Positions 1-36,790 of a stretch of DNA of 36,790 bases are shown in pieces. Each line of letters begins with the position of its first letter. Positions within the stretch are counted from its first letter, which is position 1. The translations under genes and the position numbers were made by a program. A model generated the notes under the pieces. The model searched no databases. It had not been told where the DNA came from and saw only the letters and a program-made list of their open reading frames with translations. The DNA comes from Acaryochloris sp. IP29b_bin.137 (GTDB lineage Bacteria > Cyanobacteriota > Cyanobacteriia > Thermosynechococcales > Thermosynechococcaceae): contig NZ_JANQOP010000145.1 of NCBI RefSeq assembly GCF_028285745.1, positions 1-36,790 on the forward strand, given 5' to 3'.

Positions 1-1
1 T

Positions 2-301
2 CGGGGACTTTCTGGAAAATTCCATGTCCTCATGGAGGCAGTCACTGAAGCCCTCAAACAGACACCTAGAGCGAGTTCGTTAGTAGAGAATCTCAACTCC
101 CGACTGCGCAACTACTTTTTTCTACGCCGTACCCTGGGAAACTCTTATTTGGGACTGTTACAGTACTTTCTGAATCACCGCTGCTTCATGCGCAGTGAGG
201 TTCCTGAGCGCGAGGGTAAAAGCCCCAAAGAACTGCTGACGGGAAAACCCCATCCTCATTGGCTGGAGCTATTGGGATTCAAGCGATTCCAAAGAGCATA
301 G
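2..301 (+). CDS. Transposase, C-terminal part (cut by window edge)
   Basis: The reading frame is open to the left edge, so the gene begins outside the window; only about the last 99 codons are present. The stretch SLVENLNSRLRNYFFLRR, followed by a KSPKELLTG segment, looks like the C-terminal end of a DDE transposase, in which the Glu of VENLN would be the last acidic catalytic residue. I recognise this ending from cyanobacterial insertion-sequence transposases but cannot name the IS family. Terminal inverted repeats cannot be judged because the left end is missing. Whether the full gene is intact is unknown. A perfect hairpin lies 30 bases past the stop. Confidence 0.7.
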   Translation, partial: RGLSGKFHVLMEAVTEALKQTPRASSLVENLNSRLRNYFFLRRTLGNSYLGLLQYFLNHRCFMRSEVPEREGKSPKELLTGKPHPHWLELLGFKRFQRA

Positions 302-330
302 TCTGACCTGATAGGGAAGAAGTAGACCTC

Positions 331-359
331 AAGCCATCAATCATTGATGGCTTATTTTG
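331..359 (+). terminator. Terminator-like hairpin after the transposase
   Basis: A perfect 10-base stem (AAGCCATCAA / TTGATGGCTT) with a 3-base loop is followed by ATTTTG. It lies 30 bases after the transposase stop. It fits an intrinsic terminator with a weak T-tract, or the end structure of the mobile element. It could also stop the leftward 391-966 gene. Confidence 0.55.
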
Positions 360-390
360 CCGTGGAAGTGTAACCCAAAATCCCCTGTTT

Positions 391-966
391 TTAAACCATG
401 CCTAAAGCTGCTAAAAGTGCCAGACATACGTGTAGTGCAATCCATGACCAGGAGCGAACTAACGGGAGATCCATCAGCAGCCATTGAAAGAGTCCCATTA
501 ACGCTCCAGCTCCCAGTAGTCCTGCTACTCCGGAGAGGGCGTCTGCGTCGATCGTAGTTTGCAATACCGTGCCATTGTTGAGGATGGGCGTATAAAACAG
601 GTTACACAAGGTGAAAAAGATACCCATCCAACCTAGGGTTGACGCCAGAATCCACCATCGTGCCCGCAGAAGGAATCGTTTTAGGACGAACCACTGCGCT
701 AGGCCCACGCTAAATCCAACTGTCAGTCCGCCTGCAAAGATTGCACCAAAGAACAAACAGCCGATGGCACTTTGCCCGTAACCACAGAACTTCACCCTGA
801 TGAGCAGATCCCCCAGTAACAAAAATCCGGCGGGTACGGTCAGGAGACAAAGGATTCCCCCACCGATTAATCCCAACATGGTGTGGGTCAGCCACTTACG
901 AAATAAGTTTCGTCTCTGAGGAGGGCTAGGCATAAAGCAAAGGCGCATGAAGGGTGTTCTTAGCAT
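391..966 (-). CDS. Unknown multi-pass membrane protein
   Basis: I do not recognise a named family. The 191-residue product is very hydrophobic with about five predicted membrane segments. It carries two similar patterns, GLAQWFVLKRFLLRARWW and a later GLFQWLLM, suggesting an internal repeat of the G-x-x-QW type seen in small cyanobacterial membrane proteins of unknown role. The first ATG at 966 gives a basic N-terminus; ATGs at 948 and 933 are possible alternatives and would shorten the tail before the first membrane segment. It stands alone on its strand, converging on the transposase end. Function cannot be inferred. Confidence 0.6.
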   Translation of the reverse strand: MLRTPFMRLCFMPSPPQRRNLFRKWLTHTMLGLIGGGILCLLTVPAGFLLLGDLLIRVKFCGYGQSAIGCLFFGAIFAGGLTVGFSVGLAQWFVLKRFLLRARWWILASTLGWMGIFFTLCNLFYTPILNNGTVLQTTIDADALSGVAGLLGAGALMGLFQWLLMDLPLVRSWSWIALHVCLALLAALGMV

Positions 967-1343
967 GCCCTTCTAGAGGATGATGAATGCCAGTTGTACT
1001 GCTCCAAAGGCAAAAAGTGACTGGTGCTGAAATGAATCTAGCGAAAATCGACAACACATCGCGTGAACACCTGAAGCGCTTTTTCCCGTAGAGTGTTGTT
1101 GAGCATAGCTAGTGTGCAATCTTCCTCCTACGTCGTTAGAGGCCACTGATGTTTTGGGAATCTTGGGGAATAGACGGAGGTTGGTAAAAGCGGTTGCGAT
1201 CGCAGAATCAAACCGATGCAAAGCCCATTGTGTTGGTTAGGCACCAGCGCGATTCAGGCGTCTTGCGGTCCTTACTGCTCAAAATGCTGGGTGAGCGGGC
1301 GATAAAAAATTGATGTCGCTAAATTTTCGGAGAAAATCAGTCC
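967..1343. other. Intergenic stretch between divergent genes
   Basis: Nothing convincing was found in these 377 bases apart from one HIP1 octamer (1196-1203). Open frames here lack family resemblance. It should hold the promoters of the divergent 391-966 and 1344-1742 genes, but no clear -10/-35 pair stands out. Confidence 0.5.
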
Positions 1344-1742
1344 ATGTCTAGATGCCTAGATATCGTTCTAGAAAACACTGGATTCTGTGCTTTACCTGCT
1401 GAGATGGATCTCAAAGGTGAAGAGCTGATGTTTGGGGGCAATCTGCCTGCTGCGAGTCTTTTGTTGGAAGATATTGCAGAAGACTTAAACATTACACCTC
1501 TCAGTGCCTTTATGCTTGAAGAAAACGATGGCGGAGAAGCATTAGAAACTAGTCCTGAATGGTATGACCCTAACCAAGGGCTGGACACCGTTCAAAAGCT
1601 TTTGAATTATCTACTGGCTTATCCAGAAGTAGATAAAAGTCCGGAGGGGGTCCATTGGATTTTATGGGATCTGAGGGCTCTAGAATTAATTCTGCGTGAT
1701 GCTGTCCAGACCAACGATCGGTTTTACTTGAAAGAAGGGTAA
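1344..1742 (+). CDS. Unknown conserved-looking acidic protein
   Basis: The 132-residue product is soluble and acidic, with no signal peptide or membrane segment. A GGAG sequence about 11 bases before the ATG supports the start. The N-terminal half contains acidic and hydrophobic patches (SLLLEDIAEDLNITPLSAF). The C-terminal half looks helical (VQKLLNYLLAYPEVDKSPEG and LRALELILRDAV). I know of no function; it resembles the many small cyanobacterial hypothetical proteins. A perfect hairpin follows the stop within six bases, so the gene is probably transcribed alone. Confidence 0.6.
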   Translation: MSRCLDIVLENTGFCALPAEMDLKGEELMFGGNLPAASLLLEDIAEDLNITPLSAFMLEENDGGEALETSPEWYDPNQGLDTVQKLLNYLLAYPEVDKSPEGVHWILWDLRALELILRDAVQTNDRFYLKEG

Positions 1743-1747
1743 GTGTT

Positions 1748-1768
1748 GTCCTCATCCGGTTTGAGGAC
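1748..1768 (+). terminator. Hairpin after the 132-residue gene
   Basis: GTCCTCA and TGAGGAC form a perfect 7-base stem with a 7-base loop, between two convergent genes. No T-tract follows on either strand, so intrinsic termination is uncertain, but the position fits a shared terminator. Confidence 0.45.
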
Positions 1769-1794
1769 TCTGGAAGTGGGATGCTCTCAATGGG

Positions 1795-2376
1795 CTATTT
1801 ACTGTTTTTGCGAAGCCGAAGAACTAGCATCACCAAACTGAGTCCTGCGCCAATACTGATGCTGATCCATGCAACCTTGGGTAGATCTGATTTCGACGAA
1901 GATAAGGGTGTATCTATTGACTGGAAAGGCGGAGAGGGTTTTGGGCTACTGCCTTTAGCGACAGTGACGGGAAAACTAAACTGAAACGGTTGGAATGCAT
2001 CGCCTGTTTGTGGCTGGCCTTGAATGCTCAATTGGTATGCCCCCGGTTTTGGGAACGTCACATCAGCGCCAGGAATATTTTGGTATTGCTCTGCGGAGAC
2101 GGCGGTTAAAGGCGGTTGGGCAATTGTCTGTCCATTTTCCTCTGCAATCACCTGCAGATGGCAGTCGCATTGGGAGAGAGGGATGGTACTGCCCCCCTTT
2201 TGGGTAAGGACGAACCAGACTTGAGCAGGGTCTCCTGCCCTTGGATTGTGATCAGGTTCTAAATGAAAGGTGACGGCAACTGAGTCGGATGCTTTGACCG
2301 TATGGGCCTGGCTGGGGCCGCCCCATAATCCAACTGCTAAGAAGGCTAAACTACCGCAATGGAGAAGACGCACCAT
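1795..2376 (-). CDS. Exported, C-terminally membrane-anchored beta-rich protein
   Basis: The 193-residue product starts with a signal peptide (MVRLLHCGSLAFLAVGLWGG, cleavage probably near SQA-HT). A beta-rich domain follows (residues about 30-140). Then come a Pro/Ser linker and a C-terminal membrane helix (about 168-187) with a basic tail LRLRKNSK. The layout resembles periplasmic YtkA/FixH-like accessory proteins found beside metal-transport and oxidase-assembly genes; that resemblance is weak. A Cys-x-Cys pair (CDCHL, about residues 69-73) could bind a metal ion. The gene overlaps the end of the upstream membrane-protein gene by 26 bases, so the two are co-translated. It is the last gene of the three-gene cluster. 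Confidence 0.65.
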   Translation of the reverse strand: MVRLLHCGSLAFLAVGLWGGPSQAHTVKASDSVAVTFHLEPDHNPRAGDPAQVWFVLTQKGGSTIPLSQCDCHLQVIAEENGQTIAQPPLTAVSAEQYQNIPGADVTFPKPGAYQLSIQGQPQTGDAFQPFQFSFPVTVAKGSSPKPSPPFQSIDTPLSSSKSDLPKVAWISISIGAGLSLVMLVLRLRKNSK

Positions 2377-3571
2377 AAAATTTCTCCAGTGAGAACAAGG
2401 CCCATACCCAACGGCAGCGGATCAGTAAAACCAGGAGGATTGCCGTTGTGATCGCAACCGTCCTCCCCAAAGGCACCCCTGTCCATTCCAGCCCTCCTAA
2501 ATAATGGGATCCAATCATCACCGTATGGCTGCCTGCTAACAGGAGAGCAGGGATACTTAATAGATGAAGTCGCCGCCAATGGGGGCCTAATCGTTGCACC
2601 ATCCCATTGGTACTGGTTGTGGCTAACGGAATAAGCAAGATCAACGCCGCGATACCTGCCCAGAGACCTGCTTGATGGAGGGGCAGCATAAAGGGAATCG
2701 CTGTGAGAGACCACTGAAAGGAGTGGTCGAGCACCCGCAATACATGGATGAGTGAGAGGACAAAAGCCCCAACCCCTAACAGTCGTCGATAGTGCAGTGG
2801 TGCTGACCACACAGGCTGAATAGGACGGGCCAGTAGGGCCAACATCAATAACAGCAAGGCGGTATGGCTGCTGTAGTCCTGCATTTCCCCTGTTCTGAGG
2901 ACGGTCAGCACACCAATGATCAGCATTAGCCAGCCCCCTAGCTGAAAGAGTTGGCTGCGTTGATCTTGGCTGAGAACGGCAGTGGAAAGCCCCACCCCTA
3001 ATAAGGTTGGCATCGTTCCCAACCCGAAACACAGCATTGTGGCACTTCCGAATAACCAGTCCCCTGTGGCTGCGGCTTTAATTTGGGCTGCATACAGAAA
3101 GCCACAGGGAATGAGTCCCCAGACCATCCCTAGTAACGCAGGAGTCCACCAGTGGGGTTGATGGGCCAACCCTGCCATAGCTCGATTGAAACGCTCATGC
3201 AGCCCCAATTTCAGTAACGGGTGCGGCAGAGGCAGTTTAGGTAACCAGCCAGGGCGAATTTGCCGAATTCCCAGCCAGATCAACAAGCCCCCCATCAAAA
3301 AGGCAATGCTACGACGTAGAACACTATCGATGCCCGCCAGCTCTCCCCCCGCAACCAGGACAGAACTGAGGGCACCAATGGCTGCTCCGATCAGGCCATA
3401 ACTTAGAATGCGTCCCAGATTGAGCAGAAAATGAAAGGTTAGTTGTTGTCGCCACGTTCTGGATTCACCGGAGGTCAGGGCAAAGCTGGCCGCTAAGGGT
3501 CCACACATACCGACGCAATGGCCAAAGCTGCCGACAAATCCCAGGACGGTGACGAGCAACAGGTCTAACAT
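2351..3571 (-). CDS. SafE/DsbD_2-type membrane transporter fused to a ferric-reductase-like domain
   Basis: About ten or more membrane segments in two parts. The first ~225 residues have the hallmark GHCVGMCGP (about residues 17-25) and a second GLIPCGFLYAA (about 152-162), typical of the urease-accessory/SafE-like (PF13386, DsbD_2) family, members of which are linked to metal or thiol handling. The second part (about 255-390) resembles the haem-binding membrane domain of MsrQ and ferric reductases: LHYRRLLGVGAF, SLIHVLRVLDH, LHLLSIPALLLAGSHTV, with spaced His residues. A TTG six codons upstream is possible, but the ATG at 3571 sits one base after the upstream stop and gives a normal membrane start. 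The fusion suggests coupled redox and transport; the substrate is unknown. Confidence 0.75.
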   Translation of the reverse strand: MLDLLLVTVLGFVGSFGHCVGMCGPLAASFALTSGESRTWRQQLTFHFLLNLGRILSYGLIGAAIGALSSVLVAGGELAGIDSVLRRSIAFLMGGLLIWLGIRQIRPGWLPKLPLPHPLLKLGLHERFNRAMAGLAHQPHWWTPALLGMVWGLIPCGFLYAAQIKAAATGDWLFGSATMLCFGLGTMPTLLGVGLSTAVLSQDQRSQLFQLGGWLMLIIGVLTVLRTGEMQDYSSHTALLLLMLALLARPIQPVWSAPLHYRRLLGVGAFVLSLIHVLRVLDHSFQWSLTAIPFMLPLHQAGLWAGIAALILLIPLATTSTNGMVQRLGPHWRRLHLLSIPALLLAGSHTVMIGSHYLGGLEWTGVPLGRTVAITTAILLVLLIRCRWVWALFSLEKFYGASSPLR

Positions 3572-3572
3572 T

Positions 3573-4070
3573 TTAGGGTTGGGGCGCAACCTGAATCACT
3601 GCGGTGTCGCTAATCGGTTGGCCTCGATGCACGAGGGCTTCATGGCCGTTGCTGTTGAGGGTGACCTTGAGGGTGTTCGTGCCTGTGGGTAACTCAGAAA
3701 GGTAGTACCAATTGCCGTAAAGACGAGTTACTTTTTTGTTATTGATATACAGGTGAGCATGGCCTTCGGAGGCTTTACTTGGGGTATTGACTCGGGTGGG
3801 GGCAAAGTTAAAGTTAGTGACTTTTAATTCTAGATTCCAGCCTTGGACCTGATCAGGATGAGCGACTAACTCAACCGTGGGTGGGGCTTGATTGGCGGAA
3901 ATTTCGAGTTGTTTATGGTGATTGTGGTGATGATGTTTGGTTTTCTGATCGACGGATGAGACGGTTTGGGGCTGAGTATGGTGGGATTGCACAATGCGGG
4001 GTGCTACTAATGCTCCAACCCCGATATAAACCGCTAGTAAAGCCCATTTTCGAACAGAAGTCATAACCAT
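3573..4070 (-). CDS. His-rich exported or membrane-anchored protein, first gene of cluster
   Basis: About 165 residues. An N-terminal hydrophobic segment (WALLAVYIGVGALVAP) would export or anchor it. A strongly His-rich loop (KHHHHNHHK) then suggests metal binding, as in copper, zinc or nickel handling proteins. The rest is a beta-rich domain with GHAHLYINNKKVTRLYGNWY and LPTGTNTLKVTLNSNGHE, a pattern I have seen in periplasmic proteins next to metal transporters. I chose the ATG at 4070; ATG 4064 is equally possible, and the longer GTG frame at 4142 would bury the signal. The next gene starts one base after this stop, so the cluster is surely an operon. The exact metal is unknown. Confidence 0.65.
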   Translation of the reverse strand: MVMTSVRKWALLAVYIGVGALVAPRIVQSHHTQPQTVSSVDQKTKHHHHNHHKQLEISANQAPPTVELVAHPDQVQGWNLELKVTNFNFAPTRVNTPSKASEGHAHLYINNKKVTRLYGNWYYLSELPTGTNTLKVTLNSNGHEALVHRGQPISDTAVIQVAPQP

Positions 4071-4229
4071 ATACCCCAGTGGAGTGAGATGCGATCGCAA
4101 GTCAAAAACAACTTCAAATTTGACTGGCAAACCATTTGCCACACCTATCCTGGGTGAAGCGTTCTGAAAAAGTCAAACGACAGTCTGTCGTATATGGAGA
4201 TGGATGAATCTCTAACGGAATGGACGCCC

Positions 4230-4820
4230 TTAACCTTCCCAAATTTGCAGTTGCCTGGATGCGGCAACGAAGCAATTCAAAGCTTTGGGGGGATAGAGAA
4301 AGTGGTCATAGGCAACAGCCATCTGCCGAGCGGCTTCGGCATAAGGAACTCGGCCAATTCCTGTTCCTAAACCGGGACAGGCAACACTCCGTATCGGATT
4401 TGGGGACTGCTGATTATGCTGTCGGACCGCTAACAACATGGCCCACATAGCGCTGTAAGGAATATCTGTGCCTTTGATAATCATGGGCACCCGCATGGTT
4501 GGGGTGTGGGCTAGGTAGGGATGTTGGGGATGTCCAGTCTCGACGATCATGGAGGTGCCAATGGGCTGTTCTCCCAAATATGTCTCCAGGATTTGGGATT
4601 TGACTTTCCATTCCAGATCCACGCCGAAAAATTTCGTGATCGCGGCGTCCATACCGCCATCCATCATGCCGAAGGAATTGGCAGGACTCACCAAACAGTC
4701 AAACTCAGTTAACCACTCGAAATAATTATGAACGACTTCAACGTTGGGTAAATGATCGAAGGATTCGCGAAACGCCTCGTATAGTTCAGCGGCAGGCGCT
4801 ACAAGGATTAATTTTGTCAA
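4230..4820 (-). CDS. Macrodomain (ADP-ribose-binding) protein
   Basis: The 196-residue product has the macrodomain fold signature. An Asp-Cys-Leu-Val-Ser-Pro-Ala-Asn-Ser-Phe-Gly segment (about residues 41-51) and GGMDAAI (about 55-61) match the ADP-ribose-binding first loop. GLGTGIGRVPYAEAARQM (about 151-168) matches the phosphate-binding second loop. Members of the family bind ADP-ribose or remove it from proteins or nucleic acids. The only usable start is TTG at 4820, since an in-frame TAG lies immediately upstream and the first internal Met would remove the binding loop. It sits alone; no toxin or ADP-ribosyltransferase gene is next to it, so the substrate cannot be inferred. Confidence 0.85.
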   Translation of the reverse strand: MTKLILVAPAAELYEAFRESFDHLPNVEVVHNYFEWLTEFDCLVSPANSFGMMDGGMDAAITKFFGVDLEWKVKSQILETYLGEQPIGTSMIVETGHPQHPYLAHTPTMRVPMIIKGTDIPYSAMWAMLLAVRQHNQQSPNPIRSVACPGLGTGIGRVPYAEAARQMAVAYDHFLYPPKALNCFVAASRQLQIWEG

Positions 4821-4910
4821 CTACAAACTCCATAGGGCTTGAGTCTAGCAAGCCTAGGAAACAGCGTCAATTTGCCAGTTGATATCTGTCCACGGTACTT
4901 ATCACAGCAT

Positions 4911-4974
4911 CTCCGCTCACGCTAATCCTTATGCGGTTCACGGTGGGTTCAGCACAAGGATTAGCAGAGTGGAG
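4911..4974. repeat. Long imperfect inverted repeat (hairpin element)
   Basis: The arms GCTAATCCTT (4921-4930) and AAGGATTAGC (4956-4965) are perfectly complementary. They extend outward imperfectly (CTCCGCTC against GAGTGGAG), giving about 18 paired bases around a 25-base loop. It lies between the 69-codon gene and the macrodomain gene. No T-tract follows on either strand, so it looks more like a palindromic element or structured RNA than a simple terminator. Confidence 0.5.
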
Positions 4975-4995
4975 AAGAAAGTCGATCAAGCCTAA

Positions 4996-5205
4996 TTATT
5001 CACCTACAGGCTGCCAGAGAGTGGCCTGATGAGGGATAACATCGTCATGAACCGCGTTAGCGTTGGTGGTGTTTTCCTGAAGAGAGGTGCGAGTTAAGGT
5101 ATAGCCAACGACAAAGGCAGAAAAGCCCACTGCCAAGATTGAGAAGGCAGCTAGCGAGGCACCAAGAATACGATCAGATGTTGGTGATTGGGTATGCGAA
5201 TACAT
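4996..5205 (-). CDS. Small single-pass membrane protein (69 residues)
   Basis: The product has a polar N-terminus, one membrane helix (GASLAAFSILAVGFSAFVVG) and a polar, acidic tail. The ATG at 5205 is preceded by AGAG a few bases upstream; a TTG at 5235 would add ten residues and is less likely. I do not recognise the family. It lies 81 bases downstream of another tiny membrane-protein gene on the same strand, and both could share the promoter near 5600. Small one-helix proteins in cyanobacteria often attach to photosynthetic or transport complexes, but nothing here shows a partner. Confidence 0.6.
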   Translation of the reverse strand: MYSHTQSPTSDRILGASLAAFSILAVGFSAFVVGYTLTRTSLQENTTNANAVHDDVIPHQATLWQPVGE

Positions 5206-5286
5206 CTCTATAGAGCCCAAGATTGAATGTTTCAATCCTGATTTTCTCAGCTTATTCCGTATAAATCGATACCCTTCATAAAAGTT

Positions 5287-5439
5287 TTAGTCTTTGGGAA
5301 CTTGACTAATCTTAAAAGGCTGGAAGAACTGATCCGTTAACGACATCGGTAGGCCAGCGCTATGGGAAACAAAACCATGGCCAATACCAGCGATCAATCC
5401 AATGAAAGCAGCGAAAATTAGAGGTGATTTGCTATTCAT
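5287..5439 (-). CDS. Very small membrane protein (50 residues)
   Basis: A complete short frame from ATG 5439 to TAA. The product begins MNSKSPLIFAAFIGLIAGIG, a single hydrophobic helix, then a His-containing segment (HGFVSHSAGLP) and a short polar tail ending QVPKD. It has the look of a genuine small cyanobacterial membrane protein: hydrophobic core, sensible codons and a well-placed partner gene downstream. I cannot name it. No strong ribosome binding site is present. A plausible NtcA-dependent promoter lies about 140 bases upstream, which would make it nitrogen-regulated. Confidence 0.5.
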   Translation of the reverse strand: MNSKSPLIFAAFIGLIAGIGHGFVSHSAGLPMSLTDQFFQPFKISQVPKD

Positions 5440-5569
5440 GCTTAATGAAAAGAGGTGAAAAAACTAAGCAGAAAATTCTATGGATTGAACCATCACCACC
5501 ACTCATTCTTGGGCTATAGAAATGCATGGGGGACCTGCTCGACCGCATGGCTAGCTGCACGCTAGTCTG

Positions 5570-5583
5570 TTTAGTTAACTAAA
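5570..5583. promoter_or_regulatory. Perfect 14-base palindrome, possible operator
   Basis: TTTAGTTAACTAAA is fully self-complementary and borders the proposed -10 box of the leftward promoter. That position suits a repressor site, but no regulator is identified. Confidence 0.35.
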
Positions 5584-5624
5584 ATTAGCAATTCTTTGCA
5601 GAGGGATTCTGTAACCGTTCTTAC
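5582..5624 (-). promoter_or_regulatory. NtcA-like activated promoter (GTA-N8-TAC, N23, TAATTT)
   Basis: On the minus strand GTA-N8-TAC (5624-5611) is followed after 23 bases by TAATTT (5587-5582). This matches the known layout of NtcA-activated cyanobacterial promoters (GTAN8TAC, about 22 bases, TAN3T). It points at the two small membrane-protein genes. A rightward reading (TAAGCT at 5645) is also possible, but no gene lies that way. Confidence 0.4.
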
Positions 5625-5920
5625 GGTTTTAGGTTACCGACTTCTAAGCTATGCAAAAAATGCAACTATGCGATTCAAAAACTGCACGTTTTTTTGAATT
5701 TCCTACAGTTTGTCAATAGAGTTCAGTCAAACAAAAAAGCCTGCTTGGAGAGCCACCCAAATATCAGCACATTTTGAGGGACGTATTGCTCCAACTCAGT
5801 AGGTTCATCCAAGAGTGGTTTGCATAGGAACCTTCGCACAGACTTCAACTGTATTCTGGCATGTTCGGAATAAACCCGTGGCTGTGATCGCAAGCGCTAC
5901 ATACTATAGCGTATGCACAT

Positions 5921-6682
5921 TTAAGTGACCGTTACAGCAATCATCGCTTTTAGATACGACAGTTCCGGTGCCATTAACACCCCTGAGTATTCGCCATGGG
6001 GGAGAGATTGGGGCAGTTGAATCGAAATCCCAATGGAATCCACTGCATCCGGGGCCAAACTGAGGGTCTTGGGTGTGATGGAGATGGCCTCCTCAGGAAT
6101 CCGATCCCCTTGGCCATTGTACAAATCTGTACAGAAGAATTTGGCTTGAATAGTTTCTGTACTGTCATTATGAGCTTTAAACGAGATCTGGACCGTCTCC
6201 CCTGCATGGCTCGGATAAGCGGGTTGGAGTAACGGCACAGTGGCATCCTTGGATGGTGTATTCCCTGTTCCCCCTTCCATCAGATCAGATTTGAGGGCAA
6301 TCAGGTTAGCCAACTCATTCACAAATTCGTGCATTTCCCCCGCTAAGCTTTGAACAGAATAGCTAGAGGGGGCAGAAGGCGCGGGCGTGCCTAGGTTAAA
6401 AGGAGAGGCCACAGTTTGAGCAGAAGGTAGGGGCGTTAACCGATCGCTGTCCAGAATAGCGGCAGCTTGCTGCACTAGGGCATCAGGACTGGGAATGACC
6501 TCAGTGTCGCCGGGCTGGATACCCTTGGCAAGGGTTTCTGCTAGCGCATCGGGAGCTGTAGGTAAGTCCGCAGATGGGGTGTCCCTGGACGAAAGCGTTT
6601 CAACTTGATCCACAAGGTCAGCGACCGATTCTGGCAGGCCCTGTTCGAGGAGCTGAAGGGGTTTGCGTCGATAGTGTTTCAT
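5921..6682 (-). CDS. Unknown protein, last gene of the encapsulin unit
   Basis: A 253-residue protein I do not recognise. The N-terminus is basic (MKHYRRKPLQ). Residues about 33-115 are rich in Pro, Ser, Ala and Thr and probably disordered, including EVIPSP (about 61-66). A short helical stretch follows (GEMHEFVNELANLIALKSDL, about 115-134). The C-terminal ~100 residues look like an immunoglobulin-like beta domain (ETVQISFKAHNDS; HGEYSGVLMAPE). It starts 48 bases after the prenyl synthase gene and so belongs to the same transcript. A disordered tail plus a compact domain would suit a cargo, adaptor or scaffold of the shell; this is only inference. Confidence 0.7.
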   Translation of the reverse strand: MKHYRRKPLQLLEQGLPESVADLVDQVETLSSRDTPSADLPTAPDALAETLAKGIQPGDTEVIPSPDALVQQAAAILDSDRLTPLPSAQTVASPFNLGTPAPSAPSSYSVQSLAGEMHEFVNELANLIALKSDLMEGGTGNTPSKDATVPLLQPAYPSHAGETVQISFKAHNDSTETIQAKFFCTDLYNGQGDRIPEEAISITPKTLSLAPDAVDSIGISIQLPQSLPHGEYSGVLMAPELSYLKAMIAVTVT

Positions 6683-6730
6683 CTTGACTGTCCTCTACTT
6701 CTGATTCAGACACCAACGTCTGTTCTTGTA

Positions 6731-7783
6731 CTACTGGCTGCGACTAATCATATAGTGAATCAATTTGGGGATAAACGATTTTGCCTCCGAGTCGGGGGTA
6801 TCACCATAGGCAATCGAGAATTCGTCTAGGGCCGCTTGGGCAAACTGGTTCGCAACTGCGATCGCATAGTCAATACTGCCGTAATCCTGCATCTGTTGAA
6901 TCACCCAACTCACTTCATCTGCAGAGCGTTCGGTCCGGGGCTTACCCATAAACCCTTGGAGCACCTCTAACTCCGAGGGAGTACTGTGCTTGAACAGATG
7001 GACCAGCATCAACGTCCGCTTCCCTTCCCAAATATCACCGCCAATTTCTTTGCCATACCGTTGGGCATCCCCCACCAGATTGAGCACATCATCCTGAATC
7101 TGAAAAGCGGCCCCCATAAAATATCCAAACTTATTAAAGCGGTCTAAGTCCAGGGTGTCCTGGGCCGCAATCAACCCCCCAATACGGCAGGGATGCATAA
7201 AGCTATACCAACAGGTTTTATGCAAAATCAGTTGCAGATAATCTGCTTCACTGACATCACAGCGATTATCCCGTACCCAACCCAATTCAAGGGCTTGCCC
7301 TTCTAGGGATTTCAACATCAAATGCTCAAACTCTTCATAGATGCGTTGGGTGAGGGAATGGCCGAGCAGCGGGATGTTCTCCCGCACGAGTCTTAGACTG
7401 AGGGCATTCATGGCATCGCCCACGTTGACAGCAATGGGCACCCCATGTTCGGCCTGCATCGTTGGCCTGCGGTGGCGGCATTCGCTGTTATCTTCCACGT
7501 CATCATGGACTAGGAAGGCATTGTGAATCATTTCTAGAGCAACAGCTGATTTGAGGGCCTGTTCTTCCGTTCCCCCAAAAGTCTGGCAGGTCGCTATGCA
7601 CAGGGCTGGCCGCAACCCTTTCCCCATATGGGAGAGATGTTGCTTTAAAGGCTGATATAGATATTGTTGGGGTTCTCCAGTGGGAACAACGGCTAATAAG
7701 GCAGCCAAAGTGACATCCCGGTAATGACCGAGATGAGCCTGCAAAGTCTCTAAATCCTTAGATGCAAGGGCAGCCAGGGGCAC
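6731..7783 (-). CDS. Isoprenyl (polyprenyl/geranylgeranyl) diphosphate synthase
   Basis: A 350-residue trans-prenyltransferase that joins isopentenyl diphosphate to allylic diphosphates. It has the substrate-binding GKGLRP (about 54-59). The first Asp-rich motif is DDVED (94-98) followed by RRPT. The second motif is DDVLN (231-235), with Asn in place of the final Asp, followed by GKEIGGDIWEGKRTLM. The length suits geranylgeranyl or longer chain synthases; chain length cannot be fixed by eye. Start is GTG at 7783, with AGAGG a few bases before it and an in-frame stop upstream. It follows the flavoenzyme gene by 33 bases. It may be a second copy beside a housekeeping synthase elsewhere, dedicated to the shell-linked pathway. 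Confidence 0.88.
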   Translation of the reverse strand: MPLAALASKDLETLQAHLGHYRDVTLAALLAVVPTGEPQQYLYQPLKQHLSHMGKGLRPALCIATCQTFGGTEEQALKSAVALEMIHNAFLVHDDVEDNSECRHRRPTMQAEHGVPIAVNVGDAMNALSLRLVRENIPLLGHSLTQRIYEEFEHLMLKSLEGQALELGWVRDNRCDVSEADYLQLILHKTCWYSFMHPCRIGGLIAAQDTLDLDRFNKFGYFMGAAFQIQDDVLNLVGDAQRYGKEIGGDIWEGKRTLMLVHLFKHSTPSELEVLQGFMGKPRTERSADEVSWVIQQMQDYGSIDYAIAVANQFAQAALDEFSIAYGDTPDSEAKSFIPKLIHYMISRSQ

Positions 7784-7816
7784 AAGACACCTCTAGAGCA
7801 TGGGGTAGGCGGTCGT

Positions 7817-9805
7817 TCATGGCGATGGAATAATATGGACCTTTCCGGTACGAGTTGAGGTTTGGGTTGCAGCAGGTGGGGATGGCTGAGATAGAGTTTG
7901 GAGCGCAGATAAATCGGGGATCATCTCCGGCATCGTTTGGGACTCTGCCATTTGGACCACGATGTCCAACACCGACTTTTGCACCACCTCCATCAGCTCT
8001 TGCCGCAATTCGATATTGTCAAAACCTTGCGTGCCAATGGTGTATAGGGGGTTCCCAAATTTCTCTAAGGGCTGATCAATGGTGACCCCCAGCAACTGTT
8101 CCAGAATACGGCCTCCTTGGTGGGCCAGCTTCAGGGCAGATAAGCCCCATCGCACTAAACTGTCATCCCAGGGTAATCCTTGGTGAAACCGAATGCGATC
8201 GATCACCCGCCAGGGCTCAAAAATTTCTTGTTCATGCAGTTTCCAGAGCTTACACTGGGGGACATCTGCTTGAGCCGCGGCAATAATGCCATTGACGGCC
8301 CGGCGAGCGGCTTCATTCGCCCCTTCCATCGTCGCTAAATCCGTATAGGTGCGAACGTAATCAGAGGCCAGAAATAGATTGGGAATCGCCGTTACCGCTT
8401 CCGGGCGTTTAGCCCAAGTATTAATTAAATTGACGAGCAACGGCTCTTCATTGGTGTCGCCTTCGCCTTCCACAAGGTAAATCGCGGGGTCCAAAAACCA
8501 ATGGTCTAAATATTCATCTTTGAGAATGTCTTGACCGTGGATATTGATGCTTTTTTTAAGCTGTGCCCACACCTCATTTTTGACTTCTTCCCGCGTACAT
8601 TCCTTGGCAGTTTTGCCATTAAGCGCTTTTTCATCCCACTCGGAAATATCAACGGAGATGATGCCTTTAATCCGACCATCGGCATATTGGCTAAAATCGA
8701 CGCCAGGCCAAAACTGCCGTTGGGAAATAGAGGTGAGTGCCCAGGGCGAATCTACATAAATCGCATGTCCATGGGATAAGGGCACATCTTCCGTTAAGTA
8801 CAACTGGATGCCATTCATCCAAGACACTCCGCCTTCACTCAACTTTTGGAGAATGCCTAAGCCTGGATCGGCTGCTTTGATACTCTCGGTAATTAACTCC
8901 GCCATCCGTTCCACAGGGACTGCAGCGATATAGTAGTCTCCCTGAACTGTAAAGGTGTGTCCGTTGTGCTCAATGGTGGCCCCTTGAATCTGACCATTCG
9001 TGCAGTGAATTTCTAAGACCTTGGCTTCCAGATGGTATTGCACCCCTTGCTGAGTTAAATAGGCGATCCAAGGATTGATCCAGGCATCATTAGTGGGGGC
9101 ATTGAGCACGCGATCGCTACTGGGTCCCGGCTCTACCAAATCAAATAAAAGCTGGACAAAAATATCGCCGATGGTTTTGGTACTAGCGAGGTGGGCTTTG
9201 GCGGCGACCAAGGAGCGAGTGATGCCATGGCCAAAGATTTTCTGATAGGCCGGGGAACGCTGATCGGCTCCTACAAACTCCCACCAGTCTTCTTTTTCAT
9301 ACTCGGCAAGGCGTCGTTCTTCACAGGAGGTGACAATTTGCCAGACTTTTGTGGCGAAAAAGGCAATCTCTTCGGGAGAGACACCAAAGTCAGGTCCAAA
9401 TATCGTCGGAAATTCATTGAGAATTTCTTGGACATCTGCGAAGGTGCGGGGGGAACGAGAGGGAAAAACAATGGGGCGCTGACCGTAGCGGGCCATTTCG
9501 ACTCGTGTCGTATCCACCAGATTATCGGCAACGGTCTTGTCTTTGCCATAGGGAATCCGCGCCATGGTATCGACAATATGCTTATAAAAGCGGGGAAAAA
9601 ACCGAAAGCCATGCTCACCTGGCAGCGGTTTACGGGGACCATTCGGCCCCATACTGCCCGTATTGGGCACAGGAATACTGCGAGCCTTGCCACCGGGGAT
9701 CTTTTTGGCTTCGTATACCTCTACGGCAAATCCCCGTTCAATCAACTCATGGGCGGCACTCAGGCCTGCAACGCCTCCACCGAGAATCACAACCTTCTTT
9801 TGCAT
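7817..9805 (-). CDS. FAD-dependent oxidoreductase of the phytoene desaturase/amine oxidase superfamily
   Basis: A 662-residue flavoenzyme. It opens with the dinucleotide-binding motif GGGVAGLSAAHELIERG (9-25), with Glu32 at the ribose position and PGGKARS (37-43). It closes the catalytic part with a second FAD motif around LATMEGANEAARRAVNG (about 490-506). The family desaturates or oxidises carotenoid precursors, hydroxysqualene and related isoprenoids. It is far longer than ordinary phytoene desaturase (about 470): some 155 residues follow the FAD motif. The last 40 are Pro/Ser/Thr-rich and end in KVHIIPSP. Its place between the shell gene and the prenyl synthase suggests it is a cargo enzyme acting on a prenyl product; the substrate is unknown. 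Confidence 0.85.
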   Translation of the reverse strand: MQKKVVILGGGVAGLSAAHELIERGFAVEVYEAKKIPGGKARSIPVPNTGSMGPNGPRKPLPGEHGFRFFPRFYKHIVDTMARIPYGKDKTVADNLVDTTRVEMARYGQRPIVFPSRSPRTFADVQEILNEFPTIFGPDFGVSPEEIAFFATKVWQIVTSCEERRLAEYEKEDWWEFVGADQRSPAYQKIFGHGITRSLVAAKAHLASTKTIGDIFVQLLFDLVEPGPSSDRVLNAPTNDAWINPWIAYLTQQGVQYHLEAKVLEIHCTNGQIQGATIEHNGHTFTVQGDYYIAAVPVERMAELITESIKAADPGLGILQKLSEGGVSWMNGIQLYLTEDVPLSHGHAIYVDSPWALTSISQRQFWPGVDFSQYADGRIKGIISVDISEWDEKALNGKTAKECTREEVKNEVWAQLKKSINIHGQDILKDEYLDHWFLDPAIYLVEGEGDTNEEPLLVNLINTWAKRPEAVTAIPNLFLASDYVRTYTDLATMEGANEAARRAVNGIIAAAQADVPQCKLWKLHEQEIFEPWRVIDRIRFHQGLPWDDSLVRWGLSALKLAHQGGRILEQLLGVTIDQPLEKFGNPLYTIGTQGFDNIELRQELMEVVQKSVLDIVVQMAESQTMPEMIPDLSALQTLSQPSPPAATQTSTRTGKVHIIPSP

Positions 9806-9855
9806 GATGTTTCCTATCTGCTGTGAGGGGGTGCTGGATCATTTGAATTTATGTG

Positions 9856-10704
9856 TTAGGAGAGGGTAAAGGCAGTTACTGCCCCTTCTTCCTTAATTCT
9901 CAACACAAATTTTTCATAAACTCGGAACCGATAACGAGCCTCATTACTGACATTCAAAAATTGTACGGTGGGGGATGTTGCGACCACTAAATCAATTGGA
10001 TCACCCGCTAGAGAGACAACCACAACCTGCTCATCATCTAGAGTACTGGAACGTAAAAGCTGAGTCCCTAACATCGGTTCAATCCGATCTTTGGGTAAGA
10101 CGAAAGCATCACCAGAAGGAGTGTTAGCTGCAATAAAAGCGCTATGACCCAGAATGCATGCAAAAGGCCCTAAATGTCCGCTTGACTCCAATGTGGCAAT
10201 AGCTCTGGCGATATCTGCGACAAGATTGCGCTGATTAGGGTTAAGAATGGGTGGATGATTCCTCCCTGCTCCGTCCAGACCATGAGTGGTATCGCCACCC
10301 GTTACCTTGCATTGAGTGGGTACTTTAGCAGTCTCAAGGTCTGCCGTTTCGGGATCCTCCCGAGGCAAACCATTAAAGACAATGGCATCTTCTGCCCGAG
10401 CTAATATATTGGCAGCTCGACGAAAAGCAGACATTGCTCCAGTTAAATGTTCTTCAGCCAATTGTCGTTGTTTTAATTCAACATGGACGGCTAAAGTCCA
10501 GAGTTTCAGTGTATTTACATCGTCAACAGTAATTGAGTTAGATTCCTCTGACAGTTGTTGACTGCGGACTACTGTTGCGCTTCGTTCCAATGGGCCACAA
10601 CAAGCCAGAAACGATCCCGCAACACTAACCTTATTTACCTCATCAGCAACAATCTGTTGAATCTGATCCCACTGCTCCGAAGACCAGTCAATTTGTGAGT
10701 TCAT
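9856..10704 (-). CDS. Encapsulin shell protein (Family 1-like, Linocin_M18 type)
   Basis: A 282-residue HK97-fold shell protein. The N-terminal helix (SSEQWDQIQQIVADEVNKV, 8-26) matches the family's start. RRAANILARAEDAIVFNGL (95-113) matches the conserved spine-helix segment ending in the [IV]FNG signature. GPFACILGHSAF (179-190), a later VVVVSLAGDPIDLVVA and the closing YRFRVYEKFVLRIKEEGAV (258-276) match the A-domain and the typical R-V-x-E-x-x-x-L-R-I ending. Such proteins assemble into hollow shells that enclose cargo enzymes. About 30 residues after FNG (114-147) look inserted relative to common members. There is no cyclic-nucleotide domain, so it is not a Family 2B member. It has its own 126-base leader, useful for higher expression. 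Confidence 0.85.
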   Translation of the reverse strand: MNSQIDWSSEQWDQIQQIVADEVNKVSVAGSFLACCGPLERSATVVRSQQLSEESNSITVDDVNTLKLWTLAVHVELKQRQLAEEHLTGAMSAFRRAANILARAEDAIVFNGLPREDPETADLETAKVPTQCKVTGGDTTHGLDGAGRNHPPILNPNQRNLVADIARAIATLESSGHLGPFACILGHSAFIAANTPSGDAFVLPKDRIEPMLGTQLLRSSTLDDEQVVVVSLAGDPIDLVVATSPTVQFLNVSNEARYRFRVYEKFVLRIKEEGAVTAFTLS

Positions 10705-10740
10705 AGAGTCTGAATATCCTAAATATTGGAAGATAAGCTA

Positions 10741-10755
10741 ACTGCTTGTGGCAGT
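10741..10755 (-). promoter_or_regulatory. Small hairpin in the leader of the encapsulin gene
   Basis: ACTGC and GCAGT form a perfect 5-base stem with a 5-base loop, 37 bases before the encapsulin start, in the only long gap of the unit. It could tune read-through or mRNA ends. No T-tract makes it a full terminator. Confidence 0.3.
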
Positions 10756-10830
10756 AGTCATAAATAAAAAAACTCAATGCAGAAAATCAGATCGTAAAAA
10801 CAAAAGGGATTGCCAAAAGTTTACAACAAA

Positions 10831-11712
10831 CTAGAGGGCATACAAATCATAAATGACTAGCAAATTTGACATTTGCACTTCCCCAATCCCAATGCATTGG
10901 AGCCGATTCAACCACTGATACTTTGGATGCTCTGTTAAGAAACGTGGTGCTATTCTCAGCGGAGGAGCATTAGGCCATTGTCGCCTCAGAAAATTTTGAT
11001 ACCCCTGTTGTCCTAGTTCAAAAACCCCTGAGTATCTTGTTTGAATAAGAGCGCCTTCAGCAGTGGTAAGTGTGACATCAGCATCCAAAATACCAATTCC
11101 ATCCGGGCGAATCGTCATATGATCAGACCCGTATGGGCTAAAAATGGCATTCAATTTTGGACCACTCACCTGACCTATTTTGACGAACCAGTTTATCTTT
11201 AGTCCTTCTGGCGTTTGCCCAATGATTTCAGGAGTCTTCAGTAATTGCACTTGCACGGTAGCAAGATAATTTAACTGGAATGGGAATCGATGCAACAGTA
11301 TAGACTCATCAGCTGGGGACGTTGATGCCAGTTGGGGAGAAGACAATGATGATGAATCATTGATCGTAAAGGAGGAAGGAAATTTCTGAGTGCTGAGAAC
11401 ATTTGGGACTTGCCGCCCTGCACAAGATAGGGTCACCAAATACTTAACTTTTTGGGGCTCCAATAAAGGCGGGAAATGAACTGAGAAATATTGCGTTGAA
11501 GCAGCATAGTCAGAGTGCTGAAGTACACCAGAAATCGATTGCACAAGCCTATTCTTATCTGAACGATAATAGACTGTCACCTTATTTGCTGGATGCAGTG
11601 GATAAACACCAATTGTAATGGAGATATCTTGCCGAGCTGCTACAAAGCTCTCAGGTGCAGGAGCATCTTCTGTTCCATACCAGAGCTTTAACCCATCATG
11701 GCTAACTTCCAC
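10831..11712 (-). CDS. DUF3237-domain protein with an N-terminal beta domain
   Basis: 293 residues in two parts. Residues about 1-110 are beta-rich and begin with DGLKLWYGTEDAPAP, a pattern known to me from the front domain of other DUF3237 proteins. Residues about 145-293 match DUF3237 (UPF0311): IRPDGIGILDADVTLTTAEG, ALIQTRYSGV, RIAPRFLTEHPKYQWLNR, CIGIGE. The family forms small beta-barrels; some members elsewhere bind or modify aromatic or polyketide products, but most have no known role. Start is GTG at 11712, nine bases after the cyclase stop, and no other start fits before the upstream in-frame stop. A gap of 126 bases separates it from the shell gene. A ligand-binding or accessory role in the pathway is a guess. 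Confidence 0.8.
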   Translation of the reverse strand: MEVSHDGLKLWYGTEDAPAPESFVAARQDISITIGVYPLHPANKVTVYYRSDKNRLVQSISGVLQHSDYAASTQYFSVHFPPLLEPQKVKYLVTLSCAGRQVPNVLSTQKFPSSFTINDSSSLSSPQLASTSPADESILLHRFPFQLNYLATVQVQLLKTPEIIGQTPEGLKINWFVKIGQVSGPKLNAIFSPYGSDHMTIRPDGIGILDADVTLTTAEGALIQTRYSGVFELGQQGYQNFLRRQWPNAPPLRIAPRFLTEHPKYQWLNRLQCIGIGEVQMSNLLVIYDLYAL

Positions 11713-11721
11713 TGAAATCCA

Positions 11722-14700
11722 TCATCCCTCTAAAAAAGCAGAACTTTCTAATTCATCTAGAAAAAGGCGTACTTGCCTAAGATCAGGGGTGCCCAGGCCT
11801 TCTGTAAACTGATTATAAATTTCGGAGGTACATTCCCGAGCTGCATTTGTGCTCCCTTGGGAACACCAAAAACGACTTAAGCTAAGAGCCGCTCTAAGCT
11901 CCAACATGATTGCATTCTGTTGATGGGCAAGGGATGTTGCTTCTTTAAAGCAGTCTTCCACAATGCATACATCAGCAGCTTGAAGAATTCGTTGAGTTTG
12001 ACTAAATTGGTGCCACAAAAATTCAGCTTTCAAGCGATATAACTCAGGCTCCATATGATGCTCGTTACGGGTTTTCGCCTCTTGAATTCCCACTTCTAAA
12101 GTGTGAAAGGCTTCTTCAAAACGTTCAGACAACCAGTAAACTTCCGCCATCATACCCATAACTTGTGGGAAAATAACGGAGGTTCCAGTTTGCTTAAATA
12201 AGTCTAAACCTTCGACCATTTCCTGAAGGCCATCTTGAGTTCTTCCTTGCAACGCAATTGACCATCCATGAAAGAGCATCGCCACAGGAATCCATAATAG
12301 AAAGCCTTCTGCCTGGGAAATATCCAGCAATTCTTCCGCTTTGTCTTCCACCAAAGGCAAGTTACGAGTCAGTTGATATTGATGTAAGCTAGCGCCCAAT
12401 GCATAAGCTCTATTGGGAAGGTGATGCAGGTTTTGGGCAAGTTCCATTGCAGCTTCCACATGTTTGGGTAATTGTTCTGGATAGCCCAACATCCAGAGAC
12501 TGCCAGCAAGAAACATTTGTATACATACCGCTGAAGAGAGCTGGGTTTCGTAGACTAAATGTTGTTCGGATTCAAACTCAAACTGGGTTAATCCCCTAGT
12601 AGCGACCTCTCTAGCATCGACATATTCACCTCGATAGAACTGGGTATAACCCACTGCATGGCAGGCCATCTCATACATAATGGGTTGATCAACTAGCTGA
12701 GCGCTCTTCAATACCTCTTCTGCAGCCTCAATCGCTTCATCCATTTGACCTCGAAGAAAGTAATTGGTCCATAGCCCCCATAAAGCTTTGGATAGACTGT
12801 GTTGGTTCTCAGTTTTTAGACTGAGTGCTTTTGCTCGAATACAGGTTTGTTCAACTTCTATGGATGCCCAGCCTTTAATTGCCATAAAAGCGGGAGCAAG
12901 ACCAAGCTGCATTTGCAATTCCAGCCGATCTCGTTCGGTCCCTTCCGAAAGCCCGTTGAGTAACTCGATCCCTTGTTTCAAATGTGCTATCGCTTCCGAA
13001 TTAGCCGCTTGTTCTAAGTCCCTTTGGCCTGCCTGTAACCAATACCGAATCGCAGTGTGTAACAGTCCCGCTTCAGTGAAATGATACGCTAACAACTCGG
13101 GTCGGATAGATTCTTGCTCATCCCCTCGTCGTTCAAGGGTATGAGCAATCCGCTGATGATAAGATTGCCGACGTATTTTTACCAAAGATTGATAAGCAGC
13201 ATCCTGAATCAGCGCATGCTTGAATTGATACGTGGCAAACGGCGGAGAACCCTCTTGGTAGAGTAATCCAGCTTCAACCAATTGATTGAGGCCATTGCGC
13301 AGAGTGGCCTGATTCCACTGCGAAACCTCTTCCAATAACTCGTAGTCAAATTCGCGACCCAATGTAGAGCCCAATTGGGCCACTTCTTTCACAACCGACA
13401 AGCGATCTAGACGCTCAATCAAAGAATCATGCAGAGTTGTGGGAATAGTAAGTGATACATATTCATCCCTAGAACGTTGTTCAGCAGGATTTTCATCTGC
13501 CTCTAAAACGGTTTTAGTCAACTCTTCAACAAATAAAGGAATACCGTCTGTTTTCTGAACGATTTGCTGAATCAGCGGCTGGGGCAACCATTTTTCTTGT
13601 ACCGTCTGCTCCACCATCATTTGAATTTCCTGCCCCCCTAAGCTGTTGAGCTGCAGATGATGTAAATGAGTCTGCTCATGCCAAGGCGATTTAAACTCAG
13701 GGCGGCAGGTCAACAGCATCAGGAGACGATGATCGTGAATCTGCTCTAGAAAATAAGTGATGGCATCGAGGGTTGATGCATCCATCCAATGCAGGTCTTC
13801 GATTACTAGCAAAACTGGCTGAATGTTTGCGATCGCTAAACAGACCGCAGTCATTACCTCAATTGTTTTCTGTTTTTGCCGCTCAGGGGTCAGATTTAAG
13901 GGCGGATATTGATCGGTCGCTGGAATGGCTAGCAAACTGGCAAATAAGGGGACATAATCTGTGGGTGGCAAAGAACATTGCTCAAGAAACTGTTCCATTT
14001 TGGCCAGCTTTTCATCAGCAGTATCGTCCTGAGAAAAGCCAAAGGTATGTTGTTTGAGAAACTCAGTGATGGGGTAAAACGCACTGTTTTGGTAGTAAGG
14101 TGAGCCTTGGATTTCTGTAATCCAAACTTCTTGAGTGGTAGCAATCTTTTTCTTAATTTCCCATACCAATCTTGATTTGCCCATACCTGCTTCCCCCTGC
14201 AGCAAAACAGCATGGGTGTGGCCAGCCATCACGGCTTGCCAACGCTTCAACAGCAGCTCGGTTTCGGTACTGCGGTTCACAAATGGGGTCAAACCTGACT
14301 TTTCAGCCACCGCAAACCGACTTTTTGCTTTGCTTTCCCGCAGAACTTGAAAAATAGTAATGGGATCTGTAATCCCTTTCAGTTTTTGTGGCTCTAACTG
14401 CTGACACTCAAAAAAACCATCTACCAGGCGATGCGTGGCAGAACTGATAATCAGCGAATTGGGCTGAGCAAGAGACTGCAAACGGGCAGCAATATTCGGC
14501 GTGGCTCCCACAATCGCCATCGGGTCAGGTGCTTCTTTCACGCCCATCTCACCAATGACCACCAATCCGGTGTGAATCCCAATCCGCACCGACAGACGCT
14601 CCCCCCATTTCTTCATCATTTGAGGATTAAGACGCTGAAGGGCTTCTAGTATTCGTAGGCCGCTACTGACCGCTCTTCTAGCATCATCTTCATGGGCCTG

Positions 14701-15174
14701 GGGGTAGCCGAAGTAGATGAGTACCCCATCCCCTAAGTACCGAGCAATATATCCTTCGGCATTCGCAATGGCCTTAGCACAGAGTTCCTGATAGGCCAGA
14801 AACACATCGCGTAAATCTTCCGGGTCCAGCCTTTCAGCAAGGGGAGCAGACTCTACCAGATCGCAAAACATAACCGTGAGTTGACGCCGTTCTGTTTCCC
14901 GTCCCCAACTCTCATCCGATTGGGCATTGATATTGGTCTTGAGATGCTGAAAGTTTTTATGTTGCCAGTCCGTTTTCAGGGGGCCTGCTGCTTGTAACAC
15001 CAACATTTTTTGATCCCGGTCAGTGGCAAGTTGCAAGACATCGATCAGTTCATACTTAATATCGTCTAGAAATGGGTCATCGATATTAAATTGCCGCTTG
15101 ATTGCCCGATAGGAAACTTGACCGCGACGGTACAGGATACTAATCGTTTGATCTAAAACTTCTTCAAAGTCCAT
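11722..15174 (-). CDS. Class III adenylate/guanylate cyclase with AAA ATPase and TPR-like repeats
   Basis: 1150 residues. A small N-terminal helical domain (about 1-60) comes first. The cyclase catalytic domain (about 95-280) has RRQLTVMFCDLVES, with metal-binding Asp105, and YLGDGVLIYFGYP, with Asp149. VGATPNIAARLQ carries Thr at the base-selecting position, as in class IIIb cyclases. An AAA/STAND-type ATPase follows, with Walker A GEAGMGKS (327-334) and Walker B VLLVIEDLHW. The last ~450 residues are helical TPR-like repeats for ligand or protein sensing. It likely makes cAMP in response to a bound partner. As the first gene, nine bases before the DUF3237 gene, it may report on or control the encapsulin pathway. 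Confidence 0.85.
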   Translation of the reverse strand: MDFEEVLDQTISILYRRGQVSYRAIKRQFNIDDPFLDDIKYELIDVLQLATDRDQKMLVLQAAGPLKTDWQHKNFQHLKTNINAQSDESWGRETERRQLTVMFCDLVESAPLAERLDPEDLRDVFLAYQELCAKAIANAEGYIARYLGDGVLIYFGYPQAHEDDARRAVSSGLRILEALQRLNPQMMKKWGERLSVRIGIHTGLVVIGEMGVKEAPDPMAIVGATPNIAARLQSLAQPNSLIISSATHRLVDGFFECQQLEPQKLKGITDPITIFQVLRESKAKSRFAVAEKSGLTPFVNRSTETELLLKRWQAVMAGHTHAVLLQGEAGMGKSRLVWEIKKKIATTQEVWITEIQGSPYYQNSAFYPITEFLKQHTFGFSQDDTADEKLAKMEQFLEQCSLPPTDYVPLFASLLAIPATDQYPPLNLTPERQKQKTIEVMTAVCLAIANIQPVLLVIEDLHWMDASTLDAITYFLEQIHDHRLLMLLTCRPEFKSPWHEQTHLHHLQLNSLGGQEIQMMVEQTVQEKWLPQPLIQQIVQKTDGIPLFVEELTKTVLEADENPAEQRSRDEYVSLTIPTTLHDSLIERLDRLSVVKEVAQLGSTLGREFDYELLEEVSQWNQATLRNGLNQLVEAGLLYQEGSPPFATYQFKHALIQDAAYQSLVKIRRQSYHQRIAHTLERRGDEQESIRPELLAYHFTEAGLLHTAIRYWLQAGQRDLEQAANSEAIAHLKQGIELLNGLSEGTERDRLELQMQLGLAPAFMAIKGWASIEVEQTCIRAKALSLKTENQHSLSKALWGLWTNYFLRGQMDEAIEAAEEVLKSAQLVDQPIMYEMACHAVGYTQFYRGEYVDAREVATRGLTQFEFESEQHLVYETQLSSAVCIQMFLAGSLWMLGYPEQLPKHVEAAMELAQNLHHLPNRAYALGASLHQYQLTRNLPLVEDKAEELLDISQAEGFLLWIPVAMLFHGWSIALQGRTQDGLQEMVEGLDLFKQTGTSVIFPQVMGMMAEVYWLSERFEEAFHTLEVGIQEAKTRNEHHMEPELYRLKAEFLWHQFSQTQRILQAADVCIVEDCFKEATSLAHQQNAIMLELRAALSLSRFWCSQGSTNAARECTSEIYNQFTEGLGTPDLRQVRLFLDELESSAFLEG

Positions 15175-15938
15175 TTGAGTTTAGGCACTCTTCTAAAAAA
15201 GGAGGAAATTCGATTTCTAGTATTTCTCTAAAATCATATTTAGAAATAAAGAATGTTGATTCAAATAATGAAACAAGGAATTAGAAATAAGTTTTAAAAG
15301 CCATGAAGATCCAGTTTATGAATAGAGAAGACAAAACCCCTAGAAATATTAATATGAACCTTTAGAGACAGTTCCCATCAAAAAAAAACTCAACTTCTTG
15401 GATAAAAAGGGTCTTTCTTTAGTCAGTTTCTTGGGCTCCACAAGGTGGAGAAGCAGTGAACTCGCCCTTTATATTTTAATATTTGTGACTGCAGAGGATA
15501 ACCCAACCAATATAACTATTTGTAACGGTTGACGCACGGCTATCTCGAAGATAAATGGGTCTGGGTAAGCGTTCCATCATGCTTGGTTAGCTCAGAATAA
15601 TAGCGTTCAGTCCAGTCTTAGCTCCAATGACGCTTGCACAATATTCACTCGAGCATCGGAATAGCTACATGGGGAATTTTTCTCTTTGGGGGCATGGATG
15701 ACTTTTGCGGCCCAATCCAGGTTATTTCAACAACCGGGTTCAAGCGGGGGGGCAGAACGCGAATGGGTATCCTTGGCGTCGCTGTGTTTGCTCCGTTAGG
15801 ATTCGGTCATGATTCCACCATAAATTTGAGCCATTATTTGTGATCAGCTCGGTGAGATGTAAAGTTTGACCTAGTAAGGTGGATATTGAGATTGAATCCA
15901 TTCGCTCAGTCGATTTGTAAGGAAGATACACGGTAGAT
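15175..15938. other. Large intergenic region upstream of two divergent units
   Basis: About 760 bases with no gene I trust. The part near the cyclase is AT-rich. It has three copies of TAGAAATA (15241, 15282, 15341) and a perfect hairpin CTCCAC-AAG-GTGGAG (15436-15450). The leader just before the cyclase start contains CCTCCTTT, complementary to a Shine-Dalgarno sequence. The half near 15939 is GC-richer and has open frames on both strands without family resemblance. No B12 riboswitch was recognised before the CobO-like gene. Confidence 0.5.
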
Positions 15939-17069
15939 ATGGCCAGGAACGGGATTGGTATCAATACAGCCCAAGATCGCTCAGAACGGATTGTTGGCCA
16001 AATTCATGTGTATGACGGAGCTGGGAAGGGCAAATCGCAAGCCGCTTTGGGCGTGGTTTTACGTTCTATTGGTTTGGGGATTGCGTCTGCGTTTCCTTCT
16101 CGCGTGTTGTTATTGCGGTTTTTAAAGGGGCCGGGACGTCCTTATGCAGAGGATGCGGCGATTGAAGCCCTACAGCGTGCTTTTCCCCATTTAATTGATC
16201 AGGTGCGAACGGGAAGAGCTGAGTTTTTTGGGGCCGATGACATCACCAAGTTTGACCGCCAAGAAGCGCAACGAGGATGGGATATTGCTAAAGGTGCGAT
16301 CGCATCCGGTCTCTACTCCGTCGTTGTCCTGGATGAACTCAATCCAGTCTTGGATTTGGGGCTATTGGATATTAATGACGTGGTTCAAAGCCTCCGCAAA
16401 AAACCGGACCATTTAGAGGTGATCTCCACGGGCCGTGGTACTCCCCAAGAACTGCTCAATATTGTCGATCTCCATTCCGAGATGAAACCCCACTCTCATG
16501 AAGGGACCCGCCAAGGCATTGAAGGCATCGAAATTTATACGGGCTCCGGTAAAGGCAAATCCACCAGCGCTCTGGGTAAAGCGCTTCAGGCTATTGGTCG
16601 GGGCATTAGCCAGGATCAATCTCATCGGGTCTTGATTATGCAGTGGCTCAAGGGAGGGTTAGGGTACACCGAAGATGCTGCAATTTCCGCGATGCAGCAA
16701 AGTTATCCTAATCTAGTGGATCATCAGCGTTGTGGGCGGGATGCCATTGTATGGCGGGGTCAACAGCAGGAGATTGATTATGTTGAAGCAGAGCGGGGTT
16801 GGGAGATTGCCCGAGCTGCGATCGCATCGGGTCTCTACAAAACCATCATTCTCGATGAACTCAATCCCACCGTGGATCTAGAACTGCTGCCCGAAGAACC
16901 GATTACCCAGGCCTTTTTACGGAAGCCTCGCGATACCGAAATTATCATCACCGGGCGCTGCCAAAATCCCCCCGCCTATTTTGAACTCGCTAGCACTCAT
17001 TCAGAGATGGTTTGTCATAAGCACTACGCGGAAAAAGGAGTTGATCTGAAACGCGGTGTAGACTTTTAA
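15939..17069 (+). CDS. Tandem CobO/BtuR-type ATP:corrinoid adenosyltransferase
   Basis: The 376-residue product is two CobO-like domains in a row. Half one (about 20-190) has P-loop DGAGKGKSQAALG and VVLDELNPVLDLG. Half two (about 196-376) has P-loop TGSGKGKSTSALG and IILDELNPTVDLE. Each ends with a TGR segment and a late Ser-Glu-Met, as in the PF02572 family. CobO transfers the 5'-deoxyadenosyl group of ATP to reduced cobalt corrinoids in cobalamin synthesis. Single-domain enzymes are about 200 residues, so this is a duplication-fusion; I believe similar double forms occur in other cyanobacteria. Both P-loops look intact. Whether both halves are active, or the protein has taken another role, cannot be told. 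No other cobalamin gene is nearby. Confidence 0.8.
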   Translation: MARNGIGINTAQDRSERIVGQIHVYDGAGKGKSQAALGVVLRSIGLGIASAFPSRVLLLRFLKGPGRPYAEDAAIEALQRAFPHLIDQVRTGRAEFFGADDITKFDRQEAQRGWDIAKGAIASGLYSVVVLDELNPVLDLGLLDINDVVQSLRKKPDHLEVISTGRGTPQELLNIVDLHSEMKPHSHEGTRQGIEGIEIYTGSGKGKSTSALGKALQAIGRGISQDQSHRVLIMQWLKGGLGYTEDAAISAMQQSYPNLVDHQRCGRDAIVWRGQQQEIDYVEAERGWEIARAAIASGLYKTIILDELNPTVDLELLPEEPITQAFLRKPRDTEIIITGRCQNPPAYFELASTHSEMVCHKHYAEKGVDLKRGVDF

Positions 17070-17197
17070 CGAATCTGTTTCAGTTTGCTCACAGACGCCC
17101 AGACCCCACGTTTGACCTTTATGATGGGGGCAGATTCTCATTCCTAGAGTGAAGAATTGACCGTCGCAACCCAAACAGTGATCCCAGCCGTTTGTCC

Positions 17198-19369
17198 ATG
17201 AGTCTGCCGTTATCCGCAATGAACTTAGAGAAGCACAACCAACGGATGCAGTTGTTAGCGGATGTTACCTACAAAATTAGGCAATCGCTGGATCTCCACG
17301 AAATTCTGCAAACTACCGTGACTGAAGTCCGACAACTGTTAGATGCGGACCGGGTGGTTATGTTTCAAATTCATCCCGATGGAGCGGGAACTGTTGTCCA
17401 AGAAGCGGTATTACCAGGCTGGTCGAAATCCATCAATCAAAATATCGTAGATACCTGTTTTGGCACCCGCTTTATTGATTCCTATCAGAATGGTCGCGTA
17501 TCCGCCATCAGCGATGTAGAGAAAGCATGTATTACCCCTTGCCATGCGGATTTACTGCGGCAGTTTGAAGTTAAGGCCAATCTTGTGATCCCGATCATCA
17601 GCCAGGGACAGCTTTGGGGTTTGCTGATCGCCCACCAGTGTTCAGCCCCTCGGGAATGGCAGGCCTTTGAAGTAGATTTGCTCAAGCAGCTTGCCGATCA
17701 AGCGGGAATTGCCCTAGCCCAGGCCAAACTCTTGGCCGATCTGGACCAAGCTCATCAACAGCTCAGATTTCATGTGGAGAACTCTCCCCTAGCGGTGATC
17801 GAATGGGATCATGCTTGCCGAATTCAGCGCTGGTCAGCCCAGGCTGAACGAATTTTTGGTTGGTCTGCAGCGGAGGTCATCGGTCGTGGCCCCGATCATT
17901 GGTTTATTCATACCGATGACCTCCATCTCTTTCGAGAGCATGTGTTGAATCTGACCGGACATCCCTTTCCCAATGAGGCCAATCCAGACATCGAACAACT
18001 AACTCGCAACTACACGAAAGCAGGCGATCTGATTGATTGCGAGTGGTACAGCTCCGCCCTGTTTGATGAGGAGAGCAACTTAGTATCTATCCTCTCCATG
18101 GCCCAAGACGTTAGCGCTCGCCAGCAGGCTGAAGCCGCTTTGCAACAGCTCAACCGAGAGTTAGAGATGCGGGTTGAACAACGCACAGCAGCCTTACAGG
18201 AGAGTGAGCAGCGATTTCGTTCTTTGTTCGAGGCTGCCCCAGATTTTATTTATGTTTTAAACACCAAAGGGGTGATCCAGCATGTCAACCCCGTGGTGAT
18301 TGAACGTTCGGGCTATCGAAAATCCGAACTCGAAGGTCATCCGTTCATCCATCTGTTTGCCCCCAAATCTCAGGTTCTCTGCCAGCAACACTTTGCCGAT
18401 CTATTGGCCCAGGGAAGCCATCGCCAAGAGCTGGAGTTTGTGGGCAAAAACGGCAAAATTTTGACGGTGGATTGTTCCTTCAAAGTCGTTAAAGATCGAC
18501 TTGGACAAACGTCTATTTTGGTTGTGCAACGCGACATTAGCGATCGCAAAGCCTTAGAACGCATCAAAGACGAATTTATTTCCGTGGTCAGCCACGAATT
18601 ACGAACGCCGCTAACTTCCATCCACGGATCAATCAAGCTATTGGCTACCGGTCAATTGGGGAATTTATCGGATGATGGCCAGCAAATGCTCGATATTGCC
18701 GATCAAAATACCGATCGTCTCGTTCGTCTCGTCAGTGATGTCTTAGACCTGCAGCGGATCGAATCGGGACAGGCCAAGATTTGCAAGCAACTATGCGATG
18801 CTGCAGATCTGATGACCCATGCCACAGACGCAATGCGCAGTATGGCTTACCATCACAATGTCACCTTAAAAAGTACACCACTCTTAACCATGGTGTGGGC
18901 TAACCCGGACTATATGGTGCAAACCCTAACCAATTTGCTGAGCAATGCCATCAAGTTTTCCCAGCCCGGCGGAACGGTAGAGTTAGCGGCTGAACTTCGG
19001 ATTGAGGAACGCCGTGTCAAAGATAACCTCTCTCAGCCAAACCGTCCCGACACCCGTTTGCCCTTTAGCATTAAACACACTGAATTGTGGTTTCAGGTGA
19101 TTGACCAAGGTCAAGGCATTCCAGCTGATAAACTGGAATGCGTTTTCGAACGCTTTCAGCAAGTAGATGCTTCAGACGCGCGGGAAAAAGGGGGCACCGG
19201 TCTGGGCTTAGCCATCTGCCGCAAAATTGTGGAGCAACATGGTGGCAAAATCTGGGCTGAGAGTGTTTTGGGGCAAGGGAGCTGTTTTTTTGTGGCCTTG
19301 CCGATGTCTTGTTGGTTAGTGGAAAAAGCTGAGGTCAGTGAATCGGTGGTCCCCCCTACTTTGTCCTAA
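17198..19369 (+). CDS. Cyanobacteriochrome-type hybrid sensor: GAF-PAS-PAS histidine kinase
   Basis: 723 residues from the ATG at 17198 (a TTG lies two codons upstream). The GAF domain (about 15-175) bears DTCF (85-88, Cys87) and TPCH (Cys115-His116), then LWGLLIAHQC. The Cys-His is the canonical bilin-attachment site of cyanobacteriochromes, and the DXCF Cys lies 28 residues before it, as in TePixJ. Two PAS domains follow (about 190-310 and 340-455). The kinase core comes next with SHELRTP (phospho-acceptor His466), NLLSNAIKFS, DQGQGIP and GGTGLGL. It is most likely a light sensor, and a blue/green type would be expected for DXCF members. A single-receiver gene starts three bases after its stop and should be its partner. 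Confidence 0.88.
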   Translation: MSLPLSAMNLEKHNQRMQLLADVTYKIRQSLDLHEILQTTVTEVRQLLDADRVVMFQIHPDGAGTVVQEAVLPGWSKSINQNIVDTCFGTRFIDSYQNGRVSAISDVEKACITPCHADLLRQFEVKANLVIPIISQGQLWGLLIAHQCSAPREWQAFEVDLLKQLADQAGIALAQAKLLADLDQAHQQLRFHVENSPLAVIEWDHACRIQRWSAQAERIFGWSAAEVIGRGPDHWFIHTDDLHLFREHVLNLTGHPFPNEANPDIEQLTRNYTKAGDLIDCEWYSSALFDEESNLVSILSMAQDVSARQQAEAALQQLNRELEMRVEQRTAALQESEQRFRSLFEAAPDFIYVLNTKGVIQHVNPVVIERSGYRKSELEGHPFIHLFAPKSQVLCQQHFADLLAQGSHRQELEFVGKNGKILTVDCSFKVVKDRLGQTSILVVQRDISDRKALERIKDEFISVVSHELRTPLTSIHGSIKLLATGQLGNLSDDGQQMLDIADQNTDRLVRLVSDVLDLQRIESGQAKICKQLCDAADLMTHATDAMRSMAYHHNVTLKSTPLLTMVWANPDYMVQTLTNLLSNAIKFSQPGGTVELAAELRIEERRVKDNLSQPNRPDTRLPFSIKHTELWFQVIDQGQGIPADKLECVFERFQQVDASDAREKGGTGLGLAICRKIVEQHGGKIWAESVLGQGSCFFVALPMSCWLVEKAEVSESVVPPTLS

Positions 19370-19372
19370 TCT

Positions 19373-19753
19373 ATGGCAGAAAAACGCATCCTGATTATTG
19401 ATGACGAACAAGCCATTCAAGCGGTCGCCAGTCTAAGTTTGAAAATGGAAGCTGACTGGCAGGTCATTACCGCAAATTCAGGGGCTGAAGGGATTACCAT
19501 GGCTGGTCAAGAACAACCCGATGCTATTTTGCTGGATGTGATGATGCCGATGTTAGACGGGATCGAAACCTTCAAACAGTTGCAACAAGGTCCATTAACC
19601 CGTAATATCCCGGTTATTTTACTGACCGCTAAAGCCCAAGCAGCGGAACAGCTGCAATTTCAGCGTTTGGGGGTTGCAGGAGTGATTACAAAGCCGTTTA
19701 ATTCACTCACCCTAGCTAGCCAAATTGCCCAGGTCTTGGGGTGGTCTATCTAG
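19373..19753 (+). CDS. Single-domain response regulator (CheY-like receiver)
   Basis: 126 residues, a receiver domain only. It has the acidic pair DDE (10-12), the phospho-acceptor Asp55 in LLDVMMP, Thr85 and the conserved Lys107 in ITKPF. There is no DNA-binding or output domain, so it must act by protein contact. Genes like this follow cyanobacterial hybrid or phytochrome-class kinases and relay phosphate to motility or other targets. Spacing of three bases to the cyanobacteriochrome kinase gene means the two are co-transcribed and almost surely a signalling pair. Confidence 0.92.
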   Translation: MAEKRILIIDDEQAIQAVASLSLKMEADWQVITANSGAEGITMAGQEQPDAILLDVMMPMLDGIETFKQLQQGPLTRNIPVILLTAKAQAAEQLQFQRLGVAGVITKPFNSLTLASQIAQVLGWSI

Positions 19754-19771
19754 TCCTCGCCTCTTCTTGGG

Positions 19772-20092
19772 CTAACTCGTGGAATGAGACTGATAAGCTA
19801 GGCGCTCCTGGGCTAAATCCCGGATCAAAGGCAATCGCGCGCTGATATAAGCATGCAAGTCCCTCGTATCAATCCTCTTTAGAAACTCTTCTCGGCGGAG
19901 TTGCCGAGATAACCAGATCACCAACGCATCATTGTCTAGGGTCAATAAAATATTGGTTTGTGTCTCTTCAATTAGCGACCAAAACTTACGGATTGCTTCA
20001 GGAGACATGAATCCGGCCTTTAAGATTTTCTTTATATTCATCAGGTTACACGAGAAATTTTGAGGTGTAAGGGATCTGTCGGAAGATGACAT
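19772..20092 (-). CDS. Unknown small soluble protein
   Basis: 106 residues with no signal peptide or membrane segment, mostly helical, rich in Leu, Arg and Glu (RKFWSLIEETQTNILL; LVIWLSRQLRREEFLKR). I do not recognise a named family, though the sequence looks like a real cyanobacterial protein. The ATG at 20092 is the longest start; Met18 and Met29 are alternatives. The gene converges on the response regulator with 18 bases between stops. An inverted repeat (20110-20132) lies 17 bases before its start and may regulate it. Confidence 0.6.
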   Translation of the reverse strand: MSSSDRSLTPQNFSCNLMNIKKILKAGFMSPEAIRKFWSLIEETQTNILLTLDNDALVIWLSRQLRREEFLKRIDTRDLHAYISARLPLIRDLAQERLAYQSHSTS

Positions 20093-20109
20093 AAAAGTTA
20101 CACATTACT

Positions 20110-20132
20110 CATGAAACCAATTGACTTTCATG
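20110..20132. promoter_or_regulatory. Inverted repeat before the 106-residue gene
   Basis: CATGAAA and TTTCATG are perfect 7-base arms around a 9-base spacer, 17 bases upstream of the leftward gene. It could be an operator or a leader hairpin. Confidence 0.35.
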
Positions 20133-20227
20133 TGCAACCTTAGCGAAATATAAATATTGGTCAAATAGATAAATTTCTGCATGCTTTACAGCGCATAGGT
20201 TTACCTGGTTTCCGCCTTGATGCTTAT

Positions 20228-20243
20228 CGTTAATCCATTAACG
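20228..20243. promoter_or_regulatory. Palindrome before the MDR oxidoreductase gene, likely operator
   Basis: CGTTAAT-CC-ATTAACG is a perfect inverted repeat with 7-base arms, ending 13 bases before the ATG at 20257. Its place would block translation or transcription start, as operators of TetR- or MarR-type repressors do. Confidence 0.4.
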
Positions 20244-20256
20244 TTCAACCCCGATT

Positions 20257-21252
20257 ATGAGAGCTATTCAATTCCACAGTCCTGGTAGTCCAGACGTTTT
20301 ACGAGTGAGCCAAATCTCGCAGCCTCGACTGCAAACGGATCGTGATCTGCTGATTGAGCTCAAAGCTGCAGGGGTCAATCCCATTGATACGAAGTTACGA
20401 CAGCGGGGAACCTTCTACCCCGATAACATGCCTGCTGTTCTGGGATGTGATGGGGCTGGGATTGTCACTGCGGTCGGTCAACAAGTCCAACAGTTTCGCA
20501 CCGGAGATGAAGTCTATTTTTGCCAGGGGGGTTTAGGGGATAGTCCCGGCACCTATGCCGAGTATGCAGTGGTGGATGAACGATTCGTGGCCCATAAGCC
20601 CACCTCCCTCAGCTTTGTGGAAGCGGCTGCCGCTCCGTTGGTTTTGATCACTGCCTGGGAAGCATTGTTTGATCGAGGACAACTCCAGGCCGGAAATCAA
20701 GTGTTGATCCATGCCGGGGCTGGCGGAGTTGGACATGTGGCTGTGCAATTGGCCAGGCTCAAGGGCGCTCGGGTGGCGACGACGGTTAGCTCTGTCGAGA
20801 AAGCGGCTTTTGTGGAGCAGCTAGGAGCTGACCTCACCATTCTCTATGCCCAAACGGACGTAGAGGCGGCTTTGACGAATTGGACCAATGGTCAAGGCGT
20901 TGATCTAGTCTTTGATACCGTTGGCGGCCCTGTTCTATCCCAGAGTTTTGCTGCTACTCGTATCTATGGAACTGTGGTGACGTTATTGGCACCGGCCTCG
21001 GAAACAGATTGGGGCGTTGCCCGCAAACGCAACTTAAGGGTTTGCTACGAATTAATGTTGACGCCTGCGCTTGAAGAATTGATCGACGCTCAGCAGCATC
21101 AAGCCCAGATCCTTAAACAATGTGCGCGATGGTTTGATCAGGGCCAGTTACAGATTGAAGTTCATACAACCTTCCCTTTGGATGCGGCTGCAGATGCCCA
21201 TTATTTGCTCGGACGGGGGTCCATGCAGGGCAAAGTTGTGTTGCAAATTTAG
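20257..21252 (+). CDS. Zinc-independent MDR-family NAD(P)H:quinone oxidoreductase-like enzyme
   Basis: 331 residues with the medium-chain dehydrogenase fold. The catalytic N-terminal domain includes AAGVNPIDTKLRQRG (38-52) and VLGCDGAGIV (61-70). The NADP-binding Rossmann domain has HAGAGGVGHVAVQLA (152-166). The structural-zinc Cys cluster of classical alcohol dehydrogenases is absent, which points to the quinone oxidoreductase/zeta-crystallin branch that reduces quinones or enals with NADPH. Length is normal. It converges on the J-domain gene with only four bases between stops. A palindrome in front suggests stress- or ligand-responsive control. The actual substrate is unknown. Confidence 0.88.
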   Translation: MRAIQFHSPGSPDVLRVSQISQPRLQTDRDLLIELKAAGVNPIDTKLRQRGTFYPDNMPAVLGCDGAGIVTAVGQQVQQFRTGDEVYFCQGGLGDSPGTYAEYAVVDERFVAHKPTSLSFVEAAAAPLVLITAWEALFDRGQLQAGNQVLIHAGAGGVGHVAVQLARLKGARVATTVSSVEKAAFVEQLGADLTILYAQTDVEAALTNWTNGQGVDLVFDTVGGPVLSQSFAATRIYGTVVTLLAPASETDWGVARKRNLRVCYELMLTPALEELIDAQQHQAQILKQCARWFDQGQLQIEVHTTFPLDAAADAHYLLGRGSMQGKVVLQI

Positions 21253-21256
21253 TCGA

Positions 21257-21943
21257 TTAAAGCACTGACTTGATGGCTTCCTGGGCTTCATTTCGGAGTT
21301 TTTTCGAAATGCGGAACAGTTCTCGACCTGTGGTGAGGTATTGATCGTCATAGCAATAGGTAAATCGTTCCAGATCCTCGATGCCATCTTCAATATGATT
21401 GAGGCAGTAATATAAGTGGGCTGCAACGCTGGCAATATTACCGGGATTTGGAAAGGATTGGAAGACTGCTTGAGCAGATTCAAGCCGGGTTCGACAATCG
21501 GCAAGATAATCCTGAAAATCTGCCATTAAATCATCGTCATAGGGATCGGCAGATAAACTTTGGATTTCATCAGCTAGGGAGTTAAGAATATTAGCCAGGT
21601 GTCGATTGACGGGAGTGTACACCTGCTTTAGCCATTGCTGGAGATGGATTTCAGTTGTACGAACAGTTTGGGTTGGCTTTCTGTAGGCATGACTGCGAGT
21701 AACTCCAGCCTGTGCATTCTCAGCATTAGCAGTATGGCGATGTTGATCATAGGCCAACCGTCGATGGGGATCTTTTAAGACTTCGTAAGCTTCATTTACC
21801 TGAGCAATGCGCTCATGATTCGCCATTTGATGATGGCTATCGGGATGAAATAACTTGGCCAAACGTCGATAGGCAGATTTGATCTCAGCTGGCGTTGCAG
21901 CTGGATCAACTTCTAGGGTTTGGTAGTGGTTATGGCCAGACAT
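21257..21943 (-). CDS. J-domain (DnaJ-like) co-chaperone
   Basis: 228 residues. The N-terminal J-domain (about 4-67) has YQTLEVDPAATPAEIKSAYR and the HPD motif (33-35) that stimulates DnaK ATPase activity. The Gly/Phe region, zinc fingers and substrate domain of full DnaJ are missing. The remainder (about 95-228) is helical and unknown. Such short J-proteins direct a DnaK to particular clients. It lies 61 bases downstream of a P450 gene on the same strand and may be co-transcribed, but a near-perfect palindrome in the gap suggests its own control. Confidence 0.85.
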   Translation of the reverse strand: MSGHNHYQTLEVDPAATPAEIKSAYRRLAKLFHPDSHHQMANHERIAQVNEAYEVLKDPHRRLAYDQHRHTANAENAQAGVTRSHAYRKPTQTVRTTEIHLQQWLKQVYTPVNRHLANILNSLADEIQSLSADPYDDDLMADFQDYLADCRTRLESAQAVFQSFPNPGNIASVAAHLYYCLNHIEDGIEDLERFTYCYDDQYLTTGRELFRISKKLRNEAQEAIKSVL

Positions 21944-21961
21944 GAGGTCATTGTACTGAAG

Positions 21962-21976
21962 CTCAACCAGGTTGAG
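21962..21976. promoter_or_regulatory. Palindrome before the J-domain gene
   Basis: CTCAACC-A-GGTTGAG is a perfect inverted repeat with 7-base arms around one base, 18 bases before the start. It could be an operator or a short hairpin between the P450 and J-domain genes. Confidence 0.35.
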
Positions 21977-22004
21977 AATGGCAACAACGGGACTTTATGT
22001 TCCC

Positions 22005-23369
22005 TTAACATCGTTGGGTCAAGATCATTTTGAAGTGAGAGGGAGGTGCTAAGGTCACACCTCTACGAACGGGTTTTAGGGGTTGGGGCTGTTCTAGCTG
22101 GAATTGATATCGAGTCAAGAGGGTCATGAGCACAAGTTTCATCTCGAATAAGGCAAAGGTCATGCCCAAACAACGGCGATTGCTGCCGCCAAAGGGCAAA
22201 TACTCATAGGGAGAGAATTGTCGATCTAGAAATCGCTCTGGCTGAAAGGCTTGCGGATTAGGGTATAGCTCAGGACGTCGATGGGTGAGGTAGATGCAGG
22301 GGGCCACAGTTGAACCGACGGGCAGATTGTATCCCATTAGGGACAGTGACCTTCTCGTTGTTCGTGGGGAGGTAATGGGGGCAATCGGATATATTCTCAG
22401 GGTCTCAGAACAGACCGCATTGAGATAGGGGAGGCGCTGGATACCTTTAGCGTCATTGAGATCGACAGTCGCTAGCTCAGCAATTAGTTTTTCCCTGACT
22501 TCGGGTAGGAAATGAATCCAAAATAAGGCCCAAGCTAAAGCGGACGCAGTTGTCTCGTGTCCTGCTAACAATAAAGTGACTAACTCATCGCGTAGTTCCA
22601 AGTCAGTCATGGGATTGCCCGCTTCATCTTGAGTTGCCAACATCAGAGAAAGGATATCTGTGCCCAGTTCTGATTGATTACGATGTTCGGCTATCTGTTG
22701 GTAGATCAGGTGATCAAGTTGCGATCGCACCCGTAAAAACCGCCCCCAAGGACTCCAAGCGCCCCAATCTTTCTGTAATCCTCGCAGAAACAGCAAACTT
22801 GCCCCCGCTGGTGATCCTGTTAAGTCCAGAAAACGAGGTAAGAGATTTTGCAGGGCTTGGTATCGTTGTGAATTGGAAATCCCAAACACTGTTTTTAGGA
22901 TCACATTGAGAGAAATCGCTTGCATAGCCCCCCGCACATCAAACGGTTGGCCGATCTGCCAGGGGGTGGCGATGTCCTCCGTGACCTGAATAATGGATGA
23001 GCCATAGGCCCGCATCCGTTCGCCATGGAAAGGCGGCATCAACAGCTGGCGCTGGCGTTGGTGGGCATTGCCATCTAGCATCAGCAAAGATGTATTCCCT
23101 AACAGAGGAAGCAATACCGAATTATTGCGGCCCGCATCCATTTGGAGTGGATCTGCGATAAGAATTTCTTCGATGCCTTGGGGGTTGCTACAAAAAACAA
23201 TTTGTCCCAACTTCCCTAACTGGACCGTAAATACATCGCCATAGGTTTGAGTACAGGCTTCCATAAATTCCAATGGCCGCCCAATCCATTGCAACATTTG
23301 CCAAAGTGCCGAAGATGAAGGACCTGCTGGTAACTGTTGGGTGGGAGGGTGCGCTACAGTCGGACTCAT
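22005..23369 (-). CDS. Cytochrome P450 (CYP110-like)
   Basis: 454 residues, soluble bacterial P450 size. It has the oxygen-binding I-helix AGHETT (269-274), the K-helix ETLR (322-325), the PERF motif and the haem ligand loop FGGSNRRCLG with Cys400. The start (Pro-rich, LPAGPSSSALWQMLQWIGRP) and overall pattern resemble CYP110-type enzymes of cyanobacteria, some of which hydroxylate fatty acids or terpenes. Redox partners are not encoded nearby. Its substrate cannot be read from the sequence. The isoprenoid genes at 6731-9805 are too far away to be linked by operon structure. The gene is divergent from the pentapeptide-repeat gene. Confidence 0.9.
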   Translation of the reverse strand: MSPTVAHPPTQQLPAGPSSSALWQMLQWIGRPLEFMEACTQTYGDVFTVQLGKLGQIVFCSNPQGIEEILIADPLQMDAGRNNSVLLPLLGNTSLLMLDGNAHQRQRQLLMPPFHGERMRAYGSSIIQVTEDIATPWQIGQPFDVRGAMQAISLNVILKTVFGISNSQRYQALQNLLPRFLDLTGSPAGASLLFLRGLQKDWGAWSPWGRFLRVRSQLDHLIYQQIAEHRNQSELGTDILSLMLATQDEAGNPMTDLELRDELVTLLLAGHETTASALAWALFWIHFLPEVREKLIAELATVDLNDAKGIQRLPYLNAVCSETLRIYPIAPITSPRTTRRSLSLMGYNLPVGSTVAPCIYLTHRRPELYPNPQAFQPERFLDRQFSPYEYLPFGGSNRRCLGMTFALFEMKLVLMTLLTRYQFQLEQPQPLKPVRRGVTLAPPSHFKMILTQRC

Positions 23370-23619
23370 AAATCTTTCTCTCTCGGAGAAACAGGGCTGT
23401 GGTCAGTCGCTATCAACGGCAGTTTAACGCACCCCTTGATTTGCCTGCACCCATCGGGATTCACCAACGGGTGAGAAACTGAGTGTTCCCTTTCCCTGAA
23501 CAAGACGTCTACCGCTACACTAGATCCCAATGGAAGACGGGGCCTGGATCAAGGGTGAGGATATCGGCTAAGAATATATTTTTGCCTTCAGTCTTTGCCC
23601 ATCGTCAACAGTTGAAATT

Positions 23620-24942
23620 TTGAAACGCAAGGTGAATAGGCAGACCTCACAAGATCGTTATCTGACCCAGAGGCTGATTCTATTTTTGGCTTCAGCAGGA
23701 CTTAGCTTGCTGCTTATCCTGTGGCTAGTTCCCCAATGGCAGGTGGACCAGCTCACTCCCTTAGATCGCAATCGGTTGCAGCAATTACCGATTACGGAAC
23801 AGCTTAAACTTGAGCTTGAAGAAACCTATCTGCGCGCACAACTAGAAGGCGAGCAGCGCAATACCCTACTTCTAACTATTTTAGGGGGATTGGGAGGAGG
23901 GAGTGTTGCCTATTTTTCTTGGAAAAATCGTCTTAGACGGTTTCTGCGGCATGATACCGATGATTTTCGGAAGGCGGTAGAACTGTTAGCTGAGAAGGGA
24001 AAGATCGAGGTGCGTCTGGGAGGAATCTACTTATTGGAACATATTGCCACTGATTCCCCCTCCCAACAGGCGATTGTGCTGGAAGTTCTCACAGCATATA
24101 TTCGAGAAAATAGTCCTAAGGCAGGAGATACTCGGCAGTTGGGGTCTAATGAAGTCAATACTTTGCGGGTGCCAACCGATATTCAAGCAGCTTTAACGGT
24201 GATCTCCCGATGTCACCCTCAATCGGGCACAAACCACTTAGATTTCCAAGATGCCTACCTGATTCAAGCCAATTTGATTAATGCAAATTTGAGTGGGGCC
24301 AATTTTCAGCGCACCTATTTGATTGGAACCAATCTCCGAGATGCCGATCTACAGGCAGCCAATCTTCGCAGTGCCGATTTATTAAGTGCAAATTTGAGTG
24401 GGGCCAATCTGACCCAAGCCAATCTGAGCAGTGCCAACCTCTTGGGGGCGAATCTAAATAGCGCTAATTTTCAGGCGGCCGACTTGACGGGGGCTAATTT
24501 GCGAGGCGCCTATCTCGGAAGCGCCAACCTGTTGGAAACCAATCTGAATAGTGCAGACCTGATTGGTGTTTATCTCAGTGATGCCAATCTCAGTCAAGCC
24601 AAATTGATTGGGGCTAATTTAAGGAGTGCAAAGCTTATCGGTGCTCAACTCACGGATACAGACCTAGGCGAAGCCAACCTGACGGGGGCTGATCTGAGTG
24701 ATGCCAATCTGGTGGGGGCTGATTTTACAGATGCCAATCTCAGAGATGTCTCTTTCCAACGAACTCAATTTCAAGAGACTGATTTAAGTGGGGCCGATCT
24801 GCGAGGCGCCATTTTCTTAGAAGTGGATCAGTTAGCAGAATGTAAACTGTGTCGGACTAAGTTACCCGATCATCTCGACTTGGATGCAAATCGAGATTGT
24901 GCCACACTCAGCATTGTCGATCAATCCGTTGCGTCACCATAG
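23620..24942 (+). CDS. Membrane-anchored pentapeptide repeat protein
   Basis: 440 residues. Two membrane helices lie near the N-terminus (about 18-37 and 83-98). A domain of about 100 residues comes next (LRRFLRHDTDDFRKAVELLA; GGIYLLEHIA), typical of this class. Then come some thirty A(N/D)LXX repeats (about 212-405), forming a right-handed square beta-helix. The tail has a CKLC pair. The role of these proteins in cyanobacteria is mostly unknown. The start is TTG at 23620; an in-frame stop lies about 50 bases upstream and GTG 23632 is an alternative. A short tandem duplication spans the stop codon. Confidence 0.85.
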   Translation: MKRKVNRQTSQDRYLTQRLILFLASAGLSLLLILWLVPQWQVDQLTPLDRNRLQQLPITEQLKLELEETYLRAQLEGEQRNTLLLTILGGLGGGSVAYFSWKNRLRRFLRHDTDDFRKAVELLAEKGKIEVRLGGIYLLEHIATDSPSQQAIVLEVLTAYIRENSPKAGDTRQLGSNEVNTLRVPTDIQAALTVISRCHPQSGTNHLDFQDAYLIQANLINANLSGANFQRTYLIGTNLRDADLQAANLRSADLLSANLSGANLTQANLSSANLLGANLNSANFQAADLTGANLRGAYLGSANLLETNLNSADLIGVYLSDANLSQAKLIGANLRSAKLIGAQLTDTDLGEANLTGADLSDANLVGADFTDANLRDVSFQRTQFQETDLSGADLRGAIFLEVDQLAECKLCRTKLPDHLDLDANRDCATLSIVDQSVASP

Positions 24943-24959
24943 TGTTGCGTCACAATAAT
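24928..24959 (+). repeat. Imperfect 16-base tandem duplication across a stop codon
   Basis: GTTGCGTCACCATAGT is followed directly by GTTGCGTCACAATAAT. The stop codon of the pentapeptide gene falls in the first copy. Confidence 0.5.
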
Positions 24960-24997
24960 AGGGTGAGTTCATATCTGCTGTTGAATAGGACTTTCCC

Positions 24998-25315
24998 ATG
25001 CCAAATTTCTTAAACTCCCTTTTGGGACGCCATCCTGAACAGATTAAAGCCAACACAGAAATCTATACTTGGCAGACCTGCCCGTTTTGTATTCGAGCGA
25101 AGCTCTTGCTGTTTTGGAAAGGGGTGAAATACACCGAATACAAGATTGATGGGAATGAGACTGCCCGAGCAAAAATGGCTGAGCGCGCCAATAATCGCAG
25201 ATCGGTTCCCCAAATTTTTATTAACGATCAGCATATTGGCGGCTGTGATGACCTTTATCAACTGGATACAACGGGCCAGTTGGACGATTTATTATCTCAA
25301 CCGGCTACCAGTTAG
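24998..25315 (+). CDS. grxC: Glutaredoxin 3
   Basis: 105 residues with the dithiol active site CPFC (28-31) in TWQTCPFCIRAK. The glutathione-binding cis-Pro segment SVPQIFIND and the GGCDDL motif are also present. It reduces disulfides and mixed glutathione disulfides using glutathione. Length and motifs are normal, with a short N-terminal extension (about 20 residues) common in cyanobacteria. It lies 55 bases after the pentapeptide gene on the same strand. It converges on the desaturase gene. Confidence 0.92.
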   Translation: MPNFLNSLLGRHPEQIKANTEIYTWQTCPFCIRAKLLLFWKGVKYTEYKIDGNETARAKMAERANNRRSVPQIFINDQHIGGCDDLYQLDTTGQLDDLLSQPATS

Positions 25316-25382
25316 AAGAACCACCTCTATGATCAACTACCAGGACATTTTCTGGGAGTTTAAGATGCTTATTCTTAAGCCA

Positions 25383-26246
25383 TTACTTCCTCACATATTG
25401 CAGGGATTTAGGGTAGGTGACGATTTTCTTGGCCAGTCCCATGTGCTTTAAGGTGCAAATGGCCCACCAGGTGACATCGATTTCCCACCAACGGTAGCCA
25501 GATTTGGCCACGTGGGGATAGGAGTGATGGTTGTTATGCCAACCTTCGCCATAGGTTAATAGAGAAACCCACCAAAGGTTTTGAGCACCATCATCGGATT
25601 CGAAGGTGCGATAGCCCCACAGATGAGAGGCAGAATTCACCAGCCAAGTGGAATGCCACAGGATAACGGCCCGGACAAAGATACCGTAGACGACAAAGGA
25701 CCATCCCCCAAGCGCATATAACACAACAGCCAAAGGGATTTGGAGCATCAAAAAGTACCGATCGAGCCACCGATAAAAGGGTTGACGGGCTAAGTCAGGG
25801 GCATTTTTTCGGTAGTGTTTCGCGTCAAAATATTCGGGGCGTGGGTAGAAAATCCAGAGAATATGGCTCCACCAGAATCCCCGCTGGGCAGAGTAAGGAT
25901 CATCATTGATGTGCTCGGTATGGGCATGGTGTTGACGATGACCACTGACCCAAAAGATCGGCCCGCCCTGAATCGCCAGAGACCCGAGGGTTGCGATCGC
26001 ATATTCCAAAACCCTTGGCACTCGGAAACTCCGATGACTCAGGAGACGGTGATACCCCAAACAAATTCCGATCCCGCCGAGCAGCCAATGTAGAAACAGG
26101 GCGGCCCCGAGCGCTGACCATGAGAAGTAGTGGGGGGCTAAGCCAAGGGCTAACAGGTGAAACGCGCTAAAGAAGCCAACATTAATCCAGCTCAGCGCAG
26201 GCGTTTTTCTGCCCATGGGGGCAGTGACAACAGAATTCGTAGTCAT
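25383..26246 (-). CDS. desC: Acyl-lipid/acyl-CoA desaturase (delta-9 type, DesC-like)
   Basis: 287 residues, four membrane-spanning helices, and the three His boxes that bind the di-iron centre: HRLLSH (66-71), HRQHH (103-107) and HNNHH (237-241). It introduces the first double bond at delta-9 in membrane fatty acids, which keeps membranes fluid in the cold. It reads away from a TetR-type gene, with two operator copies between them, so it is very likely the regulated target. A more specialised substrate is possible, but the sequence pattern is that of DesC. Confidence 0.88.
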   Translation of the reverse strand: MTTNSVVTAPMGRKTPALSWINVGFFSAFHLLALGLAPHYFSWSALGAALFLHWLLGGIGICLGYHRLLSHRSFRVPRVLEYAIATLGSLAIQGGPIFWVSGHRQHHAHTEHINDDPYSAQRGFWWSHILWIFYPRPEYFDAKHYRKNAPDLARQPFYRWLDRYFLMLQIPLAVVLYALGGWSFVVYGIFVRAVILWHSTWLVNSASHLWGYRTFESDDGAQNLWWVSLLTYGEGWHNNHHSYPHVAKSGYRWWEIDVTWWAICTLKHMGLAKKIVTYPKSLQYVRK

Positions 26247-26335
26247 AACCGTCCTATTGAAAAAGAATGAACAGCACTAGCCCATATCTGCAGAGGTGGG
26301 CCTCGCTTTTTACGGAAATACTGGTTAAAGTAATA

Positions 26336-26354
26336 ATGCAAGTTTTACTTGCAT
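26336..26354. promoter_or_regulatory. TetR-type operator, copy 1
   Basis: ATGCAAGT-TTT-ACTTGCAT is a perfect inverted repeat with 8-base arms in the desC-tetR divergent gap. It is the likely binding site of the neighbouring regulator. Confidence 0.6.
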
Positions 26355-26384
26355 GCTGTTATGCTAGCACCCCTTCTCAAGTCT

Positions 26385-26401
26385 TGCAAGTGATACTTAC
26401 A
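26385..26401. promoter_or_regulatory. TetR-type operator, copy 2
   Basis: TGCAAGT-GAT-ACTTACA repeats the same pattern with one mismatch and the same 3-base spacer. It ends eight bases before the regulator's ATG, so it suits autoregulation. Confidence 0.55.
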
Positions 26402-26409
26402 TTTTGCCT

Positions 26410-27639
26410 ATGTCTTCCCAGCCTTCAACTCGTCAACGCTTGATTCGGTCAGCGCTTCAGCTCTTTATTACTCAAGGAATTAGTGGGACGACCACCCGCC
26501 AAATTGCCGAAGCCGCAGAAGTGAATGAAGTGACGCTGTTTCGGCATTTCGGTAGTAAACATGGCCTTTTATTAGGCGTCTTAGAAGAGTCAACGGCTTT
26601 TCAGAGTCTGGGCCAGGCTCTGATCCGTCAACCCCCCTCTTCTGCATCCACAGAACAAGCCTTTCAGGAATATGCAAGTTACTGCTTGCATGCATTAGAG
26701 CAAGTTCCCGATCTCATTCGATCTTTAGTGGGAGAAGCCAACCAATATCCTGCGGACAATCGCCTGGCTATCGGGAAACGAATGACGGAAGTCACCCAGT
26801 ATATGGCCCAGTATCTTGAGTCTTTTATGGCCCAGCGACAACTCACCCCTCAATTTCCGCTGGAGAAACTTGCCAGCTTATTTGAATGCGTGCTACTTGG
26901 GTATGCCGTTATTGAGTTCACCAGTGAGTACCATCAACTGTGGCATCACCAAGATGACTTTTTGGAGCATGCGGTGCAAATGATCTTGTTCGGCAGCATT
27001 GCAAGTGACACTGGCGTTAGCTTTGCGCCCCCAACGACTGCGGTCGTAGCCGATTTACCTGCTGAAACCGTTCATCTGATTCTCCGTCAAGCAAAGAAGC
27101 TGAGTACCCAGGATTATGCCCTGGCCTATGTTTTATTCGGGGCTGGTTTATCATCGTCAGAAGTGATCGGGCTATTGCGATCGCAACAGATCAGCAATAA
27201 CCAACAGCATTTACTTCAAATCCAAACTCCAGCGGGCAGCCGCCAGGTGGCCGTCAATCAGTGGGTGATGGGGAAACGTCTGGGGTCTTATACCGCCAAT
27301 CCCCTGACCAAATGGCTAAAATCTCGCAAAGATGATGAACCGACAATGTTTATGGACGATCAGCAACAGCCCCTAACCTCAACAGCGCTTGCCCATCGAT
27401 GGAAGAACTGGACGGCAGGGATGACCACTTTAGCAGGAGATCCTCCGCAGTTGGAACAGGCCCAGCAAACTTGGTGTATCGATATGCTGATGCGCGGGGT
27501 AACCCTCAAGAATTTGAGCTTGTTAACGGGTTGGACGTTAGAACAGCTCGAGCCCTATGATCAACGGGCAAAAGAAAAGGCAGCTCTAGAACAAGCTACT
27601 CGGCTTGATCAGAAACCAGGAACCTCAAGTAAAGATTGA
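26410..27639 (+). CDS. TetR/AcrR-type regulator with a tyrosine-recombinase-like C-terminal domain
   Basis: 409 residues from ATG 26410 (a TTG lies two codons earlier). Residues about 8-53 form the TetR helix-turn-helix (ALQLFITQGISGTTTRQIAEA, NEVTLFRHFGSK), followed by a normal TetR ligand domain to about 200. The remaining ~200 residues resemble the catalytic half of tyrosine recombinases: LFGAGLSSSEVIGL where GLR-x-SE is usual, and MLMRGVTLKNLSLLTGWTLEQLEPYD like the region with His/Trp-III and Tyr. The Arg-I site is Ser and the HxxR box is absent, so catalysis is unlikely. It probably binds the GCAAGT-N3-ACTTGC repeats beside it and controls desC and itself. Confidence 0.8.
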   Translation: MSSQPSTRQRLIRSALQLFITQGISGTTTRQIAEAAEVNEVTLFRHFGSKHGLLLGVLEESTAFQSLGQALIRQPPSSASTEQAFQEYASYCLHALEQVPDLIRSLVGEANQYPADNRLAIGKRMTEVTQYMAQYLESFMAQRQLTPQFPLEKLASLFECVLLGYAVIEFTSEYHQLWHHQDDFLEHAVQMILFGSIASDTGVSFAPPTTAVVADLPAETVHLILRQAKKLSTQDYALAYVLFGAGLSSSEVIGLLRSQQISNNQQHLLQIQTPAGSRQVAVNQWVMGKRLGSYTANPLTKWLKSRKDDEPTMFMDDQQQPLTSTALAHRWKNWTAGMTTLAGDPPQLEQAQQTWCIDMLMRGVTLKNLSLLTGWTLEQLEPYDQRAKEKAALEQATRLDQKPGTSSKD

Positions 27640-27669
27640 GTCAAACTACCTGGCAGGGAATGTAGCGAT

Positions 27670-28304
27670 TTATAGACATCCCGAGGGAGCCTCCGCGATC
27701 ACAAAATGCCGGGTTCGGTCGATAGATAACCATCCTTCTTGACGCAGATCCCCTAAAAGGCGAGTAATTGTCACGCGTGTGGTGCCCAGTAAGTTGGCGA
27801 GCTGTTGATGGGTCAAACGAACCTCTAGGCGCACCCCATCAGGCGTGACCTGCCCCACTTCCTGCTTAAGCATAAGCAGCAGCTGCAGCAAGCGGTCGTA
27901 GACTCGGCGTTGGCTAATCATGGATAGGATGGCTTCCGTTTGTTGCAAGCGCCGAATCAACTCTGTTGTAATACCCCTTGAGCCAACAGGGGCGAACTTT
28001 CTAACTCAACCTGATTTAACCGCATCAACACCACATCGGAGAGGGCAACGGCTTCGTAAGGTTCGAGCTGAGTGAGAGGTAACCCGAAGGGCATCGCGGG
28101 GTAAACAAAGCCCAAAACAGCTTCATCGCCCGACGGGAACAACGTCCCAAGCTGGACAATCCCCCGACAGACAATCCACAGATCCTGAGAACCCATGGGA
28201 ATAGAACGACCGCTTTTAAAGGCATGGGTATGACGGCCCTGATACGCTTCTTCGAAAACTCGACGCCAATCGGTAGGGACTGGCGCAACAGATGATTGCA
28301 GCAT
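27670..28304 (-). pseudogene. Crp/Fnr-family regulator split by a one-base frameshift
   Basis: Two frames together make one normal Crp-type protein of about 211 residues. The first (28304 to 27957, 115 residues) is the cyclic-nucleotide-binding-like fold (LWIVCRGIVQLG; LFPSGDEAVLGFVYP). The second (27960 to 27670, 96 residues) is the dimer helix and winged helix-turn-helix (RRVYDRLLQLLLML; LTHQQLANLLGTTRVTITRL). Inserting one base at the run GGGG (27974-27977 on the plus strand is CCCC) restores AQGG-ITTELIRRLQQ. Explanations are a recent null mutation, a sequencing error, or coupled translation of two parts through the 4-base TTGA overlap. The upstream palindrome argues the gene was or is autoregulated. 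Confidence 0.75.
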
Positions 28305-28322
28305 CAGATGGAAGGAATGAGG

Positions 28323-28340
28323 TGTAGTGATCTGACTACA
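28323..28340. promoter_or_regulatory. Perfect palindrome TGTAGT-N6-ACTACA before the Crp-like gene
   Basis: The 6-6-6 layout is that of Crp-family operators (compare TGTGA-N6-TCACA). It lies 18 bases before the ATG of the split Crp-like gene, an ideal place for autorepression. Confidence 0.55.
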
Positions 28341-28411
28341 GCCTAAAAGGTGCGGCTAAAGCAAAGGTAAATTTAGGGTTGTGAACAGATTAAGCTCTAA
28401 GAGCAGAAAAA

Positions 28412-29080
28412 CTATAGAGAAATGACAGATGCCTGCTTTTGTAATAAAGCTGGATCAACGGTAGCCAATTGTCCATGATTTAAAGTCCAGCATCGATCCG
28501 CGATACTCACCAGCTCCGCAGGGTCATGGGTGACAATCAACAAACTCCAATGCTGTTTGAGTTTCTCTAACAGCGTTACCAATTGTTGGCGCATAGACCA
28601 ATCTAGCCCAGCTGTGGGCTCGTCCAAGAGTAGAAGATGAGGCTGGCGAATTAACTGCACAGCCAGGGCCAAACGTCGTTGTTGTCCTCCACTCAAGGAT
28701 TGGGGAGACGTAAACAGGGATAAATCTCCCAACCCTACTTCTGATAACGCTTGATAAACCTGTTCCGACCCCAGTTCTGGATGACCAATGCGCAATTCTT
28801 CCAGAATGGTGCCGCCACAGAAATGCCGTTCGGGGAATTGAAAGACTAAACCGGCCAGTTGCTGTAAATTATTGGGTTTGAGTTCTTGTTGACGCCAATA
28901 GAGTGCTCCAGAAGTCGGTGCTGCCAAGCCAGCCACAATTTCCAGCAGAGTGCTTTTCCCGGATCCACTGGGGCCAATCACAAGCCCGAGCTGTTGAGGC
29001 GGCAGTTCCAGATTAACTTGCTTGAGAATGGCAGTTGAAGTTGCGGCTGGATGATAGAGGAGTTGTTTTAATCGAAGCAT
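28412..29080 (-). CDS. ABC transporter ATP-binding protein, ECF/CbiO-like
   Basis: 222 residues, one complete nucleotide-binding domain. It has Walker A GPSGSGKST, the Q-loop FQFPERHF typical of energy-coupling-factor ATPases, the signature SLSGGQQRRLALA, Walker B LLLLDEPTAGLD and a His switch VTHDP. No membrane partner is encoded beside it. The pattern GLVFQFPERHFCGGTILEEL looks like the cyanobacterial/chloroplast ABC ATPases related to ABCI11. It probably powers uptake or lipid/cofactor transport with proteins encoded elsewhere. Confidence 0.85.
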   Translation of the reverse strand: MLRLKQLLYHPAATSTAILKQVNLELPPQQLGLVIGPSGSGKSTLLEIVAGLAAPTSGALYWRQQELKPNNLQQLAGLVFQFPERHFCGGTILEELRIGHPELGSEQVYQALSEVGLGDLSLFTSPQSLSGGQQRRLALAVQLIRQPHLLLLDEPTAGLDWSMRQQLVTLLEKLKQHWSLLIVTHDPAELVSIADRCWTLNHGQLATVDPALLQKQASVISL

Positions 29081-29135
29081 TCTTTAAGCGTAATGCAATC
29101 CACTACAATCAGGAGCAGGTTTAAGGGTTGCATCC

Positions 29136-29183
29136 CCCTTCTCTCAGCATGCCCAACTGGGAAGCGCGCTGAGGCTTGAAGGG
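29136..29183. other. Imperfect inverted repeat upstream of the DUF3531 gene
   Basis: CCCTTC and CTCAGC pair with GCTGAG and GAAGGG further on, giving two 6-base stems with an internal loop. It may be a structured leader of the 29240 gene. No known RNA family was recognised. Confidence 0.3.
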
Positions 29184-29239
29184 AAAGCGGCAGCTCTCTT
29201 TAATCTTCTGACCTGGTCTTGTTGTGTCGTTGACTCTCT

Positions 29240-29686
29240 ATGAACATTCAGTTTCGTGAATTTAATTCTTTTGATTTATGGCTCTGGTTAGAATTTGAAA
29301 CCGTGCTGTCGGAACAAGAAAAGCAATACTTAGAAGAAGTCTTTGATTCCTGGTTTTTTCTGGGGAAATTAGGGGGATTTAATGCTGAGAATTTACAGGT
29401 GCAAGATGCGGGGTATGAGCTGAGCTATCTCCAATATGAGGTCGAGGCCAAAGCAGGCAATCTAATGGCGCTGATGCATAATATGGGGGACATTGAGTAT
29501 GAGGGGTGCTGGGCACGCTGCTGGTTTGATCTCGGGACCAGTGATGCGATCGCACTGGATGTCCTGCTCAATGCCCTGCAGCAATTCAACCAAGAATATA
29601 TCGAAATTCAGCAGCTTTTGATCGGGGGTGAAAATGAAGATTGGCCCCTGCCAGAACATCGAGATCGGTTCTACCCAAAGCCTTAA
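29240..29686 (+). CDS. DUF3531 family protein
   Basis: 148 residues, soluble, acidic, beginning MNIQFREFNSFDLWLWLEFE, followed by EVFDSWFFLGKLGGFNAENL. This is the signature of DUF3531, a conserved family of cyanobacteria and chloroplasts with no settled function. Length and start are as expected. The leader contains a possible hairpin. The gene converges on prs with 20 bases between stops. Confidence 0.85.
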   Translation: MNIQFREFNSFDLWLWLEFETVLSEQEKQYLEEVFDSWFFLGKLGGFNAENLQVQDAGYELSYLQYEVEAKAGNLMALMHNMGDIEYEGCWARCWFDLGTSDAIALDVLLNALQQFNQEYIEIQQLLIGGENEDWPLPEHRDRFYPKP

Positions 29687-29706
29687 GAAAATTCCAAGCA
29701 ATCTAG

Positions 29707-30702
29707 CTAGCGAAACATACTGCTCACTGAGCTATCTTCATGCACCCGCCAAATCGTCTCACCCAGCAAGCTCGCCACCGATAACACCCGCAATTGTGGG
29801 AAATGGCGTTCAGGCGGGATAGGAGTGGTATTGGTGACCAAAACCTCTTCGAACAACCCGGTTGCCGATAGACGTTCCACAGCGGGAGGCGAGAAAATGG
29901 CATGGGTTGCACAAGCATAAACCTGACGTGCGCCCTCTTCCCGGAGTAACCGAGCGGCAGCAGAGATGGTACCCGCCGTATCAATCATGTCATCCACTAA
30001 CACAGCCGTTTTCCCTTTGACATCACCGACAACATTCATGACTTCGGCAACATTATGGGCCTGACGGCGCTTATCAATAATGGCTAATGGCGCATCATCT
30101 AGCTTTTTGGCAAAGGCGCGGGCTCTGGCAACACCCCCCACATCAGGGGAAACCACAACTAGGTCCGGTAACTCTTTCCGGGCCAAGTAATCCAAGAGCA
30201 CCGGCGAACCATAAACATGGTCGACTGGAATGTCGAAGTAGCCTTGAATTTGAGCGGAATGTAAATCCATCGCCAGGATGCGACTGGCCCCGGCTTGGGT
30301 AATCAGGTTGGCGACTAATTTAGCGGTAATGGATTCTCGACCCGCCGTCTTGCGATCGGCCCTCGCATATCCGTAGTAAGGCAACACTGCCGTAATTTGG
30401 CGAGCTGAAGCCCGGCGACAGGCATCAATAATAATCAGCAACTCCATCAGATTATCGTTGACGGGGTGACAGGTGGGCTGAATCAGATAAACATCACAAC
30501 CCCGAATCGATTCTTGAATTTGAACGTAGAGTTCACCATCTGCAAAGCGCTTGCGAACCATGGGGCCTAAGTCAACACCCAGGTAGCGAGCAACTTCTTG
30601 GGCCAAAGCAACGTTGGCAGAACCAGAGAAAATTTTTAAGCGGTTATTCTCAGCAACCAAAGGCAAAGGAGGTTGCAGCGTTAGAGTTGCAGGACGGATC
30701 AC
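29707..30702 (-). CDS. prs: Ribose-phosphate pyrophosphokinase
   Basis: 331 residues from the GTG at 30702. It makes phosphoribosyl pyrophosphate from ribose 5-phosphate and ATP for nucleotide, His and Trp synthesis. Key parts are KIFSGSAN near the N-terminus, AVLPYYGYARADRK in the ATP site, DLHSAQIQGYF and the PRPP loop VLVDDMIDTAGTI. An upstream GTG at 30720 would add six residues. I prefer 30702 because the following IRPATLTLQPPLP matches the usual cyanobacterial start. It lies downstream of ftsZ on the same strand. Confidence 0.95.
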   Translation of the reverse strand: MIRPATLTLQPPLPLVAENNRLKIFSGSANVALAQEVARYLGVDLGPMVRKRFADGELYVQIQESIRGCDVYLIQPTCHPVNDNLMELLIIIDACRRASARQITAVLPYYGYARADRKTAGRESITAKLVANLITQAGASRILAMDLHSAQIQGYFDIPVDHVYGSPVLLDYLARKELPDLVVVSPDVGGVARARAFAKKLDDAPLAIIDKRRQAHNVAEVMNVVGDVKGKTAVLVDDMIDTAGTISAAARLLREEGARQVYACATHAIFSPPAVERLSATGLFEEVLVTNTTPIPPERHFPQLRVLSVASLLGETIWRVHEDSSVSSMFR

Positions 30703-30832
30703 TACGAGTCCCCAAAACACATTCTAGGCAATCTTAGCATTCATAATTGCCCTTAACGCGGCTGAAAATTGTGAGTTTTAATTAAATTCCTCTGAGGGAT
30801 CCTAATATACCTAAAATACTAGGTAAAAAAAC

Positions 30833-32146
30833 TTAAGAGCGGCCTGGACGACGCTTTTGCAGGAAGTCTGGAATATCCAAATTAGCCCCTCGGACAGGGG
30901 GGCGAGGCGTCACGGGCTTGGCTGCGGGCTTGGATTGAGGGGAAGCCGAGGAGGCTTTGGGTTTCGCCTCCGATTTTCGGGGGGGTGGCGAACCGCCATC
31001 AGACGTGAACCCTGTGGCAATAACCGTCATTTTGATTTCCCCCTGAAGGGATTCATCAATAACGGCCCCAAAGATAATATTGGCGCTTGCATCAACGACT
31101 TCATAGATCGTTTCTGCGGCAGTATTAACCTCATGAAGCGACAAATCATGGCCACCGGTGATGTTAAAGACAACCCCTTTGGCACCGCGAATAGAGGCGT
31201 CAAGCAGGGGGGAATCAATCGCTGCGATCGCAGCTTCTTTTGCTCTGGACTTGCCTGATCCCACGCCAATCCCCATCATGGCCGACCCCGCATCTGCCAT
31301 CACGGCTTTAACATCAGCAAAGTCGACATTGACTAACCCGGGCACATTGATAATATCTGAGATGCCCTGGACCCCTTGTCGCAACACATCATCTGCCGTC
31401 TGGAATGCTTCTTGAACAGGGGTTTGCTCGGCAATCACTGACAATATCTTGTCATTGGGAATCATAATCAGGGTATCCACCCGAGTTTGCAGCGCCGAAA
31501 TCCCTTCCTCGGCTTGATGACTCCGGCGACGACCCTCAAACGTAAATGGGCGGGTCACAACGCCCACGGTCAAAGCCCCCATTTCCTTGGCAATTTCGGC
31601 AATAATAGGCGCAGCACCTGTCCCCGTACCACCCCCCATGCCACAGGTGATAAAGACTAAATCAGACCCAGCCAAAGCAGCCGCAATATCATCCCGGGAT
31701 TCTTCCGCTGCCTTCTGGCCAATGGCAGGATTTCCTCCAGCCCCCAGACCTCGAGTTAGCTTTTGCCCGACTTGCAAACGCTTAGGAGCAGAGGATTGAG
31801 TTAAGGATTGCGCATCTGTATTGATAGACCAAAACTCAACCCCAGAAACGTTGCTGGCAATCATGCGATTGACAGCGTTACCGCCACCTCCACCCACACC
31901 AATCACTTTGATGGTGGCTGCACCATGGCGGACGATATTGTCATCTTCCATATTCACATCTTTATGGGGCACGGCTGCAGGCGTGCTGTCTGATTCAAAA
32001 TCGAAAATATTCTCAAAATTATCCTGTGAAACTGATTCAGAACCTTCTCCCGTCCCACCCAATTGATCGATAGGACTAGAATTCTGACTATCATTGCTCT
32101 CATCGATAAAAAAGGAATCAGTAAAGGTTTGATCTGCAGGCGGCAT
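30833..32146 (-). CDS. ftsZ: Cell division protein FtsZ
   Basis: 437 residues, the tubulin-like GTPase that forms the division ring. A variable acidic N-terminal extension of about 75 residues comes first. The GTP-binding core has [13 protein letters not shown] and the tubulin signature [13 protein letters not shown] Pro/Ser/Lys-rich linker follows (about 385-415), and the C-terminal peptide [11 protein letters not shown], which binds partner proteins, is present. It sits directly after ftsQ on the same strand with 167 bases between them, a typical cyanobacterial order. Confidence 0.97.
31224..31231. repeat. HIP1 octamer (example of many)
   Basis: GCGATCGC is the highly iterated palindrome of many cyanobacterial genomes. 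Other copies in this window include 1196, 4091, 22721, 29546 and 34817, in genes and between them. Confidence 0.8.
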
Positions 32147-32313
32147 TTTGACAAATTATGAACAGCTAAAAATGGATTGGCGATCTTTGTTACTCAACTA
32201 TAGGACAAGTTCCCCCAAAAACCAATTGAGCGATATTAGCGACAAATCCCTTGATTCTGGCGAAGAAAAACCTATTTCTCAGCAAACTGGAAAAACAGAA
32301 TTTTTTCTTAAGG

Positions 32314-33240
32314 TTAAGGGTTGGGTCGGGACTGATTCCGTAATTCTAGAACGGGACTTTCGGGGTTCTCGACATCAATATAAACAATTTGCTTCGGATC
32401 AACGGATTTAGGCAACGTGCGCATCTCATCCAATGCTTGAAGTTGACGATCAAAATGATCACTGAAGGGGCCAATATGGATCTGTCCCAACTTCGTTTGC
32501 AAAGTGAGCTTATTGGGATCGTCCCAGTTTAGATGCTTAATTTGAACGGGACTGGTCTCCATCAAGGCATACATCTGTTGCCATTGCTGTTGTTTTTGAG
32601 GATCAATCGAAACAAGTTGTTGGGCTGAATCGGCAGGCGTATTTTCAGGGGTTGCCGCTTTAGTTTCGGATTGTAAATAGCCTTGGAGGGTGAGTTTGGG
32701 GAGTTGATGGGCCTGTTCCAGCTTAGGATAACTATCGGCAGGTAAAACGACCCCTCGACGATCTAATAACCAAACATTGGCTGGGCCGAGGGTGAGGGCA
32801 TCGGTTTGACCGGGGCGAAGCACTAGGGTGCAGCCATTACACTCGGTCATGGCAATCGGCGGTAATTCCCGAACCACCACATTCACCCTCGGGGGAAAAA
32901 GCTTTCGAGTCACAATGACCTGGCCAATATGGGCATTATTTTTAAGCTGCGAGATGACGGTCTGGGGGTGAAAGCGAATCAGAGAAGTCGGAAATTCCAA
33001 CACCATCAGATGTTCAAGAGTTTGGCTATCAATTTGCTCATTTCCAGTGAGGGTAATTTGGTTGGATTGTCGAATTTGCCATTCGGGTTGACAGACCGCC
33101 CAGCCCAACCCAATCGTCATTCCCAAGGTCACGAATGTCCGCCAAGCGTTTCGCCGAAACCGCTGTTTGCGCTGGCGGATAAGCTGCTGTTGTCGATCTC
33201 TAATATTGACGATTTGAGGCTCTGGTGTTGAGTCAGTCAT
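32314..33240 (-). CDS. ftsQ: Cell division protein FtsQ (POTRA domain)
   Basis: 308 residues from ATG 33240 (a TTG three codons earlier is less likely). A short basic cytoplasmic tail (RDRQQQLIRQRKQRFRRNAW) comes before one membrane helix (FVTLGMTIGLGWAV). A POTRA-type domain (IRQSNQITLTGNEQIDSQTL) and the FtsQ beta domain follow, the latter with PPRVNVVVRELPPIA and VWLLDRRGVVLP. It links the divisome across the membrane. Its position before ftsZ confirms the identity. The stop precedes ftsZ by 167 bases. Confidence 0.9.
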   Translation of the reverse strand: MTDSTPEPQIVNIRDRQQQLIRQRKQRFRRNAWRTFVTLGMTIGLGWAVCQPEWQIRQSNQITLTGNEQIDSQTLEHLMVLEFPTSLIRFHPQTVISQLKNNAHIGQVIVTRKLFPPRVNVVVRELPPIAMTECNGCTLVLRPGQTDALTLGPANVWLLDRRGVVLPADSYPKLEQAHQLPKLTLQGYLQSETKAATPENTPADSAQQLVSIDPQKQQQWQQMYALMETSPVQIKHLNWDDPNKLTLQTKLGQIHIGPFSDHFDRQLQALDEMRTLPKSVDPKQIVYIDVENPESPVLELRNQSRPNP

Positions 33241-33507
33241 GTCGGGCAAAGGCTAGATTGGCTAGACTCTTGGAGAAGTAGAGTCTCTATCAGAATCATT
33301 CGGCGAAAATACAGATGCTATGGGCGTCTACTCAATTAAAAACTGCCTGATTACGGCTGGCAAGAGCTGAGCGATTGGAGAGGCCTATCGACTTCGCTAA
33401 GCTAGACATCCTTCTCGCTTTGGGTTTGATCCTTGGTTCAGGCTGTGGAAGCATGGCCGCAAACGGGCAATATACAGACATTGACCTTGCGTTATCGGGT
33501 TTATTTT

Positions 33508-34512
33508 ATGGTGTTTATTCGTATTCCTAAGCCGTGGCAGAAAGAGTCGCAACCGATGACCTCTGAAACCGCTTATTGGCATCGGCGTCGGTTTCTAAAA
33601 AATATGATTGGCTTTGGGATTGGCGCCACCGTATTTCCCAGTCTTAGCTGTTCTCGGTCTGGGAATGAGATTGACCCCGATTTGCAAGCAACGTTACCCA
33701 AAGGAAAGCTGCCGAAGGTCAAACGGTCGCCGATCTATTCAGGGCAAGGATTGACGATCACCCCAGAAGCCCATACGAGTCGCTATAACAATTTCTATGA
33801 ATTTGGCGGTACGAAAGATATTTGGCAAGCGGCACAAGCGTTACCGACAGATCCCTGGACAGTGGAAGTGACGGGGCTAGTGAACCGACCTCAAACCTAT
33901 GATTTAGATGATTTGACCCAGAAATTTCCTTTAGAAGAACGCATCTATCGATTTCGATGTGTGGAAGCCTGGGCGATGGTGGTGCCGTGGTTGGGATTCC
34001 CAATGCGATCGCTCATCCAAGACGTCGACCCCAAGACCAATGCCAAGTTTGTTCGCTTTACCTCTTACTACGATCCACAGGTCACTCCAGGCCCCGGCGG
34101 CTTTACGGATTCCAGCAATTTGCCCTGGCCTTATACCGAAAGCTTGCGGATTGATGAAATGGCCCATGACTTAGCCTTTTTTGCAGTGGGGATTTATGGA
34201 CATCTGCTACCGAAACAGCATGGGGCACCGATTCGAATGGTTACCCCTTGGAAGTACGGATTTAAGGGGGCGAAATCCATTGTCAAAATTGAGTTTATGA
34301 ATTTTCAGCCCCCCACCTTTTGGAATACCCTGGCTCCCAATGAGTATGGGTTTGAAGCCAACGTCAACCCGAATATTCCCCATCCTCGCTGGTCCCAGGC
34401 GGAGGAACGCTTGATTGGCACGGGGGCGCATCCAGCGGTATGGAAACGACAACCCACTTTAATCTATAACGGTTACCCAGAAGTGGCTCCATTATATGGA
34501 GGTGTTTTGTAA
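33508..34512 (+). CDS. msrP: Protein-methionine-sulfoxide reductase catalytic subunit (MsrP/YedY)
   Basis: 334 residues. The ATG at 33508 begins MVFIRIPKPWQ, the usual start of the family; the longer TTG frame (33433) is unlikely. A twin-arginine signal (HRRRFLKNMIGFGIGA) exports the folded molybdopterin enzyme. FRCVEAWAMVVPW carries the Cys that binds molybdenum, and the later GHLLPKQHGAPIRMVTPWKYGFKGAKS matches the cofactor site. MsrP repairs oxidised methionines in the periplasm. Its usual membrane partner MsrQ is not next to it. The stop overlaps the end of the convergent rfbD by 21 bases. Confidence 0.92.
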   Translation: MVFIRIPKPWQKESQPMTSETAYWHRRRFLKNMIGFGIGATVFPSLSCSRSGNEIDPDLQATLPKGKLPKVKRSPIYSGQGLTITPEAHTSRYNNFYEFGGTKDIWQAAQALPTDPWTVEVTGLVNRPQTYDLDDLTQKFPLEERIYRFRCVEAWAMVVPWLGFPMRSLIQDVDPKTNAKFVRFTSYYDPQVTPGPGGFTDSSNLPWPYTESLRIDEMAHDLAFFAVGIYGHLLPKQHGAPIRMVTPWKYGFKGAKSIVKIEFMNFQPPTFWNTLAPNEYGFEANVNPNIPHPRWSQAEERLIGTGAHPAVWKRQPTLIYNGYPEVAPLYGGVL

Positions 34513-35406
34513 ATACTCCTGCAGCATGTGGCGTAAAGACTGTCGCCAGTGGGGAGCCAGTTGGCCCAGGATAGGGGTGATTTTGCGATTACTCAAAACG
34601 GAATAGGCTGGCCTTGGGGCAGGTAACGGATATTCCGGTGTGGAGATAGGGATAACCCGTTCAATCTGGAGCGGGAACCCAAGCGCCTGAGCTTCGGCAA
34701 AGATGGCGACGGCGAAATCATACCAGCTGGCGACCCCGCGATTGGTGAAATGGTAAGTGCCATAAACATCTGCTTGGGTGGCAGGATCTGAGATGGACCA
34801 ATGTTGGATTAGGGATGCGATCGCATCTCCAATATCTTTGGCCCAAGTCGGTGCGCCTATCTGATCATCAACGACTCGAACTTCGGGGCGTTCTGCGCCC
34901 AGTCGCAACATGGTCTTGACAAAATTACTTTTGCCTTGGGAACCGTAGACCCAGGCCGTTCGTAGAATAATATGCTGATCCCAAGTTTGGCGAATCCCTT
35001 CTTCCCCTTGCCATTTTGAATGACCATAGACACTTTGAGGAGTGGGCACATCGGATTCAGTGTAAGGATGGCTGTGGGTACCATCAAACACATAGTCGGT
35101 CGAAATATGGACAAGTAAAGCCCCTAATGTCTTGGCGATTTCGGCTAAGACCGTTGGGGCTTTTTGATTCACGATATAAGCTAATTCAGCATCTGATTCA
35201 GCCCGGTCAACCGCCGTATAAGCGGCGGCATTAACGATAATGTCTGGCTGAACGGACAAGATCACTTCGTGTAATTGTTCAGGGACAGCTAAATTAACCG
35301 TCTCTTTGCCCGCAGCAACCAGCTCTCCAATAGTAGGCAAAGTCTTCTGTAATTCATGTCCCACTTGTCCTTTAGCACCAAGCAGAAGAATACGGGGCAT
35401 CGCCAT
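34492..35406 (-). CDS. rfbD: dTDP-4-dehydrorhamnose reductase
   Basis: About 304 residues from ATG 35406 (ATG 35400 is equally possible; the longer TTG or GTG frame to 35511 is unlikely). It is the short-chain reductase making dTDP-L-rhamnose for surface polysaccharides. Visible are the Rossmann start ILLLGAKGQVGHELQ, NAAAYTAVDRAE, STDYVFDG and the catalytic YGHSK. It diverges from the glycosyltransferase gene, both suggesting cell-surface sugar synthesis. The rest of the rhamnose pathway is not in the window. Confidence 0.92.
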   Translation of the reverse strand: MAMPRILLLGAKGQVGHELQKTLPTIGELVAAGKETVNLAVPEQLHEVILSVQPDIIVNAAAYTAVDRAESDAELAYIVNQKAPTVLAEIAKTLGALLVHISTDYVFDGTHSHPYTESDVPTPQSVYGHSKWQGEEGIRQTWDQHIILRTAWVYGSQGKSNFVKTMLRLGAERPEVRVVDDQIGAPTWAKDIGDAIASLIQHWSISDPATQADVYGTYHFTNRGVASWYDFAVAIFAEAQALGFPLQIERVIPISTPEYPLPAPRPAYSVLSNRKITPILGQLAPHWRQSLRHMLQEYLQNTSI

Positions 35407-35512
35407 GGGGAAATCCTGATCGTGCACTGTCCAAGACTGTATCCTGTTTAGGATATAACGCAAGCAAACCAGCTCTCCAGGGTAGCCTATAACTACCCTT
35501 GCCGACCCCATT

Positions 35513-36787
35513 ATGACGACGGTTGCTTATCTAGTTAATCAATATCCCAAGGTCAGCCATAGCTTTATTCGTCGTGAAATTTTGGCCCTAGAAGCACAGG
35601 GGGTGAATATTTGTCGTTATTCCATCCGCCCCTGCCCCGATCAACTGGTTGATCCAGATGACTTAGCAGAGCTAGACAAAACTCAAGTCCTGCTCTCTGT
35701 TGGCGTCTTGGGACTTGGTTTAGCATTTATTGAGGTAATGTTTAGCCGCCCGCTAGCTTTTGTCAAAGCTTTGGGTTTAGCTATTCAGATTGGCTGGCAC
35801 TCGGATCGCGGGTTGGGGCGACACTTTATCTATTTAGCGGAAGCTAGCGTTCTCCTCTTTTGGTTGGGAGAGGCAGGGGTTGATCATGTTCATGCCCATT
35901 TCGGCACCAACCCCGCCGCCGTCGCCATGTTGTGTCATGCACTGGGTGGACCTTCCTATAGCTTTACCGTGCATGGGCCAGACGAATTTGACAAACCCCA
36001 AATGCTTCATTTAGCAACCAAAGTTGCCCATGCCAAGTTCGTGGTGGCGGTCAGCTCCTTTGGCAAAAGCCAACTCTATCGTTGGAGCCACCCCCAGCAT
36101 TGGCCCAAAATTCATATCGTCCACTGTGGGTTAGATCGTTTATTCCTAGACCAACCCCAGATAGCACTGCCAGAAGCACCTCAGATTGTGTGCATTGGCC
36201 GTCTTTGTCCCGCCAAGGGACAACTTCTGCTGGTTGAGGCAGTGTCTCAATTGGTCCAGGAAGGGATTGCTCTAACGCTGACGCTGGTCGGAGATGGTGA
36301 GTCTCGTACTGCTATAGAATCAGCCATTGCAACTGCGCAATTAGAAGAGGTGATCACCATTACTGGATGGGTGGGTAGTAGTCATATTCGGGACTATTTA
36401 CTTAAAGCAAAAGTTAAAGTATTACCCAGCTTTGCAGAAGGTCTACCCGTTGTCTTGATGGAGGCCTTGGCCCTTGGACGTCCCGTCATTTCCACTTACA
36501 TTGCAGGCATCCCTGAATTAGTAGACCCCAAAAATGGCTGGCTCATTCCAGCAGGCTCGATTTCGGCTCTTAAGGAGGCGATCCGAGTAAGTCTAGCAAC
36601 TAGTACAGCTCAACTCCTGGAAATGGGTCAAGTTGGGGCTGATCGTGTGCGTGCGGAGCACAATATCGAAACAGAAGTGATGAAGTTATCTCGGCGTTGT
36701 TGCATGAATCGATCTTTGCTGGGAGGAGGTTTCAGCGATCCAGATTGTCCAAAATGGATAAAAATCGAAGATTCTCCCCAACTCTAA
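35513..36787 (+). CDS. Glycosyltransferase family 4 (GT4)
   Basis: 424 residues, GT-B fold. It has VAYLVNQYPKVSHSFIRREI at the N-terminus, HVHAHFGTNPAA and VVAVSSFGKSQL in the middle. The donor-binding signature EGLPVVLMEALALGRPVIS, with the paired Glu of the EX7E motif, lies near the end. It transfers a sugar from a nucleotide sugar to a growing surface or exopolysaccharide chain. The adjacent divergent rfbD suggests a cell-surface polysaccharide locus continuing beyond the window. The last ~30 residues look unusual and Cys-rich (RRCCMNRS), but the stop is inside the window. Confidence 0.88.
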   Translation: MTTVAYLVNQYPKVSHSFIRREILALEAQGVNICRYSIRPCPDQLVDPDDLAELDKTQVLLSVGVLGLGLAFIEVMFSRPLAFVKALGLAIQIGWHSDRGLGRHFIYLAEASVLLFWLGEAGVDHVHAHFGTNPAAVAMLCHALGGPSYSFTVHGPDEFDKPQMLHLATKVAHAKFVVAVSSFGKSQLYRWSHPQHWPKIHIVHCGLDRLFLDQPQIALPEAPQIVCIGRLCPAKGQLLLVEAVSQLVQEGIALTLTLVGDGESRTAIESAIATAQLEEVITITGWVGSSHIRDYLLKAKVKVLPSFAEGLPVVLMEALALGRPVISTYIAGIPELVDPKNGWLIPAGSISALKEAIRVSLATSTAQLLEMGQVGADRVRAEHNIETEVMKLSRRCCMNRSLLGGGFSDPDCPKWIKIEDSPQL

Positions 36788-36790
36788 GCT

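Follow-up and report, generated by a model that had tools for sequence, protein, structure and literature searches.

The window, a stretch of 36,790 nucleotides from Acaryochloris sp. IP29b_bin.137, carries a six-gene unit in which a gene predicted to encode a divergent Family 1-type encapsulin stands among genes for a flavin oxidoreductase, a prenyl diphosphate synthase, a DUF3237 protein, a nucleotide cyclase and a protein of 253 residues (Table 1). This set is no chance neighbourhood, because further genomes, some of them from a second phylum, carry it as well and because dN/dS is low (0.04-0.25 in all six genes where it could be computed; dS was close to or beyond saturation, and two DUF3237 pairs gave no defined value). 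All six ORFs lie on the minus strand with gaps of 9, 126, 50, 33 and 48 bases, and the gene coordinates and gaps of the preliminary description agreed with the ORF listing of the window. Its gene labels were borne out by Pfam for the cyclase, AAA, DUF3237, encapsulin and prenyl synthase assignments; the TPR assignment was weak (TPR_12, 18.6 bits, under the cut-off of 30.1), and 'phytoene-desaturase-like' holds at the superfamily level only. Scanning for promoters and terminators gave results no better than those from shuffled sequences.

Table 1. Genes of the unit and candidate targeting elements, with positions in the window.
Feature	Length (aa)	Position	Strand	Basis or remark
Class III nucleotide cyclase / AAA ATPase protein	1150	11722..15174	-	Pfam
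DUF3237 protein	293	10831..11712	-	PF11578
Family 1-type encapsulin shell protein (predicted)	282	9856..10704	-	PF04454, encap_f1, EncA profile match
FAD-dependent oxidoreductase (amine oxidase / HpnE / phytoene desaturase superfamily)	662	7817..9805	-	PF01593; proposed main cargo
trans-Prenyl diphosphate synthase	350	6731..7783	-	PF00348
Unknown protein	253	5921..6682	-	Alignment A3
C-terminal extension of the flavoenzyme, approximately residues 548-662		7820..8164	-	Tail comparison; in shell-linked members only
Candidate cargo-loading tag, flavoenzyme residues 652-662		7820..7852	-	RTGKVHIIPSP; short basic/hydrophobic motif ending the tail
Second candidate docking motif, residues 1-10 of the 253-residue protein		6653..6682	-	Alignment A3

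The order of the six genes is kept in two further members of the genus (loci L009 and L022), a fragmentary copy occurs in a second genus (L023), and the unit is present, partly reordered, on plasmids of two marine Ruegeria strains (Alphaproteobacteria). Strong matches to the encapsulin and to the 253-residue protein were confined to the same four of 388 genomes of the class, whereas the flavoenzyme was found in ten, these four and six more; a scan of 309 genomes of the class gave PF04454 matches over the cut-off only in the four unit-bearing genomes. Conservation as a unit was confirmed in the sense that relatives keep the gene order, but not 'across cyanobacteria', as the four genomes belong to a single family. 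At the locus beside the same cobO gene the unit is present in three members of the genus and absent from three. When plasmids were searched with the shell and 253-residue proteins of Ruegeria, the two Ruegeria records alone came up. The occurrence of the same set in unrelated marine bacteria suggests a bacterial protein compartment with a cargo that has not been described.

Judged by its profile matches, the 282-residue protein is a divergent Family 1-type encapsulin, and the HMM check proposed for this claim came out in its favour with PF04454. The protein scored 84.3 bits against Linocin_M18 (PF04454; cut-off 24.3) and 91.1 bits against NCBIfam encap_f1 (NF041155), just under the curated cut-off of 100, and the shell of Ruegeria AD91A gave 90.8 bits with PF04454 and 105.7 with encap_f1. 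All six members of the shell alignment (A1, in which the G393 row lacks its first residues) matched encap_f1, with a best E value of 2.6e-30. When the A1 profile was compared with solved structures it matched Myxococcus EncA chains (E 5.9e-19); at the sequence level, and with regard to the N-terminal helix that replaces the phage N-arm in Family 1 shells, A1 positions 8-121 resemble EncA residues 13-134 (20.2 bits) and positions 168-287 resemble residues 160-278 (49.8 bits). Encapsulins probably descend from HK97-type phages, according to the 2021 survey (PMC8346489), and as the window's protein falls slightly under the encap_f1 cut-off it could be the product of a phage capsid gene, domesticated or in decay, that simply accompanies a metabolic operon. 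This we consider highly improbable: the gene is full-length with a dN/dS of 0.08-0.12 (dS saturated), it has the same gene neighbours in two phyla, the Ruegeria copy exceeds the cut-off, the scanned neighbours are not phage genes, and viral contigs gave no confirmed shell relative (two short patterns).

The Family 1 cargo classes described in section 7 of the survey are peroxidases, ferritin-like proteins, hemerythrins and related redox or iron proteins (PMC8346489), and the partners encoded in the unit fall outside them, as had been supposed from the window alone. No DyP, ferritin-like, hemerythrin, IMEF or bacterioferritin cargo was among the matches listed for these genes. A cargo class of this sort was not found in the papers covered, the 2021 survey among them, although 90 Family 1 systems are left unassigned in that survey (PMC8346489). 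The unit resembles classical Family 1 systems (Myxococcus EncA and the DyP, ferritin-like and hemerythrin systems) in its PF04454 shell, in having the partners encoded beside it and in a C-terminal tag, here a candidate, on a variable linker, but differs in what is encoded there: a flavin oxidoreductase, a prenyl synthase, a DUF3237 protein, a cyclase and a protein that is probably Ig-like. An isoprenoid enzyme gene beside the shell gene is also seen in Family 2B systems, whose cargo is a polyprenyl transferase or terpene cyclase, and a cyclic-nucleotide theme is shared, with a cyclase gene in the unit and a cNMP-binding domain on the Family 2B shell (PMC8346489). Unlike these systems, the unit has a PF04454 shell, for which only PF04454 and encap_f1 are among the matches listed, with no Family 2 shell or cNMP domain, and its prenyl synthase reached 184.5 against a cut-off of 450 with the Family 2 cargo model f2_encap_cargo4.

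The flavoenzyme matched Amino_oxidase (PF01593) with 70.2 bits, and its best NCBIfam model was HpnE (88.9 bits, cut-off 283.05), with 41.9 bits against TIGR02731 (cut-off 569.4) and 49.5 against a further model of the phytoene / zeta-carotene desaturase type (cut-off 622.15). Identification as a phytoene desaturase is unsupported because these scores lie far below the cut-off of every named family, and we rejected that label. The carotenoid chemistry suggested in the preliminary description likewise found no support, in that no carotenoid desaturase model approached its cut-off. HpnE and the phytoene and zeta-carotene desaturases, the best NCBIfam similarities of the protein, are FAD enzymes that act on isoprenoids; the flavoenzyme differs from them in being longer, with a tail of its own. 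Comparison of the flavoenzyme alignment with solved structures gave nothing at E 1e-5, and the two PDB matches of the protein itself, both weak, were 4-methylaminobutanoate oxidase (E 1.6e-5) and L-amino acid oxidase (E 5.5e-5).

These last two matches would fit a flavoenzyme of amine-oxidase or another type, encapsulated or not, that has nothing to do with isoprenoids, the prenyl synthase then serving a prenylated quinone, a lipid or the like. In keeping with this, no prenyl synthase lies by the flavoenzyme at any of five shell-free cyanobacterial loci, at the Nocardia locus or among the G400 ORFs, and none is annotated beside it at three haloarchaeal loci. We nevertheless regard such a function as doubtful, as the best named-family similarity of the flavoenzyme is to HpnE and the carotene desaturases, and as flavoenzyme and prenyl synthase genes adjoin in the shell-bearing cyanobacteria, in Ruegeria and in Streptomyces. 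On the Streptomyces plasmids (3/3 inspected) a homologous FAD oxidoreductase, approximately 42% identical, is encoded beside a polyprenyl synthetase, but no shell or DUF3237 gene is listed nearby, the two genes converge, the one flavoenzyme examined has no long C-terminal tail, and the prenyl synthase is only 27% identical to that of the window.

Loading of the flavoenzyme, as the proposed main cargo, may depend on its C-terminal extension. Sixteen flavoenzymes were compared, ten of them relatives for which no such shell is known (six measured, four read by eye). After a common anchor, 157-179 residues follow in all six shell-linked proteins and 57-81 in the six measurable shell-free ones, so that the shell-linked tail is about 76-122 residues longer; this long tail was absent from all ten shell-free relatives. 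In a tree of the flavoenzymes the shell-linked members lie on one side of a branch with support of 84/88, present in 82% of bootstrap trees, which is modest support for a single shell-linked group in a tree with several long-branch rows. In G393 the flavoenzyme gene is split between two frames; its C-terminal piece alone entered alignment A2 and the tail comparison, and it was excluded from the tree.

In each of the six shell-linked flavoenzymes the end of the tail follows the pattern R-[ST]-G, 0-4 residues, [KR]-x-[RH]-[IV]-I, and in the four cyanobacterial rows 6 of 9 tag columns are identical against 3 of 26 in the preceding linker. The pattern, which was formulated after the tails had been seen, occurred once in each of two flavoenzymes and nowhere else in a scan of 12 proteins, and the classical Family 1 tag (GSL type) was found by pattern scan in none of the 12. 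Resemblance between the cyanobacterial and Ruegeria tails is weak (shuffle p ~0.04), and of 618 other stretches of the window's flavoenzyme, 202 equal or exceed its own tail in their score against the Ruegeria tail. The candidate loading tag adds weight to the idea that the flavoenzyme is cargo. Enclosure of every enzyme of the set found no support: this is the only tag-like tail in the unit, and a second docking motif may be present on the 253-residue protein.

This protein begins with a conserved M-x-[HY]-[YF]-x-R-K-P followed by a variable linker (A3). No Pfam family scored over its cut-off, with weak Ig/Fn3-type matches in some members, and against solved structures only weak glycosidase matches were obtained (E 0.003-0.037); its C-terminal half is probably Ig-like. 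The shell might be real and yet enclose mainly another product of the unit, most likely the 253-residue protein, held by the RKP motif, or else the DUF3237 protein, leaving flavoenzyme and prenyl synthase outside. Residues M1, R6, K7 and P8 are invariant in 6/6 rows from two phyla, so that judged by eye the two phyla agree more clearly here than in the flavoenzyme tail, and the protein tracks the shell through the 388 genomes where the flavoenzyme does not. However, it resembles an Ig-like binding protein with a long part of low conservation rather than an enzyme, and among the 16 flavoenzymes the long tail occurs only where a shell adjoins, and we think this arrangement unlikely.

The prenyl diphosphate synthase, one of three PF00348 genes found in this genome, scored 202.1 bits against polyprenyl_synt (PF00348) and has the motifs DDVED and DDVLN; DDxED and DDVLN are invariant in alignment A4 (5/5 rows). 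The DUF3237 protein (PF11578, 99.2 bits) starts with a part that belongs to no known family and extends to about residue 125, and has the domain at residues 146-292; against solved structures, profile A5 matched best over positions 145-294. The Ruegeria rows of A5 start a few codons before the annotated start, and G393 is missing from both A4 and A5. The cyclase/AAA protein gave 73.7 bits with Guanylate_cyc and 70.4 with AAA_16, its cyclase domain lying at approximately 14350-14886; it has counterparts in L009 and L022 and a fragment in L023, and by annotation, as distinct from alignment with the window's cyclase, a cyclase-domain protein heads the Ruegeria units.

Taken together, the sequences are best explained by a Family 1-type compartment with the flavin oxidoreductase as its main cargo, acting on an isoprenoid from a dedicated prenyl synthase, a proposal to which we give an even chance. 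The 282-residue protein would assemble into a closed icosahedral shell, into which the FAD oxidoreductase may be loaded by its flexible C-terminal extension and tag. From its family and motifs the prenyl synthase is expected to make a medium-chain prenyl diphosphate, perhaps C20, and the flavoenzyme would oxidise or desaturate a compound derived from it within the shell. By analogy with characterised DUF3237 enzymes, the DUF3237 protein may act next, for example by closing or opening a ring or by decarboxylation; its N-terminal RKP motif probably anchors the 253-residue protein to the shell, and the cyclase/AAA protein could be a signalling regulator. The shell might hold back an intermediate that is reactive or poorly soluble, or the peroxide that the flavin produces. 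More tentatively, at somewhat less than an even chance, the full set could represent a horizontally spread bacterial organelle not described before, with a Family 1-type shell and non-classical tag, a flavin oxidoreductase finishing an isoprenoid from the dedicated prenyl synthase, a shell-docked Ig-like protein and a cyclase regulator. If true, this would be a nanocompartment of natural-product type on a classical shell: a conserved isoprenoid-type unit would extend that shell towards secondary metabolism and provide engineers with a further loading tag, and one enzyme family found with shell and tail, and without either, would amount to a natural experiment.

Several candidates were set aside. 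A PF04454 match in G394 was weak, under the cut-off and among ORFs that by eye look like prophage structural genes, and a match in G406 (E 2.6e-4) has stops in frame. Viral contigs yielded no confirmed relative with the encapsulin and flavoenzyme alignments; the prenyl synthase alignment gave one 28% match there. The other five encapsulins from the phylum-wide search were of another type. In contrast to the unit, with no GSL-type tag, adjoining ORFs at four of these five loci (L042, L044, L045 and L046, by eye) end in TVGSL or TVGSM; none was seen at L043. The tag-bearing ORFs of L042, L044 and L046 scored over the Pfam EncFtn-like cut-off, with an EncB family match below cut-off.

The six-gene unit around a Family 1-type shell is real, conserved and has spread horizontally. 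Reading of the open reading frames bore out the arrangement proposed in the preliminary description, with six genes on the same strand separated by gaps of 9, 126, 50, 33 and 48 bases (coordinates in the table) on C250, a contig from a draft genome of 5.5 Mb and 87.8% completeness. In a Pfam scan, the 1150-residue protein matched a guanylate cyclase domain and AAA_16, the 293-residue protein matched DUF3237, as had been claimed, the 662-residue protein matched Amino_oxidase and the 350-residue protein polyprenyl_synt; the 253-residue protein gave no match. The cyclase and AAA parts of the original cyclase/AAA/TPR label therefore stood, but the TPR matches fell below the Pfam cut-off. A macro-domain protein is encoded downstream on the same strand; as its gene is not beside the unit in L022, a locus in genome G386 of the same genus, it probably lies outside the unit.

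Among 29 genomes from the family, five had an encapsulin match (the window's genome, G386, G389, G393 and G406), of which the G406 match (E 2.6e-4) contained in-frame stops and was set aside. The expected conservation of gene order was found: the order was identical in L022 and L009 (G389, same genus), and the same in L023 (G393), a fragmentary and frame-broken unit from another genus. On plasmids of the alphaproteobacteria Ruegeria sp. THAF33 and AD91A, genes for the cyclase, encapsulin, DUF3237 protein, flavoenzyme and prenyl synthase are consecutive, the THAF33 flavoenzyme being a matching frame between neighbouring genes that is missing from an incomplete gene table. A convergent 'hypothetical' gene adjoining the Ruegeria units is the counterpart of that for the 253-residue protein, in which M1, R6, K7 and P8 were invariant in an alignment that included the Ruegeria sequences. 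Identity of the Ruegeria proteins to those of the window was 39% for the shell, 51-52% for the flavoenzyme, 50% for the prenyl synthase, 27-28% for the DUF3237 protein and 23-25% for the 253-residue protein, the cyclases being left out of the alignment.

Coordinates of the unit and of features in related loci
Feature	Location	Strand
Six-gene unit	window 5921-15174	minus
Macro-domain gene	window 4230-4820	minus
Two ORFs resembling transposase pieces	L022:2836-4026 (G386)	
Shell gene with acidic insertion	L009:10001-10972 (G389)	
Flavoenzyme followed by cyclase/AAA gene	L024:171-5783 (G400)	

The unit appears to be a movable block. It adjoins a conserved cobO gene in three members of the genus (window, L009 and L022). 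In G387, G388 and G391 the cobO and sensor-kinase genes were present, while the opposite flank, of which 3.7-12 kb was read, lacked the unit, and in G390 cobO was not found; several of the genomes compared at this site are incomplete (82-92%). The L023 unit is flanked by different genes, and that of Ruegeria is plasmid-borne. Values of dN/dS were 0.04-0.25 for all six genes wherever computable among the window, L009 and L022; dS approached or exceeded saturation, and for two DUF3237 pairs it was undefined. By eye, two ORFs just past the L022 unit resemble pieces of a transposase.

The proposal that the 282-residue protein is an encapsulin was supported by an HMM check against PF04454 (Linocin_M18, 84.3 bits; cut-off 24.3). 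On the NCBIfam Family 1 encapsulin model it scored 91.1, slightly below the cut-off of 100, and its AD91A relative, annotated in the plasmid record as a family 1 encapsulin, scored 105.7, above it. A profile of six relatives matched Myxococcus EncA chains (E 5.9e-19), with 20.2 bits in the N-terminal region and 49.8 in the C-terminal half. At the level of sequence, the window's shell is a divergent Family 1-type shell. Relative to it, the L009 shell has nine additional C-terminal residues and, close to residue 52, where the E-loop likely lies, an acidic insertion some 34 residues long; in the shell alignment this insertion was missing or much shorter in the remaining shells. The Thermotoga maritima encapsulin is itself described as a flavoprotein (PMC8610991).

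A phylum-wide search matched encapsulins in six of 386 genomes. At four of the five other loci (L042, L044, L045 and L046, from different classes of this phylum) TVGSL or TVGSM lies, by eye, at or near the end of an ORF beside the shell gene, and the fifth showed no ORF of this kind. The three such ORFs that were scanned are ferritin-like, all exceeding the Pfam EncFtn-like cut-off, with a match to the EncB cargo family below cut-off. None of the 12 proteins encoded by the units of the window and AD91A showed the classical tag. Thus the phylum's other encapsulins read here mostly look ordinary, whereas the window's does not. Its partner set is apparently undescribed to date. The cargo classes given for Family 1 in a 2021 survey (PMC8346489) do not include the unit's enzymes; the survey's cargo search started from the classical tag consensus, with hand curation of adjacent genes, and lists 90 Family 1 systems without assignment. 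No such system appeared in titles or abstract openings among the matches listed for encapsulin literature on squalene, phytoene desaturase, polyprenyl, isoprenoid, flavoenzyme, FAD-dependent, Ruegeria or Acaryochloris.

Among 388 genomes of the class, the shell profile matched four and that of the 253-residue protein six, the four strong matches being in the same four genomes and the two weak ones (E 3.6e-4 and 6.8e-4) covering the C-terminal part only. The flavoenzyme, at E 1e-40, matched ten: the four shell genomes and six without a shell match. Scanning 309 genomes of the class with PF04454 gave five matches, four above cut-off and in the same four genomes; the two samples overlap and their counts are not independent.

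The flavoenzyme is the likeliest cargo of the shell, although its encapsulation is a motivated suggestion rather than a result. Sixteen flavoenzymes were compared, six of them shell-linked (with an encapsulin gene of this type alongside) and ten not. The shell-linked enzymes have 157-179 residues after a conserved anchor, compared with 57-81 in six cyanobacterial enzymes without a shell match; the four on Streptomyces, Haloferax, Haloterrigena and Nocardia plasmids, where shell-free means a plasmid record without a match to this shell, the chromosomes lying outside the search, end shortly past the anchor as judged by eye, the anchor pattern itself being unmatched. The tail consists of a poorly conserved stretch and a terminal motif, RTGKVHIIPSP in the window, RTGKVRIIPEQ, RSGKVRIIPE and RSGRVRIIPQ in the other cyanobacteria, and RSG, four residues and KSRVIITQKG in Ruegeria. 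In the four cyanobacterial rows, 6/9 motif columns were identical against 3/26 in the preceding linker. The pattern [KR]x[RHK][IV]I, composed after inspection of the tails, occurred once, C-terminally, in each of the two flavoenzymes encoded by the window's unit and that of AD91A, and in 0/10 of the units' remaining proteins. By shuffling, the cyanobacterial tails resemble those of Ruegeria only marginally (p ~0.04). Of 618 other stretches taken from the window's flavoenzyme, 202 equalled or beat its own tail when scored against the Ruegeria tail; when scored against the L022 tail, none of the 618 did so. In a tree of 15 flavoenzymes, several of them long branches, the shell-linked ones all fell to the same side of a branch (support 84/88) that recurred in 82% of bootstrap trees.

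Four cyanobacterial flavoenzymes without a shell match (L038, L039, L040 and L041) have a hydrophobic, aromatic tail end (best 19-residue mean 1.24-1.72), possibly a membrane anchor replacing the shell tail, and have as neighbours large genes with 22-27% matches to the AAA region of the cyclase protein in the window's unit. In G400, a flavoenzyme without a shell match is followed directly by a cyclase/AAA gene like the window's, judged by eye; a pair of regulator and flavoenzyme may therefore exist without the encapsulin.

Isoprenoid chemistry is likewise something we infer, with motive, rather than a result. The closest PDB matches of the unit's prenyl synthase are geranylgeranyl diphosphate synthases, and, because three prenyl synthase genes were found in the incomplete genome, it looks like a dedicated extra. 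Of the earlier label of phytoene-desaturase-like for the flavoenzyme, the kinship held, HpnE and carotene desaturases being the nearest named families, but scores were far below every cut-off. PhnH is presumably a DUF3237 protein. It adds a phenol across a prenyl double bond (PMC8704240), and for PinX, placed under DUF3237, decarboxylation with furan ring opening is predicted (PMC12607616). Absence of a prenyl synthase beside the flavoenzyme at shell-free loci counts against a prenyl link: matching searches found none at five cyanobacterial loci or the Nocardia locus, there was none among the G400 ORFs, and none was annotated nearby at three of three haloarchaeal loci. The link is supported, however, by three of the five Streptomyces records found, plasmids without a listed shell (loci L030, L060 and L061) on which the genes for a flavoenzyme relative and a prenyl synthase (polyprenyl synthetase) are convergent, their ends overlapping by 17 bases.
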